Part shown: positions 1 to 64,000 of the stretch, piece after piece
How the letters are laid out: each line of letters opens with the position of its first letter
How positions within the stretch are numbered: the first letter of the stretch is position 1
DNA from: a virus
Virus record (IMG/VR): IMGVR_UViG_3300017613_000793
Span: 1 to 64,000 of that record
Length of the DNA stretch: 64,000 bases
Direction: 5' to 3' (one strand)
Translations under genes and position numbers: made by a program
The notes under the pieces: model-generated
What the model was told of the DNA's origin: nothing
Seen by the model: only the letters and a program-made list of their open reading frames with translations
The model's database searches: none

Positions 1-1026
1 CACTCCGGCCTTGTCCAATATAGCAATCTGTTCCTTCAAGTCTAACTCAAACCGTGCCTTCTTCCTACCCATTCTCCGTCCTGCCCCATGTGAACTAGAC
101 TCAAATGAATCCGGGTTCCCTAGTCCCTCAGTGATATAAGAACTGGTTCCTTGACTTCCGGGAATAATTCCTAACAAACCTTTTCTTGCAAGTATGGCTC
201 CTTTCCTGTGAACAAAAACATTACGCCCAAAATGATTCTCCATGCTTGCATAGTTATGGTGTACATCAAACTCTTCCATCACAGCAGTGCTCAACAAATC
301 CTGAAACACACCAACAAATCTCTTCATTATCAATGCCCGGTTCTCTTTTGCAAACCACAATGCATACTTCATTGCTTCATAATACTCACTTCCAACCTTA
401 TCTTCTATTGGAAGAAACGCAAGGTCTTTTTCTGGGATGTCAGAGAACCACCGCTCAGTCAATTGCTTGGCTTGGTTGTGGTATTCCTGTGCAATCTTCA
501 ACCCAAAATTCCTAGAGCCTGAATGAACCATCAACCAAATATATCCATCACTACCCTCTTGGATTTCAATGAAATGGTTTCCACCACCCAAAGTCCCTAA
601 CTGGTAATGAGCCTTCTCCCACTCTCTTTCAATCACTGGGATTCCTGGTGGGTCATTAAATATCTCATGCTCCTGCTTTTCCGTATGACGGTTAAAACCC
701 AACGGAATCAGTTGTCTTACCTTACCCATGATGTCCTTAGTAATAGCAGGTCCAATAGCAGTGTTTGGACAATCAGTCCTCACCGCTCTCATTCCACAAC
801 CAATATCAACACCAACTGCATTTGGAACAATAATACCATCAGTTGCCATAACTCCACCAATAGGCATTCCATAACCTAAATGTGCATCAGGCATAAGTGC
901 AATGTGATGAAAAGCAAACGGAAGCCGTGCTAAATTGTCAGCCTGTTCTAAGGTTTGTGGTTCAATATCCTTCACCCAAGATTTAATTGGAAGCCTAACT
1001 TCTTTGCTTGTGTATACTTGCTCCAT
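1..1026 (-). CDS. rtcB: RtcB RNA-splicing ligase (3' end outside window)
   Basis: RtcB joins RNA 2',3'-cyclic phosphate or 3'-phosphate ends to 5'-OH ends using GTP and Mn2+. The visible 342 residues include the family's metal-binding stretches: PDAHLGYGMPIGGV near residue 46, GVDIGCGMRAVRTD near 72, LGTLGGGNHFIE near 143, HSGSRNFG near 169, and HGAGRRMGRKKA near 314. The last of these precedes the guanylated histidine region, which lies beyond base 1. RtcB proteins usually have 400-480 residues, so 60-140 are missing. The ATG at 1026 overlaps the upstream stop (TAATG). With the ATP-type RNA ligase at 1291-2247 it forms an RNA-repair pair, probably for cleaved tRNA. Family assignment is very secure; the physiological substrate is inferred. 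Confidence 0.96.
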   Translation of the reverse strand, partial: MEQVYTSKEVRLPIKSWVKDIEPQTLEQADNLARLPFAFHHIALMPDAHLGYGMPIGGVMATDGIIVPNAVGVDIGCGMRAVRTDCPNTAIGPAITKDIMGKVRQLIPLGFNRHTEKQEHEIFNDPPGIPVIEREWEKAHYQLGTLGGGNHFIEIQEGSDGYIWLMVHSGSRNFGLKIAQEYHNQAKQLTERWFSDIPEKDLAFLPIEDKVGSEYYEAMKYALWFAKENRALIMKRFVGVFQDLLSTAVMEEFDVHHNYASMENHFGRNVFVHRKGAILARKGLLGIIPGSQGTSSYITEGLGNPDSFESSSHGAGRRMGRKKARFELDLKEQIAILDKAGV

Positions 1027-1274
1027 TATCCTTCCCTTGTTTTGTCATGCCAAATACATCCAAGCTCTGTGGCCTTTTTCCGTATAAACCCATGTGCTTC
1101 TCTTGCCACAATTGTTCTCAACAAACGAATACTCTCATTGGTCAATTTACAATAGGCTGTCACATTGTATATAACTTCCTTAACATCTGCCTTGGTTTCC
1201 GTGTTCAAATAAAGAGAATGATAGTGGTCTGTGATTTTCTTAGGAAGTTCTTTAAATGAATTGTATTTTTCCAT
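1026..1274 (-). CDS. Small hypothetical protein before rtcB
   Basis: An 82-residue protein of unknown family, mixed charge, predicted mostly helical, without signal or membrane segment. The ATG at 1274 is preferred over one at 1280 because an AAGGAG site sits six bases in front of it. Its stop overlaps the rtcB start by one base, so the two are translationally coupled and share the promoter at 1293-1322. A role in RNA repair is suggested only by position. Confidence 0.75.
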   Translation of the reverse strand: MEKYNSFKELPKKITDHYHSLYLNTETKADVKEVIYNVTAYCKLTNESIRLLRTIVAREAHGFIRKKATELGCIWHDKTREG

Positions 1275-1290
1275 TGACATCTCCTTTACA

Positions 1291-2247
1291 TTATTCTACC
1301 ATTTCACTGGTGTTTATGTCAACACCCTCAACGTTCTCCTTGATTAAATATTCTTTATACCATTCCGGGAATCCTTTAATAGCAGTCCTCAATAAGTCTT
1401 TGCTGAAATGCTTAAACAAAACTTCCTTAATGGTCTCTGTGTCCTCTTCCTTAATGTCCTGTTGAATCTCTTTGAGAAGAGCACCAATGTCCTTGACGCT
1501 GTTAGTCAACTCACCCTTTTCCTTCAGGTGCTGAATTGCCTTCAACCATCTGTTCTCATTGTTAAAGCTCTGGAAATAGCCCTGCAAAGAAGCCTTAGGA
1601 GCTTTCACCTTCCAGTCCTTTGCATGTTGTTCCCGGTATGCTTCCCGAACATACTTTGTAAACACTGGAAAGATTGCTCCACCCACATGAATCCACTCAC
1701 CATAGTTCTTGATAACAATGCCTTCAATCTTGGTTCCACCAAGAAAGCTCTCAGTCTCTTCCACTGTGTGCTTCAGGAAGTCCAGAATAGGAAGCTCCAC
1801 CTCACCATTGTATATCTCCGGCACAGCATCAATCTCAAGCTCAATAGCTGTAGCTTCTAATGACTCCCTGCTTTGTATCCACTGTCCAGCCTGAAGGATG
1901 TCAAACAAAACCAAATGACCTTCTGGAACCCGGTCATACTTCAGCACATTGTGCTTTGGTCCCTGTAAATACTCACAGAAAAAATATGTATCTGGTTTGT
2001 AGTTCTGCTTAATTATATCCTCAATGCTCAACAGGTAGTCACACCCGGCCTTGAACATCTTATCCCATGAATCACGCTCCCAATTGACGGCCTTTGAACC
2101 CATAATAAGCTCACCGTCCTCATTAACCCCAAACCTAAACTGGGAACCATCAATCTTTTCCTGCATAACAATAGGTCCAATTAGAGCACGTTCAGTGCCT
2201 GAGTTCCCCAAGTTCATCACCTTGGTGTATCTAGGTAGCATCTTCAT
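1291..2247 (-). CDS. ATP-dependent RNA ligase (Rnl-type nucleotidyltransferase)
   Basis: 318 residues with the covalent nucleotidyltransferase motifs: motif I EKIDGSQF near residue 31 (the lysine receives AMP), FFCEYLQGPKHN near 89 as motif III/IIIa, EGIVIKNYGEW near 175 as motif IV, and a late FTKYVREAYRE (motif V lysine) near 196. This fits the RNA ligase fold (Rnl2/Rnl5-like) better than DNA ligase, because no OB-fold or zinc domain follows. The enzyme should seal 3'-OH/5'-phosphate nicks in RNA. No kinase/phosphatase end-healing enzyme is seen nearby; the HAD protein at 10888-11313 is the closest candidate for a phosphatase. The exact Rnl subclass is uncertain. Confidence 0.88.
   Translation of the reverse strand: MKMLPRYTKVMNLGNSGTERALIGPIVMQEKIDGSQFRFGVNEDGELIMGSKAVNWERDSWDKMFKAGCDYLLSIEDIIKQNYKPDTYFFCEYLQGPKHNVLKYDRVPEGHLVLFDILQAGQWIQSRESLEATAIELEIDAVPEIYNGEVELPILDFLKHTVEETESFLGGTKIEGIVIKNYGEWIHVGGAIFPVFTKYVREAYREQHAKDWKVKAPKASLQGYFQSFNNENRWLKAIQHLKEKGELTNSVKDIGALLKEIQQDIKEEDTETIKEVLFKHFSKDLLRTAIKGFPEWYKEYLIKENVEGVDINTSEMVE
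1293..1322 (-). promoter_or_regulatory. Sigma70-type promoter with extended -10
   Basis: Read on the minus strand, TTGACA (1317-1322) is separated by 18 bases from TAGAAT (1293-1298), and TGG directly precedes the -10 element. It lies inside the last codons of the RNA ligase gene and would drive the 82-residue gene and rtcB. It shares its layout with the promoters at 20644, 27050 and 31439. Confidence 0.7.
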
Positions 2248-2248
2248 T

Positions 2249-2413
2249 TTACTTCGCTATTCTAAAGCTAGTTCTTGAGACCTGCCGTTCAAGCTTCCTT
2301 TTACATTCATCACACTTCTGCTTGTCTCTCTTATCAATAGCAGAAGCAAGTGCTTGAAGTTTTCCAACATCCTTACATTCTTTGTTTCTACAAATGTACT
2401 CATACAGTGGCAT
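2249..2413 (-). CDS. FmdB-type zinc-ribbon small protein
   Basis: A 54-residue protein starting MPLYEYIC, the usual opening of FmdB-family zinc ribbons, with C8, C13 and a later CDEC pair that would complete a four-cysteine zinc site. The tail is basic. It lies between ribonucleotide reductase and RNA ligase and nearly touches both. FmdB-like domains are usually annotated as putative regulators without known mechanism. A zinc-binding accessory role is an inference. Confidence 0.75.
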   Translation of the reverse strand: MPLYEYICRNKECKDVGKLQALASAIDKRDKQKCDECKRKLERQVSRTSFRIAK

Positions 2414-4084
2414 TTATTTCTCCTTTATATAGTCTTTAATTTCTTGCTTTGTCATAGAGTATAAGACTTGCTCAGGACGGCTCCGGTCCACATACATAGT
2501 CACACCCTTTAGGTCATATGCATACTCCTGCATCCAGCCCCCTATCTGCTCCACAGTGGTTCCTGCAGGTAGATTAATTGTCTTACTTATTGCACCATCC
2601 AAATATTTCTGAATGACTGCTTGAGTTTCAAAATGCTGTTCTGGTGTTAGGTCATGTGCATCAACAAACCACTCTGGAACTGATTCACCTGATTTCAAAA
2701 ACTTCTCATACATTGGATGCACTATCTGTCTTTCACCTATCCGGTCCTTCCGGGTATAAGCCTTTGAGAATAATGGTTCAATCCCACTAGATGCTCCTGC
2801 CAACATGGAAGTAGTTCCAGTAGGTGGGCAGGTCAACAGTGCAACATTCCTGATACCATACTTCTTAATGTCTCTTCTGAGACCTGCAGGAAGCTTTCTC
2901 ACAAAGCTTGCCTTCCCATAGTCCACAGGATTAAACTTCGGAAATGGTCCCTTCTCTTTGGCAAGTTCCACGCTTGCCCTGTATGCCTCATCACGTATAA
3001 ATGCAAACAGTTTCTCAATCTGCTCAACTGCTTCTGGTGAACCATATCTCAACTGCTTCTGGAATAGATAGTCTGCTAGTCCCATAACACCCAGTCCAAT
3101 TCTCCGACCTTGTTCAGCAACATCCCTCATCTGTGGTATAGGAAACGTGGTTAGGTCAATCACATTATCCAAGAACCTTACACCATGGTGGATAACATCC
3201 TTCATCAAATCCCAGTCGGTGTCACCACCTGTCACAAACTTGGGAAGTACCAGACTCCCCAAATCACATGAACCATATGCCGGAAGTGGAAGCTCTCCGC
3301 ATGGGTTGGTTGCAATAATAGGATTGAAGTAATAACTGTTATCCTTTGTAAGCTTACTGTAGTTCAAAATCCCAGGCTCTGCAGACTTCACAATGTTATT
3401 CAAAATCCTTTCCCACAACTCTTTAGCTCTAACAGTCTTATATACCTTCAATCCAAACTTCAACTCCCAGTCTCCATCTCTCTCCACTGCTTCCAAGAAC
3501 TGGTTGTTGATTGCCACAGAGATGTTAAAATTCCTTAGCTTACCATGCTTCAGCTTACAATCAATAAACTCTTCAACCTCAGGATGACTGATGTCAATAA
3601 TAGCAATGGTTGCTGACCGTCTTGCACCACCACATTCAATGGTCTCTGCTACAGCATCCATAGCTTGCATAAAGGAAACCAACCCAGAAGACTGACCACC
3701 CTTACCATGAATCTCTGCACCAACTGGTCTCAACGTGGAGAAGTTTACACCAACCCCACCACCAGATGACCATGTGATAAGAGAATCCTTAATACATGTG
3801 GCAATAGATTCAATACTATCACTAATAGGAATTACAAAACAATTCAACATGTTCCGTTTAGTTTTCCCTGCATTTCTGAGTATCCGTCCTGCAGGAACAA
3901 ACTGCTTATTAAACAAGTAACTAAATATCATCAACTGCTTACTCTGCCGGGTCTCCAAATCCTCATTGGCACATACGGCCTGGGACACTCTCTCACACAA
4001 ACCTTTCCAGTCCTCACCATTCTGATAGTACCTAGACTCTGCTATACACTCTTCATTATTTATATGACAAGCAACTTTAGACAT
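2414..4084 (-). CDS. nrdJ: Class II (adenosylcobalamin-dependent) ribonucleotide reductase
   Basis: 556 residues that reduce ribonucleotides to deoxyribonucleotides. Seen: redox cysteine C82 in NCF, catalytic NPCGE (C262), the second redox cysteine C273 in GSCDLGSL, and PPTGTTSMLAG followed by SSGIEP, typical of the barrel end in class II enzymes. No ATP-cone is present and no small-subunit (NrdB) gene lies beside it, which argues against class I. The C-terminus has no cysteine pair for thioredoxin exchange, unlike most NrdJ proteins. Class II enzymes need B12 from the host and work with or without oxygen. The start ATG follows a GAGG site and sits next to the end of the preceding gene. Confidence 0.93.
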   Translation of the reverse strand: MSKVACHINNEECIAESRYYQNGEDWKGLCERVSQAVCANEDLETRQSKQLMIFSYLFNKQFVPAGRILRNAGKTKRNMLNCFVIPISDSIESIATCIKDSLITWSSGGGVGVNFSTLRPVGAEIHGKGGQSSGLVSFMQAMDAVAETIECGGARRSATIAIIDISHPEVEEFIDCKLKHGKLRNFNISVAINNQFLEAVERDGDWELKFGLKVYKTVRAKELWERILNNIVKSAEPGILNYSKLTKDNSYYFNPIIATNPCGELPLPAYGSCDLGSLVLPKFVTGGDTDWDLMKDVIHHGVRFLDNVIDLTTFPIPQMRDVAEQGRRIGLGVMGLADYLFQKQLRYGSPEAVEQIEKLFAFIRDEAYRASVELAKEKGPFPKFNPVDYGKASFVRKLPAGLRRDIKKYGIRNVALLTCPPTGTTSMLAGASSGIEPLFSKAYTRKDRIGERQIVHPMYEKFLKSGESVPEWFVDAHDLTPEQHFETQAVIQKYLDGAISKTINLPAGTTVEQIGGWMQEYAYDLKGVTMYVDRSRPEQVLYSMTKQEIKDYIKEK

Positions 4085-4606
4085 TTAAAATTCCTCACCC
4101 TTATCTCTTTGTGTGAAGTTACCATAATTCTGTAGCCACCACGTATAAGCCAACATAGCTACATATATAAGAACGTCTTCATCTTTTTCAATAATAAAAT
4201 CCTCAATCTCATTTGCAATTTCTTCATGAGTAACATTCTGTTTTGCTGTAAGTATAAACTCATCAACAATGTGTTTCAACTTGGTTTTAAACTCAGCATA
4301 ATATTTTGTTTTACTCTTTACTGTAGTGTACTTTTCTTTGTATTCTTTAATCCACCAAATAAATGAATATACTGCAATCTTTAAAAAGTCAACCTCTGGA
4401 GCCTTGTTACCATGTTTAATCTCATTAAAGATTTCACCTGCATACTTAATAATGTTTCCACCTATCCACTTATTGCCCACCTTCTCACAAATAACGTCAG
4501 TCCATTCCTTTTCTTCATTGTAAGCATATCTTTGTCCACCACCTTCCCACTGGGAAACGTGCCCCTCCATAAACTCTTCAAACAATTCATCACTATGTTG
4601 TTTCAT
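4085..4606 (-). CDS. Hypothetical protein, possibly nucleotide-pool related
   Basis: 173 residues, all-helical in appearance. The segment GGNIIKYAGEI followed by DFLKIAVYSFIWW resembles the helices of small phage MazG/dATP-dGTP-diphosphohydrolase-like or DUF3310-type proteins, but no convincing EExxE metal motif is visible. It lies directly upstream of ribonucleotide reductase and its stop abuts that start, so a nucleotide-pool role is plausible but unproven. Confidence 0.6.
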   Translation of the reverse strand: MKQHSDELFEEFMEGHVSQWEGGGQRYAYNEEKEWTDVICEKVGNKWIGGNIIKYAGEIFNEIKHGNKAPEVDFLKIAVYSFIWWIKEYKEKYTTVKSKTKYYAEFKTKLKHIVDEFILTAKQNVTHEEIANEIEDFIIEKDEDVLIYVAMLAYTWWLQNYGNFTQRDKGEEF

Positions 4607-5070
4607 ATTATAACTTTTCCTTTGCCCGGTGGTACGCCCGGTCCTTTGTTTTGGTCACCAAGAAGAGCATTTCTCCCCTTGAGATTCATTAACTCTTGCT
4701 CAAGATTTTGTGTTACAAGCATTGACTTCTCAGGTGATACCAAATCTGCAAAATTCTCCACTTCTTTTTTCCACGTTTCCTGGTTTGCCCTAAGAGATGA
4801 TACAGTTTGGTCAATCCATGCAGGACTTATGCCCAACCACTTCACCAATTGATTAATAATTAAATTAGCCTCAATATTAAATCGCAACTCTATAAACTGA
4901 GTTGACCGCTTGTGTTTTCTGAGATATGCAACAGCATCTTTTGAAAGCTCTACATAATGAATACACTGTAAAATATAATTATCAAGAAGCTTCTGGTCCT
5001 TTAGTGAGCCAGTTTTTCCTGCTTGTTTGTCCTTGCTTGGACGTGGTATTCCAGGGTTCTTATCTGTCAT
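4603..5070 (-). CDS. Hypothetical protein
   Basis: 155 residues of unknown family. The N-terminus is rich in proline and lysine (PGIPRPSKDKQAGKTG), the middle is helical, and the tail is glycine- and proline-rich (GPGVPPGKGK). The polar ends and charged helical core would suit a DNA-packaging small subunit or an adaptor, but no helix-turn-helix is clear. It overlaps both neighbouring genes by a few bases. Confidence 0.65.
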   Translation of the reverse strand: MTDKNPGIPRPSKDKQAGKTGSLKDQKLLDNYILQCIHYVELSKDAVAYLRKHKRSTQFIELRFNIEANLIINQLVKWLGISPAWIDQTVSSLRANQETWKKEVENFADLVSPEKSMLVTQNLEQELMNLKGRNALLGDQNKGPGVPPGKGKVII

Positions 5071-5413
5071 TCCAACCTATCCTTTTAAAAAGTTTTTTAT
5101 TTTGCCGTTCCATCACCGTGGTATCTTCACCATGAGATGGTCTTCCATCCTTATTCACTGCTCCAGTCCACTCATAGAAGTAAAACATTGGTGCAGTTGT
5201 GTCCGTGAATTTTCTCTTGCCAACACCACGCATTTTCTTAACATGTCCTGCTCTCTCCAGTGCTCTCAACTCTGTCCTATTCAATCTAACGCTTGGCTTA
5301 AACCTTGCATCATTCACCCTAATAGTTTTGGTAGGAGATATATTAAATATAAATCTTGCCTTATCCAAAGTTGACTGATGTCCTATAATTTTTTCCACTT
5401 GTAGTCTTCCCAT
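5060..5413 (-). CDS. Hypothetical basic protein
   Basis: 117 residues, basic, with RLNRTELRALERAGHVKKMRG, which may form a helix-turn-helix or winged-helix recognition helix. The segment after it, MFYFYEWTG, is aromatic. The ATG at 5413 follows the transglycosylase stop (TAATATG); an ATG at 5425 in the same frame cannot be excluded. Function unknown. Confidence 0.6.
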   Translation of the reverse strand: MGRLQVEKIIGHQSTLDKARFIFNISPTKTIRVNDARFKPSVRLNRTELRALERAGHVKKMRGVGKRKFTDTTAPMFYFYEWTGAVNKDGRPSHGEDTTVMERQNKKLFKRIGWNDR

Positions 5414-5414
5414 A

Positions 5415-6128
5415 TTACAATCCATTCATGAAAGTCTTCATCCTCTTTTCAATATCCAACGCATACTTCAAACTGGCCTTTGGTGTTCCACCCTCAATAG
5501 CTGTCATCAAATTGCTTACAGCCTGTGTGCTCCAGTTGTATAAACTGAACGTCAACTTCCAGTCACTGTCAGACGCACTGCCGGATGCAATAAAACTTGT
5601 CTGGTAGTCAACCAACCGCTCCAGTCCTAACCTCAAGCTCCACACCGGGTCATACAAATATTCAAGCACCTTGTTCCGGCTGAGTCCATCCAGGTCAAAA
5701 TATCTATCCAAACCATCAACACCTGTAATAAACATATGCTGTGTTAATCCAATAGCTCCTGCATAAGATTCTGCTTCTGGGTTAAACCTGCTCTCAATGT
5801 CAACCCAGGCCATGATTCTCCAATAGTCCAAACCAATGGGAACCTCACCATTTGTGCCATATCTCTGGTGATATTTATACGTGATAAATGATAACTCCCT
5901 GAGTGTCTGAGTATTCATGTAGTCCTCACCCTTTTCAAACCACCTGTCTTCAATCTCTTTATATAAAAGGATTTCATTGGACACACTGTGTAAAGTCTCA
6001 ACCTCTGAACGTATATCCGTCAAGTCCTTCCTAACTCCGGCATATTCAGTCACCAGAAAAGCTATACCACCACCCACCATTGTTACCATAATCAACAAAA
6101 GCAACACCTTAAAAAATACATCTTTCAT
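5415..6128 (-). CDS. Membrane-anchored lytic transglycosylase
   Basis: 237 residues. A basic start is followed by one hydrophobic segment (about residues 5-28, glycine-containing), a short coiled region (30-60), then an SLT-type domain with catalytic Glu112 in VDIESRFNP and the conserved AGAIGLTQHM that follows. The enzyme cleaves peptidoglycan glycan strands, forming anhydro-muramic ends. The uncleaved-looking N-terminal helix suggests either a signal-anchor (SAR-type) endolysin or an inner-membrane DNA-entry/exit enzyme. The gene has its own consensus promoter at 6145-6173 and sits among DNA-metabolism genes, away from the holin-like gene at 31970. Confidence 0.88.
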   Translation of the reverse strand: MKDVFFKVLLLLIMVTMVGGGIAFLVTEYAGVRKDLTDIRSEVETLHSVSNEILLYKEIEDRWFEKGEDYMNTQTLRELSFITYKYHQRYGTNGEVPIGLDYWRIMAWVDIESRFNPEAESYAGAIGLTQHMFITGVDGLDRYFDLDGLSRNKVLEYLYDPVWSLRLGLERLVDYQTSFIASGSASDSDWKLTFSLYNWSTQAVSNLMTAIEGGTPKASLKYALDIEKRMKTFMNGL

Positions 6129-6144
6129 ATCACACCTCTATCAT

Positions 6145-6173
6145 ATTATATTAGTTGACATCTCTCTTGTCAA
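6145..6173 (-). promoter_or_regulatory. Consensus promoter with overlapping inverted repeat
   Basis: On the minus strand TTGACA (6168-6173) and TATAAT (6145-6150) are 17 bases apart, a perfect consensus. A second TTGACA begins six bases upstream (6174-6179). An 8-base perfect inverted repeat, GTTGACAT and ATGTCAAC, spans 6154-6161 and 6173-6180 with an 11-base centre, covering the -35 and most of the spacer. This looks like an operator. It drives the transglycosylase gene. Confidence 0.8.
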
Positions 6174-6175
6174 TG

Positions 6176-6760
6176 TCAACTTTTAGGAACCAAGCTTGTC
6201 ACATACCCTTTCCGTCTGTGCAACGCTTTATAAAATCCCCAGTCTATCCATTCCAACCACGGTTTAAATCTACAAAAAATTATCTTCTCAGGTCCACCAA
6301 TAACCTGATACACCCCATGTTCAAATATACCAAACAACTCCCGAAGCCTTGCCCGGTCCCTCATCAACATCATCACCAAATCTTCAGTCCTGTAAAGCTT
6401 AAATATAACCACCGGGATTTTACCAGATGCTTGAGCATCACCTTCAGCTTGCTCCATCCAATCATATACCTGACTTGGCTTTCCATAAAGTCCTGCAAAG
6501 ATATGCTTCACATTATCATCATGCCAATCTTTACACTCAACAGAAAATGGAAAGCTGTTATCCAACTGCATCTCTTCAGACTTATCCGACATAAACTTAA
6601 ATGGCTGTATATCTCCTGGTGCAATCCTCTTATCCCAACCACCAGAAGATGGTGTCCGTCTAAACTCTCCGTCATCATCTGGATACCACTCACCATCAAA
6701 CAATTTTCCAATACGCCTTTCATGCCGTCCTGACTTTTGCCTCTGTCCACCCTTCTTCAT
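6176..6760 (-). CDS. PD-(D/E)XK nuclease, resolvase-like
   Basis: 194 residues. A basic N-terminus (SGRHERRIGKLFDGEWY) is followed by RTPSSGGWDKRIAPGDI and then FPFSVECKDW, giving the E...GD...ExK arrangement of the restriction-like fold. The order resembles archaeal-type Hjc Holliday junction resolvases and phage homologues (ER..G...L, R...SGG, D, VECK). It probably cuts branched DNA during recombination or before packaging. The stop overlaps the inverted repeat of the next promoter. The start ATG overlaps the stop of the 35-residue gene (ATGA). Confidence 0.75.
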   Translation of the reverse strand: MKKGGQRQKSGRHERRIGKLFDGEWYPDDDGEFRRTPSSGGWDKRIAPGDIQPFKFMSDKSEEMQLDNSFPFSVECKDWHDDNVKHIFAGLYGKPSQVYDWMEQAEGDAQASGKIPVVIFKLYRTEDLVMMLMRDRARLRELFGIFEHGVYQVIGGPEKIIFCRFKPWLEWIDWGFYKALHRRKGYVTSLVPKS

Positions 6761-6864
6761 CTAATGGCATCCTTTACCAATTTAATAACATACACAATCA
6801 ATCCTAACCATGCCAAAACACCAAGTATTTTTACTACGACAATTGCCCAAATTAAAGCTTCCAT
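6757..6864 (-). CDS. Single-pass membrane micro-protein
   Basis: 35 residues, nearly all a single hydrophobic helix (residues 3-27) followed by a short basic tail (KLVKDAIR), so N-out/C-in topology is likely. It fills the gap between the SbcC and nuclease genes and overlaps the latter by ATGA. Function unknown. Confidence 0.6.
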   Translation of the reverse strand: MEALIWAIVVVKILGVLAWLGLIVYVIKLVKDAIR

Positions 6865-6867
6865 TTT

Positions 6868-8784
6868 TTATCCTTGTTCTATCACTGAACCATTCTCATC
6901 CTTCACCACCAAAATTTGATTATCAAAATAATCTCTCAATTCATTCTGATGACTAATAACAAAAATAGCCTTGTCCTTGGACTCTTCACGGAGAAGGTTT
7001 ACAACTCTCTCAACACCTGTAATATCCAAGTGCTCAAACACCTCATCAAACACAACAAGGTTACAGTTGTTTGCATTCCGACTAAATATCATGTTCTGCA
7101 GTGCAAGCAAAATTGACACATCAATCCTTCCCTTTTCACCACTGGAACAATTTTCATAGGCCACAACTTCTTCACCGTAGATAATACTCACATTGAATTT
7201 GTCCCTGGTCTCACCGGACTTCAACGTGCTCTCTGTTTTGAACTCAAGCTGAATGTCATCATCCATCAACATGGATGCATAATAGTTTGCTTTCTTGTTT
7301 AGTTCTGGTACAATCTCATCCAGTAGAAAGGACTTGATTCCTTTGTTTCCAAAACCCTCAACCCAAAATTCATGATATTCAAATTCACCTTTGGTCTTCT
7401 CAATGCTTGCTGTCAGGTCTAAAAGTTGCTGTTGAAGTGGCTCCATCTTTTTTAATATTTGCTTCTTACGGTCCTCAATTTCCTTAACCGCTTCTTCAGT
7501 ATAACCCTTAATCATTTTTATGTCATTCTGCTTTCCTTCAACCTCTGTGCTCAACCCAAGAATTTCACTCTTCAATGAGTCAATCTTAACAGACATACTT
7601 CCCAACTGTGAATCATACTCATGCCTTAAATCAACAACCTCTTTAATCCTCTTGTCAAAGTCAGCCTCAACTTTTTCCCGGTTCTCTTTTGCTTTTGTAT
7701 ATGCCTGTTCCTCAACCTCACACTTCTTTTTAATAACATCAAGCTCTTCACTAAAGTGGTCCTTCATTTCCGTAATTGATTCTTTTGTAACAGGTTGCTT
7801 ACACTTCGGACACCGTGTTCCTTCTGGAACTGTCTCACCCTTCACAATAGCTTCCAACTCAATCATATCCGTTGTCAACAACCTCAAGTTCATATAATGG
7901 GTGTTTTCTAATTCATTCAACTTTACCATACCACTAGACTTCTTATCTGCCAAAGTTGTTATGGTCTGATACAAAGTGCTGTCATCTTCCTTCAATGAAG
8001 CCTTATCTTCCTGAAGCTTCACAAGCTTAGAATTATTTTCACCAATACTAATCTGCACTGATTGCATCTCAGCCTTCAACTTCTCTACTTCATGAAATGC
8101 CTTTTCCTTTTTCTTCTTGGCTTCCACAAGCCTTTGTTCCTCTTCACCAACACTGTCCTTATACTGCTCAATAGATGTGAGCACAATGCCCAACTTTCCC
8201 TCATTCTCCTGCAGTGTAACTTTCAAAGACTTGACATCATCCTTAGCTCTAGCCTGTGCTTCCACATACTGATGGAACATCATGATTTCATCAAATATTT
8301 CTTTCTTCTCTGCGTCCTTTGCCTGTGTGAATCTACGTGCTTTTTCACCAAAAATAACTGCATTAGAGAATACCAACCAATTCATTCCAAGCACTTGGTC
8401 AATCATATCCTGGGTGTCATTCATGGTCCCGGCTGTAATGTCCTGCTCACCTTTTAAAAACCTTAATTCATTTGCATTGTCAGAGTCACCACGGAACCTA
8501 ACAACTGTGTACTCATGTCCCTCAGATTCCAAAGCCAAAGCAACCATACAGTCTTTTCCAAACTTACGATTTATCACATCATCCTTACCAGTGTTTCTAA
8601 TGGTCTTTCCATATAGTGAAAAACACACAGCTTCAAACAGTGCAGACTTACCTGCACCATTGCTATTACTCATAGCCTTACCTGTGACCTCACCACCAAT
8701 AAAATGCAAACCAGTGCTTGGAACACTAAACTCTAGTGTTTCAAATGACATAAAATTTATGGCTTCAATTGCATGTATTCTCAT
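6868..8784 (-). CDS. SbcC/Rad50-like (T4 gp46-like) recombination ATPase
   Basis: 638 residues. Walker A SNGAGKSALFEAV lies near residue 43, two long coiled coils flank a zinc-hook CPKC near residue 320, the ABC signature CSSGEKGRID is near 545, and Walker B NLVVFDEVFEHLD near 580. The protein dimerises through the hook and powers the nuclease at 8781-9842 to resect DNA ends for recombination-dependent replication. The genes overlap by four bases. Shorter than bacterial SbcC (about 1000) but normal for phage gp46. Confidence 0.95.
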   Translation of the reverse strand: MRIHAIEAINFMSFETLEFSVPSTGLHFIGGEVTGKAMSNSNGAGKSALFEAVCFSLYGKTIRNTGKDDVINRKFGKDCMVALALESEGHEYTVVRFRGDSDNANELRFLKGEQDITAGTMNDTQDMIDQVLGMNWLVFSNAVIFGEKARRFTQAKDAEKKEIFDEIMMFHQYVEAQARAKDDVKSLKVTLQENEGKLGIVLTSIEQYKDSVGEEEQRLVEAKKKKEKAFHEVEKLKAEMQSVQISIGENNSKLVKLQEDKASLKEDDSTLYQTITTLADKKSSGMVKLNELENTHYMNLRLLTTDMIELEAIVKGETVPEGTRCPKCKQPVTKESITEMKDHFSEELDVIKKKCEVEEQAYTKAKENREKVEADFDKRIKEVVDLRHEYDSQLGSMSVKIDSLKSEILGLSTEVEGKQNDIKMIKGYTEEAVKEIEDRKKQILKKMEPLQQQLLDLTASIEKTKGEFEYHEFWVEGFGNKGIKSFLLDEIVPELNKKANYYASMLMDDDIQLEFKTESTLKSGETRDKFNVSIIYGEEVVAYENCSSGEKGRIDVSILLALQNMIFSRNANNCNLVVFDEVFEHLDITGVERVVNLLREESKDKAIFVISHQNELRDYFDNQILVVKDENGSVIEQG

Positions 8785-9842
8785 AGGTATTTTCTCCCTA
8801 TCTCAATCAACATATCAGCATCCAACTTACCTGCTCTTGCTTCCACATATTTTTCAATGATGTCCTTCCCAGAATCTGCCAATGAAATTGTTGTCCTCTT
8901 AGATGTATCTCTACTGGGTATCTGCATAACTCTTTTATACTTAATTGCCTTAACTTCTTCCGGCATATTAACACCATGTAGAATCACCCGGTAGAAGTCC
9001 GTCTCTGGTTTGCCAACAAACTTTGTGTCCTTCCCTTCCTGGTAAGTCAACGTATGGAACCTGGGAGAACCTGTGTTCTCCATGAACTGTAACTGATTGT
9101 CACCACCACCCTCTACATCTGTGTCCAGTATCCACCATCCGTGTGCTTTCCCTTCATCACTAAAGTTGTGCTCAAGTGGTGCTCCAATACTGATGACATT
9201 ATCCCTGACTCTCAACGTATCATGACAGTGCCCAACAAAGGAATACTTAAACTTCTTTGACAACATATCCGAGTCAAGTCCATTCTCCACAACATACCCA
9301 CCATAGTTGACACCAATGATGTCCTGGTGACCAAAGAAAATTGACTGCTCAAAATCTTCTACAGAAGCCTCTTCAATCTGTGTATTCAATTGATTTGTCT
9401 TCCTGGTGTATGGGGATGCATATACATAAAGATTTTTCCAAACTGAAATACTTGCTTCCTGACTTATCAAAATCCTGTTCCACCCCTCATTCATCACAAT
9501 AATATTTTCACCCAGTGACTTAGCAACATCCAACAGTGCAGGTTCAGAACCCCAGAGCCTGTAATCATGGTTCCCAGGAAGAAGGTACACACGGCAAATT
9601 CTTGCCATACGTTCCAATGAGTCCATTAACACTTTAACAACCTGTGAGTCCACATTGTTTTTCAAATGTGTAAGGTCTCCACCAAACAATATTGCATTCA
9701 ATGGAATGCTTTGAGCATACTCATTGATGCTTTCCATAACTTCCTTCTGATGGTACAGCCTGGAGTTAATACCATCATCTCTAATGTAACTGAACTCCCG
9801 GAAATTGTGTCCGTGCAGGTCACTGAAAATTCCTATCTTCAT
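8781..9842 (-). CDS. SbcD/Mre11-like (T4 gp47-like) nuclease
   Basis: 353 residues from ATG 9842, chosen because GGAG lies nine bases upstream and the start overlaps the previous stop; an in-frame extension to 9875 is unlikely. Calcineurin-type phosphoesterase motifs are present: FSDLHGH near residue 7, GGDLTH near 55, LLPGNHDYRLW near 87, and FVGHCHD near 200. It forms the Mre11/Rad50-type complex with the next gene and processes double-strand ends. Confidence 0.94.
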   Translation of the reverse strand: MKIGIFSDLHGHNFREFSYIRDDGINSRLYHQKEVMESINEYAQSIPLNAILFGGDLTHLKNNVDSQVVKVLMDSLERMARICRVYLLPGNHDYRLWGSEPALLDVAKSLGENIIVMNEGWNRILISQEASISVWKNLYVYASPYTRKTNQLNTQIEEASVEDFEQSIFFGHQDIIGVNYGGYVVENGLDSDMLSKKFKYSFVGHCHDTLRVRDNVISIGAPLEHNFSDEGKAHGWWILDTDVEGGGDNQLQFMENTGSPRFHTLTYQEGKDTKFVGKPETDFYRVILHGVNMPEEVKAIKYKRVMQIPSRDTSKRTTISLADSGKDIIEKYVEARAGKLDADMLIEIGRKYL

Positions 9843-10000
9843 TTTGTTACTCTCCACTTGATTATACGATACCACATAATTGGGTACTTAAACAACCAAA
9901 ACCACAAACTCTTCCATGACCATGGATTTTCATCCAAGTATTCCACATAGACAAGTGTTACCTCATCATCCCATGGTTCAACCTTCTTCCACTTTGCCAC
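9839..10000 (-). CDS. Tryptophan-rich small protein
   Basis: 53 residues starting at GTG 10000, with AAGGAG seven bases upstream; it overlaps the exonuclease 3' end by 23 bases in another frame and the nuclease start by ATGA. It contains about eight tryptophans, mostly in a hydrophobic stretch (SLWFWLFKYPIMWYRIIKW) with basic residues, suggesting a membrane-associated amphipathic helix. Function unknown; the tight packing supports that it is real. Confidence 0.6.
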   Translation of the reverse strand: MAKWKKVEPWDDEVTLVYVEYLDENPWSWKSLWFWLFKYPIMWYRIIKWRVTK

Positions 10001-10913
10001 GGTCTTTCTCCTTTAACAGAAGCCTTTCAAATGGTTCCATAAAATGTTGGAACTTATTTAACAATCTCTGAAACCCATACTGGTTCATAATTTCCAACGC
10101 TGAATTGTAAAGCTCATCCACGCTCTTCAACTCACGCTTCTCTTTGTGCTCAAGTATCTCACGTCTTGGCAAATCCATAAACTCCATCAATGTCCTCATC
10201 AACTTCCAGGTGTCATCATTATTTACAAACTTTGTTACCGTAGTAATATCAGTCTTGCTCCAAACATTTTTGTCACCGTGTAAATACTCAATAACAATTG
10301 AAGCACCTTTGGGTCCGATACCTTTGATTCCTGGAAGAACATCTGAAGGGTCACCAACAATAGCTTTGTAATCCAAGTACGCATCATATGCAATGCCTGA
10401 ATCTTTTTCCCAATTAATTAAATCCCACAACTTCTTCTTCACTGGATTAAAAATCTTTATGTCAACATCCAAATCAAACAACTGGAAATAATCCTTATCA
10501 GTGGTAACCACCACCATCTCAGGAACAACGGCCTGTGCCTTAGCAATGTTTACCAAACTGTTTATAACATCATCAGCTTCTCTTCCTGGAAGCTTGAACT
10601 GAGTCAACCCCAAATTCTTTAATGCATCTCTCAACTGGTCCATCTGCTTATATAGTATCTTTGCTTCCTGTTGCTCAAGCTCTGTCTTCTCTTTCCGCTT
10701 CTTGTACTCCGGGTATAAAGCCATTCTCCGTGGGTCTCTTCCACCATCCCACACCACAGCAACCCGGTCTGGATTAAACTGGTCCAGGTATCCACGGACC
10801 ATATTCATACCTGTGAAAATAGTTTCTGTTCTCTCACCCTCATGAGACATGACTTTACCATGTGCCATGTGAGCAATATTGTTACCGTCAATTAATAGTA
10901 TTTTCATCTTCAA
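9978..10913 (-). CDS. 5'-3' exonuclease / flap endonuclease
   Basis: 311 residues of the FEN/5'-nuclease family, like T5 D15 and the N-domain of DNA polymerase I. Seen: LLIDGNNIAH at the start, VVWDGG near 57, GREADDVI near 109, TTDKDYFQL near 137, and the helix-hairpin-helix-like GDPSDVLPGIKGIGPKGA near 190. These supply the acidic metal ligands. The role is removal of RNA primers and 5' flaps. The separate nuclease fits a family A polymerase lacking its own 5' nuclease domain at 13930-16338. Confidence 0.94.
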   Translation of the reverse strand: MKMKILLIDGNNIAHMAHGKVMSHEGERTETIFTGMNMVRGYLDQFNPDRVAVVWDGGRDPRRMALYPEYKKRKEKTELEQQEAKILYKQMDQLRDALKNLGLTQFKLPGREADDVINSLVNIAKAQAVVPEMVVVTTDKDYFQLFDLDVDIKIFNPVKKKLWDLINWEKDSGIAYDAYLDYKAIVGDPSDVLPGIKGIGPKGASIVIEYLHGDKNVWSKTDITTVTKFVNNDDTWKLMRTLMEFMDLPRREILEHKEKRELKSVDELYNSALEIMNQYGFQRLLNKFQHFMEPFERLLLKEKDRGKVEEG

Positions 10914-11313
10914 AATATCCTAATACATCCAAGTCTTTTTCCACCTGTGTCCAGTCCCTGAAATGCAACCCACGGTCATCAATGTAGACATCTGCAATTG
11001 GTTTAAAAATTGATAGAAAGTGGAAATGCAACCCACGAAATTTTAACTGCAGTGTCAACTCTTCCTTAATTTTTTCTGCAGAACCGTTGCCCATATTGTG
11101 AACCCACTCTGTATTGGTCCGAGATGTATACAGAATTATTGTGTACCCTGCTTCCCACAACCGCTTCAGAACTCTCCCACAACCCTTCATGGTTGGGAAC
11201 CTTTCAATGTCTGCCGGGTTATACGTATCAGGGTTAAATGTACCCTGCATGGAATCTATAATGACTCCATCAATATCCACAGCTACAACTTTATGTGTCG
11301 GTCTTTTTTCCAC
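10888..11313 (-). CDS. HAD-superfamily phosphatase
   Basis: 141 residues with VAVDIDGVI (nucleophile and acid/base aspartates), YTSR (motif II) and VYIDDRGLHF (late acidic motif). The small cap-less form resembles phage 5'-nucleotidases or polynucleotide phosphatases. Start is GTG at 11313, seven bases after AAGGAG, and both ends overlap neighbours. It could supply an RNA or DNA 3'/5'-phosphatase activity for the ligases at the left end, but the substrate is unknown. Confidence 0.8.
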   Translation of the reverse strand: MEKRPTHKVVAVDIDGVIIDSMQGTFNPDTYNPADIERFPTMKGCGRVLKRLWEAGYTIILYTSRTNTEWVHNMGNGSAEKIKEELTLQLKFRGLHFHFLSIFKPIADVYIDDRGLHFRDWTQVEKDLDVLGYFEDENTIN

Positions 11314-12256
11314 CTACAATCTCCTTCTCGTATATTTCCGGGAAGTCATCTTTTTGAAACTTGTTCTCACTTCCTGGAAGCCAATACCAACCGTTCTTTG
11401 ACTCTTCCACCATCTCATGTCTGATGCAATAATCCAACAGTCCTGAATACTCCTGAATAGGAGTGTCCGTCAGCATCTCAAAATTCACAATACCGTATGG
11501 CCTACACACCTTTGACTTATCAATAATAATCTTTGTCTTGTATCCATCAAGCTCTGTTGTCTGCTTGTTTCTAATCTGCCCTGCAAGCTTACAGTGCATC
11601 CTCATTGATGCTGTAAACTTGATTGCCTTTCCACCAACTGTGTCATACTTCTCACCATACATGACACCCATCTTATCACGTATCTGGTTGATAAATATAA
11701 GAGCAATCTTGTGCTGATATACATCAGCCATTATCTTCTGCAGTCCTTCACCTATCAACTTTGCACGTCTCATTGCTGTGGTGTTGGTTCCTATCTCACC
11801 CTCAAGCAACGCCAATCCTGGTGTGATTGCAACACTGTCCCACACAATAGTTAAATATTTGTCAGGGTTCTTTTCCCTCAAACTCTTCACATAAAATTCA
11901 AATACCTCAAACACATCCTCAACACTTCTCAATTGGTCCGGGTCAACATACACCAACTTACTTGGGTCAACCCCTGTGAGGTCTAATAGTCCTTGGTCAA
12001 TGGAACGCTCCAGGTCCAGATAGACTGCAATCCCACCAAGCTTGATAGTCTCTGCACAAATGTGCAACGCAATCCTGGTCTTCCCACTTTGAAAGTCACC
12101 GTAAATCTCTGACAACTTCCCTGCAGGAACACCACCACCTGTTATAATATCAAGTGCTTTGTTCCCGGTTGGAACTCTAAACTTCACAAAATCTTTGAGA
12201 TGTGAAGTGAGGTCCACCGTTTGAATAGTGGACCTCTTCTTCCTTTTTTCTACCAC
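11291..12256 (-). CDS. RecA/UvsX-like recombinase
   Basis: 321 residues. The Walker A GDFQSGKT is at 53-60, Walker B-like YLTIVWDSVA near 140, and IFINQIRDKMG near 186 matches the RecA L1 region, with the L2 region after it. The protein forms filaments on ssDNA and catalyses strand invasion. It lacks the long bacterial C-domain. GTG at 12256 is used, two bases after the upstream stop, with a weak ribosome site, so coupling is likely. Neighbours encode the ssDNA-binding protein, a UvsY-like protein and nucleases. Confidence 0.93.
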   Translation of the reverse strand: MVEKRKKRSTIQTVDLTSHLKDFVKFRVPTGNKALDIITGGGVPAGKLSEIYGDFQSGKTRIALHICAETIKLGGIAVYLDLERSIDQGLLDLTGVDPSKLVYVDPDQLRSVEDVFEVFEFYVKSLREKNPDKYLTIVWDSVAITPGLALLEGEIGTNTTAMRRAKLIGEGLQKIMADVYQHKIALIFINQIRDKMGVMYGEKYDTVGGKAIKFTASMRMHCKLAGQIRNKQTTELDGYKTKIIIDKSKVCRPYGIVNFEMLTDTPIQEYSGLLDYCIRHEMVEESKNGWYWLPGSENKFQKDDFPEIYEKEIVGGKKTDT

Positions 12257-12257
12257 A

Positions 12258-13391
12258 CTAATCCGCTTTGTTCTTTATCTTGGCAAGCTTGGCCTTGAGT
12301 CCTGTCAGCTTCTCATCAGTCTCTTTAACCTTTTTTGCCTGTGGCTCTGGAGCTTTTTCCTTCTCAGGTTCAGGTTCCTTTGTGGCAGTTTCCGGCACTG
12401 TTGTTGTTACAGGTTCTGCCGGAGTTTCAACCTTTGGTTTGGCCTTATTCTTTTCCTGCTTTGGTGGTTTGGTATCCAGGTCTTCTTTACCGTCCTTTAC
12501 TTCTTCAGCTTCCTGCTTGTCCTTCTCCAGCTTCCGTTGCTCTGCCCAATGTTCCTTCAGCATCTCACGCATCTCTTCACGCTCTTTACGACTTCCAAAA
12601 GTTTTGATGTGTGCAACTTCTTCATCAACTCTGTAGGATACGTTCTCCTGATTGTTAGGATTCAATGGGGTAATCTGTTCAACCCACTGCTCAAGCTGTT
12701 CCTGGGTTCCCAACTCCACATAGTCTGTTGGAACTGCATTGTATTGATTCATGGGTAATTGGTTCTTATCATAAATCACAATGATGTCCCTGCCCGGTTT
12801 AGTAATTTTTCCGTTCTCATCAAAATCATCAAAAATATCTGAAGACCGTCCACGGCTTGAAACTATGCTGATGATTTTAGTCCACAAAGAAATGGGTGAT
12901 TGAAACAACTTCACAGTGTCATCAATAACACGCTCTGTCTTTCCCTCTTTATGATAGGTGGTGTACTTCACACCTAACACATTAAAAATACCACGTCTCT
13001 GTGGTCTGTAGAAATTGGCTTTTTCCATAAGTTGCTTCCTGGCTTCCTTACCGGATTCAGCCTTAGCAATCTCAAGCCGTCTTTCATACTCTTCACATCC
13101 TGCACACTTCTCACCATACACAATCTTCATGCAGGTGTACTGTTCAAAGTCGGTAGGTCCATATCTCAGGAAATGTCGTGCTGTAGTAATGTTGTACTCA
13201 GCATCTTCCTGAGTTGCAGGTAGAATCCTGATACCAACTTCTTCAGTTATAGTATCATCATTCCGTAAATCTTCCTTGGCGATTGCCTTCCAAAATCTAC
13301 TTGTAAAATCTTGTCCTCTGCTTTGTCTTTCCTTTTCAACTTCCAATAGTTCTCGGTCTCTGTCAAGGTTTGGTTTTGTAAATAAACTCAT
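12258..13391 (-). CDS. gp32-like single-stranded DNA-binding protein
   Basis: 377 residues. The N-terminal part resembles T4 gp32 (LAST-like basic start, a core with CMK...GEKCAGCEEYERRLE supplying cysteines for a zinc site near residues 86-97, then an OB-type region with IIVIYDKNQLP). The C-terminal 100 residues are low complexity, rich in Lys, Glu and Pro with an alternating pattern. The tail is less purely acidic than in gp32. The protein should coat ssDNA and interact with the polymerase and recombinase encoded next to it. Confidence 0.85.
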   Translation of the reverse strand: MSLFTKPNLDRDRELLEVEKERQSRGQDFTSRFWKAIAKEDLRNDDTITEEVGIRILPATQEDAEYNITTARHFLRYGPTDFEQYTCMKIVYGEKCAGCEEYERRLEIAKAESGKEARKQLMEKANFYRPQRRGIFNVLGVKYTTYHKEGKTERVIDDTVKLFQSPISLWTKIISIVSSRGRSSDIFDDFDENGKITKPGRDIIVIYDKNQLPMNQYNAVPTDYVELGTQEQLEQWVEQITPLNPNNQENVSYRVDEEVAHIKTFGSRKEREEMREMLKEHWAEQRKLEKDKQEAEEVKDGKEDLDTKPPKQEKNKAKPKVETPAEPVTTTVPETATKEPEPEKEKAPEPQAKKVKETDEKLTGLKAKLAKIKNKAD

Positions 13392-13432
13392 GTTTTTACT
13401 CCGTTAATAGTATAGTTTTTTTTCACGTTTCT

Positions 13433-13885
13433 TTACTCCTTTTTAAAACGTTCTTTGTTAATATGAATATCCGGGTCTCTCTGTGCTCTCATGTTTGAAG
13501 CCAAAGCAATTACAGATTCCTTCCTGTGATTGAATGACTCTTTAAGTCCTTTAAGAATACCCACAGCTTTCTGTTTTTGAATAATGTCCATCCTTTGTAA
13601 TTGGTAAGAACTGTTCAACAGAATTTTTGCCTGGATGCTTTTCTCCGTTGGCTTCTTTCCATCCACCAAGTCAAGCCTTATATTTGCATCAAGCTCTGCT
13701 TCCAGAATCTCCAATGCAAGCTTTGACTCACCCAAGTCTTCCTGTGCCTTCTCAGCAAGGACCGCATAAAAAGCAAATAAAGTCGGTTGCTTCTTTAGGT
13801 CTTCATTGATTGTCTCTTCATGTAGTTCAAGCTCTGAGAGATAATCAAGTTCAACGTCTTCACCGTTGATGTTAAGTTTTATCAT
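13433..13885 (-). CDS. UvsY-like recombination mediator (putative)
   Basis: 150 residues, mostly helical. The C-terminal pattern (ILKGLKESFNHRKESVIALASNMRAQRD) matches in spacing the end of T4 UvsY, where a helix ending in a basic stretch precedes a terminal MRA motif. The middle helix with basic residues after a KKPTEKS turn also fits. Position between DNA polymerase and the ssDNA-binding protein/recombinase genes is what a loader would have. UvsY assembles UvsX on gp32-coated DNA. Similarity is by eye and weak. Confidence 0.5.
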   Translation of the reverse strand: MIKLNINGEDVELDYLSELELHEETINEDLKKQPTLFAFYAVLAEKAQEDLGESKLALEILEAELDANIRLDLVDGKKPTEKSIQAKILLNSSYQLQRMDIIQKQKAVGILKGLKESFNHRKESVIALASNMRAQRDPDIHINKERFKKE

Positions 13886-13903
13886 ATAATTTCTCCATGC
13901 CTT

Positions 13904-13933
13904 ATAATACTCTAAAAAATATATTTATGTCAA
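13904..13933 (-). promoter_or_regulatory. Promoter for the recombination operon
   Basis: On the minus strand TTGACA (13928-13933) and TATTAT (13904-13909) are 18 bases apart. The -35 element overlaps the TGA stop of the DNA polymerase gene. The start of the UvsY-like gene follows about 20 bases after the -10. It would drive the UvsY-like, ssDNA-binding, recombinase and downstream genes. Confidence 0.78.
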
Positions 13934-16338
13934 GCACTTATTTCTTTTAATTTTCCCCAGTGGGTTCCAACAGCAAGGTCCACCACAAGTGGCACACCCA
14001 ACATCCAATCATATGTGATTGCTTCCAAAATCCTCTTGCCAATTCTTTTAAGTTCATCAAGCTCATCTTCATAACAATCAATACCTATAGAGTCATGGAC
14101 TTCCCAAATAAATTGAGACTTCATTCCACGGTTTCTAACCTCATGCCATAACCTTCCAAGCCCGGTCACAACAATATCACTAGCAGTTCCCTGGATAGGC
14201 ATGTTGATTGCTTCTCGCTTGACTTGATTCCTTTGGTTCTTAGTGACTGCTCTGCTCAAATTAAAATTTCTAATCCGTCCAAATGGCATATCAATATATC
14301 CAAACTCCTGAACATGATTCCACACCTTTTCCTGATACCGTGTTACTTTAACATGTGCCCGATAAAAATCCTGAATCCATTTCTCTGCAACCTTCTTTGG
14401 TTTGCCCAACTCTTCGGCTAAACTATAAGCTCCTGTGCCATACACAATAGAAAAATTAACAGTCTTGGCATGGACTCTCTGTTCCTTTTTAATAGAATCC
14501 GACTTATCAGAATTGTCACCATACATCTCAAACCTAGTTGACTCATGAATATCCCTACCATCAATAAAGTCCTGCATCATTGGTTTGTCCTCTGCCAACA
14601 TAGACAAAACCCTAAGCTCCAATTGTGAGTAGTCAAATTCCAAAAACACTCCATACTTGGATTTAAACACTGGCCTTGTATCATAAGGAATGTTCTGGAA
14701 GTTTGGATTGAATGAACTCAGCCGTCCTGTTGCTGTTGTTATAAAGGAATAGTCTGCATGTATCCTACCTTCCTTTTGTTTCTCAACATATGGTTTCAAA
14801 TAAGTTCCCAACACCTTATCCTTCTTCCTGAACTCTATCATGTCTTTAATCAGTCCGTGCTTATTCTTTACCTTACCCAGTGCTTTCTCATCCGTCTGCA
14901 TCTGACCTGTCTTTGGAGTGTAAACACCTGTGGTGATTCCCATAAGTTCAAACACTCTGCCCACCTGCAACGGAGAATTAAAATTAACTATCTTCTTACT
15001 TGCTTCCTCAATCTGTTTTATCTTTGGGTAAGAATGCATCTGGGCTTCCAACACCGTCAACTCGTCCACATATTTATCTGTAGTCTCTGTCAAAATCTCC
15101 TGGTCCAAAAGAACACCTTCATGCTCCATCTCAGCCACTGCCATGAGTCCTGGTGCAATAGTCCAAGCCATCAATGCTCTCTGTGCATCATCAAAGTATG
15201 GTTTGTTCACAAACATTTGACACAGCTTGTATGTCATATAGGTATCCATAGCATTATAGTTTGCCAACTTATCCAGGTCCATACCTGCAAGGTTATCCCG
15301 GTCAACATCATACCCACCTTCATGGGTATACTTCCAGGCCATTCCTTTTAATGTATGTGGGATGAACTTCCCAACCAACAGGTAGTGTGCAACCATGGTA
15401 TCAAACCAAAGGTTCTTCACAATGATTCCGTTCTGTCTCAAAAATTTAATATCAAACTTTGCATTCTGTGCAATAGTTCTAAAATGTGTATCAGTGAACA
15501 ACACCTCAATTTGCTTCAACACCCATGGAACCTTATCCTTAAATGGACTATCCTTATGCCCCAATGGTATCACCCAATTTCTATCCTTGGTGCTAAATGC
15601 AATTGATAAAATCTTGTCTTCCTTCCAGTCCAATCCTGTGGTCTCAATATCAAACGCAAGGTCACAATATTTATTGTCTGCCATTCCCAAAAGCTCTGTC
15701 AGCATCAACTCCAAATCATCCACAGTGTCAACTAATACCTTGACAACCTCATGCCTATTGTCAAGGTATGCCTTGACTTTTGAAAGGTCTTCCAAGAATC
15801 CATCTTCTCTCCTGGTGTCTTGATTCTTTAATATATACCCTGGATGATATGTCACAAAAAAATGTTTACCATCCTTATTAAATCCATATCCTACAGAGTT
15901 GAAAAATGCCTTCTTCCCAAGGACCGCTTCCAATGCTGTAGCTCCAAGCAGAACCACAAGGTCTCCACCAAAATCAGCAATCTCTTCCTTCAAATACTTC
16001 TTACAGTTCTGGACTTCCTTCTTACTTGGTGCTCTGTTATTTGGTGGACGGCACTTACACACATTGGTGTAAACCACATCCTCAGGCTCAAGCTCCAGGA
16101 CTTTGACTATGTTCCTAAGGTATTGACCCGACTCATCTTTGGAATCACCTGGGACATCTCCCACAAACAACACACATGCATCCTTCAGTGCACCATAGTA
16201 TGGAACCTGAGTTATACCACGGAGTGTACAGTCATCACACGAAGTCTTCTTGGATTTCTTCTTTGGGATTGCCACGGTCACCTTGGTGGATTCCAACTCC
16301 TTGATTGTGCTTCCTAGCAGGTCATCAATTTCACTCAT
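13930..16338 (-). CDS. Family A DNA polymerase with N-terminal uracil-glycosylase-like domain
   Basis: 802 residues. Residues 30-190 form a family 4/5 uracil-DNA-glycosylase-like domain: GDVPGDSKDESG (60-71), NVCKCRPPNNR, and HPG at 165-167. C34, C37, C96 and C112 match the 4Fe-4S ligands in spacing. A DnaQ-type 3'-5' exonuclease follows (D230/E232, D296, D365), then the polymerase: motif A D569 in FLEFDYSQLE, motif B around K625/Y633, motif C H748-D749 in VHDS. SPO1-type phage polymerases are known to carry such a domain. The 5' nuclease is encoded separately. The glycosylase may be active or only bind uracil. Confidence 0.95.
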   Translation of the reverse strand: MSEIDDLLGSTIKELESTKVTVAIPKKKSKKTSCDDCTLRGITQVPYYGALKDACVLFVGDVPGDSKDESGQYLRNIVKVLELEPEDVVYTNVCKCRPPNNRAPSKKEVQNCKKYLKEEIADFGGDLVVLLGATALEAVLGKKAFFNSVGYGFNKDGKHFFVTYHPGYILKNQDTRREDGFLEDLSKVKAYLDNRHEVVKVLVDTVDDLELMLTELLGMADNKYCDLAFDIETTGLDWKEDKILSIAFSTKDRNWVIPLGHKDSPFKDKVPWVLKQIEVLFTDTHFRTIAQNAKFDIKFLRQNGIIVKNLWFDTMVAHYLLVGKFIPHTLKGMAWKYTHEGGYDVDRDNLAGMDLDKLANYNAMDTYMTYKLCQMFVNKPYFDDAQRALMAWTIAPGLMAVAEMEHEGVLLDQEILTETTDKYVDELTVLEAQMHSYPKIKQIEEASKKIVNFNSPLQVGRVFELMGITTGVYTPKTGQMQTDEKALGKVKNKHGLIKDMIEFRKKDKVLGTYLKPYVEKQKEGRIHADYSFITTATGRLSSFNPNFQNIPYDTRPVFKSKYGVFLEFDYSQLELRVLSMLAEDKPMMQDFIDGRDIHESTRFEMYGDNSDKSDSIKKEQRVHAKTVNFSIVYGTGAYSLAEELGKPKKVAEKWIQDFYRAHVKVTRYQEKVWNHVQEFGYIDMPFGRIRNFNLSRAVTKNQRNQVKREAINMPIQGTASDIVVTGLGRLWHEVRNRGMKSQFIWEVHDSIGIDCYEDELDELKRIGKRILEAITYDWMLGVPLVVDLAVGTHWGKLKEISA

Positions 16339-16517
16339 GTTCTCCCCACCGGATTTATTTTTATACTGCCATCCTTCCCCATAATTATTACCTTCCCTCT
16401 TGGCTCTCCCGGCAACGTCACAGTCTTTCCTGGAATCTTAAATCCAAGCTCTTCTTCCCACCGTTTTTTGTCAGCCGGAGAATGGAACCTAATCTCATAA
16501 GTTTTAAGTTCACTCAT
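16335..16517 (-). CDS. Small hypothetical protein before DNA polymerase
   Basis: 60 residues from ATG 16517, which overlaps the stop of the upstream gene (ATGA); a GTG twelve bases earlier is in frame. Alternating beta-like segments (TVTLPGEPRGKVIIMGKDGSIKI) suggest a small barrel. The stop overlaps the polymerase start. Function unknown. Confidence 0.65.
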   Translation of the reverse strand: MSELKTYEIRFHSPADKKRWEEELGFKIPGKTVTLPGEPRGKVIIMGKDGSIKINPVGRT

Positions 16518-16672
16518 TGCCACCACCAAGGGTCAGGCATAAACTGTTCACACTTCTGTAATACAGGACACTTTTCTTCACTACACGTTCCGTTCTTATG
16601 GAACAAACAGAAACCTGCAGAAAACCTATGCTTACAATGTTTCCTAAACCGTCTGAAGCTAATTAATCTCAT
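16514..16672 (-). CDS. Cysteine/histidine-rich small protein
   Basis: 52 residues, basic, with Cys and His in a pattern HCKHRFSAGFCLFH...CSEEKCPVLQKCEQF that could hold one or two zinc ions. Both ends overlap neighbouring genes in ATGA fashion, which supports it as real. Function unknown; a nucleic-acid-binding knuckle is possible. Confidence 0.65.
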   Translation of the reverse strand: MRLISFRRFRKHCKHRFSAGFCLFHKNGTCSEEKCPVLQKCEQFMPDPWWWQ

Positions 16673-16929
16673 TTGTTTTTCCTATACTTCAACGCAAAAT
16701 ATACCCACACCACATTGGCTGAGACAATCACAAGCCCACCTGCAAAGCTCCACCACTGCTCCAAATGTGGGTAATAATAAAGATTCCAGATTCCCCACGT
16801 AGTGAAAAATGCTGTGCTTAAAACGCTCACACCTTTTACCTTCTTCTGCTTGTATAATATCCTTACATTATTCCACAACATGATTCCACCAAGGGATTCA
16901 TACAAACCATTTACAATGTCTTGCCACAT
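16669..16929 (-). CDS. Small multi-pass membrane protein, PQ-loop-like
   Basis: 86 residues with about three membrane segments (8-22, 34-56, 62-80) separated by short basic loops. The sequence KKVKGVSVLSTAFFTTWGIW followed by NLYYYP recalls half-transporters of the SemiSWEET/PQ-loop type. The tail is basic. Similar small membrane proteins occur in other phages without known role. It is co-translated with the cysteine-rich gene that follows. Confidence 0.65.
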   Translation of the reverse strand: MWQDIVNGLYESLGGIMLWNNVRILYKQKKVKGVSVLSTAFFTTWGIWNLYYYPHLEQWWSFAGGLVIVSANVVWVYFALKYRKNK

Positions 16930-16935
16930 ATTAAC

Positions 16936-18297
16936 TCACCTATCCACCAAACCAGTTGTGTCTTCTACAAGCTTTGCTTCATACAACTGACATTTAGCTT
17001 TGTCTATTTTTAAATTCACTTGCTTCCTATCTTTCATTTCTCTACCACCTGCAATAAATATTCTCACATCCTGTGGGTTTATATCCGGGTCAGCTTCTTG
17101 CTTTGTCTGATTCAATGTCAGGATTAAATCTGCATCCCTCATTGGTTCAATACTGTCACCAGAATCATCCAGGTCAATTATATCCTTACTCTTGGAACCC
17201 CTGGTTGTCTGGTGTAAAAGCCACACGGCAATCTTATGTTGCTGTGCCAGTGCCAACAGTTCCTTCGTGATTGCTCCAAGCAGGTGATACCTTCCACCAC
17301 TTGATACATCCACCAACAATTTTTTATTACTTGACCTCATTAATCCCAGGTAGTCAATAACCAACATGTCCGGTTGAAACTTGTGTAGAAACTTTAGCTT
17401 CTGCATCAATGCTTCAATGGTCAAAGCACTACATCCTTGTGCCGGGTAATGTTGAACCCACAGCTTTCCTGAAGTTGGAGAATTTTTAAAAGCAGTTACT
17501 GCAGTCCTAACCTCATTTTCACTAACATGCAACATCTCTTTTGTAACACCGGAGATTGATGCATCATACAAGTTCTGTGTTCTGTCCCTGCTACCTTCCA
17601 TTCCAATATGTAAAACGTTCTTGCCATTGTACAATGCCCCTTTAGAAAAGCACACAATGCTCATGGTCTTTCCACGCTTCATGGGACTCATGAAGATTGC
17701 CAACTCTCCAGGAGCAACACCACCACCAAGGTCTGAATCCAATTTATTAATCCCGGTTGGAATTGCAATGTTACTTCTCAACGTCAAATCTCTACGTGCT
17801 AACAAACGCTCTTCTATATTTTCAAAATACATATCACCAAGGTCTTCCTGGTTCTCACCTATTCCCATTGCTTCCTTGACATCATCCAATATTGGACTGT
17901 AGTCCTTCTTCTCTGTCAACAGTTTGGCTCCTTTAATTACTGCATCTCTAACAGCCTGGAACCGGGCAAATTCAACTGCCCTATCTTTGACATATTGGAA
18001 CTCTCCCTTTTCACCTAACCTGATAACCTCTTCAAAAGCATCTGTCCACTCATCAGCAGGAATCTTCCGTCTCTCCATCTCCAATTGAACCTCTTCCAAA
18101 TACTCATCTAGGTCCGGTCCTTTTTTGTACTTCTCATAAAAGGAAAATATAACACTGACAAATCCCTGGAATACTGTGTGGTCAAAAAACTCCGGCTTGA
18201 TAATTTCCAGGTTGTTAATCAAAGACAAATCATCATACAACAACATAGATACTAAACGTGCTTGGATGCCTTCTGAGAAGTCATACTTTTCAGACAT
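16936..18297 (-). CDS. DnaB-like replicative helicase
   Basis: 453 residues. A helical N-domain (1-150) is followed by a RecA-type motor: TGINKLDSDLGGG near 186, Walker A SPMKRGKT near 205, MEGSRDR (arginine region), Walker B MLVIDYLGLMRSS near 318, WLLHQTTRGS near 360. It should unwind DNA 5' to 3' at the fork. No separate TOPRIM primase is seen in the window. The start overlaps the end of the next upstream gene by eight bases, suggesting a helicase-loader pair. Confidence 0.9.
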   Translation of the reverse strand: MSEKYDFSEGIQARLVSMLLYDDLSLINNLEIIKPEFFDHTVFQGFVSVIFSFYEKYKKGPDLDEYLEEVQLEMERRKIPADEWTDAFEEVIRLGEKGEFQYVKDRAVEFARFQAVRDAVIKGAKLLTEKKDYSPILDDVKEAMGIGENQEDLGDMYFENIEERLLARRDLTLRSNIAIPTGINKLDSDLGGGVAPGELAIFMSPMKRGKTMSIVCFSKGALYNGKNVLHIGMEGSRDRTQNLYDASISGVTKEMLHVSENEVRTAVTAFKNSPTSGKLWVQHYPAQGCSALTIEALMQKLKFLHKFQPDMLVIDYLGLMRSSNKKLLVDVSSGGRYHLLGAITKELLALAQQHKIAVWLLHQTTRGSKSKDIIDLDDSGDSIEPMRDADLILTLNQTKQEADPDINPQDVRIFIAGGREMKDRKQVNLKIDKAKCQLYEAKLVEDTTGLVDR

Positions 18298-19000
18298 AAA
18301 TATTTACCCCTTCTTCACCGTATTGTTTTTTTAAATCAACCCTCAAGTTCCTGAGAATTTCCTTTTGCTCTGTGGTCAAAACCTTCCCAACCTCTAACTG
18401 AATTTTCTTTAAATACTCATTGCTAGTTTGCCACAATAAAGGATGACTGTAAACATATATGTTGGTTACATATCCCATACGTGCTAATATCTCAAGTTCC
18501 TTGATTGCATTATGAGTATCAATCAGAGAAAACTTCTCCAACCGCTCCTTGAATTTCTCTGCAGACTGAAAGATTGATTTCCTATAATCTTTGTTGACTT
18601 CATACAATTTATTTACAGCTTCCTTCTTGGATTCAAATTGGTTCTGGTTTTTCTTTTCCCACTCAAGGTATCTCAACATTGCGTTCTCTGTGACTAACAT
18701 AGGAAAGGTTGGGAATTTCATTCCCTTCTTCTGGAGCCAACCCTTTAACATTTCAAACTGAATCTTCATGTAAACTGGGAAGGTCACACCAAGCTCTGTG
18801 CAAATTAAAATCAATGCCCGGATATTACTAACCTTCTTTTTGTACTGTGGAGAAGACTTGTCTCCACTAAGATAAAAGGAACGTCTGCCTGAATACTTCT
18901 GAACAAACTCTGCATATATGTCAGAGACCATTTTGTATGTGGCCTCATTATCTAACTGTTCAAATCCTGAGGTTACAGGACTCCTAAATTTTAATTCCAT
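18290..19000 (-). CDS. Hypothetical replication protein (possible helicase loader or primase-associated)
   Basis: 236 residues, helical, basic, no recognised motif. Position directly upstream of the DnaB-like helicase with an eight-base overlap, and first in an operon behind the 19096 promoter and iterons, suggests a helicase loader or initiator partner. The start ATG follows AAAGGAG and a very stable hairpin (19013-19027). Confidence 0.65.
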   Translation of the reverse strand: MELKFRSPVTSGFEQLDNEATYKMVSDIYAEFVQKYSGRRSFYLSGDKSSPQYKKKVSNIRALILICTELGVTFPVYMKIQFEMLKGWLQKKGMKFPTFPMLVTENAMLRYLEWEKKNQNQFESKKEAVNKLYEVNKDYRKSIFQSAEKFKERLEKFSLIDTHNAIKELEILARMGYVTNIYVYSHPLLWQTSNEYLKKIQLEVGKVLTTEQKEILRNLRVDLKKQYGEEGVNIYV

Positions 19001-19012
19001 CCAAGCTCCTTT

Positions 19013-19092
19013 GCCGAGTTTCCCGGCTCAACAATTTTTGAATACCTGAACGAAGTGAAGGTATGAGATGATTGTTGTAATATCATTGTTGT
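19013..19092 (-). promoter_or_regulatory. Structured leader of the helicase operon
   Basis: The 5' untranslated region holds three elements. A hairpin at 19013-19027 (GCCGGG stem, AAA loop, CTCGGC) lies just before the ribosome site. An imperfect palindrome at 19042-19064 has outer arms ATACCT and AGGTAT. Two direct repeats of an 11-base A/C-rich unit at 19068-19078 and 19082-19092 are spaced 14 bases. These may control translation or bind a regulator; no known riboswitch is recognised. Confidence 0.45.
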
Positions 19093-19095
19093 CTT

Positions 19096-19125
19096 ATTAT
19101 ACTACACAAGAAGTTCTAATGTCTA
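19096..19125 (-). promoter_or_regulatory. Promoter of the helicase operon
   Basis: On the minus strand TAGACA (19120-19125) is 18 bases from TATAAT (19096-19101). It lies between the iteron-like repeats and the start of the gene at 19000. Bound repeats 40 bases upstream could activate or repress it. Confidence 0.7.
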
Positions 19126-19165
19126 CACATACCGACTGTAAGAAGCAGACCTCTGTTGGAACCCT

Positions 19166-19253
19166 TGAGTTCCCTATTCTACGGTATAGCCAAACGCTTG
19201 ACTTCCCTGTTCTACGGTATAGTGACATGTGAGTTCCCTGTTCTACGGTATAG
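19166..19253 (-). repeat. Three iteron-like direct repeats
   Basis: Three 24-base repeats at 19166-19189, 19199-19222 and 19230-19253 differ at one or two positions and share the plus-strand core CTACGGTATAG. Start-to-start distances are 33 and 31 bases, three turns of the helix. They begin right after the stop codon of the winged-helix gene and sit upstream of the helicase operon promoter. This is the layout of plasmid-type iterons or an operator array. CRISPR is excluded by the 7-9 base spacers. Confidence 0.75.
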
Positions 19254-19556
19254 TCATACCAACCAGAAGATTGTTTTCCTGCTTCCACGCTTGCTTAATT
19301 TCTTAATAAGATTCATATTATGAAACTTTTCAATCAACTTTGTAATGGTTGCACGTGAAAATCCTGTGAGCTTTTCAAGCTCCTTGTATGTAGTTTCAAT
19401 AAATTTGGTCTCTTCATTTACCAGTGCTCCAAGCACCATGTAAAATCCTGTGGCTCCTTTCTGCAGGTCTTCAATTTCTGCAATCAGTCCTTCCTTGATT
19501 GCAACCTTTCTAATCCAAACTGTGTTTTTTAAATTAGGTTCATTTGACAAACTCAA
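19254..19556 (-). CDS. Winged-helix DNA-binding protein
   Basis: 100 residues from TTG 19556, which has AAGGAG seven bases upstream and overlaps the phosphoesterase end. Residues 50-98 form a winged helix (YKELEKLTGFSRATITKLIEKF, then a basic wing KKLSKRGSRKTIFWLV), similar to RepL-type or MarR-like proteins. The three iteron-like repeats start at its stop codon, so it is the natural candidate to bind them as replication initiator or regulator of the helicase operon. Confidence 0.7.
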   Translation of the reverse strand: MSLSNEPNLKNTVWIRKVAIKEGLIAEIEDLQKGATGFYMVLGALVNEETKFIETTYKELEKLTGFSRATITKLIEKFHNMNLIKKLSKRGSRKTIFWLV

Positions 19557-20100
19557 ATTGTTTCTCCTTTTCTCTTTTTAAAATTATCTCTTTGATAGTA
19601 TACCAGTCCCACGGCCTAAAGTCCATAACATCTATTCCAACATCTTGCATCCTACCATACGGTTCAATGTTTCCGTGGCTGTGTCCATGCAGGTGGAAGG
19701 AACCATGTATTGATGCTCTCCAGGACCGGAGTGGATAGTGGCACAGATGAATCTTGTCACCACCGTCTTTAATGTAATCCATGTATGCTACCTTGGCAAA
19801 CCACTCTTCAAACTTCTTCATGTTCTTGTCATCATGGTTGCCACGGAGTAGGATTATCTGTCCCTTCAATTGGCTGATGATATAATCAATAGGCCATGCA
19901 TCCACCTTGGAACCTAATGCAAAATCTCCAAGATGATATACAACATCTCCACGTGTAACCACCTCATTCCACCTGTCAATAAGCCCCTGGTTCATTTCAT
20001 CTACAGACTTCCACAGGTGCTTCCGGTAGGTTTCCATAACACCCCGGTGGTTGAAGTGTGTATCAGCCGTGTAAAATTTCACTCTTGTTCTATTCTCCAA
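19540..20100 (-). CDS. Calcineurin-like metallophosphoesterase
   Basis: 186 residues with TADTHFNH (DxH), YHLGDFALG (GD), LLRGNHDDKN (GNHD), LCHYPLRSW and LHGHSHG (GHxH), the complete metal-ligand set. Proteins of this size in phages resemble the YfcE/Pph group and may hydrolyse phosphodiesters or phosphorylated nucleotides. It overlaps the membrane micro-protein upstream and the winged-helix gene downstream. Confidence 0.88.
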   Translation of the reverse strand: MENRTRVKFYTADTHFNHRGVMETYRKHLWKSVDEMNQGLIDRWNEVVTRGDVVYHLGDFALGSKVDAWPIDYIISQLKGQIILLRGNHDDKNMKKFEEWFAKVAYMDYIKDGGDKIHLCHYPLRSWRASIHGSFHLHGHSHGNIEPYGRMQDVGIDVMDFRPWDWYTIKEIILKREKEKQFEFVK

Positions 20101-20243
20101 TTACCAGTAATCCCAAGTAGCACAAGAACTCCACCAACAATCACTCTATGCCAGTAGAAGAAACTACTTGGTTCAACTTTGTAGTCTGAAGCAAGTAGAA
20201 ACCATATGCCTACAATAAAGGTTACCCAAAGCATTACTTTCAT
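20079..20243 (-). CDS. Two-helix membrane micro-protein
   Basis: 54 residues with hydrophobic segments at 3-18 and 33-46 and polar linker between them. ATG at 20243; the end overlaps the phosphoesterase start by 22 bases. Function unknown. Confidence 0.55.
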   Translation of the reverse strand: MKVMLWVTFIVGIWFLLASDYKVEPSSFFYWHRVIVGGVLVLLGITGNWRIEQE

Positions 20244-20262
20244 ATTTAATTATCCTTTTATT

Positions 20263-20625
20263 TTATTCTTCTTCAGATGGTTCTCCTATAAACTTGAGTG
20301 CTTTCTTGTTCAAATTCCTAGAAGCCCTTTCCATTTGTTTAAGCCACTCAACTGGAAGTCTAATGTGACTTGCTAGTTCCTCAATTGTCATACCTTGGTC
20401 AATTCTGTCTTCTTCAAGCTTCTGTGCAAGTGCAACCTTATACAGAATCTTGTCGTGGCTCTCATTAAACTGCTTAGTTGTTTTGAAAACCATTCCAGAC
20501 AAATCTTCCAGCCGTCCAACAACAAGTGCTCTTTTGGTAATATTATTACCATTAGATTTTTCTGTGAGGTATGACAGCATGTTTAAAATAAGCTGTCTTC
20601 TCTCACTGCTTTCAGTGTGTTCCAT
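20263..20625 (-). CDS. Putative helix-turn-helix protein
   Basis: 120 residues. The C-terminal part, QGMTIEELASHIRLPVEWLKQMERA, has the spacing of a Cro/XRE-type helix-turn-helix; the N-terminal half is helical and charged. It is the first gene behind the strong promoter at 20644-20673, with AAAGGAGA in front of its ATG, a position suited to an early regulator. Confidence 0.65.
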   Translation of the reverse strand: MEHTESSERRQLILNMLSYLTEKSNGNNITKRALVVGRLEDLSGMVFKTTKQFNESHDKILYKVALAQKLEEDRIDQGMTIEELASHIRLPVEWLKQMERASRNLNKKALKFIGEPSEEE

Positions 20626-20643
20626 GTATGTCTCCTTTCACAC

Positions 20644-20673
20644 AGTATACCACAAAACATATTCTTTTGTCAA
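20644..20673 (-). promoter_or_regulatory. Strong extended -10 promoter
   Basis: On the minus strand TTGACA (20668-20673), 18 bases, TATACT (20644-20649), with TGG just before the -10. It starts the operon 20625 to 19254 (HTH, membrane protein, phosphoesterase, winged helix). Confidence 0.85.
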
Positions 20674-20806
20674 ATGCTCTAATCAATCCTAAGCCACGAT
20701 ATTTCCTGTGAATACACAGGTACAGACCCCCCCTGAGTTCGCCTCACTGTGGTCATCTGGTGACATTAGAGAGGGTATTTTGGCATACACCTGTAACAAC
20801 TCAAAA
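20674..20806 (-). other. Intergenic region with palindromes and a G7 run
   Basis: No gene is visible. It holds a perfect 6-base inverted repeat CCTGTG-AATA-CACAGG at 20705-20720, a run of seven G (minus strand) near 20727-20733, and short stems such as TGAG-GCGAA-CTCA. The lack of a U tract argues against a strong terminator for the helicase gene upstream. An operator for the 20644 promoter is possible. Confidence 0.4.
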
Positions 20807-22195
20807 TTATGCATCCAAATAGCCTTCTCTTATATAAACTTCTATCCTACGTTCACTGTGTTGTTTTAAATATTTGCTGTTATCTAAGAAGTCATATGCC
20901 TTGAGAACACCACCATCTTTCTTCTTCCTTAACCCACGTCCTATCCTCTGGATAGTCTTCACATCTGACTTTCCACCGGACGCTGTAATGAGCACATTGA
21001 TTTCCGGGATGTCAATTCCTTCATCAAATATTCCTGAAGCAATCAGGATTCCTTTTCCTTCCAGGAACCACTGAACTGAATCATCTCTCTGGTCCATAGA
21101 ATTGGAACCATGAACAAATCTCACAGGCCAACCTTCCAGCATCCTTCTCAGGATTCCACCATGGTCAATCTGCCGGACCAGGATAAGCACCTTGTCACCT
21201 TTCTCATAATGACCTGTTGCAGTATTTACAATCATCTGGTTTCTTTGTTTACTATCCACAATACCTTCTCTATAAATCTCTTGCCAACGTGCTCCATAAA
21301 CCGTCTCATCATTGTCTAGTATGTCCATGATTATTGGACATAGGTCACCATCTTCAATTGCGTCCTCAGTCTTTCTCTTATATATAGTCTGTCCAACAAC
21401 TGCCATAAGCTTCATGGAATCAAGTTCTTCCCGGTCCATCGGAGTACCTGAGAATCCAAACCTGTAGAATGCATTGTGTGCCCACATCCCGGCTGTATAC
21501 CAAGTCTTTGCTGATGCATGATGACACTCATCAAACATAATAACCTGGAAGGTCTTCATGAAGTCACCAAATCTTTTTGTGCTCTGTTTCTTCATCTGGT
21601 CCAGTGATTGAACTGTAGCTATTGTCACTCTGGTTCCTGGAGCAAAAAGACTATCTCCAAAAACACCTATCTCATAAATGTTGGAATTAAGTCTAACAAT
21701 AAACCTGTCATGTGTTTGCCACATAAGAGACTTGCTGTTGACCATGATGAGCGTAGGAAGGTTCAGTGCCTTAGTGATTCCAATAGCAACCTCAGTCTTC
21801 CCGGTCCCGGTTGGCATATGGATGACACCACGGAAATTATTAACAGCATCAATAATTGCATCTAGCTGGTCTTGTCTCAATGTGATTCCATGTAAGAGGT
21901 CTTTGTGCACAGACCATATCCTTCCAGAGTCAATTAAATCTCTATCATAACCTCTCTCATCAACAATCTGAAAATCTGTGCCCTCTTCCCTAAAGTAACC
22001 TTCCACAATATGCAGAAGCCCTGTTGGAAATTTCCCTGTCATTATATCCAGGAAGTGAGTTTGACCATCCCACAACCCATCTTTGTATTTTGTGGAGTGC
22101 CAATACTTAGGCCACCAGCAAGACAACTTCTCTTCAAGCCCCAATGTGTAATTGCTCAACTGAGACTTAACGTTCCTGACTTTAATTGTAATCAT
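20807..22195 (-). CDS. UvsW-like SF2 DNA helicase
   Basis: 462 residues. A small N-domain (1-100) precedes the motor: Walker A MPTGTGKTEVA near 136, motif Ia, DECHH near 227, GFSGTP near 256, and motif VI with QRIGRGLRKKK near 425. T4 UvsW, of similar length and layout, drives branch migration and origin R-loop removal, helping the switch from origin- to recombination-dependent replication. ATGA overlap with the upstream methyltransferase-like gene. Confidence 0.9.
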   Translation of the reverse strand: MITIKVRNVKSQLSNYTLGLEEKLSCWWPKYWHSTKYKDGLWDGQTHFLDIMTGKFPTGLLHIVEGYFREEGTDFQIVDERGYDRDLIDSGRIWSVHKDLLHGITLRQDQLDAIIDAVNNFRGVIHMPTGTGKTEVAIGITKALNLPTLIMVNSKSLMWQTHDRFIVRLNSNIYEIGVFGDSLFAPGTRVTIATVQSLDQMKKQSTKRFGDFMKTFQVIMFDECHHASAKTWYTAGMWAHNAFYRFGFSGTPMDREELDSMKLMAVVGQTIYKRKTEDAIEDGDLCPIIMDILDNDETVYGARWQEIYREGIVDSKQRNQMIVNTATGHYEKGDKVLILVRQIDHGGILRRMLEGWPVRFVHGSNSMDQRDDSVQWFLEGKGILIASGIFDEGIDIPEINVLITASGGKSDVKTIQRIGRGLRKKKDGGVLKAYDFLDNSKYLKQHSERRIEVYIREGYLDA

Positions 22196-22836
22196 TCATC
22201 TTTCCTAGCAGTGATAACAATGTTCACTGGTGAGTCCATCCACTTGTCAGCCTTAGCATGAACCGTTCCCAAGTTCAGCTTCTTTAGCTTATTCACAAGG
22301 TTTAAACTCCATGCTTCATACGCAGACAATTTATCATTTAGAAATACCGGAAGCTCTGTGTTTCTTTTTTGGCTAAAACCAGGAGCCACACAACATGGAC
22401 TTAGGATGAGTGCTCTAACTCCAATCCGTTCTTCATAGATATTGATGAGTCTTTCAGCAAGCTCACCACAAGCATGACATGCAACCAAAATGGTTGGTTC
22501 ACCTTGAAAGAATTTGAATGGTTTGTAGATGTCGGCTTTCTGATACTCCCAACGTTTAACATCCTTGAAGCCCTGTCTGTTCCTGTCCTTCTTGTCCACT
22601 GAGATACATGCCTTGACCGGAAGAGTAAACACTGACAGTATCCCGGTCAAACAATTCCCGGCACACATGTCAACCACGTTGTAATGCATTGGTTTTGGCA
22701 GAACAATCTTTCTTAGCTCCTGCCGGATTGCCATTGCTTCTGTAATTTCCTTATGAAACTTTTGTACTGGAGCCACCGCATTGATGACATCCCCGGCACA
22801 CTTGAACTGTAAGAACTGTCTAATATATTTATTCAT
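22192..22836 (-). CDS. Putative SAM-dependent methyltransferase (Methyltransf_32-like)
   Basis: 214 residues. VVDMCAGNCLTGI near 54 has the place of motif I, SVDKKDR near 79 of motif II, VACHACGELAERLI near 118 and LILSPCCVAP near 142 match the HxCG...D and SPCC signatures found in a group of methyltransferases including RNA-modifying members. Motif I is atypical (AGN instead of GxG). Substrate unknown; tRNA is an attractive guess given the tRNA cluster. Confidence 0.65.
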   Translation of the reverse strand: MNKYIRQFLQFKCAGDVINAVAPVQKFHKEITEAMAIRQELRKIVLPKPMHYNVVDMCAGNCLTGILSVFTLPVKACISVDKKDRNRQGFKDVKRWEYQKADIYKPFKFFQGEPTILVACHACGELAERLINIYEERIGVRALILSPCCVAPGFSQKRNTELPVFLNDKLSAYEAWSLNLVNKLKKLNLGTVHAKADKWMDSPVNIVITARKDE

Positions 22837-23214
22837 TTACTTAATCTCCTTATCTGCACAATAGAACTTTGTTACATTCGGCTTGTCTGGAACTTTACAT
22901 TCCTTCACACACTTTTCACACTGTGGAAGTACACCATCAAAATCAAACCTCTCACTAAAATCAAATGCTGGATTTCTAATCGGACCACTAATTCTCCGTC
23001 TTGTCATCTTTCCTCTATTTCGTATGTTAACATTAATTGAAGTGGCGTAACATGGAGTACAAACTTTATGTCCATTAACATTACTAACCCACACCCAATA
23101 AAGTTCAGACATTTTATTACCACATCCACCACCACACTTACCCTCAATAAGTTCTGGGTTGTCAGACAATTTAACTCTTTCGTAATTGTATCTGCTCTGA
23201 GTTAAACGGCTCAT
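22837..23214 (-). CDS. Cysteine-rich zinc-binding protein
   Basis: 125 residues with at least ten cysteines, including CGGGCGNK, CTPC and CEKCVKEC, which would form two zinc sites around a basic linker (GKMTRRRISGP). A nucleic-acid-binding role is likely but no family is recognised. ATGA overlap with the upstream gene. Confidence 0.65.
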   Translation of the reverse strand: MSRLTQSRYNYERVKLSDNPELIEGKCGGGCGNKMSELYWVWVSNVNGHKVCTPCYATSINVNIRNRGKMTRRRISGPIRNPAFDFSERFDFDGVLPQCEKCVKECKVPDKPNVTKFYCADKEIK

Positions 23215-23552
23215 TTGTTATACCCCACAAATAAATCAGTGGCAGAACCTTCACCAGAAAAAACATACAGACCATAAGACTCTGCAACCTCTTCTAACAC
23301 TTCCCAAAATGCAGTGTCTTTTTCCACATCATGCTTGGTCTGGTTTGTGGTCCACGGCATGTAATACTTACCGGAAGGCATTACACCCAGAATAGAACCA
23401 ACATAAGTTGAATAGGTTTTGGTGTCAAGACAGTCATCATTGGATGGTTCAGAATTATCACAATTTCTTTTGAGACCATTCCAATCCCATCCAGATATTT
23501 CCTTCCGGTACTTCACCTTCAAAATTTCATGTCTATTAAAACCTTTATACAT
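23211..23552 (-). CDS. Hypothetical protein
   Basis: 113 residues, aromatic-rich, with no signal peptide, membrane segment or motif I recognise. The sequence GVMPSGKYYMPWTTNQ looks like a phage-specific small fold. It overlaps the next gene by ATGA. Confidence 0.65.
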   Translation of the reverse strand: MYKGFNRHEILKVKYRKEISGWDWNGLKRNCDNSEPSNDDCLDTKTYSTYVGSILGVMPSGKYYMPWTTNQTKHDVEKDTAFWEVLEEVAESYGLYVFSGEGSATDLFVGYNK

Positions 23553-23567
23553 TTTTTGTCTCCTTTT

Positions 23568-23762
23568 TTAATCACAATCAAAATGTTCAAGCATTGTCTG
23601 AAGCAGGTGGTCATAGTCTCCACTTCTTGCTTCATCCATTACTTCTTTTCGTTTTTCCTCAGACCATCCTGCACGTCTTGCAGATTGGTTAGCTCTTGCT
23701 AAAATAAAAAAAGCATTACCATCCAATCCAACCAGTTTCAATTTAGGTTTTACATTCTCCAT
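23568..23762 (-). CDS. Small conserved-type phage protein
   Basis: 64 residues. KLKLVGLDGNAFFILARANQSARRAGW followed by a helical acidic end resembles small proteins that are widespread in phages and have no known role. A good ribosome site precedes it. Confidence 0.65.
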   Translation of the reverse strand: MENVKPKLKLVGLDGNAFFILARANQSARRAGWSEEKRKEVMDEARSGDYDHLLQTMLEHFDCD

Positions 23763-23772
23763 ATTGTCTCCT

Positions 23773-23943
23773 TTATATTTTTTTGTTCATCAGATGTGGA
23801 AGCTCACAAGCTTCCAGGAATCTGGTCTTATCAAATTTAACATTGTCCCTCTTCAGTATTCCCATAAGGTCAAGCACAAAATCATCATTTGGTTTATGCT
23901 CCTTAATGGAACCAGCCAACGCAACATAATTTTTTCTATGCAT
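23773..23943 (-). CDS. Small phage protein
   Basis: 56 residues starting MHRKNYVALAG, helical, with the pattern RxNYVALAxxIK that recurs in small phage proteins. A GGAG site lies before the ATG at 23943. Function unknown. Confidence 0.6.
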   Translation of the reverse strand: MHRKNYVALAGSIKEHKPNDDFVLDLMGILKRDNVKFDKTRFLEACELPHLMNKKI

Positions 23944-23958
23944 TTAAACTCTCCTTTT

Positions 23959-24144
23959 TTAAGATATGTTTACTTCCACAAAAGTAGCATCTTCATAGCA
24001 ACACAACCCAGAACTGATTGCATCCGATATTGCATTCTCAATAAGGTTGGTAGCATAAAAGCTCCACAAGAATACTCTATCAAAATGGTTATCATAAATC
24101 CAAACTGCATAACCACGAATACTTTCACTAACTCTTTCATTCAT
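23959..24144 (-). CDS. Hypothetical protein
   Basis: 61 residues from ATG 24144, with AAGGAG at suitable distance inside the end of the upstream gene. A mixed helical/beta sequence with one CC pair. Function unknown. Confidence 0.55.
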   Translation of the reverse strand: MNERVSESIRGYAVWIYDNHFDRVFLWSFYATNLIENAISDAISSGLCCYEDATFVEVNIS

Positions 24145-25384
24145 TAACAATCTCCTTATTTATTTTAGCTTTTGTGATGATGGTCTGTTTGGTATCCTGG
24201 AACTCTTCAAACTTCTTAATGGTTGCCTTCATGGAAACCACCTGACCTTCAACCAGTCCTTGCCCACTAGAAGCAAACCAAACAAACACATGCTTCTCAT
24301 CTGTGAATTTATAGAGATGAGTGATTCCATACTGAGTATCAAAGGTTGTATGGAATACCAATTTTAAATCACTGAGGTCCACCCTGTCCTTGATTTCAGC
24401 CGGGTAGTATTCAATGGTCTGAGTCTTTTCTGCCCTCTGCTTTTTTTCCTCTATATAACCCATAGCTTTTTTGTAAGCTTCAATCATGTACCCTGCTTGT
24501 CCAACGTGGTAAGAAGGGACGGTTCCGGCTCTTGCAATATTGCGGAGAGTGAACTTAAACTCATTGTCCCAAGCTTCCTCATCAGCAATTTCTTTTGCCC
24601 ACTGGATTGCTTCTTGTGCTAAGTCTGCATCTTCCTGGTCTATGATGAAATGTTCATAATGCTTTTTAGCTGATGGTGTCTTTGCGTGCATCCAATTGAG
24701 TGCATCAACTGCAGTGGCAATACCTAAATCCTGGCTTGCCTTAGCTTTAGAAATGAATCCCTCAGCCTTAGTGATGGTTGCCACTCTGGTTAAATAATCT
24801 CCCAAATAAAACTCACCAATTTCTTCTTGGCTCCCACGGCCTAAATCCCAATCCTCTTCATTTATGCCTTCCAAGTCTTCCATGATTGCCCAATACCGTG
24901 CCAGCTTTTCAGGTGACACATGCCCAGTAAAATCTTTAACACAACTGGAACCAACCTGTCTCCAAGTTCCAAGCATGCTGTGCTGTACAAGGTAAGCTTT
25001 CCGTCTTTTACGATTGCTCAAGCAGTGCTCACACAGATGACTGTTGCCGTTGTCTTTAAGATAAAAGGAAGGGATAGTTGCATTCTTGGAAACCTTTTTA
25101 ATCAGAAGTCCAAACTCTTCAGAGAACTCAAACCGTGCTACAAAAGTCCAGCCTGAAATTACAGGTGACTCACCTTCCACGTCAATGGTAACATACGGAA
25201 CTTCTATAGTTGCCAATCCATGCTTCCAAGTTTTAATCCAAGGTTTAGACACGGTGACTTTGATTTCAGCCACGCCTATCTTGACCGCTCTGTTCTGAAG
25301 CTTCTTGATGGATTTAAGAAACCCCTTCAAACTAACTTCAGGAATTTGAAATTGATTGAGGTTGATGTCTTGGATGCTACTCAT
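24137..25384 (-). CDS. Zinc-finger protein of phage/mobile-element type
   Basis: 415 residues. Near residue 116 the sequence HLCEHCLSNRKRRKAYLV, then GSSCVKDFTGH about 25 residues later, forms a treble-clef-like finger that I know from many phage and plasmid proteins of unknown role. The N-terminal 110 residues look beta-rich, the centre helical, and the C-terminal 90 residues may form an OB-like fold (HVFVWFASSGQGLVEGQVVSM). A nucleic-acid-binding function is likely. Confidence 0.75.
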   Translation of the reverse strand: MSSIQDINLNQFQIPEVSLKGFLKSIKKLQNRAVKIGVAEIKVTVSKPWIKTWKHGLATIEVPYVTIDVEGESPVISGWTFVARFEFSEEFGLLIKKVSKNATIPSFYLKDNGNSHLCEHCLSNRKRRKAYLVQHSMLGTWRQVGSSCVKDFTGHVSPEKLARYWAIMEDLEGINEEDWDLGRGSQEEIGEFYLGDYLTRVATITKAEGFISKAKASQDLGIATAVDALNWMHAKTPSAKKHYEHFIIDQEDADLAQEAIQWAKEIADEEAWDNEFKFTLRNIARAGTVPSYHVGQAGYMIEAYKKAMGYIEEKKQRAEKTQTIEYYPAEIKDRVDLSDLKLVFHTTFDTQYGITHLYKFTDEKHVFVWFASSGQGLVEGQVVSMKATIKKFEEFQDTKQTIITKAKINKEIVNE

Positions 25385-25557
25385 ATCTGCACCTTTATTT
25401 CTACATAGACTTGGTGCATATCATTGTAATGGGTACAGAAAGCCTTGAGTCCTTTTGCCCGGTGTGCATCTAACATGTCTTGAGCAAAGTGATTATCATT
25501 TGTTTCATAAACATACCGACATTCTACCCCGGCATACCATTTGTTTTCTCTCTTCAT
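25381..25557 (-). CDS. Small hypothetical protein
   Basis: 58 residues, ATG at 25557 with TAGGAGA upstream; overlaps both neighbours by ATGA. Mixed charge, three aromatic-rich beta-like strands. Function unknown. Confidence 0.6.
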   Translation of the reverse strand: MKRENKWYAGVECRYVYETNDNHFAQDMLDAHRAKGLKAFCTHYNDMHQVYVEIKVQI

Positions 25558-26030
25558 TTTTTGTCTCCTATATTATATTCTTTCCAAGTCTTGTCCCAAA
25601 CTTCCTGGAGAAGTCTACAATTATTCCTAAGTGACTTGCTTCTGGAAAGGACAACTCTTCTGACACTACCTCTTCTCTCTTCCATACCAAGAGTCCAACC
25701 ACTGGGTGAAGTCCAGGAACCAGGAAGTAGAGCCTTGAGTGAACTGTCAGTAGTACATTTCCAACTCATGGTCTCAGTCTTGGAAACAACTCTCTCAAGT
25801 CTAACACTCTTCCAAGCCCAAGGTCTGAGTGCAAGAGCAACAAGAGCACTGGAGAGATTCATATCAGTCAGCTTCAGTTCCCAAGTTCTGTTGTTCCATT
25901 CTTCCAGTTCCTGCTCACTACTCTTCTTAGGAAGAGCACTCATTTTGGCTTGGCTCTTCATCCATCTCTTCAGTTCCTTGCTAGGCTTGCTGAGACTTTT
26001 CTTACTCATCATCCTTGCTTGCTTATTCAT
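25554..26030 (-). CDS. Basic orphan protein with CpG-free gene
   Basis: 158 residues, strongly basic (Lys/Arg/Ser/Trp rich), no recognised domain. GAGG precedes the ATG at 26030 and the stop overlaps the next gene (ATGA), so it is likely real. The DNA between 25532 and 26051 has no CG dinucleotide, unlike its neighbours, and favours AAG, AGT, ACT and AGA codons. This may mean recent acquisition or selection on sequence. The last gene read before the gene-free region, it may need its own promoter (26046-26076). Confidence 0.65.
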   Translation of the reverse strand: MNKQARMMSKKSLSKPSKELKRWMKSQAKMSALPKKSSEQELEEWNNRTWELKLTDMNLSSALVALALRPWAWKSVRLERVVSKTETMSWKCTTDSSLKALLPGSWTSPSGWTLGMEERRGSVRRVVLSRSKSLRNNCRLLQEVWDKTWKEYNIGDKK

Positions 26031-26045
26031 AATTTACCTCTACTT

Positions 26046-26076
26046 ATAATACGACTCAACAGGGTATTTTATTCAA
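26046..26076 (-). promoter_or_regulatory. Possible weak promoter
   Basis: On the minus strand TTGAAT (26071-26076) and TATTAT (26046-26051) are 19 bases apart, just before the gene starting at 26030 and just after the terminal stem of the putative ncRNA. Confidence 0.35.
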
Positions 26077-26083
26077 TATTGCC

Positions 26084-26165
26084 AAAATAAAAATAGGTTA
26101 GGAATGCCGGAGACCTTGAGCGGTCTGGTTAGAAACATACTTTTTATTTGTGGCATTCCCAACCT
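26084..26165 (-). terminator. Strong terminal stem with U-rich tract
   Basis: GGCATTCC (plus 26152-26159) pairs with GGAATGCC (26101-26108), extended outward by AACCT/AGGTT with a one-base offset, and encloses a hairpin AGACC-TTGAGC-GGTCT. Read on the minus strand the outer stem is followed at once by ATTTTTATTTT (26084-26094). This would end the transcript of the gene-free region. Confidence 0.65.
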
Positions 26166-26212
26166 TTAAAAAAATATTTATAGGAGAAAATCAGAAAGCT
26201 TAAATATATTGC

Positions 26213-26290
26213 AGGGAGTGATGGGATTGGATACCCACAACCTTCCGGGTCTGATGCCGGATGCTCTACTAGCATTTGAGCTACACTCCC
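26213..26290 (-). tRNA. Aberrant tRNA or tRNA-like element
   Basis: A 7-base acceptor stem GGGAGTG/CACTCCC, D stem GCTC/GAGC, anticodon stem TCCGG/CCGGA and T stem are present. But the anticodon loop has eight bases (CATCAGAC), the T loop eight (TATCCAAT), the D loop lacks the GG pair, and no CCA is encoded. If the first U of the loop is position 33 the anticodon would be CAG (Leu) without a long variable arm. It may be decayed, a frameshifting tRNA or a structural part of the larger RNA. Confidence 0.55.
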
Positions 26291-26528
26291 TAATCAGCAC
26301 AAGGTCTTGTCTCATAAGACTCACCTGCACTGTCCATGGCTTGTAAAAATGTGAGGAAGAGCCGGAGGTGGAACCCTTCCCCACGGAGACAAAAAAATGA
26401 TTAACAAATTTTTTAAATTAAAATTACGGTCCGGGTGTCTTGCTCCCCAGTGAAGCAAGAATTTTTTCGTAGTGTTATACCCACCACCTGGATGTTCACC
26501 CGGCAAAAATTTATCAAAGGAGTTTACT

Positions 26529-26603
26529 ATGCAAAATTATATTGACACTGTGAGACTTGGACAGACAGTTGAACATTCAGTATTCAAGTCGGCTACTCGG
26601 TGA
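26529..26603 (+). CDS. Possible 24-residue ORF on the opposite strand
   Basis: AAAGGAG (26516-26522) lies six bases before an ATG that opens 24 codons (MQNYIDTVRLG...). It is the only plus-strand reading frame with a good ribosome site noticed in the window. No plus-strand promoter is seen, and the site falls inside the putative ncRNA, so chance is quite possible. Confidence 0.15.
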   Translation: MQNYIDTVRLGQTVEHSVFKSATR

Positions 26604-27049
26604 CAACGAACTTCACAGCCACTCTATGGCTCCATCCATTGGGCTTGGATAATGACTCCAGCCTTACCATACCTAGTTTCAACTTTTTGTAACCGGGACC
26701 ACCCGGACCTTGCTCACTCACCACAGGAATGCCCTAGACAACTTGTTCCAGAACAAACGGAGTATGTGTATCTTGTAGACAATCCAAGTATTTTCGTGTG
26801 AGAAGCCGTGGCTCCAATTCATGATATGGCCTTCTCATGGTCTTGTGGGTTGCTTACGCTGAAGCTTCATAGCAGTGACCCCTCACCACGTCTGCTTCCC
26901 CAACGTTCTTGTATCAGTCACAGCACCTCAGCTATGACCCTCACACGTCTCACAGCATCCAAACAAAGACAAGGTATTAAGCCCTGTCTGTGTTATCTAC
27001 TTATTAAGTTGTCAAAGAACTCAGTCACTCAATCCTGGTGACCATTATC

Positions 27050-27079
27050 AGTTTACCAAAAAACTATTTCTCTTGTCAA
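27050..27079 (-). promoter_or_regulatory. Promoter for the gene-free RNA region
   Basis: On the minus strand TTGACA (27074-27079), 18 bases, TAAACT (27050-27055), preceded by TGG. The -35 lies in the last codons of the sigma-like gene and the -10 includes its stop. Downstream comes a hairpin and then no gene for almost 1 kb. Confidence 0.65.
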
Positions 27080-27847
27080 GCACTTTTTTATAAAAGAACT
27101 AAATCTAAATCTATCTGTTGATTCTCTATTAATAGTAATGTCCCAATTCTTTTTTGGAACCATCTTCTTTACTTTCTTATAACACTTACTCTGACTCCAA
27201 TAATGAACTTCAACCTCTTCCATTTTAATTGATTCAGGTTCAAGTTCAGGTTCAACCCATTCTTCTTTTGGCCTTAATGTAATTTCCTTTTTATAACAGT
27301 TGTTTTGATTCCAATAATGAACCTCAACTTGTTCCATGGTCTCATCTAAATCCTGTGAAGGTTTTGATTTTGGTACAAACTTGTCTCTGATGTTTCGTAT
27401 TATCTGAGCAGTCCATCGTTGACTATACCCTAAAACTTTTCCAGCTTCCTCTGTGGACATACCATCAAACACAACCAACTGAACTAAACGCCTTTGCTTT
27501 GGTGTCAACTTGTCTAACAAGTTTTGTTTCTGTTGGAACAATTGTTTAAACTCAAATATATCCATAGGAGTTTTTTTATCTTGCGTATCTTTAAAAAATG
27601 CTTTCTCATGGTCCAACAATCTTCTTTGTTGGTATTTCCATCTAATATGGTCCACCACTGCCCGGTCTGCAATTGTGTAAGCATAAGTTTCAAGAGTGCT
27701 CCTACCCTCAAACTTATCCAACGCCTCAACCAATCTCACATATGCATCAGATATAACATCTTCAATAACTTGGTGTGGTCTACCTGCAAGTTTACCATAA
27801 ATATGCCCACGCATTTTCTGTAGAACCTTATCTGAAATTTCAAACAT
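27053..27847 (-). CDS. Sigma-70-family-like factor with duplicated C-terminal motif
   Basis: 264 residues from ATG 27847 (AAGG seven bases upstream; ATG 27853 is an alternative). Region 2 is seen at about residues 22-80 (VISDAYVRLVEALDKF...TLETYAYTIADRAVVDHIR) and region 4 at about 110-160 (LTPKQRRLVQLVVFDGMSTEEAGKVLGYSQ). The tail holds two copies of a 27-residue unit, VEVHYWxQxxCYKK...PKxxW, not found in sigma factors I know. It may direct late transcription, since no host-like promoter is found in the structural region. Confidence 0.8.
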   Translation of the reverse strand: MFEISDKVLQKMRGHIYGKLAGRPHQVIEDVISDAYVRLVEALDKFEGRSTLETYAYTIADRAVVDHIRWKYQQRRLLDHEKAFFKDTQDKKTPMDIFEFKQLFQQKQNLLDKLTPKQRRLVQLVVFDGMSTEEAGKVLGYSQRWTAQIIRNIRDKFVPKSKPSQDLDETMEQVEVHYWNQNNCYKKEITLRPKEEWVEPELEPESIKMEEVEVHYWSQSKCYKKVKKMVPKKNWDITINRESTDRFRFSSFIKKCLTREIVFW

Positions 27848-27868
27848 ACTCATGCCTTGAAATTTTTT

Positions 27869-27944
27869 TGGAGCGTCCTGTCAGATTTGAACTGACACCC
27901 TCAGGTTGGAAGCCTGGAATGCTACCGTTAAACACCAAGGACGC
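27869..27944 (-). tRNA. tRNA-Gly (TCC)
   Basis: Acceptor GCGTCCT/AGGACGC, anticodon loop CTTCCAA, T loop TTCAAAT, encoded CCA. The top pair of the anticodon stem is a C-A mismatch and the D arm is weak, but the overall cloverleaf is clear. It reads GGA (and perhaps other GGN). Last tRNA of the cluster, 16 bases before the sigma-like gene. Confidence 0.9.
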
Positions 27945-27945
27945 T

Positions 27946-28019
27946 TGGCACTGACTGTGGGATTTGAACCCCTTCTCCCGGTAGACAGCCGGGTGTGTTA
28001 CCATTACACTACAGCCAGT
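27946..28019 (-). tRNA. tRNA-Asp (GTC)
   Basis: Acceptor ACTGGCT/AGTCAGT with one G-T pair, anticodon stem CCCGG/CCGGG with loop CTGTCTA, discriminator G as expected for aspartate, encoded CCA. The T stem has two mismatches and three bases instead of two join acceptor and D stem, so it is somewhat degenerate. Confidence 0.82.
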
Positions 28020-28022
28020 GTT

Positions 28023-28098
28023 TGGCAGGTCCGTCTGGATTTGAACCAGAGGCCACGGTTTTGGAGACCGTGATGTTAAGCCACTACACCACAGACCT
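28023..28098 (-). tRNA. tRNA-Trp (CCA)
   Basis: Acceptor AGGTCTG/CGGACCT, anticodon loop CTCCAAA, T arm TCTGG-TTCAAAT-CCAGA, discriminator G and encoded CCA. A complete cloverleaf. Confidence 0.95.
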
Positions 28099-28101
28099 GT
28101 G

Positions 28102-28174
28102 CGGAGCATAGGGGAATTGAACCCACTAATACAAGGTTGAAAGCCTTGTGTCCTAACCATTAGACTAATGCTCC
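28102..28174 (-). tRNA. tRNA-Glu (TTC)
   Basis: Acceptor GGAGCAT/ATGCTCC, anticodon stem CAAGG/CCTTG with loop CTTTCAA, discriminator G. CCA is not encoded, unlike in its neighbours. Confidence 0.95.
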
Positions 28175-28175
28175 A

Positions 28176-28252
28176 TGGTGGAGACGGTGGGACTTGAACC
28201 CACAACTTCCTGCTTGCAAAGCAGGTGCTCTCCCAAATTGAGCTACATCCCC
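28176..28252 (-). tRNA. tRNA-Ala (TGC)
   Basis: Acceptor GGGGATG/CGTCTCC (two G-T pairs), anticodon stem CCTGC/GCAGG with loop TTTGCAA, discriminator A and encoded CCA. The G3-U70 identity pair for alanine is present (third pair is G-T). Confidence 0.95.
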
Positions 28253-28263
28253 AAAAATATTAT

Positions 28264-28338
28264 TGGAGGGTTGGAGTGGATTTGAACCACAATCTTCCGA
28301 GTTCACAGCCCGGTGCTCTACCTTTGAACTACCAACCC
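28264..28338 (-). tRNA. tRNA-His (GTG)
   Basis: Acceptor GGGTTGG/CCAACCC, anticodon loop CTGTGAA, T loop TTCAAAT, encoded CCA. The base before position 1 is T and the discriminator is T, so the usual histidine identity pair G(-1):C73 is not encoded. Confidence 0.93.
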
Positions 28339-28340
28339 AT

Positions 28341-28416
28341 TGGTGGGAAAGACAAGACTTGAACTTGCAACCCCTGGCTCCCAAAGCCAGTGCTCTACCA
28401 ATTGAGCCACTTTCCC
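28341..28416 (-). tRNA. tRNA-Pro (TGG)
   Basis: Acceptor GGGAAAG/CTTTCCC, anticodon stem CTGGC/GCCAG with loop TTTGGGA, discriminator A, encoded CCA. A complete cloverleaf. Confidence 0.95.
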
Positions 28417-28419
28417 TGT

Positions 28420-28494
28420 TGGCTGTGGTGGATAGATTTGAACTATCAACACCCTGTTTAACAGACAGGTGCTCTACCATTGAGCTACACCACA
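28420..28494 (-). tRNA. tRNA-Asn (GTT)
   Basis: Acceptor TGTGGTG/CACCACA, anticodon stem CCTGT/ACAGG with loop CTGTTAA, T arm GATAG-TTCAAAT-CTATC, discriminator G, encoded CCA. First tRNA of the cluster, about 60 bases after the promoter at 28562. Confidence 0.95.
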
Positions 28495-28561
28495 ATCCGG
28501 CAGTTTTACTCATTAAAATGCTCCACATAAATGAAGCGTTAGCCACTCTTTCCATGTTTCT

Positions 28562-28590
28562 ATTTTAACACAAAACTGGTGTTTCATCAA
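28562..28590 (-). promoter_or_regulatory. Promoter of the tRNA operon
   Basis: On the minus strand TTGATG (28585-28590), 17 bases, TAAAAT (28562-28567), with TG one base before the -10. The -35 overlaps the stop of the preceding gene. It drives the eight tRNAs and the sigma-like gene. Confidence 0.65.
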
Positions 28591-28793
28591 CTCCACTGAC
28601 CACCACGCTCATATCTTTTTACTGCTTTAATCTGTGCTACACGTTCACCAAGAACTTCAGACACAGCTTCAAGCATTGCAGTATCCAAAGTATCCAGTTC
28701 TACTATCTTCTCCAACACTTCTACAATGTCAAGCAAGTCATCAGTGTTAAGCCGTCTGCAATGAGTTAAATAAATTAACTTTACTGATTTCAT
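28587..28793 (-). CDS. Small helical protein
   Basis: 68 residues, helical and leucine-rich (DLLDIVEVLEKIVELDTLDTAML), with a basic, tryptophan-ended tail. The start overlaps the stop of the cysteine-rich gene before it. Function unknown. Confidence 0.6.
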   Translation of the reverse strand: MKSVKLIYLTHCRRLNTDDLLDIVEVLEKIVELDTLDTAMLEAVSEVLGERVAQIKAVKRYERGGQWS

Positions 28794-28927
28794 TTTACAC
28801 TCCTATATTTATTTAATGGACAGCATGTGTGACAGTCAAATGTTCTAGTGATATTACCATCTGTGTCACGCTCTGTGCCACTCCATTTAGCTGTACAAGG
28901 GTCCGGGCAGGTCCACTTCTTTTTCAT
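28790..28927 (-). CDS. Cysteine-rich small protein
   Basis: 45 residues from ATG 28927 with five cysteines (CPDPC, then CHTCC) that could form one zinc site. The frame is open further upstream to just after the previous stop at 28975, but without a normal start codon. The stop overlaps the next ATG (ATGA). Function unknown. Confidence 0.6.
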   Translation of the reverse strand: MKKKWTCPDPCTAKWSGTERDTDGNITRTFDCHTCCPLNKYRSVK

Positions 28928-28974
28928 GGACTGAGCCACATTTGTGGACCACTTAGGACGCTTCTTTGGTATTA

Positions 28975-29487
28975 TTAGCTACCTTGTTTTTCCAACTTCT
29001 CAATAACTTCCATCTTGTCAAAAAGCAGTACCTTCAATTCCTGGATTCTGGATGTTAATTTAGCAACCCTCTTTGATGTGATATTCAACTTGGCGTTCTT
29101 TTCATTATACTCTTCCTGGCAGTTGTGTAACTCTTCCCGGAGTTCTGTCTTCTCTAACTGCAACCGCTCCACATCCTTCTCCACCAAATTCAGCCTTTCA
29201 AGTCCCACAGTCGTTGCTTCAAGCTTCTTACTGATGTCGTCTACAGCCTTTTGTAAATCTTTCTTTATCCGGGTCTCATCTTCTAACCTACTTTCCAAGC
29301 TCCTGATTTTACCACGACTTTCTTCATGTCCATAAATGATTTGACGTATGTCCGGTCCAAGGTCATCCAGAATCTGACGCTCAACATAGTGCATCATGTT
29401 TCCAAACATGTTATCCAGATAACCCCCCTTTTCAATCCGGCCTAAGAACAACTTAAATTGTTTAATCTCTTCCGCTTTACTTTTCAT
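28975..29487 (-). CDS. Coiled-coil protein
   Basis: 170 residues from ATG 29487, chosen for the AAAGGAG six bases upstream; an in-frame extension to 29559 lacks a site. Residues 55-168 are an almost unbroken heptad coiled coil (SLESRLEDETRIKKDLQKAV, ...). No catalytic motif. It may be a structural or adaptor protein made before the tRNA operon. Confidence 0.7.
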   Translation of the reverse strand: MKSKAEEIKQFKLFLGRIEKGGYLDNMFGNMMHYVERQILDDLGPDIRQIIYGHEESRGKIRSLESRLEDETRIKKDLQKAVDDISKKLEATTVGLERLNLVEKDVERLQLEKTELREELHNCQEEYNEKNAKLNITSKRVAKLTSRIQELKVLLFDKMEVIEKLEKQGS

Positions 29488-29497
29488 TTTTTCTCCT

Positions 29498-29671
29498 TTA
29501 ATATAATTCGTTACCAACCAATTTCCAAACATAAAAAGTGTTGTCATGAATCCTGACATCCCTCACGCCCTCTTTCATCAAATCATACTGCTCACACAAG
29601 AATGTCAGACTTGCTTCATCACCATAAATCTTTTTCCACTTTTTAACAAACTTAACTTTACTACCCTTCAT
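29498..29671 (-). CDS. Small hypothetical protein
   Basis: 57 residues, basic at the start (KVKFVKKWKKIYG) and beta-like at the end (VRDVRIHDNTFYVWKLV). AGGAG precedes the ATG at 29671. Function unknown. Confidence 0.6.
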   Translation of the reverse strand: MKGSKVKFVKKWKKIYGDEASLTFLCEQYDLMKEGVRDVRIHDNTFYVWKLVGNELY

Positions 29672-29672
29672 C

Positions 29673-29837
29673 TTATTTACTCTCCTTTCCGCTTACGATA
29701 CGGAACGCTTTTTCGCTTGCAGAATCTTTATCCATACCGTCAGCAATAAACTCCTGCATGAGTTTCCAGTGACGGTCCAATCGGTTCTCAATATTTTTCA
29801 GTTCACGTTTGCCTGGACGTAGGTTACCTAGAGCCAT
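29673..29837 (-). CDS. Small basic protein
   Basis: 54 residues from ATG 29837, with GAGGAG upstream; the frame extends to 29894 but without a better start. Sequence RPGKRELKNIENRLDRHWKL is helical and basic. Function unknown. Confidence 0.6.
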   Translation of the reverse strand: MALGNLRPGKRELKNIENRLDRHWKLMQEFIADGMDKDSASEKAFRIVSGKESK

Positions 29838-29970
29838 TGTTTTTCTCCTCTTCATCAACAGGTTCGTGCTTGCAAAAATCTTCCGGCCTAACACACACCA
29901 TGTCTTCTATTAAGTAATGCTCACACTTGTGCCACAGACACAAGGTGTTATCCTTCAAGTTGTATGCCAT
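29824..29970 (-). CDS. Cysteine/histidine-rich small protein
   Basis: 48 residues with four cysteines and three histidines (CLWHKCEHY ... CVRPEDFCKHE), a likely zinc-bound mini-domain. Start and stop overlap both neighbours. Function unknown. Confidence 0.6.
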   Translation of the reverse strand: MAYNLKDNTLCLWHKCEHYLIEDMVCVRPEDFCKHEPVDEEEKNNGSR

Positions 29971-30902
29971 CATTTTTTACTCCCGGCACACTTGGCAATC
30001 TGCTTGAGCATTTTGTCAGCCGTGCTCATAACCTTCTCAGCACTACGCTCTATCTTCTCAGCATTACCCTTCCAGTGAGCAATGTAATCTGCAGAACCTT
30101 CAAGTTCATCAATCCCAACACAAGCACACACTAAGTAAGCTGTGGCCTGTGCTTCCAGTTCTACTATCTCACGGACCTCACGTCCATCCACACCCTCAAA
30201 CCGGGCAGTACGTTTGGCCTTGTCCGTGTGGCCTAACATGTGATGAGCAATCTCATGAAACAAACTAGCACATTCCTGAGCTTTGTTTTTCCGTCTTGCC
30301 ACAGCAACCCTATTAGAATCATGGTAAGCCTTACCATCTGAAATAGCTTCAACCATCTCCACTTCATACTCAGGAAAACATTTGGACATGCCGTCAACCG
30401 TGAACTCTCTTCCTTCAAACTTAGAAGAGTTCATACCAATATCCAGGTCCGGTCCTTCAGTCTGTGCAACATCATAAACTGGTACAGAAAAAAACCACAC
30501 AAGACGGTCACGGTCAACCGTGGTCAACTTATAGTTTCCATCCTCTTCCTTAATCCGATGTCCTTCCTCATCCCTAGCATAGACAGTAACCTTTTCCTTC
30601 TTGAACTGAGGTGCTAAAATCCACTGAGCTTTGTAAGTCTCAGAAGGTTTAACTTTCCGTTTGTGTTTTTTCAACCACGTACCACGTCCGGCACACAAAG
30701 AAGCCTTTCTGTTCTGAAGCAGAATGAGCAGGTTGTTCCTAAAGGAATAAGAATGAAAGCCTGTTCTCCACTGTCCGGCAAACTTCTTGAGTTGTTCTGG
30801 TGACCGAATGATAACCCTCATCAAATCCTTCAGCTTCTCTTCAAGAATCTTAGTCCGTTCTCTAGCTGACATACCTTCATATTCTTTTGTTTTGGTCATC
30901 AT
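29970..30902 (-). CDS. ArdC-like antirestriction protein / zincin
   Basis: 310 residues. The N-terminal 100 residues follow the ArdC ssDNA-binding domain (WRTGFHSYSFRNNLLILLQNR ... GRGTWLKKHKRKVKP ... ILAP). The C-terminal part has a metallopeptidase motif HEIAHHMLGH (H216, E217, H220) and a downstream helix with E-LEAQATAYLV that supplies the third ligand. ArdC-type proteins protect incoming DNA against restriction. Placement in an operon of small genes behind the 31439 promoter fits early expression. Confidence 0.87.
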   Translation of the reverse strand: MMTKTKEYEGMSARERTKILEEKLKDLMRVIIRSPEQLKKFAGQWRTGFHSYSFRNNLLILLQNRKASLCAGRGTWLKKHKRKVKPSETYKAQWILAPQFKKEKVTVYARDEEGHRIKEEDGNYKLTTVDRDRLVWFFSVPVYDVAQTEGPDLDIGMNSSKFEGREFTVDGMSKCFPEYEVEMVEAISDGKAYHDSNRVAVARRKNKAQECASLFHEIAHHMLGHTDKAKRTARFEGVDGREVREIVELEAQATAYLVCACVGIDELEGSADYIAHWKGNAEKIERSAEKVMSTADKMLKQIAKCAGSKK

Positions 30903-31249
30903 ATCTTCTCCTTTATTGGGATTCCAGATTCATCTATTGGCATTCCATATTCATCAACAAACACAACCTGACTATCATCAAGCTCCTGCAATTTTTTCTC
31001 TTCAAGCTGTGCCGTCTTACAACGAAGACCATTAAGCCGTGCAAGCTTTTCATACTTCGCATATTCCCAGTTAATTTCAATGTCATGGTCAGACCAACGA
31101 AAAGTATGCTCTCTACATGGACATACAGTTACAACATGAAAAGAATTTCCAGACTTCCATCCCAGGACTCTAAGCTTGCTAAACCTAGAACACTTAGGAC
31201 ACCACTTCTCTAAAACCTTCAAACTTTTTTTGTTCTTTTTTGTGTTCAT
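30899..31249 (-). CDS. Zinc-binding hypothetical protein
   Basis: 116 residues from ATG 31249 (AGGAG five bases upstream). CPKC near residue 17 and CPC near 43 can bind zinc. The C-terminal half is helical and acidic (LDDSQVVFVDEYGMPIDESG). Function unknown; the end overlaps the ArdC start. Confidence 0.65.
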   Translation of the reverse strand: MNTKKNKKSLKVLEKWCPKCSRFSKLRVLGWKSGNSFHVVTVCPCREHTFRWSDHDIEINWEYAKYEKLARLNGLRCKTAQLEEKKLQELDDSQVVFVDEYGMPIDESGIPIKEKI

Positions 31250-31262
31250 ATTTACTCCTATT

Positions 31263-31421
31263 TTAATATGCACAATCACCAAGGTTCGTGTACCCACCAT
31301 AGCTCTCACCACATCGTAAACAAGCACACCCAACATAGTTTGTGGTGTTTGTTGAGACCATGGAATGACCAGACAGATAACAAACCATCTGACTAACAAG
31401 GTTCTTAATTTTGTTTATCAT
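31263..31421 (-). CDS. Small zinc-finger-like protein
   Basis: 52 residues from ATG 31421 with AGGAGG upstream. CACLRCGESYGG plus other cysteines and a histidine suggest a small treble-clef finger. First gene behind the promoter at 31439-31468. Confidence 0.6.
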   Translation of the reverse strand: MINKIKNLVSQMVCYLSGHSMVSTNTTNYVGCACLRCGESYGGYTNLGDCAY

Positions 31422-31438
31422 ATTTGCCTCCTACATAT

Positions 31439-31468
31439 ATATTACCAGAGGTGAGAATATTCTGTCAA
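31439..31468 (-). promoter_or_regulatory. Extended -10 promoter of the accessory operon
   Basis: On the minus strand TTGACA (31463-31468), 18 bases, TAATAT (31439-31444), with TGG before the -10. A palindrome CTGGT-AC-ACCAG at 31484-31495 lies just upstream and may bind a regulator. It drives genes from 31421 leftwards. Confidence 0.8.
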
Positions 31469-31511
31469 GCAGTTTTTTACAGACTGGTACACCAGCTTTT
31501 CAAAAATAGTC

Positions 31512-31533
31512 AAAAACCCACAGGATAGTGGGG
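31512..31533 (-). terminator. Factor-independent terminator of the late block
   Basis: On the minus strand CCCAC-TATCCT-GTGGG is followed at once by five T. It lies 30 bases after the last virion-region gene (stop at 31563) and before the next promoter, separating late from accessory transcription. Confidence 0.82.
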
Positions 31534-31562
31534 TATAGATAAAACAACAATACTACATGTTG

Positions 31563-31970
31563 TTATTTATTATTTTTAAATTTTTTGTTTTTAGGCTGTC
31601 CACCTGTACGCATTTTTCGCTTCATGTCTTCAACCATAATATCTCTAATGGTCTTCAGATATGTATCAAGTTCAAGCTTCACCTGTCTTAATGCATGGAT
31701 TGCTTCTTCGTATGGTGTTGCTAATCCCACCAATTTTGCGTAGCTTCTTCCAAGTTTTTCTTCCATTAGTTTATTGCTCCTTCTAATTTCTTCTAACAAT
31801 GAACCCACAAATTTTACCTGCTCCAACAGCACGTGCTCTGCTTGGTCTAAGGAACCACACTGGTCCAACCAACCACCAAGATTGTTGTGCCTCTTCTCAC
31901 ACTCAGCTTCTATGGAAGCCACAAAACGGATTTGTGTGCCCACTACTTTTTCTATAGATTCTCCGTCCAT
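31563..31970 (-). CDS. Helical hypothetical protein
   Basis: 135 residues, predicted nearly all helical, with a strongly basic tail (KRKMRTGGQPKNKKFKNNK). Follows the holin-like gene by an overlap. Could be a lysis accessory or internal virion protein; not recognised. Confidence 0.65.
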   Translation of the reverse strand: MDGESIEKVVGTQIRFVASIEAECEKRHNNLGGWLDQCGSLDQAEHVLLEQVKFVGSLLEEIRRSNKLMEEKLGRSYAKLVGLATPYEEAIHALRQVKLELDTYLKTIRDIMVEDMKRKMRTGGQPKNKKFKNNK

Positions 31971-32218
31971 TATCCACCACCTATTGCTTTTAAAATTAAA
32001 TCTTTTAACATCCCAAAAATTAGTGAAGATAAAATCCCCACTACCGCTCCAAGTCCTGCAACCTTCAAATACAGGTTGTTAATTCTCTTATCTAAATCAC
32101 CGTACAACTTGAATAGAGTTTTTAAATCTCCGTCAATATCTTCCAATGCCCGGAGAACATATCCACGCCATTCGTTCATCTTGTCCCGAAAGGACCGTTC
32201 ACCATTAATCTGAACCAT
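31970..32218 (-). CDS. Holin-like membrane protein (XhlA type)
   Basis: 82 residues. A charged helix with coiled-coil character (residues 10-48) is followed by one membrane segment (about 50-70, VAGLGAVVGILSSLIFGML) and a short amphipathic end. This layout matches haemolysin XhlA-like proteins that act with holins or as pinholins at lysis. The lytic enzyme seen in the window is far away (5415-6128). Assignment rests on layout alone. Confidence 0.55.
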   Translation of the reverse strand: MVQINGERSFRDKMNEWRGYVLRALEDIDGDLKTLFKLYGDLDKRINNLYLKVAGLGAVVGILSSLIFGMLKDLILKAIGGG

Positions 32219-32708
32219 TGCAATCCACCCTCATAGTCTCTGCCGGAGACCTTCCAATAAGTATAACGGCACTGGTTCCATTCCATCTTAGTGGTATTGC
32301 AATCAAGCTACCACCCATTCCCACATCAACTCTTTCTTCATTGTCTTCCTGAATATGTGGTGCTATAAAATCAATTTCATTTATCTCACCAGTGTCTATT
32401 GCTTTTTGCAAAGGACACTTCTCACATGGATGGTCTACACCAAACATCTCTGCAAAACATTTCCCACCAACCGTGGGTTCAGTACCACCCATTCTTTTCA
32501 CGTGGTCCTTTGTGTATTGATTGACATACACAATCTCTAAATCCGGTGTGACAATCTCACAAAGGACTGGCATGTAATCTAACAAAGTTGTAACAAGTTG
32601 AAATACAGAGTCCGGGTCATAATGTTGTTCCTCATGAATCTCTTCAGCCAACTCACGTGTTACTTCTTTTAGACGTAAAAGATTATCTGACATCTTTAAT
32701 TTAGCCAC
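32205..32708 (-). CDS. PAS-domain protein
   Basis: 167 residues; GTG 32708 overlaps the sulfotransferase stop (TAGTG), an ATG lies five codons later. A helical start (1-40) leads into a PAS fold: LLDYMPVLCEIVTPDLEIVYVNQYT, then GGKCFAEMFGVDHPCEKCPLQ, which is the cysteine-bearing loop common in bacterial PAS sensors, and a final strand AVILIGRS. No kinase, GGDEF or output domain follows. A sensory PAS fold in a phage late region is unusual; it may bind a ligand or a host protein. Confidence 0.75.
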   Translation of the reverse strand: MAKLKMSDNLLRLKEVTRELAEEIHEEQHYDPDSVFQLVTTLLDYMPVLCEIVTPDLEIVYVNQYTKDHVKRMGGTEPTVGGKCFAEMFGVDHPCEKCPLQKAIDTGEINEIDFIAPHIQEDNEERVDVGMGGSLIAIPLRWNGTSAVILIGRSPAETMRVDCNGSD

Positions 32709-33406
32709 TAGAAAGCTCCACCTAGTTCATCAAAGTGCTTATAGTTTGCTTCAGTAAAAATTTTCTTATGCACACCTATCTTTCCATCATCTATAAAGGT
32801 ATGAGAACTTGGGGCATAGAGCATAGAAGCTTTTTGTTTTATCCAATCAGCATCCTTTTCAATTTCTAAAAAATCTATAATCTTTTTAAATTCAGCTTGT
32901 TGAACAGAATCATCACCACCACCTTTCTTGCCCACCAACTTTTCAAAATATGTTGTATAACAATTATCACACTCATCCCATTTTAACCAACGATATTTAA
33001 AATTCAAAATCGTAGCACAATCATCCCGGTCTTCCTCATCTGGAATACCGTCCATAATAAGATTAATAAAATCTGTCTTGTTCATTATCTTATAATATGG
33101 CAAGTATTGTGGATGAAAACTTTTCTCTTTTACCGCTCTATACATAGAAGCTACAGCATCCTTTAGGTCACGAAGGATTGTAATCATTTTCACATCTTCT
33201 GCAACCATCCAATCTGCAAATTCTTTTGTATAAGAAATGTGTTGTGTAAACACAGCAATATTTTCCTTGTGCATCATTCCAAAATTCAACATACCTCCAG
33301 GTGACTTTACTTCTAAATTCCCCCGAACTTTACCTAGAATCTGTATGAGTCTATGTAACAGATGATTCCCACTTTTTGGGAAACCGTTCAAAATAATCTT
33401 TTTCAT
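32708..33406 (-). CDS. Sulfotransferase 1
   Basis: 232 residues. The 5'-phosphosulfate loop GFPKSGNHLLHRL starts at residue 8, the 3'-phosphate motif ITILRDLKDAVASMY is near 75, and the C-terminal DDGKIGVHKK resembles the late RKGxxGxWK motif. It should move sulfate from PAPS to a sugar or other hydroxyl. Only distantly similar to the second sulfotransferase at 54320. Neighbours are tail-end and PAS genes. The start lies within the end of the helix-turn-helix gene. Confidence 0.82.
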   Translation of the reverse strand: MKKIILNGFPKSGNHLLHRLIQILGKVRGNLEVKSPGGMLNFGMMHKENIAVFTQHISYTKEFADWMVAEDVKMITILRDLKDAVASMYRAVKEKSFHPQYLPYYKIMNKTDFINLIMDGIPDEEDRDDCATILNFKYRWLKWDECDNCYTTYFEKLVGKKGGGDDSVQQAEFKKIIDFLEIEKDADWIKQKASMLYAPSSHTFIDDGKIGVHKKIFTEANYKHFDELGGAF

Positions 33407-33572
33407 AATTCATCCCTCTTAATTTAGTTGATGTCAATTTTGTGGCTCTAATACAAGCTTGCTGAATCTCTATCTTGGATACACCAAACCTTTTAGCTAA
33501 CCATTCCACAGACACTTTGTCCTTAACTATGAATGTACAAATGCGTCTATCAGTCTCTATACTCAAAGCCAT
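33351..33572 (-). CDS. Small helix-turn-helix protein
   Basis: 73 residues. VSVEWLAKRFGVSKIEIQQACI has helix-turn-helix spacing. It overlaps the start of the sulfotransferase by 56 bases and the upstream gene by about 20, which is more than usual, so the C-terminal end is uncertain as to function. Possibly a regulator. Confidence 0.55.
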   Translation of the reverse strand: MALSIETDRRICTFIVKDKVSVEWLAKRFGVSKIEIQQACIRATKLTSTKLRGMNYEKDYFERFPKKWESSVT

Positions 33573-33786
33573 CTTTCTTCTCCGTCAAATGCCACTTCGT
33601 GGACTCTTCTGACATTTTGTCTATCCCATGCTCTTCTCCCAGAACTAAAACCAAATCTTTCCATTCCTGTTGCAACACTACCATTCTATCCTGAAAGGCT
33701 TTTTTCTCAAGCTCAATTCTTTCTTGCATAAGTAGAACTGCAATTTTTTGGCTCTCTGTAAATTTCTTTATTTTATGTTGAATCAT
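33550..33786 (-). CDS. Small coiled-coil protein
   Basis: 78 residues, helical, charged (ERIELEKKAFQDRMVVLQQEW). Follows a repeat-rich structural gene with 14 bases overlap. Function unknown. Confidence 0.6.
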   Translation of the reverse strand: MIQHKIKKFTESQKIAVLLMQERIELEKKAFQDRMVVLQQEWKDLVLVLGEEHGIDKMSEESTKWHLTEKKDGFEYRD

Positions 33787-34030
33787 GTACCACCTGCCAT
33801 GTTCCTGCCACTTTTACCCAAACTTTTTCGCATTGCGTCCACACACCTCCTACCTTGACATATATCTTTTCAGCCTCATTCCACGCACCTGAAACCTTAA
33901 CATGAATTTTTTGAACGACAGAAACAGCACCTGCTATAGCATAAAGAACACCGTACTCCATATCTCCTGCATTTCCACCGGAAGCATAGAATACCCCGTA
34001 TTCCATATCTCCAGGATTTGTAGCTGCCAT
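33773..34030 (-). CDS. Repeat-containing virion protein
   Basis: 85 residues made of two units with GDMEYGVxYAxxG and then three units of K(I/V)xVKVxGxW, a pattern common at the ends of phage structural proteins (beta-hairpin repeats). Probably a small tail or decoration component next to the tail appendage genes. Confidence 0.65.
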   Translation of the reverse strand: MAATNPGDMEYGVFYASGGNAGDMEYGVLYAIAGAVSVVQKIHVKVSGAWNEAEKIYVKVGGVWTQCEKVWVKVAGTWQVVHDST

Positions 34031-34473
34031 TATACTAAATCATCAAAATAGCAGATAGCATCTACACCATCTCCTATTCCTGGAGATAAAATCGGCACTG
34101 GATTTGCCATTCTTATTTTATATACAGCTTTTACTGCAGTAAATGAAAGTGTTAATTCCTCCCACGCACCTGTACTTGACGGTGTATCTGAATCTTGTAC
34201 CTCTCCTGTTAATGTTAAAACTTCCAACCTGGGATTTGAGCCTGATAATGGATAGACATAGCAACTAATTGCTGCTACTCCTGCATCCAAAGCATAATAA
34301 ACCTCTTTCCATCCCCCAAGACCAAGAGCCAAACTATATGTTCCACCTCTCGCTTGAACGCTGGAAAACCACGAATTACAGTTTCCGATATGAGGCATCT
34401 TCAGAAAGCCTTTTTGGAATTGCACTGGTGTTGTTGCATAAGAAAGCTCTACCCCACCTGTGTATTCTGCCAT
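34030..34473 (-). CDS. Putative tail appendage/carbohydrate-binding-like protein
   Basis: 147 residues from ATG 34473, which overlaps the previous stop (TAATG). Beta-rich, with a jelly-roll look (GGTYSLALGLGGWKEVYYAL ... GAWEELTLSFTAV ... AICYFDDLV), as in carbohydrate-binding modules. Likely part of the receptor-binding region. Confidence 0.65.
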   Translation of the reverse strand: MAEYTGGVELSYATTPVQFQKGFLKMPHIGNCNSWFSSVQARGGTYSLALGLGGWKEVYYALDAGVAAISCYVYPLSGSNPRLEVLTLTGEVQDSDTPSSTGAWEELTLSFTAVKAVYKIRMANPVPILSPGIGDGVDAICYFDDLV

Positions 34474-35267
34474 TAATTCATCCTTATCCAAGAACCATAT
34501 TTTGTAGAGTATGTTCCATTCCAGTACATCCATGTTTCTCCGTCACATTGAACTCTCTCACCCTCACGCACATTAAATCCTGTTGGAGAATGAGAATAGC
34601 AATGCATAACACCATCCAACCTACCCATTAAAAGTTGTGAAGTCTCATCCAAAATAGGTGTTTCCCAAAAAAGATATTCACCATTAACTGTTTGATAGAA
34701 TTTTTCACTGCTGGTTTGAGCATATGGATTTATCACAACACCTGCTGTTGGAATATGATTCCAAAGAGCACCCCACAAACAGGCGGTTGCTGAATGATAT
34801 AATCCCAATGGATTATGCCAATTTGAACTGGCTGAACTTTTGGCAATAAGAATTGGCATACACAACGATGTATCAAATCTTTTTAATTCACCAATATAAC
34901 AAGCCTGTATGCCGTAGTATGATGCTATTATAACTCTATGGTCATTATAAATAACATACGCACTTTCACCTACATAAGAGCGGAATGAATTTGTAGGAAG
35001 TATTGTGAGACTATCCCCTGTTCCCACGTGAGTTGATGTATCCCAACCCTCCCACAATTCCAGCGTTGAATAATAAGTTTGATTATCTAGCACATTCACA
35101 TAAAAATCAACATTCTCACCTGAATCATAGCAACGATAGACTTTCTGGTTCGTTCCGGCTGAAGCATCATACACTGACCAATAAGTATTATTTACAACCA
35201 CTCCATCCCAGATTGCAGCTATTCTGCCACCTGCTGCTGTGTCTACCCAAACCTCTTCGCAAGCCAT
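34473..35267 (-). CDS. Tail appendage paralogue C
   Basis: 264 residues from ATG 35267 (TAATG overlap). One of three tandem paralogues sharing GTNQKVYRC, FYVNVxxNQTxYST(L/I)ELWEGW and STHVG motifs. Closest to the next gene (both have NDHRVII, IAKSSAS, HNPLGLYH). Ends TYSTKYGSWIR. Probably a beta-rich receptor-binding or side-fibre protein. Confidence 0.75.
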   Translation of the reverse strand: MACEEVWVDTAAGGRIAAIWDGVVVNNTYWSVYDASAGTNQKVYRCYDSGENVDFYVNVLDNQTYYSTLELWEGWDTSTHVGTGDSLTILPTNSFRSYVGESAYVIYNDHRVIIASYYGIQACYIGELKRFDTSLCMPILIAKSSASSNWHNPLGLYHSATACLWGALWNHIPTAGVVINPYAQTSSEKFYQTVNGEYLFWETPILDETSQLLMGRLDGVMHCYSHSPTGFNVREGERVQCDGETWMYWNGTYSTKYGSWIRMN

Positions 35268-36055
35268 TATGTCAGCCTCACTAATCCATGATACTTTGTA
35301 GAATATGCACCTTCCATATGAAGCCAAGGACCATCTTCTGCATGAATAATCTGACCATCCCACAAATAATTTTCTGAATTATAAAGATTTATAGCTCCAT
35401 CTAACCAACCATATATTAACTTATGGTTATCACCTACTATTGCTGTTTCATTTAGATTATATCCCCCATTTAGTGTCTTTATGTAATTATCACTATCTGC
35501 TTCAAAGACAGGATTTATTGCTGTCCCTGGTGCTCCCATATGATTAATTAGAATGCCCCACATTGTTGAAGTAGTTGCATGATACAATCCCAATGGGTTA
35601 TGCCAATATGTACTGGCTGAACTTTTGGCAATAATAACTGGCATATTTCTTGACACATCTGCCCTTTTGAGCTGTCCTATATAACACTGTTGAGAACCAT
35701 AACTGGTACAGATTATAACTCTATGGTCATTGTATACCACATGAACCATTCTTGCTGCATAAACTCTAAATGTATTTGTCGGCATTGCTGTCAAACTTCT
35801 TTTCTCTCCGACATGGGTTGATGCATTCCAACCTTCCCACAACTCTATTGTTGAATACAGTGTTTGGTTATTTATTACATTCACATAAAAATCAGAGTTG
35901 TTGTCGCTATCATTACACCGATAGACTTTTTGATTTGTGCCTGCACTTGCATCATAAACAGACCACTTAGAATTATTGACCACAATATCATCCCAAATAT
36001 CTGTGATGTGATTTCCAACAACAGTCTCATCCAGCATTAATCTTTCATAAGCCAT
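35267..36055 (-). CDS. Tail appendage paralogue B
   Basis: 262 residues from ATG 36055. Shares the paralogue motifs (SVYDASAGTNQKVYRC, FYVNVINNQTLYST, WNASTHVG, IAKSSAS, HNPLGLYH, YSTKYHGLVR). About half of its residues appear identical to paralogue C, much fewer to paralogue A, so B and C are the younger duplication. Confidence 0.75.
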   Translation of the reverse strand: MAYERLMLDETVVGNHITDIWDDIVVNNSKWSVYDASAGTNQKVYRCNDSDNNSDFYVNVINNQTLYSTIELWEGWNASTHVGEKRSLTAMPTNTFRVYAARMVHVVYNDHRVIICTSYGSQQCYIGQLKRADVSRNMPVIIAKSSASTYWHNPLGLYHATTSTMWGILINHMGAPGTAINPVFEADSDNYIKTLNGGYNLNETAIVGDNHKLIYGWLDGAINLYNSENYLWDGQIIHAEDGPWLHMEGAYSTKYHGLVRLT

Positions 36056-36057
36056 TG

Positions 36058-36876
36058 TTACTCTTCCTTTATAAAACAAGAATATCTGGTGGATGATGTT
36101 CCCTCAATATATCTCCAAGTGTCACCACCTATTGTCAGATAGTCATCATTATCCCAAGGGACATAATTATAATGCGGAGACACATTCTCTAATAGCCCCA
36201 TCACCATCTGATTATTGGCTGAATCATCAGCAACTATAGCTGGTATTACAAAAGCAGAACCAGCTATTGTTTGAAACTTTTGGTCAGCATTGACTCCATT
36301 ATATGCCTGTACCACAACTTTTGGTGCACCTTTAGTCCCAATCAAACCTCTCCATATAGCTGATGTTCCTGTCCCCACACATCTGCCCAAAGCATTATAT
36401 CCTGAGGCGTACCCTGTGCTTGTAGTTATCAGAACAATCATTTGCCATGGTGCTGGACGACAACCTGGAGGAGTTTTAAGTGAACCAACATAGTTTGCTG
36501 CCCATTCAAATTTATCAACGTAGATAAATCTGTGTGGCAATGAACTAAAATAGTATCCACTAGCTGCCTTTCCAACATATGGATAATAAGAAGCCCCACC
36601 ACCATAAGTGATAGAATATCCAACACCAGCATGAGTGCTTGTATCCCATCCTTGCCATATCTCTATCCTAGCATAACCTGTCTGATTATCTTGAACATAA
36701 ACATAATAATCTATAAGTGGGTCATTACTCGCATCCAAACAGCGATAGACTTTCTGATTTGTTCCAAACGTATCATAAGCTGTCCATTCAGAATGGGGTG
36801 TCACTAAAAGGCTGTCAAGCATTGTTATAAACGCCCCTGCCACATTCAACGCTGTTGCACTACTTGTCCAAGCCAT
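36058..36876 (-). CDS. Tail appendage paralogue A
   Basis: 272 residues. More divergent member of the trio: FGTNQKVYRC near 52, YYVYVQDNQTGYARIEIWQGW near 70, STHAGVG, YPYVGKAASG, then TSSTRYSCFI at the end. First in transcription order. Role inferred from repeats and place after tail-tip genes. Confidence 0.75.
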   Translation of the reverse strand: MAWTSSATALNVAGAFITMLDSLLVTPHSEWTAYDTFGTNQKVYRCLDASNDPLIDYYVYVQDNQTGYARIEIWQGWDTSTHAGVGYSITYGGGASYYPYVGKAASGYYFSSLPHRFIYVDKFEWAANYVGSLKTPPGCRPAPWQMIVLITTSTGYASGYNALGRCVGTGTSAIWRGLIGTKGAPKVVVQAYNGVNADQKFQTIAGSAFVIPAIVADDSANNQMVMGLLENVSPHYNYVPWDNDDYLTIGGDTWRYIEGTSSTRYSCFIKEE

Positions 36877-36879
36877 TAT

Positions 36880-37563
36880 TTAATACTCACAATAAATATC
36901 ACCATTATCACCTTCTGTAGTTGGAGCATCATCACTAGAAAATATCCTTCTCCCAAACTCCAATCCATCTGGAACAGAATTTACTTTAACATATCTATCA
37001 TCCTGAGAAGTATATGCTGAAGGTGTATCTGCCAAAGCTAAAAAGTCATCCATATTTACCCACTCACAAGCTGTCTCTCCAGTATTGACTCTTAACAGCT
37101 TTAATGATTCTCCTGCGATTGTTGGAACATCTTCCAAGTCTTCTAAATCAGCCCCAAATTCTACCGCATCTGGAGTGTCATTGACTCTCAAAATTTTTAA
37201 ACCTTGTCCTGAATAGTCTGATGGAGTATCAGCCAAGGCAACAAAAGAAGTGGCAAGTGTTGTAAACTCTAAAGCATCTTCACCAACATTTACTATAAGA
37301 CCTTTTCCAGCTTGTCCTGAATAGTCTGATGGAGTATCAGAAAAATACAGGAACGATGATTCATCAAAAGTAACTCTGTCTTCATCAGCATGGACCATAA
37401 GAAATTTATTTCCTTGGTCAACATAACTAGCTGGTGTATCAAGAAGCTCTGAGAAATTAGAAACTCTTCCTGTAGTCCTCACCCTAAGTGCAACAATCCT
37501 ACGCTCTAATCTTTGAGCCAAAAGCTCAAATTCCTTTTTGGTTATAGCTCTATCACCTATCAT
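36880..37563 (-). CDS. Tail fibre protein with DTPS repeats
   Basis: 227 residues. After a helical start (ITKKEFELLAQRLERRIVALR) come about five units of the phage fibre repeat, e.g. FLALADTPSAYTSQxxxYxKVN...GLEF, spaced about 35-40 residues. Such units form triple-stranded shafts in tail fibres. The neighbouring paralogues may attach to it. Confidence 0.82.
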   Translation of the reverse strand: MIGDRAITKKEFELLAQRLERRIVALRVRTTGRVSNFSELLDTPASYVDQGNKFLMVHADEDRVTFDESSFLYFSDTPSDYSGQAGKGLIVNVGEDALEFTTLATSFVALADTPSDYSGQGLKILRVNDTPDAVEFGADLEDLEDVPTIAGESLKLLRVNTGETACEWVNMDDFLALADTPSAYTSQDDRYVKVNSVPDGLEFGRRIFSSDDAPTTEGDNGDIYCEY

Positions 37564-37571
37564 TTTAGCTC

Positions 37572-39113
37572 CTAATAAGATTGTGTATCAAGCACACATG
37601 TCATCACAGTATGTCCAGTTGCTACTATCTTCCTCACTTTTAATATTCTAAACAACACAGCATCCAAAGAACCACCTGTAGCATCTGCTCTAGCTTTTGT
37701 TATTTTTACTTTATCAGCACCCGGCCTTAAATCAAACCCATATCCAGATACTTTTATTTGAATTTTCTTTTGTGGGTATTCTGTTAAAGCTTGGTAGTCC
37801 TGTGCCCTTTGTCCAGCATCCCCACTATCCTTAAAATAAGTTTCAATAGCAAGCAGCTTCTTCTTCCCATACACATACTCTGCAACTTCAGAATCAAACT
37901 CTTGCTTCTTGTATGTTTTTGTAGTTGGGTCTTCATCATACAAAATCTGAACTGTTTTGTGCACAGATGCCAAATCTCTCCAGGATACAAATTCTATAAA
38001 ATCTTCATCTTTAAGGTGTGGTGTTCCGGCTGGCTCACCTGTGGTATAATAATCAACTGTGTATGTACCGTCATCCAAATTGTAATTGAATTTAAAAAGA
38101 CTTCCAGATTCCAACCTAGTTAGAAAAGTATTAAATGAAATTTCTGTATCTAACTGTGGGTTCAAAGGTGCAGGACGTGCTGCTGCAAATGCTGCAAATG
38201 CTGCAGAATCTAGTTCAGATGCATCCCTACCTAAAATCTCCACAAGCACATCTTCAAGAATATCAGCCACGTTATCCATTACTGACCCACCACCTGTCTT
38301 GTAGCCTTTGAATGATACTAAAATTTCAGATTGGTCACTAATTTCATTGTATAAATTTTCTCTCACAGCATGAGATGTAGTCAAATCCCCCACACTTACT
38401 TTCTGTGTCTTTCCACCAACTCTAGTCTCTGATTGGTCTGAATGAATCTCCACCCTTAAATTGCCAGTAGGAGTACCAACTTTTTTCATCCAAAGCGTAA
38501 CCTTCGTTGCATAAAAATCGTAGTCAACAGGTGTCTTAAAACTCTGTGCAATCTTTGTTATTGAGCCTGTATTTCTTACTGGATAATCTGCAGTATAATA
38601 AGTCCCATAAGGATACTCAACTTTCAACTCTTCTTCACCCTCAATAGAATTTTTACCATACACCCTAAAACAAAGGTCCACTCCAGAAAAACCTGTCCAA
38701 CTATCTACTGAATCAATATTATATTTTTGTCCATCAGCATAAGTTCCAGAAGAGTCACCTGCAATTTCAACATAGTCAGAACCATTAACAGTCCAATCCC
38801 CTTCTACCAAAAAATAATAAGTAGTATCCTTGGTCAACTTCGGCATACCGTAGATTGTAAATTCAGCATTAGTAAGGTCTTCTTCATAATCATCTGTAAT
38901 AGCCAAATCAAAACCATCGGCTGATACACTATCAATACTGTATATCGCTCTCTTTGCCAGCTTGTATTTTAAAGTTGTTGTATCAATACATACAGGAGTG
39001 ACATTAGATTTTACGCCATAAGTTTCTGGTATAGGAAACCCCTCAAACCATGGGTGTAAATTGGGATAGTCTGCAACCCAATATTTGTATTTAGGAATTA
39101 TTTCTGAAAACAT
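37572..39113 (-). CDS. Virion structural protein (tail region)
   Basis: 513 residues, beta-rich, with a module near 110-270 that looks like a jelly roll (YYFLVEGDWTVNGSDYVEIAG ... SFKTPVDYDFYATKVTLWMKK) and a C-terminal segment of baseplate-hub type (LSLE-like strands VYGKKKLLAIETYFKDSG ... KIQIKVSGYGFDLRPGDKV style). Sits between tail-tip genes. Exact role unknown. AAGGAG six bases before ATG. Confidence 0.65.
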   Translation of the reverse strand: MFSEIIPKYKYWVADYPNLHPWFEGFPIPETYGVKSNVTPVCIDTTTLKYKLAKRAIYSIDSVSADGFDLAITDDYEEDLTNAEFTIYGMPKLTKDTTYYFLVEGDWTVNGSDYVEIAGDSSGTYADGQKYNIDSVDSWTGFSGVDLCFRVYGKNSIEGEEELKVEYPYGTYYTADYPVRNTGSITKIAQSFKTPVDYDFYATKVTLWMKKVGTPTGNLRVEIHSDQSETRVGGKTQKVSVGDLTTSHAVRENLYNEISDQSEILVSFKGYKTGGGSVMDNVADILEDVLVEILGRDASELDSAAFAAFAAARPAPLNPQLDTEISFNTFLTRLESGSLFKFNYNLDDGTYTVDYYTTGEPAGTPHLKDEDFIEFVSWRDLASVHKTVQILYDEDPTTKTYKKQEFDSEVAEYVYGKKKLLAIETYFKDSGDAGQRAQDYQALTEYPQKKIQIKVSGYGFDLRPGADKVKITKARADATGGSLDAVLFRILKVRKIVATGHTVMTCVLDTQSY

Positions 39114-39793
39114 TATGAACTCCTTGCATCCTCTATATTCATAACAACCTCATTTTCACTCCAGCTTACATCACCTACCCAACCTCTCCAAAGAATAGCT
39201 ACATCCCCAGAAGGTGCTCCACGGTAAGTTATCTTCACCAAAATTAATCTGTTCTCATACACATAATCATTTAACCTAGAATCAAAATATCCATCAGCAT
39301 TGATATAAGATACTGACCCAAAAGATTCTCTCACTCCACCTTCATGATAATCAGAAACTTCTGAAACAACGTCCGGCACAGAATCTGAATTTAGATATGG
39401 CAAATAATAGTGGTTATTAAATATCACAGGTTCCTTAGCATCCTGAGAGCTACAAATATATTCCCAGAAATAACCCATAATTAAATACTTGGTTCCAATT
39501 CCTGGGTCATCAGAATCTTCCATGTGGAGATACAATCTCCGTGGACTTACACTGTCATCATAAAACCAACTGGATGCATTGCTATCTAATGTAGCAAGGT
39601 CTGCACGTACTGTGTATGGTAAACCGCTTTCATAAACAGAATCTACAACACCATCATCATGCTCTATATACCAGCAATTTGTATAAGTCCCATGCTGTGT
39701 CCAACTGTCTCCATCCACACGGTGACCCAAATGGGTCTCTGTGATAAAAATCTTTTCCCAATTAGGCTTAGATAATATATCTGCAAACGCCAT
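39113..39793 (-). CDS. Virion structural protein (tail tip)
   Basis: 226 residues, aromatic and aspartate-rich, with a central strand region and a C-terminal end GDVAILWRGWVGDVSWSENEVVMNIED that resembles the DUF2163-type tail-assembly proteins acting near the tip. Start and stop touch both neighbours. Confidence 0.6.
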   Translation of the reverse strand: MAFADILSKPNWEKIFITETHLGHRVDGDSWTQHGTYTNCWYIEHDDGVVDSVYESGLPYTVRADLATLDSNASSWFYDDSVSPRRLYLHMEDSDDPGIGTKYLIMGYFWEYICSSQDAKEPVIFNNHYYLPYLNSDSVPDVVSEVSDYHEGGVRESFGSVSYINADGYFDSRLNDYVYENRLILVKITYRGAPSGDVAILWRGWVGDVSWSENEVVMNIEDARSS

Positions 39794-39796
39794 AGT

Positions 39797-40813
39797 TTAC
39801 CTCATTGTTTCAGCTAAAACCTGTGCTGAATAAAGGTCTTTATCTGTCTTAGATATTGACTCTATTTCTAAATCGTTTGACATTGTAACATAATAAGTTT
39901 TCTTCCACCAGAATTTTTCATTTTCACAAATCCAGAACTCACCACCTCTACCTCTATCTTCAAAGATACCTTCTAAGCTTTCTCTGTCACTATCAGACAA
40001 CCACTCTAAGCTGTATTGAATCTTCCTATATTGAGGTTCAGGAATAGCTCTAATTTGTCCGGGCAGTGAAGTGAATTTCTCACCATCTTCTGCAAAAGCT
40101 TTTACTATTTTTTTACTTACGTTAGCTTCCGGCTCCCAATAATCCCCAAGAAAAATTCGCCCAACTCTATGATGGTAAGTACAGTATGGACATTGGTCCT
40201 TATCCCCTCTTATGGCAACACCTGTTTCATCATCTGTATCAATATACAAACGCCAATACCTATAACTTTGAACACTGTCCCAAAATTTCACAAGAGGATA
40301 TTCTGGATGAGTTACTTCAAGAGATACATCAACAGGTGGTGAAGTCCAAATGTCAGATGTGTTGGCTTGAATCCTAATATCAGCATTTGGAAGCCACCAA
40401 TGGAAATTTAGAATAAAGGCTTTTACATCTTGTGCTGAACCTAAATCTGCAACAAGGGTTTGCTCTCCACCAACAGTTGTCCTCCAGTGCCAGTGAACCC
40501 ACCTATGCTGAGTCCTGTTCGCCCAAAATTCTGGTTGTTCTGAAGAGGCAGTCAATGTAGCTTGGTCCCAAAGATTGTTCCATAGGAATCTTACTTTTGT
40601 CCAATCTCTTTCAACAGGCTCAACAAGTGCATCTCTCCATTGCCACCACACATAATTCTGTTCTGGAAATTCATGGAACGGAACGAATCTCCAATACTCC
40701 AGGATTTCTGGATAACCCACAGGAGAACTGCGAGTTATTGCTCCAGGATAAGTAATAGGATATGGAACAAATCTAGCCATTCCTATTTTATCTTCAAACA
40801 CACTTGTGGTCAT
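39797..40813 (-). CDS. Tail protein with discoidin-like domain (paralogue 1)
   Basis: 338 residues. Residues 75-225 form a galactose-binding (F5/8-type) like domain: RFLWNNLWD, WVHWHWR, VADLGSAQDVKAFIL, then VQSYRYWRLYID and RIGRIFLGDYW. The same order of motifs is found in the protein at 42035-42790. A C-x2-C in DQCPYCTY may bind metal. Likely a distal tail or receptor-binding protein. Confidence 0.7.
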   Translation of the reverse strand: MTTSVFEDKIGMARFVPYPITYPGAITRSSPVGYPEILEYWRFVPFHEFPEQNYVWWQWRDALVEPVERDWTKVRFLWNNLWDQATLTASSEQPEFWANRTQHRWVHWHWRTTVGGEQTLVADLGSAQDVKAFILNFHWWLPNADIRIQANTSDIWTSPPVDVSLEVTHPEYPLVKFWDSVQSYRYWRLYIDTDDETGVAIRGDKDQCPYCTYHHRVGRIFLGDYWEPEANVSKKIVKAFAEDGEKFTSLPGQIRAIPEPQYRKIQYSLEWLSDSDRESLEGIFEDRGRGGEFWICENEKFWWKKTYYVTMSNDLEIESISKTDKDLYSAQVLAETMR

Positions 40814-40814
40814 A

Positions 40815-42035
40815 TTAACTTATACTCAATTTCAATCTAGCAATTTTGGCTTCTTGTGTTGTTCCTGCACCTGGGTTACAACGAAGCCAAAAGGGGCGTT
40901 CCTGATTTTCTACGAAAGTACCAACAGCAGCAGATGAACCCCAAGTTCCAGGTGCTCCAGAGGAATCAGGTGCTATTTGAAGGATGTCATCTGCGTCACC
41001 TCTATTATCTGAAATGATTTGGATGGTGACTGTCCCTGCTTCTGCTTCAAGTGCTCTGATATAATATTTCACTCCTGCTGAAACTCTGTCTTTTGGCACT
41101 GAACCCAGAGACATAGGCGAGTCCAGTCTCTCACCACTTTGGTCTAAATATACAAACCGTATTCTTGGAGTATAAGTAACAAAACAGTTTCCATGAGCTG
41201 TGTCAGGTAGAGCTAGATATTCAGACCACGTTTCTGCCGTACAATCAAACTTATAAATAGTTTCATCGGTCCAGTTGTGAAAATAAATATAATTGTCTCC
41301 GTCCCAAGACATGCAATTCACTGCGTGGTCTGACGGAGCGGGTCCAGGAGGGTCGCCAACAATTGACCACGTGTTTGTGGAAACATTATATTTCCGAAAA
41401 TCATCTGTAGAACCTCCGAACAAATAATAAATATATTCTGTCCCTGAACCATCTGCCCAAACCAAAGGTCCAGTATTGCCAATAAAAGGTGCTACCGTAC
41501 GAGAAGTCCATCCTGTAAGCCATGAATATCTCCAAAAAGCTGTACTAGAGTTAGATTGTAAAGTATAAAAAGTGCCGGGGTCATTCGTTGCCCACGGTGG
41601 AATAGAAGCCATCCCTCCAGAATACGCCATAGAAGTACCTAGATTTTCTGGAATCACAAAGGTTTGTTTCGTGCCATAACTATAGCCTCCAAACCCCATT
41701 GGTGAATCTACTCCCCCTTGCCAAATAATACCTAAACGATAATCAGACATCAGCCCTTTTGGGCCTATCCAGGAATCCACATCACAAGGCCAATCATCAA
41801 CACTCTCATCAAAAAGATTTATCCGCTTGAACTTTGACACAGAATGATTGTGGTGGAGCCAAAGGTGATACGCACCATCCCAAATTGCCCCATGTGTTGC
41901 ATTTGCATCGAAGGAACCCCACTCATACACAGAAGGATTATATTCTCCTTCCGCTATATTATATCTGCCAATCCACTTCTCCAAGGCATCATTATCATCG
42001 TATCCTATCCAAAGACTCTCATCTATTGCTGCCAT
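40815..42035 (-). CDS. Kelch-like propeller virion protein
   Basis: 406 residues. The first 280 have repeated blades such as YLFGGSTDDFRKYNVSTNTW and YIYFHNWTDETIYKFDCTAETW, as in Kelch propellers. The last 110 residues form a separate beta domain (GVKYYIRALEAEAGTVTIQIIS). Propellers in tails often bind glycans. It separates the two discoidin-like paralogues. Confidence 0.7.
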   Translation of the reverse strand: MAAIDESLWIGYDDNDALEKWIGRYNIAEGEYNPSVYEWGSFDANATHGAIWDGAYHLWLHHNHSVSKFKRINLFDESVDDWPCDVDSWIGPKGLMSDYRLGIIWQGGVDSPMGFGGYSYGTKQTFVIPENLGTSMAYSGGMASIPPWATNDPGTFYTLQSNSSTAFWRYSWLTGWTSRTVAPFIGNTGPLVWADGSGTEYIYYLFGGSTDDFRKYNVSTNTWSIVGDPPGPAPSDHAVNCMSWDGDNYIYFHNWTDETIYKFDCTAETWSEYLALPDTAHGNCFVTYTPRIRFVYLDQSGERLDSPMSLGSVPKDRVSAGVKYYIRALEAEAGTVTIQIISDNRGDADDILQIAPDSSGAPGTWGSSAAVGTFVENQERPFWLRCNPGAGTTQEAKIARLKLSIS

Positions 42036-42790
42036 TATCTCATTTCCTCTAGCTCTATAGGTAAGCTAAACCATTCATCTAAACCTAAGTGTTCCAAGTC
42101 CCAATCAGTGGCATTCTGAACATAATATGTTGTCCCACTTGTATCAGCATCTTGTGTTATAAAATAAGGAATACTTTGTCCAACTGCATTAAAAATATCC
42201 TCAAAAGTAACATCATCTGGTGTGTGCACAAACTGAAAATAATACTGAAGCATTCTATAGTGTGCCTTTTGATTTACTGATACCTGCCCACCACTGGAAT
42301 AGGCTTTCACAGAAGGGTCTCTCATGGTGTACCTATAATCATTTGTAAAATTGTATTCCGGTGAAAAATAAGTGCCCAAAAATAACCGACCTATCCTTAT
42401 ATATGTGTCAGGATTAGAAGCATCCACCAAGCTAACTCTCCACCACCTGTAAGACTCTACTGAAGACAAAAAGTGAACAATCGTTTCAGTGGTAACAGTA
42501 ACCGTTGCATCCACTGATGGTGAACCCCAAGAGTCTGTTGCATTCCCCTGGAGTTTAACTGTTGCGGAACCTGTAAGGTTATGATACTTCATAACCAACG
42601 CTTGAACATCCTTGGCTTCCGATAAATCTATCTTAACCCATTCAGCCGTATCATCTGTAGAACGCCAATGTCTTGTATGCCATCGGTTTACTATATTTGC
42701 CAAAGGAAAATCACTTTCGGCTGAAGAAGCACTTTTTGTGTGAGCTTCATCATCCCAATAATTATTCCACATGAACCTTATATTTTCCAT
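42035..42790 (-). CDS. Tail protein with discoidin-like domain (paralogue 2)
   Basis: 251 residues. Directly follows the tape measure gene, the usual place of distal tail protein. Motifs RFMWNNYWDDEA, TRHWRSTDDT, IDLSEAKDVQALVM, VESYRWWRVSL and RIGRLFLGTYFSPE match the 39797-40813 protein. The end (DWDLEHLGLDEWFSLPIEL) is typical of distal tail domains. Confidence 0.72.
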   Translation of the reverse strand: MENIRFMWNNYWDDEAHTKSASSAESDFPLANIVNRWHTRHWRSTDDTAEWVKIDLSEAKDVQALVMKYHNLTGSATVKLQGNATDSWGSPSVDATVTVTTETIVHFLSSVESYRWWRVSLVDASNPDTYIRIGRLFLGTYFSPEYNFTNDYRYTMRDPSVKAYSSGGQVSVNQKAHYRMLQYYFQFVHTPDDVTFEDIFNAVGQSIPYFITQDADTSGTTYYVQNATDWDLEHLGLDEWFSLPIELEEMR

Positions 42791-42791
42791 G

Positions 42792-45700
42792 TTATCCTCT
42801 CACTTGTCCGGTAGGTACTCTCACATGACCTTTTTCAATTTTCTTTACTACGAAGTTGACTATGGTCTCATGCTCCCTTGGTATAACCACAGGCTCAATA
42901 TGCACCTGGATATTACCTGCTCCAGCTTGGTGCTCACCTCTTTCAACCTCATCCTTTTTCCACACCTTAACATACTCACCTTTATGAGCCATGAACGGTT
43001 GTGTAGGTTGTCTGATTAATCCTTCAAAACCACCCTGAGCACTTTGTACTTGTCTCCTCTTTTTCTTTTTACCACCATCACCTGTTTGTGCCTGACCTTT
43101 TACATTATAATCAACATCTACTGTAAGGTCAGGAGCTTCAAGAGAATCAAGTGCATCCTGAACACCATAAACATCTGATTCCATATCACTAAATTTATCT
43201 GTCAATTTTTCAGCATCAGTGCTCATCTTAGAAAATGTTGCATCTGCTATTGTACCTAAGATTTCCATAGCACCTGTAACACCTGAACCATGAACTGAGT
43301 GCTCCAGTTCATTCATCTTATCTATAGATTCCTGCATGGCTTCCGGTATGTCTGCACCAAGTGCTTGAATTATCAAACCAAATCCTGCCAACATAACATC
43401 CGTTGTTGACTGTTGTTCGTCACCCATTAGTCCAGCTTGCTCTGCTTGGTCAATCAACTTTTGAGTTCCTTTATCAATCTCAAGTCCATGCTGTTCTGCA
43501 TAGTATTTCAACTGTTGCAGTGTTGGAGCCATCTGTGCCAACGCTTGGTTAGAATCCATTCCAGCCTTCATTAACTGTTTGTAGTAGTTCTTAGTCTTCT
43601 GTCCTGCATCCATCATAGCTTGCTGTGTTAGACTTCCAGTATTGCCCAAGGCATTCATTATCGCAAGGTTTCCATCTATAGCATTGAACAACTTCTGGTG
43701 CTCTTGCTGAATCTCTCTGATTTTTAAAAGCTCCTGGATTGCTTCACCACCCTTAATACCCATCTCTTCCTGAGCCAAAATAAGTTGGTCCAAAGTTCCA
43801 CCAATAGAGTTCATAGCTTCAGAGTAGCTTGCTCCATTTGCAATCATAGCATTAAACACTGACAGAGCCTGTGACTCCAGGTTCATCATGTTCCTTTTTG
43901 CTTTGTTTGAGATATTATCCAATTTGCTATTTGTTGCATCCAACTCAGTCTGAAGGTCTTTGTATGCCTGACTTCCATGGTCTTTAATTTTATCCATTTG
44001 GGCAATGATGTCTTCCTGCTTATCTTTCCACTCTTTAAACTTATCAATTGGAAGCTGGTCTGCCATAGCCTGGAGTCCTTCACTAGCACTCATAGCTTTC
44101 TGTGTGGTGATTCCCAATTGGTCATTAATATATTCTGTAACTGCACCAACCTCTAACCCAGATTCTTTAACCCGGTTCATAAAATCTACCATGGCCTTAG
44201 AGCCTTCTAATCCGAACTCCTGTGCACCTTTCAGTAATGTCTCAAACTGGTCACCAAGTCCTTCTGATGCTGTCTCAGCGTCAACCAATCCCTGCTTATA
44301 TGCATCAATCAAACCATGTGCTTGACCCCACAATTTATTAATATTATCCTGTGTAATCCCAACGTCCTTCATCACCTTATCAAAGTGAATTGCTCCTGCT
44401 ACCCAACCACCAAACTCCTTCCGGCTTTCTGCAATAGCCTTTGCTGTTGAATCTGAAATGTCACCAAGCTCACTAAAAGTTTTCTTAGCTTCTTCCACCT
44501 GTTGGTTGAACTGCTCCAACAGTCTCTGCTCTTCTGTCTTTGGTGGGAGTTTCTTTTTAAATATACCACCTAACAACCCACCTGCTATTGAACCAATTGC
44601 CTTCCCCAGTGGTCCAAAAATTCCACCGATGGTTGAACCTATGGATGCACCAAGAGATGCAAAATTATTTTTAGTCTTTGAAATGAATGAACCTATTTGC
44701 CCACCAAGCTTTCCAAGTATAGGTGATATTGCACCCAACACTTCACCAACACCCTTAACACCCTGCTTCACAGCACTTACAGCTTGTTGAACTGCTATAC
44801 CAACACCAGATATAAACTGCCCTAAATCACCACCAACTTCACTACCAAGTATATCTATAAACTGACCAAGCTTTTCAAACTCAGCAGTCAAATCTCTACT
44901 TCCTTCTTTGGATTTCTTTAGAAGGTCTTTGTACATAAGTTCCCACTCTTCTGGAACTTCTATTCTAAGCTGTTTATATAGTGTGATTATTCTTTTAACT
45001 GTCTGAAGTTGAGAACCTTCAAACACATCAGTTGTTGTCATAACTTCTCTAAAACCTGCTTCTAATCCTGCAAGCTGTTTTCTCATATCTTGTTTAAACG
45101 TAAGACCCAAAGCCTTTGCTATAGCCTTTACCCGGTCCATACTCTTGTAGACATTTTTACCTTCTTCGTCTACACCCATGAAACCTTGATGGACATTCTT
45201 TAATGTACCCGGCACTAACTCCAGAATCTTCCTTGTATCTTTAATCTTTGGTTCTAACACAGAAATAGTCTTATCAGCATTATCTAATGATTGAATCCAA
45301 CCCTCTATTGCCTGAGGCATGTCCTTACCAAATACTTCTTCAAACGTTTTACCTTGAGCGTACAACTTTCTAATTGTGCCTTCAAAAAGTTTCAAAATTT
45401 CCTCAGAATCACCACCCTTAGCTTCTAGCTCTGCCATTGCTTGAGCAATACCCTTAGTACCATCAGTAAGGTCTTTAGCAGTTGGAGCAACAGCCTTTAT
45501 GGTGTCAACAAATTTTCTCCACTCTGCATTAGCTTCTGCGGTTGCTTCTTCCGTCTTCACCATTGCTTGTACAAGCTTCTCAATACTTGCTGGAACTTCT
45601 ATTCCAGCATCCGTGTACTTTTTCATCAACTCCGCTAATTGTTTTGTAGCTCCTTTGTATGATATTTTTCCTGTTTCATACATCTTTAACAAAGCACTAC

Positions 45701-47876
45701 TTTGGTCATCCAAACTTTCTTTCAGTGATTTTCCAGCAGGAATAAGTTTTTTAACTGTGCCTATTAACCCACCAAAAAGTTTATTGGCAAAGTCTGCACC
45801 TTCTCCTGATTCTATAAAAGCCTGTGCCCAAGCTCTAGTCTCTTCAGTTAAAACTACTGTAACTCCTTTTGCTTCATTCTTAACAGAATCAAAACCATCC
45901 TTAAAATCTTTCTTCCACTTCTTCCAGAATTGTGCCTTCTCAATGGCATTTTTTACCCAATCAACAGCTTTTTTAATTTCATTAAATACACCTTTCCAGA
46001 ATGCAATTAACAACTCACCATACTTCTTCCATATAGCAAAAATCCCTTTTGCCCAACCACCAACAAACTTAATAAAGAAAGCACCAATAGGTTTTAACAC
46101 CACCAGGACTTGTCTCATAGGCCACGTCAAAATATCTAATACCTTCTTTGCCCAATCTGGAAGGAAACCACTTATAGCATTCATTGCTCCAGCAAAAACG
46201 GCACGTATATTAGTCCACAAGTCCACAAAGAATTTCTTCACTTTGTCCCAATGCTTTATCAACATATATCCAGCAAGAGCCAATGCTGTGATACCTGCAA
46301 TTACCAAACCAACTGGACCTGTACCTACCACCAAGTGTACCAATTTTGCTCCAAGAGCTTTAACACCTTTACCCATATGCTTAAAAACTTTCTGAAAAAG
46401 TGTAGCATTACCTTCTGCAGTTTTTCCAAGTATTCCTAACTTAACTATCAAACTGTGTATAGCAGTAGATGTAGTGTCTGCCCACTTTGTAACTTTGCCA
46501 ATAGCAAATAATGTAACAAGAACCTTTGTAACTGTAATGATAGTTTCTCTAAAATCAACAAGCCACTTAATAACTTTACCAATAGACTGCCCAAGCTTTG
46601 TACCAAATTCAATTGCCCTTTTCTGAAGCTCTTCCATAGATTTTGTTACATCTTCAGTATTTAAAATTGCTTCCTGAAATGGTGCTACCATACCTTCCCA
46701 AATAGCTATTTTAAATTTGTCAAGAATAGTTTTTAAAATCTTGAGCATTGCATCTGCGTTCTGTAATTGTTTTACAAGTGCAGATGTTGTAGCTGTTCCA
46801 TCGGCCTTAGCTTTTGACATCATTTCAACAGACTCTACATAAGTGTCCATCTTATCACCAGCCAACGCAAAGATACCCATCAATGCACGGACATTTCCAA
46901 ACATTGCTGTCATAGCATCAACATTATCTCCAGCCTTTTCGTTGACATGAACTAACCAATCAGCAAAACCCATCTCTGCCAAAGAAGCAGAATCAAACGC
47001 AATTCCAAGGTCTTTTGCTACCTTCACTGCATCTGTAGTTGGCTTCAATACAGAAATTAAAACCTGACGTAAAGCCACAGTAGATGTATTAACATCAATT
47101 CCCTGTTTGGTCATTGTTGCCATAGCTCCTGCTATTTCTTCAAACTCCACCCCAACCTGAGATGCAATTGGTACAATAGTTCCAATGGCTCCTGCCAACG
47201 TTTCATATGTCAGCTTACCTTCCTGAATAGTCTTAAACATAATATCAGAAATTTCATTTGCTGAATATGCTTCTGCACCATAAGCATTATATACTGAAGT
47301 TAAAGCATCCACACTGGTTGAGATGTCAGTCACCCCGGCTTGTGCACTCTTAGATGCTGTTGCTAGAAAATCAAGTGACTCTGCAACAGGAATACTTGCT
47401 GACAAAACTTGATACAATCCATCTGACAAACCTTTAGCTCCACCAAGATGTGGAGCCATATTCATCAATCCATCTCGCATATCAGTTATAGACATGTTTG
47501 TGTCATCAATAGACTGTCCAGTTGTTTTCATCATGGTTGTAGTATTTGCCCACGACCTTTGAAATTCTCTTCCTGTAGTTACCACTGAACCAAGCATCCT
47601 ACCAACAAACCGGAACTGTGTTGCAAGTCCCTGAAAGGCTGATACACCAATTGCCACCTGTCCTGCAGTAGACTTTAATATTCCTTTTAACTTATCCATG
47701 CCAGTTTTACTTTTACCAGCTTGGTCTGCAAACTTCTTTAAAGCCTTCTCTGCATCTTTTGCTTTTCCTTCAAACTGCCCAAGGGTTTTCACACCATCCT
47801 TGGTTGCTTTCTTGAGTATAGCTGTGCCCTTGTCATCAAATGACAGGATAAACTTTACGTCTTTGGTGTTCGCCAT
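42792..47876 (-). CDS. Tail tape measure protein
   Basis: 1694 residues, the longest gene in the window. The N-terminal 450 residues follow the TP901-type tape measure core (GREFQRSWANTTTMMKTTG ... GVEFEEIAGAMATMTKQGID ... MFGNVRALMGIFALAG). Hydrophobic segments occur near 470-570, glycine-rich membrane-like helices near 1110-1170 (GASIGSTIGGIFGPLGKAIG), and long helices elsewhere. At about 1.5 A per residue it predicts a tail near 250 nm. No lysozyme or peptidase domain noticed. Confidence 0.95.
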   Translation of the reverse strand: MANTKDVKFILSFDDKGTAILKKATKDGVKTLGQFEGKAKDAEKALKKFADQAGKSKTGMDKLKGILKSTAGQVAIGVSAFQGLATQFRFVGRMLGSVVTTGREFQRSWANTTTMMKTTGQSIDDTNMSITDMRDGLMNMAPHLGGAKGLSDGLYQVLSASIPVAESLDFLATASKSAQAGVTDISTSVDALTSVYNAYGAEAYSANEISDIMFKTIQEGKLTYETLAGAIGTIVPIASQVGVEFEEIAGAMATMTKQGIDVNTSTVALRQVLISVLKPTTDAVKVAKDLGIAFDSASLAEMGFADWLVHVNEKAGDNVDAMTAMFGNVRALMGIFALAGDKMDTYVESVEMMSKAKADGTATTSALVKQLQNADAMLKILKTILDKFKIAIWEGMVAPFQEAILNTEDVTKSMEELQKRAIEFGTKLGQSIGKVIKWLVDFRETIITVTKVLVTLFAIGKVTKWADTTSTAIHSLIVKLGILGKTAEGNATLFQKVFKHMGKGVKALGAKLVHLVVGTGPVGLVIAGITALALAGYMLIKHWDKVKKFFVDLWTNIRAVFAGAMNAISGFLPDWAKKVLDILTWPMRQVLVVLKPIGAFFIKFVGGWAKGIFAIWKKYGELLIAFWKGVFNEIKKAVDWVKNAIEKAQFWKKWKKDFKDGFDSVKNEAKGVTVVLTEETRAWAQAFIESGEGADFANKLFGGLIGTVKKLIPAGKSLKESLDDQSSALLKMYETGKISYKGATKQLAELMKKYTDAGIEVPASIEKLVQAMVKTEEATAEANAEWRKFVDTIKAVAPTAKDLTDGTKGIAQAMAELEAKGGDSEEILKLFEGTIRKLYAQGKTFEEVFGKDMPQAIEGWIQSLDNADKTISVLEPKIKDTRKILELVPGTLKNVHQGFMGVDEEGKNVYKSMDRVKAIAKALGLTFKQDMRKQLAGLEAGFREVMTTTDVFEGSQLQTVKRIITLYKQLRIEVPEEWELMYKDLLKKSKEGSRDLTAEFEKLGQFIDILGSEVGGDLGQFISGVGIAVQQAVSAVKQGVKGVGEVLGAISPILGKLGGQIGSFISKTKNNFASLGASIGSTIGGIFGPLGKAIGSIAGGLLGGIFKKKLPPKTEEQRLLEQFNQQVEEAKKTFSELGDISDSTAKAIAESRKEFGGWVAGAIHFDKVMKDVGITQDNINKLWGQAHGLIDAYKQGLVDAETASEGLGDQFETLLKGAQEFGLEGSKAMVDFMNRVKESGLEVGAVTEYINDQLGITTQKAMSASEGLQAMADQLPIDKFKEWKDKQEDIIAQMDKIKDHGSQAYKDLQTELDATNSKLDNISNKAKRNMMNLESQALSVFNAMIANGASYSEAMNSIGGTLDQLILAQEEMGIKGGEAIQELLKIREIQQEHQKLFNAIDGNLAIMNALGNTGSLTQQAMMDAGQKTKNYYKQLMKAGMDSNQALAQMAPTLQQLKYYAEQHGLEIDKGTQKLIDQAEQAGLMGDEQQSTTDVMLAGFGLIIQALGADIPEAMQESIDKMNELEHSVHGSGVTGAMEILGTIADATFSKMSTDAEKLTDKFSDMESDVYGVQDALDSLEAPDLTVDVDYNVKGQAQTGDGGKKKKRRQVQSAQGGFEGLIRQPTQPFMAHKGEYVKVWKKDEVERGEHQAGAGNIQVHIEPVVIPREHETIVNFVVKKIEKGHVRVPTGQVRG

Positions 47877-47888
47877 TATATGCTAACC

Positions 47889-48335
47889 TTAATACCTAAC
47901 CTTTCCGGGTTGTGTCTCCGTGGACCGTCCCTGTTTAGCTTCCTTAGCACGTTCTTGTGCATCTTCCATTTTCTTTTTCTTTTTCTCTCTACGGTCTTTT
48001 GCATCCAATAATGCACTATGTAAAAACATCAGTCTATTATAATAATCTTCCCACAAATCAACATGAATACCATACACCTGAAACACAAATTGTATTCCAT
48101 CTGCAGACATTTCTTTTATTCCTGAGAATGCGTCATATTTTTGTGGTAGAGATTGATAGAGTTCTAGTATGTTCTCATTATCTTGAATTGGTTGGCTCAG
48201 TGTCACCTCACAGTTAGCACAATCGAATGCTTCTGCAACGTGCACCTTTGCACCTTTTTGAAAAGAAGTTGGAGACCCGAACATTTTGCAGGTCTCACAA
48301 CTTCGCTTTTTTTCCTTAGAAAGCCACTGAGCCAC
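47889..48335 (-). CDS. Tail assembly chaperone, frameshift extension (gpT-like)
   Basis: 148 residues if started at GTG 48335, but no ribosome site precedes it. The frame lies -1 relative to the upstream gene, and a slippery heptamer sits just before that gene's stop. So it is probably made only as a fusion, like lambda gpGT. It has two CxxC pairs (CETCKMF, CANCEV) and a long basic helix at the end. The tape measure gene follows after 13 bases. Confidence 0.8.
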   Translation of the reverse strand: MAQWLSKEKKRSCETCKMFGSPTSFQKGAKVHVAEAFDCANCEVTLSQPIQDNENILELYQSLPQKYDAFSGIKEMSADGIQFVFQVYGIHVDLWEDYYNRLMFLHSALLDAKDRREKKKKKMEDAQERAKEAKQGRSTETQPGKVRY

Positions 48336-48799
48336 TATCTTAAATTTTCTTCAAGTTCCTCTTGGCGTTCTGCAACGTGCTTGAAATTTTTAACCTCAGT
48401 AGCAATATCAATCACCCAAGCTTCAAACTCAAGTGACGCTTCAAGCAAAGCTACTGCCACGTCATGACTAAACTCAATTGGTCTTGCTCCATCCTCATCT
48501 TTGAACTCAACACCCGGAAGGATGTCTGCCAATTTTGAAGGTGTCAAACCTTTCCACTCACGGATAATCTGACGTGCATACTCATCCCTAAGTTTGTCTT
48601 CATTAATTCGTTCTTCTTTCTGTCCGGTCCTTGGATTGCCGTGAATTTCACGTGCTACTTCCCTAATCTGATTTAACACAAATTTAGAAGCGTAAGCAAT
48701 CTCCACTTTAAAGTCCTTAATATAAGGACATGAGAACTCGCTGGTCCTCTGAGCTTTTCCGGCCTTCCTAATAAGTCCGGCAAAATCTTTTGATTCCAT
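48335..48799 (-). CDS. Tail assembly chaperone (gpG-like)
   Basis: 154 residues, ends FSHDVAVALLEASLEFEAWVIDIATEVKNF, a pattern I associate with tail chaperones that bind the tape measure. Position between tail tube and tape measure fits. Most ribosomes should make this short form, and a fraction the fusion with the next frame. Confidence 0.82.
   Translation of the reverse strand: MESKDFAGLIRKAGKAQRTSEFSCPYIKDFKVEIAYASKFVLNQIREVAREIHGNPRTGQKEERINEDKLRDEYARQIIREWKGLTPSKLADILPGVEFKDEDGARPIEFSHDVAVALLEASLEFEAWVIDIATEVKNFKHVAERQEELEENLR
48341..48347 (-). promoter_or_regulatory. Programmed -1 frameshift heptamer
   Basis: On the minus strand A AAT TTA, in the X XXY YYZ form and in the correct phase, lies two codons before the TAG stop (48335-48337). 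A -1 slip leads into the reading frame of 47889-48335 without a stop. Confidence 0.75.
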
Positions 48800-48834
48800 T
48801 TACTTTTTCTCCTTGTATGGAATTAGAATATTGA

Positions 48835-48858
48835 GTGAGGTCTATTGCTAGACCTCAC
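48835..48858 (-). terminator. Stable hairpin after the tail tube gene
   Basis: A perfect 9-base stem GTGAGGTCT/AGACCTCAC with a 6-base loop, between the tube gene (stop 48870) and the chaperone gene. No U tract follows on the minus strand, so it may act as a partial terminator, RNA-stability element or processing site that sets tube to chaperone ratio. Confidence 0.5.
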
Positions 48859-48869
48859 CCTTGTAAAAA

Positions 48870-50042
48870 TTATTTGAATGTGATTTCAAACTCATCATTC
48901 AGTGATGCACTGGCAACTCCGCTAAACGGAATTGTCTGTTGGAACTCTTCATCACCAGACAGAGTAGGCGTACCGTACTCCGCATATGGTAGACTCAGTT
49001 CCATGATGTACCCTGACACATTCCCTGCAGGAATTAGCAGAGCATCAGCAATCTGGTACTCAGCACGGTAGAAGTATGTAGGTCCGGCTTGCATAAAATA
49101 CGCTTCAAGCGTACCTTCAACAGCACGTTTACCCGGTCTTCCAAACCGCTCTGCGGTCCAAACGTTATTTTTTTCATCAACATAATACTTAATGTTGTTT
49201 GTGAGTGTAACGTTACCACTCAACACAATTGCATCCTCACCGTCAATTGTTACCATGCCCAGTTTTCCGTGGACAGGTTCTCCAACTTCCGCTCCGGCTG
49301 TAGGCCACCATGGTGTCACACCTGGGTCTGTACCCTGTGTTGGTGCACCGTCTAGTGCAGGACTGATTGTGAGTGTGTCCGTAGTGTAATTAACATCAGT
49401 GATTTCGTATCCTGCTCCACTATTATCGTTATCATCAACCACAATAAACATCCCTATGGTATACCGTAGAGAATTTTTAGGCTTCATCACAATCTCAGTT
49501 TCAGAACCTGAATAGGTTCCGTGTGCTGTTGCTGTTCCTGCCCAACCTTGTTCCATATAATTACCACTCCAGGATGCACCTGAAATAGCATCACCGCTCA
49601 CTCCATGTTCCATGCCCTGAACTGCCGTTCCACGGAAAGAATAGACAGTATGTCCTTTCTTTACCCACATGGAAAAAGCGTCCAACTGGTTAGCTAGTGA
49701 ATACACAACACTGGTTCCACCGTTTACAGTCTTCTCTCCCATTGCACAATCATAGAGCACGTCATGCTCTGGGGCTGTGCCCGGAGAACCAGACGGCTTC
49801 ACGTAAGTATTCATACTCCACTCACCGGGGTTCTTCCTTCCCTTAATCTTACTCAGCATAGAAGCTGACGGACGTACCTGCTCATCATCCAAGAACTCCT
49901 GTTCCTGGGTGAACTCAACTGGTCCAACTGAGAAGATTCTGTCGCTTGTTGTAGGCTTCACTAAAGTTCCACATACAGTTTCTTTCAAAATAAAACATTC
50001 TTCTTCGTTTGAGAATGCAAAATCTAATGCACAATTTGCCAT
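48870..50042 (-). CDS. Major tail tube protein
   Basis: 390 residues, beta-rich and acidic. It opens with a core strand pattern of tube proteins (VCGTLVKPTTSDRIFSVGPVEFTQEQEFLDDEQVRPSASM), and ends with beta strands (YIMELSLPYAEYG ... FSGVASASLNDEFEITFK). Residues 160-270 look like an inserted Ig- or OB-like surface domain, making it longer than common tube proteins (150-250). Position before chaperones and tape measure supports the call. Confidence 0.8.
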   Translation of the reverse strand: MANCALDFAFSNEEECFILKETVCGTLVKPTTSDRIFSVGPVEFTQEQEFLDDEQVRPSASMLSKIKGRKNPGEWSMNTYVKPSGSPGTAPEHDVLYDCAMGEKTVNGGTSVVYSLANQLDAFSMWVKKGHTVYSFRGTAVQGMEHGVSGDAISGASWSGNYMEQGWAGTATAHGTYSGSETEIVMKPKNSLRYTIGMFIVVDDNDNSGAGYEITDVNYTTDTLTISPALDGAPTQGTDPGVTPWWPTAGAEVGEPVHGKLGMVTIDGEDAIVLSGNVTLTNNIKYYVDEKNNVWTAERFGRPGKRAVEGTLEAYFMQAGPTYFYRAEYQIADALLIPAGNVSGYIMELSLPYAEYGTPTLSGDEEFQQTIPFSGVASASLNDEFEITFK

Positions 50043-50054
50043 TGTTTACTCCCT

Positions 50055-50372
50055 TTAGACCTCTATATATTTGTATGTTGTCTTTACCTCAAAGTTCCTA
50101 TCTAACTTTAGGGCATTGGCAATTCTTTCAGAGACCTCAAATTCCTTCCCTGGGTGGATTCTGCCCACACCGGAAAGTGTAATATCTTTTGCAGTACCTG
50201 TGTACGTTGCCACATGCACATGCTTTCTTTTTCTTTTTGGTTTTTCTTCTACCACTAATTCAGGTTCCGGCACAACTTCCACTAAGGTCTCAATTTCAAC
50301 CTCAGTCACCGTACCATTCACCAATTCTGTAGTAGGTTCATCTTCAGTAGTTTTAATTTCATCTTCACCCAT
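50055..50372 (-). CDS. Small virion protein with acidic N-terminus
   Basis: 105 residues. The first 50 are acidic and low complexity (TTEDEPTTELVNGTVTEVEI), then KPKRKRKH, then a small domain TYTGTAKDITLSGVGRIHPGKEFEVSERIANALKL typical of head or neck accessory proteins. Likely a neck or decoration component. Confidence 0.65.
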   Translation of the reverse strand: MGEDEIKTTEDEPTTELVNGTVTEVEIETLVEVVPEPELVVEEKPKRKRKHVHVATYTGTAKDITLSGVGRIHPGKEFEVSERIANALKLDRNFEVKTTYKYIEV

Positions 50373-50383
50373 AATTTACTCCC

Positions 50384-50818
50384 TTAGGTTATTTGCTGGT
50401 TCAGGTAATACTTTACCCTCAAGTCAAAATCAATGTTCCACAGTGGCACTTCTCCAAGCACCTTTGAAATGTCAGTTATCCAACATGCCGTAGCGGTTCC
50501 ATCGACTCTAAAATCTCCACCAACTTTATCACGTAAGTTCTTCACAAAGGTTTCATAAGTGCTCTGGACATCATCATTCCAGTCCACAAAATAAAGCCTC
50601 AGAACGGTGTCTAAAAATTGTATAGACCTATGACTTGTCATCTCTTCATCGTTTTCTTCTGCAGGTTCTATAAGGTCTATCAAAGGCAGGTTTGCCTGTG
50701 TATATTGTGTGATGTCAATTCCCTCATCACCGTATGACCTAACCACCGTTGTAATCCCGGTCACGGTTGCAAGTAACGTCTCAAGTCCTGATAAAATATC
50801 TCTTCTGTTCAATGCCAT
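50384..50818 (-). CDS. Putative tail terminator / neck protein 1
   Basis: 144 residues with a mixed alpha/beta layout (ILSGLETLLATVTGITTVVR ... LRLYFVDWNDDVQSTYETFV ... KYYLNQQ) as in tail terminators of gpU type. Resembles the next gene in length and order of elements; the two may be an old duplication. It lies just before the tube gene in transcription order. Confidence 0.6.
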   Translation of the reverse strand: MALNRRDILSGLETLLATVTGITTVVRSYGDEGIDITQYTQANLPLIDLIEPAEENDEEMTSHRSIQFLDTVLRLYFVDWNDDVQSTYETFVKNLRDKVGGDFRVDGTATACWITDISKVLGEVPLWNIDFDLRVKYYLNQQIT

Positions 50819-50821
50819 AAT

Positions 50822-51262
50822 TTACTCCACACTAAAAAATATAATGTCTAACATTATTACAAAGATTGCTTTAGGCCACCTGTTACCTGAATCTGTTTCA
50901 ATCACGCTAATATCTGTTGTGTATGCTTCACCACCACGACTTCTGTCAGCAACAACAGCATCCTTCACAGCCTCACTAAACGTGTTCAATTTGGTTCCAA
51001 GGTTTTCCATCACACCGTCAACCTCTTCTCCCCACACACCACCAACTAAGCCCACCATGAATGTGTTCTTAGTGATGTCCTTTAACATCTTCACCTTGTC
51101 AACCCTAGCATCATTAATGAACATAAATGGATACCTATCCTTTGTAATGCTCTGGTCATAAACCCTCTGCCAATCCACAAAACCAATACCACTTACAGCA
51201 TTGATTGCAGTCTCTAAGTTTAACAAGATTGCTTCCTTTGTTCCTCTCTTATATAATGTCAT
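50822..51262 (-). CDS. Putative tail terminator / neck protein 2
   Basis: 146 residues. ILLNLETAINAVSGIGFVDWQRVYDQ aligns with the start of the 50384-50818 protein. Alpha/beta fold with a conserved-looking central strand. One of the pair should close the tail tube, the other may join the head. Confidence 0.6.
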   Translation of the reverse strand: MTLYKRGTKEAILLNLETAINAVSGIGFVDWQRVYDQSITKDRYPFMFINDARVDKVKMLKDITKNTFMVGLVGGVWGEEVDGVMENLGTKLNTFSEAVKDAVVADRSRGGEAYTTDISVIETDSGNRWPKAIFVIMLDIIFFSVE

Positions 51263-51744
51263 GGTTTTTTCTGCCTCATAATCTTATCAAGCATGGCATA
51301 CTGTTGGCGTTCCCACCAGTCCATCTTAGGCTTGATATATCTCTCTGTCTGCTCAATCATTTTGTAAGCCTTAGTTCCTGGATGCCTTACTTTATGTGCA
51401 TGAACCTCTTTTCCCATCCATTGGAACCGTAAAGGCCAACTGCCTGTTGACTTTATAACATGTGGTCTGGTTCCTTCCTCAAAAAACAATATGATTTGGT
51501 TTGGCTGGTAAGTGTTCTCAATAATAAACACCTGTCTAGTCTTCTGTCTGCTTTCCTTTATTTCCCACATAGACCGAATGTCTGTTCCTGTCGTAGTATC
51601 TGGTGTCCGTTTCTGTATCATATCCAAGGCAATCTCTGCAACCTGCTTTGCCGTCACTTTAGCATAAGGCATAAGCTTTAAAATCATGCGGTCAACCTTT
51701 GCTTTCCACAGCGAATAGTCAACATGCATTCTAGTTTTTGCCAT
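51259..51744 (-). CDS. HK97-gp10-like tail completion protein
   Basis: 161 residues. Central ENTYQPNQIILFFEEGTRPHVI and late HPGTKAYKMI are the recognisable parts of the gp10 family that lies between connector and terminator genes. A helical end follows. Confidence 0.78.
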   Translation of the reverse strand: MAKTRMHVDYSLWKAKVDRMILKLMPYAKVTAKQVAEIALDMIQKRTPDTTTGTDIRSMWEIKESRQKTRQVFIIENTYQPNQIILFFEEGTRPHVIKSTGSWPLRFQWMGKEVHAHKVRHPGTKAYKMIEQTERYIKPKMDWWERQQYAMLDKIMRQKKP

Positions 51745-51748
51745 AGTT

Positions 51749-52438
51749 CTACCTTGAATAAATCATAGCTTTAACTCTCAAAGCCTCATCAAATTCATCC
51801 TTCTTATCCTGCACAAAAAGTCTTAGTTCAGTTGATGGATATGTCACATGCCCACCTTCCCTAAGCTGTCCACCAAGATTGCTTCTCTTTAAAGCAACTT
51901 GGCTTAACGATTTCCATGCCGTGCCAACCACCTGCATCTCTTCAAAGTCATCCGGTAAACTCTTCAATGTCCACTTAGTCCGGTCTACAGATTTATAAAA
52001 ATAATTTATTCCATCCTCTGATGGAGCCGGGTCAATTTTTAGCTTCCGGTTTATTGGGTCATACTCATGCTGAACCCTTGGAAGCCCCCTCATCTTTCTC
52101 ATCATCTTAATTTTCCAAAGAGATGGAAATTCAAAATCACTTACAATGCCACCAGAGTATTGTGCTACCACAGATGTTTGACCAAAATCAAACTCATCCT
52201 GTATTGCGTCCCATGGAAAAATCTGTTGAACTCTTAACACATCAGAGGGTACAGCATACTCCCTTTCATCTGCTTCAGAAGTAATATATCTCACCGTCTT
52301 CACGGTTATCTTCTCACCCATAATCTTCAGTATCTTCTGACCGTATCGGATTATATCCGGGTCATCTACTTCATCCATTGCAACTGTGATTTTACCACAC
52401 TCAGCACGGACAGCATCAATCAACTCTTGTTCTGTCAT
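51749..52438 (-). CDS. Head-tail connector (adaptor) protein
   Basis: 229 residues from ATG 52438, with AAAAGGAG five bases upstream. Helical start (QELIDAVRAECGK) then EREYAVPSDVLRVQQIFPWDA, strands, DPINRKLKIDPAPSEDGINYFY, and a helical end (ELRLFVQDKKDEFDEAL): the layout of phage neck adaptors. Order adaptor, gp10-like, terminators, tube is standard. Confidence 0.75.
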   Translation of the reverse strand: MTEQELIDAVRAECGKITVAMDEVDDPDIIRYGQKILKIMGEKITVKTVRYITSEADEREYAVPSDVLRVQQIFPWDAIQDEFDFGQTSVVAQYSGGIVSDFEFPSLWKIKMMRKMRGLPRVQHEYDPINRKLKIDPAPSEDGINYFYKSVDRTKWTLKSLPDDFEEMQVVGTAWKSLSQVALKRSNLGGQLREGGHVTYPSTELRLFVQDKKDEFDEALRVKAMIYSR

Positions 52439-52583
52439 GCTTGCTCCTTTTGACAACCAACAATGTTTTCTCTTGCTTTGGATAAATCACATGTTCCTTT
52501 CCATATGCATCCTTTTTGTATATATCTATTTCTAGTTTATTTTTAATGACCTGCTTAACAAGCCTTATATTACTTTGGTCCAT
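52416..52583 (-). CDS. Small hypothetical protein
   Basis: 55 residues from ATG 52583, overlapping the previous stop by 14 bases. Basic helical start then beta (EHVIYPKQEKTLLVVKR). Extension to 52661 has no ribosome site. Possibly an additional neck protein. Confidence 0.55.
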   Translation of the reverse strand: MDQSNIRLVKQVIKNKLEIDIYKKDAYGKEHVIYPKQEKTLLVVKRSKHDRTRVD

Positions 52584-52818
52584 AATCTTTAAATGTCCTG
52601 AACACTCCTGGAGCCTTACCGGACTCAATAGCATTTTTAAACAGCACATCAATCTCCTCAATCAATGCATTCCGTTGGTTGTTCAACACATTGATTTTCA
52701 ACTTGGCTCTACCCACAGTCTCCAATTCAGAAACCGGGTCATGAGCAATATCTTCAGTGTGATAAATCTTCAGATTCACCACCGTCAACTTGTCAATCAG
52801 ACTACCTATTGTTTCCAT
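52570..52818 (-). CDS. Small helical protein
   Basis: 82 residues, two long helices joined by SELETVGRAKLKINVLNNQRN, similar in look to helical hairpin proteins of the neck. Function unknown. Confidence 0.6.
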   Translation of the reverse strand: METIGSLIDKLTVVNLKIYHTEDIAHDPVSELETVGRAKLKINVLNNQRNALIEEIDVLFKNAIESGKAPGVFRTFKDYGPK

Positions 52819-53086
52819 TTTTCTTCCTTATTTTATTTACTCCCAAACCAGCCAATATCAAAATGGTTGGAAGCAATGGTGATACAATTACAACCCAATC
52901 TTTTGCTTCAGCTTTAAAAACAATATACCAATGCTCACCATCTTTGTCTTCTCCTATATACACAAGTTCTGCACTGGCAACTTCTTGAACACCTGGCTTT
53001 TTATTAAATGTGTTAAACACTAAACAAACTGCCACAGCTACTGACATGATAATCAATGTCCAAGCAATTCCTGTTTTTAATTCCAT
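52802..53086 (-). CDS. Small membrane protein
   Basis: 94 residues with membrane segments at about 6-25 and 64-83 and a polar middle (VYIGEDKDGEHWYIVFKA). Start touches the stop of the kinase-like gene. May belong to the modification cassette or serve at lysis. Confidence 0.6.
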   Translation of the reverse strand: MELKTGIAWTLIIMSVAVAVCLVFNTFNKKPGVQEVASAELVYIGEDKDGEHWYIVFKAEAKDWVVIVSPLLPTILILAGLGVNKIRKKNGNNR

Positions 53087-54339
53087 TATCTTTTTTGATA
53101 CAACATCACCACTCTTGGTGATGGTGTCATTGGTGCACTGTCCACCAACTTAAAGTATTTCTTAAACGCCCTTAAAAAGTTAGCATGTGTGTACCAGGGT
53201 TTGTCCACTCCAAATTTATTAACCCTACCTGTCAAACATTTGTCTGTATCAGGTATCCATTCAATCATCAAATACTTTCCTGTAAATCCTGCAAGCTGTT
53301 CTGCTAATTGGTCAAATGTAACCCCTCTGAAATAACATAGGTGGTGCACCAATGCTATGCACAAAACCAAGTCACATCTTAATCTATCTTGTACTATCTT
53401 GTGATTTGAGTAGGCTTCATACTTGTTCATAACACTTAAATGTCCACAAGTCACTGGAAGCTTTTCCTGTTTTATCTGGTTGTAAAACCCCTCAATAACT
53501 TCTTCATCAACATCAACTGCCACAACCTTTTTAACACCATTAGCAAGCATACACCTTGTGAACACTCCACGGCTTGCTCCTATGTCAAGCACTGTGTCCA
53601 CACTGTCGTGTAAATGTTTTTGAAACATATGGGTTGCATCCCCATACTTGCTTTTATGTGTTTCAGGTTTTGTCACATCCATACCTTTTGGAAGTGCCTG
53701 AGAATATCTGGACCACTGTGTTTTTCGGTCACTTGGCTCAAGCTCTTTAACCATCTTAATACTCTCTGTGTACAACTGGTCAGGGTCTGTATATTTATAC
53801 ACAAGATTCTCCAACGTGGCTTTTGTGATATTCATCCAAAGCCCCCAACCCTGGAAAGCCCTTCTCCTACCCAACCAAAATTGTTCTGCCAACCTTGTTA
53901 CATCTGGAAGGTCAGGATGAATAGAATCATAGTCATAATATATTGGCCTGTAATCTTTAAAGGTCACATTGTTTATATGTGGGTCATGTAGACTAAACCC
54001 ATGTTTCCTTAAAAGTCTCTGTAGCTTCAGGACCATTATGACTGCATCCTTCTTCTGTTGAAACGTCCACTCCTGAATATGTGTCTGATGACTAAACCGC
54101 TCATGCTTCAGAATGTAGTGCCCAAAACTTGTTTCACCAAGAAACTCTGTTTTTATAAGACCAATCTTTTCCAACTGTGGTGTGAGTTCTTTTAACAAAT
54201 CCATCTTTGGTATTAGCTTTGGTGTGTATATAACTCTGTAGATTTCACCATCTACTTCACCAACCAGACCCCACCGCACAGAACCACTCATGTTCTTTGC
54301 TCTTAATATTGACTCTATATCATTTAGTGACATAACCAT
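53086..54339 (-). CDS. Kinase-like domain fused to a SAM methyltransferase
   Basis: 417 residues. The first half has a kinase-type catalytic region, GFSLHDPHINNVTF followed by IYYDYDSI (H118-D119, N124, D136/D138), as in lipopolysaccharide or aminoglycoside kinases. The second half has motif I VLDIGASRGVF (250-260), an acidic motif II VVAVDVDE and LCIALVHHLCY. Fusions of this sort are found in surface-glycan gene clusters. The start is ambiguous between 54339 and 54333. Confidence 0.7.
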   Translation of the reverse strand: MVMSLNDIESILRAKNMSGSVRWGLVGEVDGEIYRVIYTPKLIPKMDLLKELTPQLEKIGLIKTEFLGETSFGHYILKHERFSHQTHIQEWTFQQKKDAVIMVLKLQRLLRKHGFSLHDPHINNVTFKDYRPIYYDYDSIHPDLPDVTRLAEQFWLGRRRAFQGWGLWMNITKATLENLVYKYTDPDQLYTESIKMVKELEPSDRKTQWSRYSQALPKGMDVTKPETHKSKYGDATHMFQKHLHDSVDTVLDIGASRGVFTRCMLANGVKKVVAVDVDEEVIEGFYNQIKQEKLPVTCGHLSVMNKYEAYSNHKIVQDRLRCDLVLCIALVHHLCYFRGVTFDQLAEQLAGFTGKYLMIEWIPDTDKCLTGRVNKFGVDKPWYTHANFLRAFKKYFKLVDSAPMTPSPRVVMLYQKR

Positions 54340-55114
54340 TGCTACTCAACAAAAAATCCAATTTACTTTTAACCTTTTTCTTCTCTGCTCCACTCACCCA
54401 CTTGTGCCACTTATCCGACTTTGGAAACTGGAGCTTAGTTTTGTGCATGAATCCACCTAACATCTGTAGTCCTTCGTTCTGTCCACGCTCAACAATCTTT
54501 TCAATCTCTGGTTTTTCTAATGGTACTCCAAAATGACTGTATACTTTATCAAGCCACGGCACAGGTTCAGTTATCAAGTCCTCATACCTCATCACAATTG
54601 CCCTTTTCTTGAGTGCCTTTTGAGCAGTCTTCAAATGCCCCCACCATTCTATATACAGGTCACACATGTCATTGATACCAACTACTTTACCAAGCTGTTC
54701 GTATACCTTCTTCCCTTTTGGGTTATTCCTATATTGAAACATAGCAGAAGCAATGGTGTCGTATGGATGTCTATGCATCAAAATCACCTTGCTCTCCGGG
54801 AACATTCCCTGTGTAATCTCTAGTATATATGGAGCCAACCATGGATGCTTCAGCACCAAAGTGTCTTTCTTTGTAGTCTTCATTAGCTCACCATAGTGAG
54901 CCTTAATAAAAGCATTGACTCCAACATTAAAACACTTGTTGTAATCTGCTCCAAACATCTCCTTGTATTGCTTCTTCCACCGGGCACATCTGGTCACCAA
55001 ATGGAATAAATGGTTTGGCTCTGCATACCCAGTTTCAATCCTGGGGTTTGCCCTCATATAACTCAGGAACATTGTTGAACCTGTTCTTGGAAAGCTGAAA
55101 TGAAAATTAATGTT
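54320..55114 (-). CDS. Sulfotransferase 2
   Basis: 264 residues from ATG 55114 (AAGGA upstream). SFPRTGSTMFLSYM near 7 is the PAPS 5' loop, ILMHRHPYDTIASAMF near 125 the 3'-phosphate motif, VMRYEDLITEP near 188 the conserved late strand. It resembles sulfotransferases that modify glycans or small metabolites. It lies in the same direction between two methyltransferases. Confidence 0.87.
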   Translation of the reverse strand, partial: NINFHFSFPRTGSTMFLSYMRANPRIETGYAEPNHLFHLVTRCARWKKQYKEMFGADYNKCFNVGVNAFIKAHYGELMKTTKKDTLVLKHPWLAPYILEITQGMFPESKVILMHRHPYDTIASAMFQYRNNPKGKKVYEQLGKVVGINDMCDLYIEWWGHLKTAQKALKKRAIVMRYEDLITEPVPWLDKVYSHFGVPLEKPEIEKIVERGQNEGLQMLGGFMHKTKLQFPKSDKWHKWVSGAEKKKVKSKLDFLLSSNGYVTK

Positions 55115-55119
55115 CATAA

Positions 55120-55761
55120 CTAATCCTTTCTTACACACACCCACAACTCACGCCTCTTTCCGTATATAGCAACTTTCTTCACAGGCTTAAACCCAAACCT
55201 ATCCAGTGCTTGATTCAACCAACCTTCTGATGGAATAACATTTATCCAACTTCTGTGCTCTTCCCTGATTCCAATACCTAACTTACCAACATCAACCCAC
55301 ATTTCCAAAACCAAAAGCTGTTTAGTGATGTCACAGATGTCTTTCAATTGCCGTCCATATCTAAACATTGGAAAGTGATGAATTACACCTAAACACAATG
55401 TAATATCAAAGCCACCCCACAATGCTTCAAATGTCTGTCCACTTGTCTCCAGAAAGTCTATCTTTTCAAACCATAATTTATCATCTAAAATGCCCAACTG
55501 TTCTTTGGCTTTCTCTGCAACTTCCAACAGCCATTGCACATTGTCAATCCCCACAACAAACTCTGCTCCAAGCTCCACTGCTTCTATAGCTCCATAACCT
55601 TCTGATGTTCCAATATCCAGAACTTTTTTTCCTTCAAAATTTACATACTTCTCAATGATGTCCCACTTCTGTGTAGCATTCTTATGTTGTTCATTCATAA
55701 TAGGATATGGCTCACCACGGACCCCATTCCTTATTGGTTCAAATATTTTTGTGTGTCTCAT
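55120..55761 (-). CDS. SAM-dependent methyltransferase
   Basis: 213 residues from ATG 55761, overlapping the previous stop; upstream ATG 55779 is in frame. VLDIGTSEGYGAIEA is motif I, VVGIDN motif II, DITLCLGVIHH motif IV. Class I fold, substrate likely a sugar given its neighbours. Confidence 0.82.
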   Translation of the reverse strand: MRHTKIFEPIRNGVRGEPYPIMNEQHKNATQKWDIIEKYVNFEGKKVLDIGTSEGYGAIEAVELGAEFVVGIDNVQWLLEVAEKAKEQLGILDDKLWFEKIDFLETSGQTFEALWGGFDITLCLGVIHHFPMFRYGRQLKDICDITKQLLVLEMWVDVGKLGIGIREEHRSWINVIPSEGWLNQALDRFGFKPVKKVAIYGKRRELWVCVRKD

Positions 55762-56531
55762 TCTTCCCCTCTTGTACATAGTATATTTCTAAATGGCAAC
55801 CCTTGCTCTTTGTATTCAATCACCCAATCTAAGTTGTCATCTGTAATCAATCCAAGTGTTTTGGTTCCATGTAGAATCATCCACACATCAAAACCAAACT
55901 CCCTCAACATATTATAGAAGTCCTTTAAGTCATAATTTGCATTGTCAAAATTCTCTTGTGAGAACTCTGCCATAACTACAACATCCGGGTTATCTTCAAT
56001 GACTCTCTGCATACCCAACAACACCATAACCTCATTGCCCTCTGTGTCTATCTTTACAAAATCAACCCGGTCACCTGATTCAAAGTAGCTGTCCAAGCTG
56101 ACCTGTTGTACATTCTGAAAGCTTGTTGTTTCACCTATCTCAAACAAGCTGTGGTGTCCACCATTGTTTCCAGTCAAATGTAGCTTAACAAGTTCAGACT
56201 CAGCATTGCTTACTGCCCTACGCTCAATTTTTGTATTGGTCAGATTGTTAAGTGCAACGTTCTGCCCAAGGTATAAAAAGTTGTGTGTCTCAGGTTCAAA
56301 TGCAACTACCTGTCCTTCCTGTCCAACCCAATGTGACATCAGCAAAGTCCAATATCCAATGTGTGCTCCAACATCAACTGCAACATGCCCACGCTCTACA
56401 AATCTCTGACACACTATTGACTCTATTGGTTCCCACACACCATGCTTCCAAAGCCTTTTGGATAATACATCCTCATTGCTCTGCAACCACATATCAAACT
56501 TACCTATTCTTTTCTGTCTTTCAAACTCCAC
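55758..56531 (-). CDS. FkbM-family methyltransferase
   Basis: 257 residues from GTG 56531 (GGAG seven bases upstream). AVDVGAHIGYWTLLMSH is motif I, VVAFEPE motif II, and VDFVKIDTEGNEVMVL is the FkbM signature. The family O-methylates glycans and natural products. Confidence 0.92.
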   Translation of the reverse strand: MEFERQKRIGKFDMWLQSNEDVLSKRLWKHGVWEPIESIVCQRFVERGHVAVDVGAHIGYWTLLMSHWVGQEGQVVAFEPETHNFLYLGQNVALNNLTNTKIERRAVSNAESELVKLHLTGNNGGHHSLFEIGETTSFQNVQQVSLDSYFESGDRVDFVKIDTEGNEVMVLLGMQRVIEDNPDVVVMAEFSQENFDNANYDLKDFYNMLREFGFDVWMILHGTKTLGLITDDNLDWVIEYKEQGLPFRNILCTRGEE

Positions 56532-57252
56532 GTATATACTCCATTTGTTCTTTTATTTTTCCCGGCTTGGTAATCTCCGGGTCATTTCCCCACCACGTCT
56601 TCATGATTCTCATATCAATAGTGGGCTTACCTATAAGCCTATGTAGTGACAACCTGTGTGAACCTTGGACCACATGTTCCTTATCCAGTGCAAACCAAAT
56701 AGGCTCATCCATCCACGGCTTGTAATCACGTCTTAAATCTCTCACTCTCTGATGATACTCAGGTTCTCTCTTTTCAATTAAAGGCCACAAGTCATTCCAC
56801 ATAGAATGAGCAATTGGAACATCTGATACCACCACATCTTCAGGAAGCTTCATAAAGTCTGAAGCAACTGTATAAGGAATCCTTTCCATACGTTCTGCCA
56901 ATAGAAGATTTCTCCACGTCCCTGTGTAGTGTTTCTGTATAATCTTGAACCCCATGTCCTTCAATCTCAATGTCAAACGCCTGAGAGTAATTGGTGTGTA
57001 CCCTGCAATCCGTGAAGGCTTCTCTCCAAAGGAATGTTCATTCTTTGGTGTCTCTTTAAATTTGACTTCAATGTATAAAAAACGTCCAGCACAATAAGCT
57101 AATTTTGCTAACCACTCTTCATACTCAACATGGTCTTTTGCAAAGTGCAACACATTTGGACACACCACAGAATCAAATCTCATGAACTCTGATATTGCAG
57201 GTCTAAACCTCTGCAGGTCTGCTGTATTTGTTACTGTTAGGACTTTGCCCAT
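56521..57252 (-). CDS. Truncated methyltransferase-like / ParB-like protein
   Basis: 243 residues from ATG 57252 (GAGG five bases upstream). Residues 1-120 look like the second half of a class I methyltransferase (FDSVVCPNVLHFAKD, then FLYIEVKF, and LRLKDMGFKIIQKHYTGTWRNLLLAERM) but lack a glycine-rich motif I. Residues 170-240 have a ParB/Srx-like HVVQGSHRLSLHRLIGKPTID. The combination is unfamiliar to me. Confidence 0.55.
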   Translation of the reverse strand: MGKVLTVTNTADLQRFRPAISEFMRFDSVVCPNVLHFAKDHVEYEEWLAKLAYCAGRFLYIEVKFKETPKNEHSFGEKPSRIAGYTPITLRRLTLRLKDMGFKIIQKHYTGTWRNLLLAERMERIPYTVASDFMKLPEDVVVSDVPIAHSMWNDLWPLIEKREPEYHQRVRDLRRDYKPWMDEPIWFALDKEHVVQGSHRLSLHRLIGKPTIDMRIMKTWWGNDPEITKPGKIKEQMEYIRGV

Positions 57253-59108
57253 GGTTCCCTCACTTTGGTTTCCCAATCTGGATTTAATTTCTTCACAGCA
57301 TTCACCGTGTTTAATACATTACGTTCTTCATATGGATTAAAGTTCCATATCTTCTTGAATGCTTCAACACCCTTGCTCCATTCCCGGTCCTGCTTCTGTC
57401 TATCAAAAGCTTTAAACACCGCTCCATGCTTGTGGTAAAACGTGGTTGCATAGGTCTTAACAATGTCATGTCCTGATAACCGTATTCTTAACAAATGGTC
57501 CTCATCTGCCTGATACCTGGGAGCAAGATTTCTAAATGGTCCAATTTCCTCAATACATTCCATACTCACCAACAATGCTGAATAATCCCCGGCAATCATT
57601 ATCTGAATTGGCTTCTCAGCATTATACACTTTATCCTGAAAATGTAATTGGTCTGTTTCATGTTTGTTGACAACCTGCCCGGTCACTGCGTATGCTTTCC
57701 GTCTCTGAATTGTGTCAACCAGAGTATCTATATATGTGGAACTCAGTATAATGTCATTGTTGCACAACAACACATAATCATACCCTTCTGCCCATGCCTT
57801 CTTCATTGCAAGGTTCCACGCTTCAGGCACGTTCATGGACCTGGACAAAAAGTCCACATTATTGTCCAGAAGCCATTCCTGTGTACCGTCCTCACTCTCA
57901 TTATCTATCACAAAGATGTCATAGTCATGCTTGCTTCTTACAGAATCAATACACTGCTTTGTTAAGTCCAAAAAGTTATACGTCAATATATTAACAAGAA
58001 CCTTCTTTGACTCTAACATCTGCTCATTTATTGATGTCAAAACTATTTCCGGGTCTATATTTAAACACTGAGGACTCCGTGTGGTTTCCTTCTCCTGCAT
58101 GTTCCGTCCTGGTAAGCACTTGAGTGTCCACCAACATCTGCTACGTTCTCCAATTGGACACGGTATCTGAACACAAGAAACCTTCTCATAATCCTCAACC
58201 CAAATCTCACCATCTACACTTCCGCACACCATCACTGCTCTCTTCTTCAAAGCACCTGCAAGATGATATACATAACTGTTTGGAGATACCACAATATCAC
58301 ATTGCTCAACAATGGCTCCTAATTGCTCCATGTTAAATTCATATTTATCATCTATCTTTCTATCAAGTATTACAAACTGTGGTCCATCTTCCGGGAAAAG
58401 TCCCATAAGCTTTTCCATATGTGGATATGTCCGACTTACATTGGAACCATCCAACTGTAATCCAATTACTGGCCTATCCTTATCATAATCCTGTGCAACC
58501 AACCACTCTTGTGCCCACACTTTTTCATCATTAGTCACCACATAGGTTGGTGTTTTATTCTCCAGGAATAACCCCATTTGCTCCAAATATATTGAAGCCC
58601 TATTCTTGATAACTTTACCATCACGCTCAAAGTCTTTAGTTTCAACACGGAACTCAAGATTGTTTACGTCAATCTTAATGTCCGGCACAGCTTTCAACAT
58701 TGCTTCCTGGCCTGTGTAAACCCGGTCAACATATGGGTTGTGTTTCAGGATTCTCTCATAACCCTTTTTAACAGCGAACCACACTTCAACATCTTCTCCA
58801 TATTTGTACTTGAGTGCTTTAGCTATTACAGAAGCCATGAGGACATCACCACGTCCGTTCATGTCTCTGATTATACCTACAGAAAACTTCCCTTTCTTCT
58901 TATGTGCAAAATCAAATGAACCTCTTGCCATAATGCTATCTGGATGAATAAAATATTTAGGGTCTATATTGAACCGCTTTATTAATTCATCTGATACAAA
59001 TTGCCCTGGTTTGAATTTCATTGTTACATTTCCTTTTGAATAAAGTTGGCTTGGAATATTAGACCGCATTCTTCTACCAGACACTGTTGCACCACGCATA
59101 AATTTCAT
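57237..59108 (-). CDS. Bifunctional glycosyltransferase (GT9-like plus GT2)
   Basis: 623 residues from ATG 59108, which has GGGAG five bases upstream and an ATGA overlap. Residues 60-370 follow the heptosyltransferase (GT9) layout: RGDVLMASVIAKAL, PVIGLQLDGSN, DIVVSPNSYVYHLAGAL. Residues 380-600 are a GT2 domain: VLVNILTYNFLDLTKQCIDSV, YDYVLLCNNDIIL (DxD-like), QADEDHLLRIRLSGH. It likely adds two different sugars in succession. Confidence 0.85.
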   Translation of the reverse strand: MKFMRGATVSGRRMRSNIPSQLYSKGNVTMKFKPGQFVSDELIKRFNIDPKYFIHPDSIMARGSFDFAHKKKGKFSVGIIRDMNGRGDVLMASVIAKALKYKYGEDVEVWFAVKKGYERILKHNPYVDRVYTGQEAMLKAVPDIKIDVNNLEFRVETKDFERDGKVIKNRASIYLEQMGLFLENKTPTYVVTNDEKVWAQEWLVAQDYDKDRPVIGLQLDGSNVSRTYPHMEKLMGLFPEDGPQFVILDRKIDDKYEFNMEQLGAIVEQCDIVVSPNSYVYHLAGALKKRAVMVCGSVDGEIWVEDYEKVSCVQIPCPIGERSRCWWTLKCLPGRNMQEKETTRSPQCLNIDPEIVLTSINEQMLESKKVLVNILTYNFLDLTKQCIDSVRSKHDYDIFVIDNESEDGTQEWLLDNNVDFLSRSMNVPEAWNLAMKKAWAEGYDYVLLCNNDIILSSTYIDTLVDTIQRRKAYAVTGQVVNKHETDQLHFQDKVYNAEKPIQIMIAGDYSALLVSMECIEEIGPFRNLAPRYQADEDHLLRIRLSGHDIVKTYATTFYHKHGAVFKAFDRQKQDREWSKGVEAFKKIWNFNPYEERNVLNTVNAVKKLNPDWETKVREPWAKS

Positions 59109-59290
59109 TCTTTCTCCCATTTATATGGTGGTAATTGTTCTTCATCCATATTGTATTTTTTGGTTGTCCGGCAAATCATACACCGCTTAAATCCCATACG
59201 CCTTGTGTCACCCGGTATATTCTTACACGGTCCTTCATAATGCCCCCATTTACATTCACTATCACTTTGGTGTATCAATCTTGTTTCCAA
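59105..59290 (-). CDS. Small cysteine-rich protein
   Basis: 61 residues with CKWGHYEGPC and CMICRTTKKYN, a likely zinc site. It lies between the two glycosyltransferase genes and overlaps both. Function unknown. Confidence 0.6.
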   Translation of the reverse strand: METRLIHQSDSECKWGHYEGPCKNIPGDTRRMGFKRCMICRTTKKYNMDEEQLPPYKWEKE

Positions 59291-60294
59291 TACTTCATTA
59301 TTGAAGGTCTCAGAGCTTCATATACATCCTCTGATTTTACACTGGTAAAACAGGTAACTTTATTCTCACACTCAACCGCTCTTTCAAAACACGGCTTACA
59401 TTTTATCCACTCATTCAACTTCAGTGCTGTTACATCCGTCTTAAACAATGGATGTAAGCTCAACCGCTCTTCAGGTCTACTAGGACCAAGGACGGCTGTC
59501 AAAGGTGTTTTAGTAAAGTGTGAAACCCATACTGGTGAACTATCCATACTGATTACCATCTTTGCATCTTTTATAATGCTGAATAGCTCCGGGATAGTCT
59601 GATTCATAAATCTAAAATCTGCATCCCCTTCAAGGTCTATCTTCCCACCTATATATACAACATTTATATCCTCAAGGTTTAAGAAGTGGATTATGTCCTG
59701 CACCACGTGCTTTGGCAATCCCCTCTTCTCTGTATTTCCCATTCCTTGGAATACAATATACTTGTCAAACTTAACCGGGTTATCCGGGAAACCTATCAGT
59801 GGCATATGCCAATCTGGAGTGTATCCCCATTTCAACCCAACTGCTCTACTATAAATTTCAACCCTATGCATCTTCTGCATCTTAGGGTCATGATGGTCCT
59901 TTTCAACCACTTGGTCAAGCATTAAACCTGGGGTCTTCCTCAGCCTATTATGAGTATCAACTTCAATACCAAGTAGCTCTAATATTTCCTTATACTGTGG
60001 GAGCGTCCTGATATATGGACTGTACCCCAACGAACTAATTTGTCTGAGCACTGGAACCAACATTAACGTGTCGCCCAATGAAAACGTTCTCTCAAGATAG
60101 AATCTATGCGTATCTGCTTCGTCCATCTCTTTTATAAATGGATGCTTCAATTTGGTGAGCACTCCATGGTATCCACCATTCAATAAGCTCACATCTACAA
60201 AAGCATCAGGAGCAACTGTTACTGAACCGCTTGCTCTACGGTACGAAAAAATCTGATTAATACCTGTCTTATTTGTTTGGAATAAATCCCACAT
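59275..60294 (-). CDS. GT9-like glycosyltransferase
   Basis: 339 residues from ATG 60294; TTG 60315 with a closer ribosome site is possible. LERTFSLGDTLMLVPVLRQISS is the N-terminal GT9 motif; IVFQGMGNTEKRGLPKHV, VYIGGKID, KMVISMDSSPVWVSHFTKTPLTAVLG and PEERLSL are the C-terminal donor-site elements. Late cysteines (CKPCFERAVECENKVTC) form the cluster typical of heptosyltransferase ends. First gene of the cassette after the capsid terminator. Confidence 0.85.
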   Translation of the reverse strand: MWDLFQTNKTGINQIFSYRRASGSVTVAPDAFVDVSLLNGGYHGVLTKLKHPFIKEMDEADTHRFYLERTFSLGDTLMLVPVLRQISSLGYSPYIRTLPQYKEILELLGIEVDTHNRLRKTPGLMLDQVVEKDHHDPKMQKMHRVEIYSRAVGLKWGYTPDWHMPLIGFPDNPVKFDKYIVFQGMGNTEKRGLPKHVVQDIIHFLNLEDINVVYIGGKIDLEGDADFRFMNQTIPELFSIIKDAKMVISMDSSPVWVSHFTKTPLTAVLGPSRPEERLSLHPLFKTDVTALKLNEWIKCKPCFERAVECENKVTCFTSVKSEDVYEALRPSIMKYWKQD

Positions 60295-60347
60295 CTTTTT
60301 TTGTCTTCTCCACAAGTTTCATTTCTTCCTTTTTAAAATAAATCTCA

Positions 60348-60374
60348 GTGGGACCGGAGATTGTCCAGTCCCAC
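60348..60374 (-). terminator. Hairpin after the major capsid gene
   Basis: GTGGGAC/GTCCCAC closes an inner GGA/TCC stem, and on the minus strand the arm is followed by TGAGATTTATTTT. It lies 25 bases after the capsid stop and would lower transcription into the modification cassette. Confidence 0.65.
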
Positions 60375-60398
60375 CAAGAGGGTATACCATATCAAGCG

Positions 60399-61604
60399 TT
60401 AGCTAGATGTGATAGTAACTGTTCCCAGTCCCAGGTTTCTGTCAGCCAGCGAACCTGCTTTTTCTTCAGGTATAATACCGAAGGCGTACCTTGTCATTGC
60501 ACCTTTGAAGAACTGAGTGAAGTCATCACCAACGATGTACTTAGGTGAGGTAAACAGTGGGATGTATGGAGCATAATAGCCACATGCATACTGCCAGTTG
60601 TCGCCCTTGAACCCAAGCAGAATCTTAGTTGCATCCGGGAAGTCCGGGTCTACGTAGCACTTAAACATGCCACCACCCAAAGTTCCAACATACCGTCTGC
60701 CCATAATGGACATGCTGTCCTGTGCCAGTGGGTCAGTGTTAAACTTCTCCAACTTACTCAGTCTCAGGTATGCATCAGGATGAACCACTATCCAATTAGC
60801 GTTCCGTCCTTTAACCTTAAAGATTTCATTGTTCACTTCAAGGATTTTGTCATACAGAGTTGCATCATACTCTTTCTGATGAAAGGTGTATTTCAGGTCT
60901 TCTGTGAGAGCACCATTGCTGTTCCAGTTGGCATTGTGTCCAACTCCTGCAAGCAGTGCTGTGATTATCTGATAGTCAACTTCCCTAACCACTTCTTCAA
61001 CAGTCTTTGGCATAAGTTCAGCTTCAAGGTTCAGCCCCCACTGGGAACGTAAATCCTGTTCAGCTTCAATTGTCCACTGACCCTTAATTTTCTTGGTCAC
61101 GGCTGTGATTGTATCAGATTCCAGAGAGTAATTAACCTCTCTGATTGTACCCTTTTCTCCAGAGTCTGCATAGGTAGCAGTTCGACCTTGGTCAAGCCTA
61201 TCACCTGCAGTTCTTCCGTCATACGTATTGCCAAACTTGTGGTCTATCCAATACAGGATACTTGATGGTCCGTTCATAGGTTGAACAGATACCAGTTCCA
61301 TAGCAATCAGCTTGGTATAAATACGTCTGATTGCAGGAAGTAACTGAGTCGTGAAGGTTGCAATGTCAGTTGACACTGTGTCTTCATGTAACATGCCGTC
61401 TTCCATCCGGTCAAGGTCTGGTCTCAGAGTGTTCCCTGATTCAGCCTTAATCCAGTTGATTGTATTGTCATACAGACGTTCTCTCAGCTTCGGATAATCC
61501 TGTCCTGTCCGTTCCCGGTCCAACAGTCCTTCAGCTTCATCAAGCTCAAGGTTTCGTCTCTTCTGGGCTTCCAGAAAAGAATTGAGTTTTTCTCTATTTA
61601 CCAT
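60399..61604 (-). CDS. Major capsid protein (T4 gp23-like, HK97 fold)
   Basis: 401 residues. Helical N-arm (1-60), then LLPAIRRIYTKLIAMELVSVQPMNGPSSILYWIDHKFG at 90-127, which is the E-loop/P-domain start of gp23-type capsid proteins, and late GGGMFKCYVDPDF, ILLGFKGDNWQYACGYYAPYIP and MTRYAFGII. Sits right after protease and scaffold. It may be cleaved by the protease in the N-arm. Confidence 0.93.
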   Translation of the reverse strand: MVNREKLNSFLEAQKRRNLELDEAEGLLDRERTGQDYPKLRERLYDNTINWIKAESGNTLRPDLDRMEDGMLHEDTVSTDIATFTTQLLPAIRRIYTKLIAMELVSVQPMNGPSSILYWIDHKFGNTYDGRTAGDRLDQGRTATYADSGEKGTIREVNYSLESDTITAVTKKIKGQWTIEAEQDLRSQWGLNLEAELMPKTVEEVVREVDYQIITALLAGVGHNANWNSNGALTEDLKYTFHQKEYDATLYDKILEVNNEIFKVKGRNANWIVVHPDAYLRLSKLEKFNTDPLAQDSMSIMGRRYVGTLGGGMFKCYVDPDFPDATKILLGFKGDNWQYACGYYAPYIPLFTSPKYIVGDDFTQFFKGAMTRYAFGIIPEEKAGSLADRNLGLGTVTITSS

Positions 61605-61621
61605 AGATATTTGTCCTCTTC

Positions 61622-62407
61622 TTAGGAGTTAAGATTTAGAACATCTGCTTTAAAAGCTTTGATGTCTTTCTTAAATCCCGCTTTCTTTGCTTCCGCAAAT
61701 TGAGTCTTGATTTTCTTTTCGGCCTCTTCTGCCGTCTCAGACTCTTCGTTTTTCACCGTGCCTACAGGCTCCAAACCAGATTCTACAATCCGATTCTTAA
61801 CACCCTCAGCAATGATGTTTGAAAACTTTTCCTTCAGCTTTGTAATCGCTTCAGGTAGAGTTTCTACATCACCATGGGTAATGTCTCCGTCCTCATTAAC
61901 AAGTTCACCCTCAATCATGGACTTGAACTTTACGTTCTCATCCTTCTCAAGTTCCTCATCAAGTTTGGTACGAAGTGTAGACTGTGCTTCCTCTTTGTCC
62001 TTAGCTTCCTGTTCAGCATTCTCACGGTCTGTGATACGCTTTTCCAGGTCAGCATTCTGGGCTTTCAAGTCAGCAATAGTCTGTGAAAGGTCTTCCTGCT
62101 TCTCTTTACCTTTTCCCTCATCAGGGCCTTCAGTTTTTTCTTCTTCAGGAATTACGCCTTCAAGTGATGTCAGCTCATTAATTGCATCACGGACACCTTC
62201 CACCATAGATTCATTAGACTTTTTAACAGCATCCACTGCAGAGTTAAGTTTTTCCTCAAGCTCTTTAGTCCATTCATCTTTAGCTTCAGATACCTTATCA
62301 GCAATCTGTTGCTCCATATCAGCTTTCTGAGCTTCTTCATGAGTCTTAAAAAGTTCCTCATGGTCTGCTCTCAGAGCTTCAATGTTTTCGTATTCTTTCT
62401 TGTCCAT
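61622..62407 (-). CDS. Nested scaffold protein (internal start)
   Basis: 261 residues in the same frame as the protease gene, from ATG 62407 (MDKKEYENIEAL) with GAGGAG just upstream. It contains only the coiled acidic domain. Lambda Nu3 is made in this way inside gene C, so a nested scaffold is likely. Confidence 0.6.
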   Translation of the reverse strand: MDKKEYENIEALRADHEELFKTHEEAQKADMEQQIADKVSEAKDEWTKELEEKLNSAVDAVKKSNESMVEGVRDAINELTSLEGVIPEEEKTEGPDEGKGKEKQEDLSQTIADLKAQNADLEKRITDRENAEQEAKDKEEAQSTLRTKLDEELEKDENVKFKSMIEGELVNEDGDITHGDVETLPEAITKLKEKFSNIIAEGVKNRIVESGLEPVGTVKNEESETAEEAEKKIKTQFAEAKKAGFKKDIKAFKADVLNLNS

Positions 62408-63064
62408 ATTCTCCTCTTTGGAATTTTGTGTTGAGTCGTCAGGGTTCTCATCCTGGGACTCTATAAACAAGTGTTTATTCTCTTGTATATAAGAAGTCAC
62501 AGCATCACTCATGCTGTCTTCCATAACCGCTCTCACTCTAGCATCAGGGACACTTGGTGTGAGCACAAAGTCACCCGGACTCAAGAGCCGGAAGTCTTTG
62601 TTTACTTCACTGTAGGTAGACATTTTTCCATTTACTCTACCACGCTTTTCAGTGACAGTTCCTGCCCCTCTTGAACTGACTCCAACACGACCATGCTTTA
62701 TAAGCACCATTGCATCTTTGCCTGTTCTTGTGGGAAGAACTGTACACTCACCATAACATTCCCCATTCTCATCCATCCAGATTTTATTCCAAATGTGGGA
62801 AACATCATTAATGTTTGCAACTCCGGTTGTAGGATGATATGATGCTCCATAGATTTCTCCATTAACCACCTGCTCCTGCAATCTGTCAATCTCTCTTTGT
62901 AGGAGTTCCTTTTGGTACAACCTACCATTACGATTAACAATATTACCGTGTTGCCATTTTACCTGCACTCTCATAGTCGGGTCTTTAGTATTTTCGTCTA
63001 AAGACTCTTCCAGAATCTGTGCATTGACGGCTTCAAATTCAAGCCGTGCAGGAAATTTTCTCAT
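61622..63064 (-). CDS. Prohead protease with scaffold domain
   Basis: 480 residues. Residues 1-195 form a gp21/S78-like protease: NIVNRNGRLYQKELL, H77 in YGASYHP, and S130/S131 in GRVGVSSRGAG as catalytic residues. Residues 200-480 are acidic and coiled (rich in E, K, D), the look of a scaffold or core protein. One polypeptide may deliver protease to the procapsid, as lambda gpC does. Confidence 0.88.
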   Translation of the reverse strand: MRKFPARLEFEAVNAQILEESLDENTKDPTMRVQVKWQHGNIVNRNGRLYQKELLQREIDRLQEQVVNGEIYGASYHPTTGVANINDVSHIWNKIWMDENGECYGECTVLPTRTGKDAMVLIKHGRVGVSSRGAGTVTEKRGRVNGKMSTYSEVNKDFRLLSPGDFVLTPSVPDARVRAVMEDSMSDAVTSYIQENKHLFIESQDENPDDSTQNSKEENMDKKEYENIEALRADHEELFKTHEEAQKADMEQQIADKVSEAKDEWTKELEEKLNSAVDAVKKSNESMVEGVRDAINELTSLEGVIPEEEKTEGPDEGKGKEKQEDLSQTIADLKAQNADLEKRITDRENAEQEAKDKEEAQSTLRTKLDEELEKDENVKFKSMIEGELVNEDGDITHGDVETLPEAITKLKEKFSNIIAEGVKNRIVESGLEPVGTVKNEESETAEEAEKKIKTQFAEAKKAGFKKDIKAFKADVLNLNS

Positions 63065-63067
63065 GTC

Positions 63068-63823
63068 CTACTCCGTTAATTGTTTTTCCATAACCGCAAA
63101 TTCAATCAGGTCAGCCGTACTGACCTCACCTTCATAAGTCACTTTCCGGTCCACTGATTCTGGTGTACCATCAAAGACGGCCTCACCATTCTCAATTTTA
63201 TACTTTACCTTGAAATAGGTTTCCTCACTTGACTCATCATTCCATTTGGAGTAAACAACTTCATCTTTTGAGAAGTCTACCAAATAGGTACGCTTGCCCT
63301 GTGATTCAACCGCTTTTCCAAGTGCCTGTTTTAACGACTGGAAAGCTTCCTTCAAAATCTTGTTTGCATTCATTTTTACCTCATCACTCATATTTTTACC
63401 ACCGTGTGCTTTGCTCCAACTGGCAATACACCGTGCCTTCATTCTTGCCGGGACCATTTCTTTGCTCTGCCGTGATTTCAACCTCTTCATACACCGTGTT
63501 ACAAAAGCATTTTTTGCTTCACCCTTTGTTGGGCTTGGTGTTACTGATTGATTATCACCAGGAGCTTCTTGCCGTATCAGTGCTCTTAAACCCCTCATAC
63601 TTTTCATCTTCATCACTGTCTCCACCTTGTTACCTACCCTTGCTTGAGCCTTTTCATATAGAGCCTCTTCTTTAACATCTTTAGCTTTCTGCTTCCATGT
63701 AGAGTAACAAACCCCGGCTCTCTTCTTCTGGTCCGGGTATTCTTTTCTCAGGGATGGATTCCCCATACACCGTGAGATAAACTTCTTCTTGTCTTCGCTC
63801 TGTCTAGGTTTAGGTATAGGCAT
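63068..63823 (-). CDS. Capsid-associated protein with duplicated motif
   Basis: 251 residues, basic. Two copies of a motif FISRCM/FVTRCM ... (R)AGVCYSTW / ARCIASW at about residues 15-43 and 108-139 are seen; this motif accompanies phage protease and portal genes. The C-terminal 80 residues are beta-rich (TYLVDFSKDEVVYSKW). May be a core or head vertex component. Confidence 0.7.
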   Translation of the reverse strand: MPIPKPRQSEDKKKFISRCMGNPSLRKEYPDQKKRAGVCYSTWKQKAKDVKEEALYEKAQARVGNKVETVMKMKSMRGLRALIRQEAPGDNQSVTPSPTKGEAKNAFVTRCMKRLKSRQSKEMVPARMKARCIASWSKAHGGKNMSDEVKMNANKILKEAFQSLKQALGKAVESQGKRTYLVDFSKDEVVYSKWNDESSEETYFKVKYKIENGEAVFDGTPESVDRKVTYEGEVSTADLIEFAVMEKQLTE

Positions 63824-63832
63824 ATCTACTCC

Positions 63833-64000
63833 TTATGAATACAGTTCAAAAACTGTAAACTCAAATGAGTCACCATGACCGGACCAACCTGGAGCTTCAC
63901 CGTATGGTTGACATACATATTTTCCCGGAAGGTCAAAATCATCAGCCACTATAGTGTATGTCAAGATGTTCTCATTTCCACCACCTGCTTTCTGTGCACA
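63833..64000 (-). CDS. C-terminal end of a virion protein (5' part outside window)
   Basis: 55 residues to the stop at 63833, beta-rich: TYTIVADDFDLPGKYVCQPY and SGHGDSFEFTVFE, like an immunoglobulin-type or fibre-attachment end domain. Six bases separate it from the following start region. Identity cannot be told from this end alone. Confidence 0.6.
   Translation of the reverse strand, partial: CAQKAGGGNENILTYTIVADDFDLPGKYVCQPYGEAPGWSGHGDSFEFTVFELYS

What the first reader, a model, noticed from the sequence alone, without database searches (positions are those of the whole stretch)
26084..27055. Candidate large structured non-coding RNA beside the phage tRNA cluster
Almost 1 kb carries no credible gene, yet has a dedicated promoter (TTGACA-18-TAAACT with TGG), a hairpin at the very start of the transcript, at least eight further stem-loops with nested long-range pairs (e.g. 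CCGGGTG with CACCCGG enclosing TCTTGCT/AGCAAGA), an embedded tRNA-like fold, and a strong terminal stem followed by ATTTTTATTTT. Size, phage origin and position next to tRNAs match what is known of GOLLD and ROOL RNAs, which assemble into multimeric cages. It may be a new member or a new class.
Basis: partly seen in the sequence, partly recalled or inferred. Interest (0 to 1): 0.85.

Follow-up and report, generated by a model that had tools for sequence, protein, structure and literature searches.

The report
Orphan large phage RNA with tRNA-like domain
A tailed phage appears to make a roughly 960-base structured RNA that codes for no protein, from its own promoter and with a degenerate tRNA fold built in; it matches no known RNA family and no relative was found, so it may be a new orphan class, but it has not been proven by comparison or experiment.

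Summary
Window 26084-27043 (minus strand) has no credible gene and is the largest ORF-free stretch of the window. Its promoter belongs to a phage-specific motif (TTGACA-N15-TGG-TA) found 4 times in the window against 0.08 expected. It is the only one of seven strong minus-strand promoters checked that is not followed by a ribosome-binding site and ORF. The RNA folds better than all 160 shuffles and ends in a 14-bp stem plus a U tract. Four of 44 coding stretches fold at least as strongly, so folding alone proves little.

The 'tRNA-like fold' is a genuine tRNA-model match (44 bits, gathering score 29). All four stems are intact, but each loop is changed and the CCA end is absent.

It is not GOLLD: no match at E<=10, while the same model hits 4 of 50 other phage records at E<1e-46. 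No ROOL, OLE or HEARO match appeared, but ROOL had no positive control.

I found no homologue in any collection reached, so covariation could not be tested. Best reading: an orphan large phage ncRNA, resembling GOLLD/ROOL in size and setting, function unknown. A colinear relative carries a different, more convincingly folded ~800-nt orphan RNA.

The parts
27050..27079 (-). Promoter TTGACA-18-TAAACT with TGG before the -10; inferred start near 27043
   Evidence: motif TTGACA-N15-TGG-TA found 4 times in the window, 0.08 expected
26084..27043 (-). Inferred ~960-nt non-coding transcript
   Evidence: ORF-free, folds below 160 of 160 shuffles, minus strand folds better than plus (z -3.8 vs -1.9)
27024..27042 (-). 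5' terminal hairpin, moderate confidence
   Evidence: mean pair probability 0.71
26962..26994 (-). 12-bp hairpin AACACAGACAGGG/CCTTGTCTTTGTT
   Evidence: P 0.91
26544..26959 (-). Domain I: 416 nt closed by GATGCTGTGAGA/TCTCACAGTGTC, branching into 26947-26795 and 26788-26556
   Evidence: P 0.93; branches P 0.90 and 0.78
26401..26517 (-). Domain II: AT-rich 13-bp stem, CCGGGTG/CACCCGG, TCTTGCTTC/GGAGCAAGA and GTGGTG/CACTAC hairpins
   Evidence: P 0.82-0.98; covariance model R1 finds no second copy in 1.4 Mb of relatives and other phages
26351..26384 (-). 13-bp hairpin GTGGGGAAGGGTT/GGCTCTTCCTCAC followed by ATTTTTA (also scores as a terminator-like site)
   Evidence: P 0.95
26295..26332 (-). 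10-bp hairpin CAGTGCAGGT/ACCTTGTGCTG with inner GTCT/AGAC
   Evidence: P 0.90
26213..26291 (-). Degenerate tRNA-like domain: all four stems intact; no GG in the D loop, 8-nt anticodon loop CATCAGAC, 8-nt T loop TATCCAAT, 3' end T-GCA instead of N-CCA
   Evidence: Rfam tRNA 44.2 bits; alignment with the eight cluster tRNAs
26190..26255 (-). Possible pseudoknot: AUCAGA (26255-26250, anticodon-type loop) with UCUGAU (26195-26190, 3' linker)
   Evidence: the only WC loop-loop match of 6 nt or more in the MFE fold; about 0.2 expected by chance (own rough count), so a lead only
26084..26165 (-). Terminator-like 3' end: 14-bp stem AGGTTGGGAATGCC/GGCATTCCTAACCT with inner hairpin, then ATTTTTATTTT
   Evidence: P 0.99
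27053..27853 (-). Upstream gene: sigma-70 family (ECF-like) factor
   Evidence: Pfam PF07638 1.3e-13, phrog_1740 1.6e-16
27869..28494 (-). tRNA cluster: Gly, Asp, Trp, Glu, Ala, His, Pro, Asn
25554..26030 (-). Downstream ORF of 158 aa, no relatives found, weak coding score (0.12 against a 0.47 mean)

Best explanation
The phage makes a stand-alone, ~960-nt structured non-coding RNA from 27043 to about 26085 (-), using its own early/middle-type promoter set. The RNA folds into a 416-nt branched 5' domain, a compact central domain and several hairpins. A tRNA-derived domain follows, and a terminator stem ends it. Most likely it works the way large phage RNAs such as GOLLD, ROOL and the abundant ICP1 RNA are thought to: it accumulates during infection and acts through its own fold as a scaffold or particle. 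The tRNA-like part no longer translates; it serves as a structural or processing module, for example an RNase P cut at 26291/26292 that would release a ~750-nt 5' RNA, or docking to tRNA-binding machinery. Shown here: promoter family, absence of genes, folding beyond shuffles, tRNA-model match. Inferred: transcription, the mature ends, abundance and every functional step.
For: Promoter motif TTGACA-N15-TGG-TA 4 times, all on the coding strand, against 0.08 expected. Six of the seven strong minus-strand promoters checked lead directly to an RBS and ORF; this one does not. Only minus-strand gap of at least 250 nt free of ORFs of 45 aa or more in a gene-dense phage. 0 of 160 shuffles fold as well; the minus strand is favoured over the plus. 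Terminator-like 3' end. tRNA-model match over the gathering score with all stems kept and loops changed. GC 43.9% against 40.4% for the window. Precedents: ICP1's most abundant transcript, ~800 nt from a ~1-kb ORF-less space (PMC7567579); phage K lncRNAs placed by tRNA genes (PMC9241854); [quoted passage not shown]
Against: No homologue in INPHARED phages, in ten related IMG/VR records, or in the limited pattern scans of IMG/VR and GTDB genomes. No covariation test was possible. Four coding stretches of the same window fold as strongly or more, and local folding is mostly average. No transcript data. The promoter's -10 (TAAACT) matches the consensus at only 4 of 6 positions. An orphan sequence with a degenerate tRNA could also be decaying DNA.
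Confidence: 0.55

Rival explanations
1. Decaying DNA: a former tRNA and former genes beside the tRNA cluster, now drifting, with accidental structure and a leftover or fortuitous promoter.
For: Degenerate tRNA without CCA and with indels in all three loops; no homologue anywhere; folding no better than some coding stretches.
Against: All tRNA stems remain paired. The promoter matches the phage's own motif and the end is terminator-like. GC is above, not below, the genome. No trace of a protein family in the read-through frames scanned. Phages of this group hold almost no other such gaps.
Confidence: 0.22
2. A highly diverged member of GOLLD or ROOL.
For: Size, phage origin, tRNA neighbourhood and embedded tRNA match descriptions of GOLLD (PMC12286853).
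Against: No Rfam family but tRNA passes its threshold with permissive filters. GOLLD gives no match at E<=10 in this genome or its relatives while detecting 4 of 50 other phage records at E<1e-46. ROOL gives none, but without a positive control.
Confidence: 0.07
3. A long leader or 3' tail: regulatory untranslated region of the downstream 158-aa ORF, or read-through tail of the tRNA/sigma transcript.
For: All lie on the same strand; the ORF at 26030 starts only ~55 nt after the 3' end.
Against: A terminator-like stem with U tract lies between the RNA and that ORF; 960 nt is long for a leader; the region has its own promoter.
Confidence: 0.1
4. One or more short protein genes that the ORF filters miss, for example 26321-26506 (61 aa) or 26593-26724 (43 aa) on the minus strand, or the RBS-led 24-codon frame at 26530 (+).
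For: 26593-26724 (-) has a dicodon score near 0, above antisense frames; AAAGGAG precedes ATG at 26530 (+).
Against: Scores are below the 5th percentile of the phage's coding windows; no family match; the ORFs are scattered in different frames and cross the strongest helices.
Confidence: 0.06

Closest known systems
GOLLD RNA (Rfam RF02032)
   Same: Large phage RNA beside tRNA genes; tRNAs are sometimes present in its linker (PMC12286853), seen here in L188.
   Different: No covariance-model match at E<=10, while the model finds GOLLD in other phages at E<1e-46. GOLLD's conserved 3' region is not detected; here the tRNA-like part lies close to the 3' end.
ROOL RNA (Rfam RF03087)
   Same: Large phage/prophage RNA, often near tRNA islands (PMC12286853).
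   Different: No model match; no positive control was available.
Abundant ~800-nt ncRNA of Vibrio phage ICP1
   Same: ~1-kb ORF-less gap holding a large transcript of unknown function (PMC7567579).
   Different: ICP1 has no tRNAs (same paper); no Vibrio phage appears among the weak blastn hits of this RNA.
lncRNAs of staphylococcal phage K
   Same: Large RNAs placed by tRNA genes (PMC9241854).
   Different: No Staphylococcus phage appears among the weak blastn hits of this RNA.
Canonical phage tRNAs of the same cluster
   Same: tRNA fold, same strand, 1.6-2.3 kb away.
   Different: No GG in the D loop, 8-nt anticodon and T loops, T-GCA end instead of N-CCA.

Membership tests
GOLLD (RF02032) | Match to the 416-position covariance model (conserved 3' region), gathering score 150 bits | tested here: not met
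   No match at E<=10; positive control 4 of 50 phage records at E<1e-46
GOLLD (RF02032) | Phage origin, next to tRNA genes | tested here: met
   Phage genes; eight tRNAs at 27869-28494
GOLLD (RF02032) | Assembly into a 14-mer cage | not testable with these tools
   Needs cryo-EM or native gels
ROOL (RF03087) | Match to the 574-position covariance model | tested here: inconclusive
   No match, but no positive control rang
OLE / HEARO and other Rfam families | Covariance-model match | tested here: not met
   cmscan with permissive filters, E<=10: only tRNA above its gathering score; no family-specific positive control was run
Functional tRNA | Cloverleaf stems | tested here: met
   44.2 bits, all four stems paired
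Functional tRNA | G18-G19 in the D loop, 7-nt anticodon loop, 7-nt TTC-type T loop, CCA as in most of the cluster's other tRNAs | tested here: not met
   not called by ARAGORN
Large structured phage ncRNA (general kind) | Own transcript without coding capacity | tested here: inconclusive
   Promoter, terminator-like end and lack of ORF shown; transcription not tested
Large structured phage ncRNA (general kind) | Conserved structure supported by covariation | not testable with these tools
   No homologue found

The most novel reading that the evidence does not exclude
A previously undescribed class of large phage RNA that has absorbed a tRNA and remodelled its three loops, possibly so that the anticodon-type loop pairs with the RNA's own 3' linker. 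This phage lineage would carry several unrelated large structured RNAs, since the relative G009 has a different one.
Probability: 0.35. Interest if true: 0.75.

Novelty: new variant of a known kind. Interest (0 to 1): 0.5.

Why it matters
Large phage RNAs such as GOLLD and ROOL assemble into RNA-only cages and have no known function. Each independent class with the same setting (phage, tRNA cluster, ~1 kb) gives another way to ask what the setting is for. An RNA in which a tRNA has been built in and remodelled would point to tRNA processing or the ribosome as the link. That can be tested by RNase P assays and by expressing the RNA in laboratory E. coli.

Tried and rejected
Homologues through the neighbouring proteins: none for sigma or the 158-aa ORF; the 415-aa neighbour gave only distant relatives. 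Capsid-based search gave ten related records, best 65%, without a matching RNA. At the nearest syntenic site examined, in G009, only small genes lie between the homologues of 28975-29559 and 20807-22195. Pattern scans with 16-mers from the tRNA-like part and from domain II: only hits without extended similarity. Read-through frame as a protein query: nothing. Capsid search in GTDB genomes: nothing. T4-type late promoter TATAAATA at 26182: 7 in the window against 2.8 expected, no consistent position before genes, rejected. Weak Rfam ar9 hit (20.6 bits, gathering 45) rejected as chance. A 26-nt A/T-rich match to relative G003 at 26165-26190 was dismissed because it is low-complexity sequence in another gene context.

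Full report
What was checked. The window is part of a 69-kb IMG/VR virus record with phage genes: an A-family DNA polymerase with a uracil-DNA glycosylase domain, DnaB-type helicase, ribonucleotide reductase, tape measure, head protease and a sigma-70-family factor. Its capsid protein resembles T4-type capsids. Nearly all genes read on the minus strand. The finding lies downstream of eight tRNA genes and the sigma gene.

The observation. The stretch 26050-27052 is the largest gap without an ORF of 85 aa, and the only place on the coding strand with 250 nt or more free of ORFs of 45 aa. A dicodon score trained on the phage's own genes puts its frames below coding windows apart from a few short ones. 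Four of the six read-through frames were scanned and match no protein family beyond chance.

The promoter is the strongest single piece of evidence. TTGACA-N15-TGG-TA occurs at 31468, 27079, 20673 and 1322, all on the minus strand; shuffled sequence gives 0.08 on average and never more than 1. Of seven strong minus-strand promoters checked, six lead to a ribosome-binding site and an ORF within 120 nt; the one at 27079 does not. The seven were picked by eye from the 18 minus-strand sites listed, as those that lie just before genes or before this RNA, so the six-of-seven figure partly reflects that choice; the motif count does not.

Folding. The 960-nt minus-strand RNA folds at -302.8 kcal/mol; 160 dinucleotide shuffles average -274.3 and none reaches it. 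The minus strand is favoured over the plus (z -3.8 against -1.9). Against this, four of 44 other stretches of the window, all in coding regions, fold as strongly or more, local windows are mostly average, and the individual helices are not unusually long. Folding therefore supports but does not prove an RNA gene.

The tRNA-like domain. Rfam's tRNA model scores 26290-26213 at 44.2 bits, above its gathering score; it was not reported in the fast whole-window scan and ARAGORN misses it. Its stems are complete. Compared with the cluster's tRNAs, the D loop lacks GG, the anticodon loop has 8 nt (CATCAGAC), the T loop has 8 nt (TATCCAAT), and the 3' end reads T-GCA where most of the neighbours encode N-CCA. 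Read against a canonical tRNA, each loop looks like one with a small insertion; this is inference. The loop's AUCAGA is complementary to UCUGAU at 26195-26190, the only such loop-loop match of 6 nt or more in the predicted fold; by my own rough count about 0.2 are expected, so this is only a lead.

Known families. With permissive filters no Rfam family other than tRNA passes its threshold. The GOLLD model gives nothing at E<=10 here or in nine related records, yet finds GOLLD in 4 of 50 other phage records at E<1e-46; in one of them (L188) a tRNA-Asn lies inside the GOLLD match. ROOL gave nothing, but no genome searched contained one, so that test lacks a control. Literature precedents for large phage RNAs outside these families are the ~800-nt ICP1 transcript (PMC7567579) and the phage K lncRNAs next to tRNA genes (PMC9241854).

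Relatives. Distantly related records are broadly colinear, but none holds a similar RNA by blastn, and a covariance model of domain II, built from this one sequence and so of low power, finds only the window itself in 1.4 Mb. The pattern scans of IMG/VR and GTDB genomes that I could afford cover only a few short stretches of the RNA; diverged homologues could have been missed. Covariation remains untested, and the case for a new class stays open.

A side finding strengthens the general picture. Relative G009 carries, at another genomic position, an ORF-poor ~800-nt stretch (L116:640-1480) with its own TTGACA-type promoter. It has three domains closed by perfect helices of 13, 19 and 20 bp spanning 211-256 nt. 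Its fold z-score is -8 to -9.4, and it matches no Rfam family at E<1. It shares no sequence with the window's RNA.

Verdict. An orphan, probably transcribed, large structured phage RNA with a remodelled tRNA domain; not GOLLD; function unknown beyond analogy. The cage or scaffold mechanism and the RNase P processing step are inferences. The main rival is decaying DNA, and transcript mapping would separate the two.

Noticed in passing
L116:640-1480 (+), G009:C1 about 55639-56479 (IMGVR_UViG_3300018080_000131): Second orphan large structured RNA candidate in a colinear relative: own TTGACA-type promoter, three domains closed by 13-, 19- and 20-bp perfect helices spanning 211-256 nt, fold z -8 to -9.4, no Rfam match at E<1.
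   Followed up: partly
window 31468, 27079, 20673, 1322 (-): Phage-specific promoter motif TTGACA-N15-TGG-TA, four copies against 0.08 expected.
   Followed up: yes
window 26047-26058 (+): TAATACGACTCA, identical to the first 12 nt of the T7 promoter and followed by ACAGGG; no T7-like RNA polymerase was noticed among the genes checked.
   Followed up: no
window 13930-16338 (-): DNA polymerase A with an N-terminal uracil-DNA glycosylase domain fused on.
   Followed up: no
window 13141-13300 (-): Very strong local fold (z about -11, from 16 shuffles) inside the ORF 12258-13391.
   Followed up: no
L187, L188, L189, L190: GOLLD RNAs in four IMG/VR phage records of 113-457 kb; in L188 a tRNA-Asn (1565-1639) lies inside the GOLLD match (1501-1965).
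   Followed up: partly
window 59275-63064 (-): T4-type capsid and head-protease genes in a record of only 69 kb; related records with capsid proteins 39-65% identical form a small group.
   Followed up: partly
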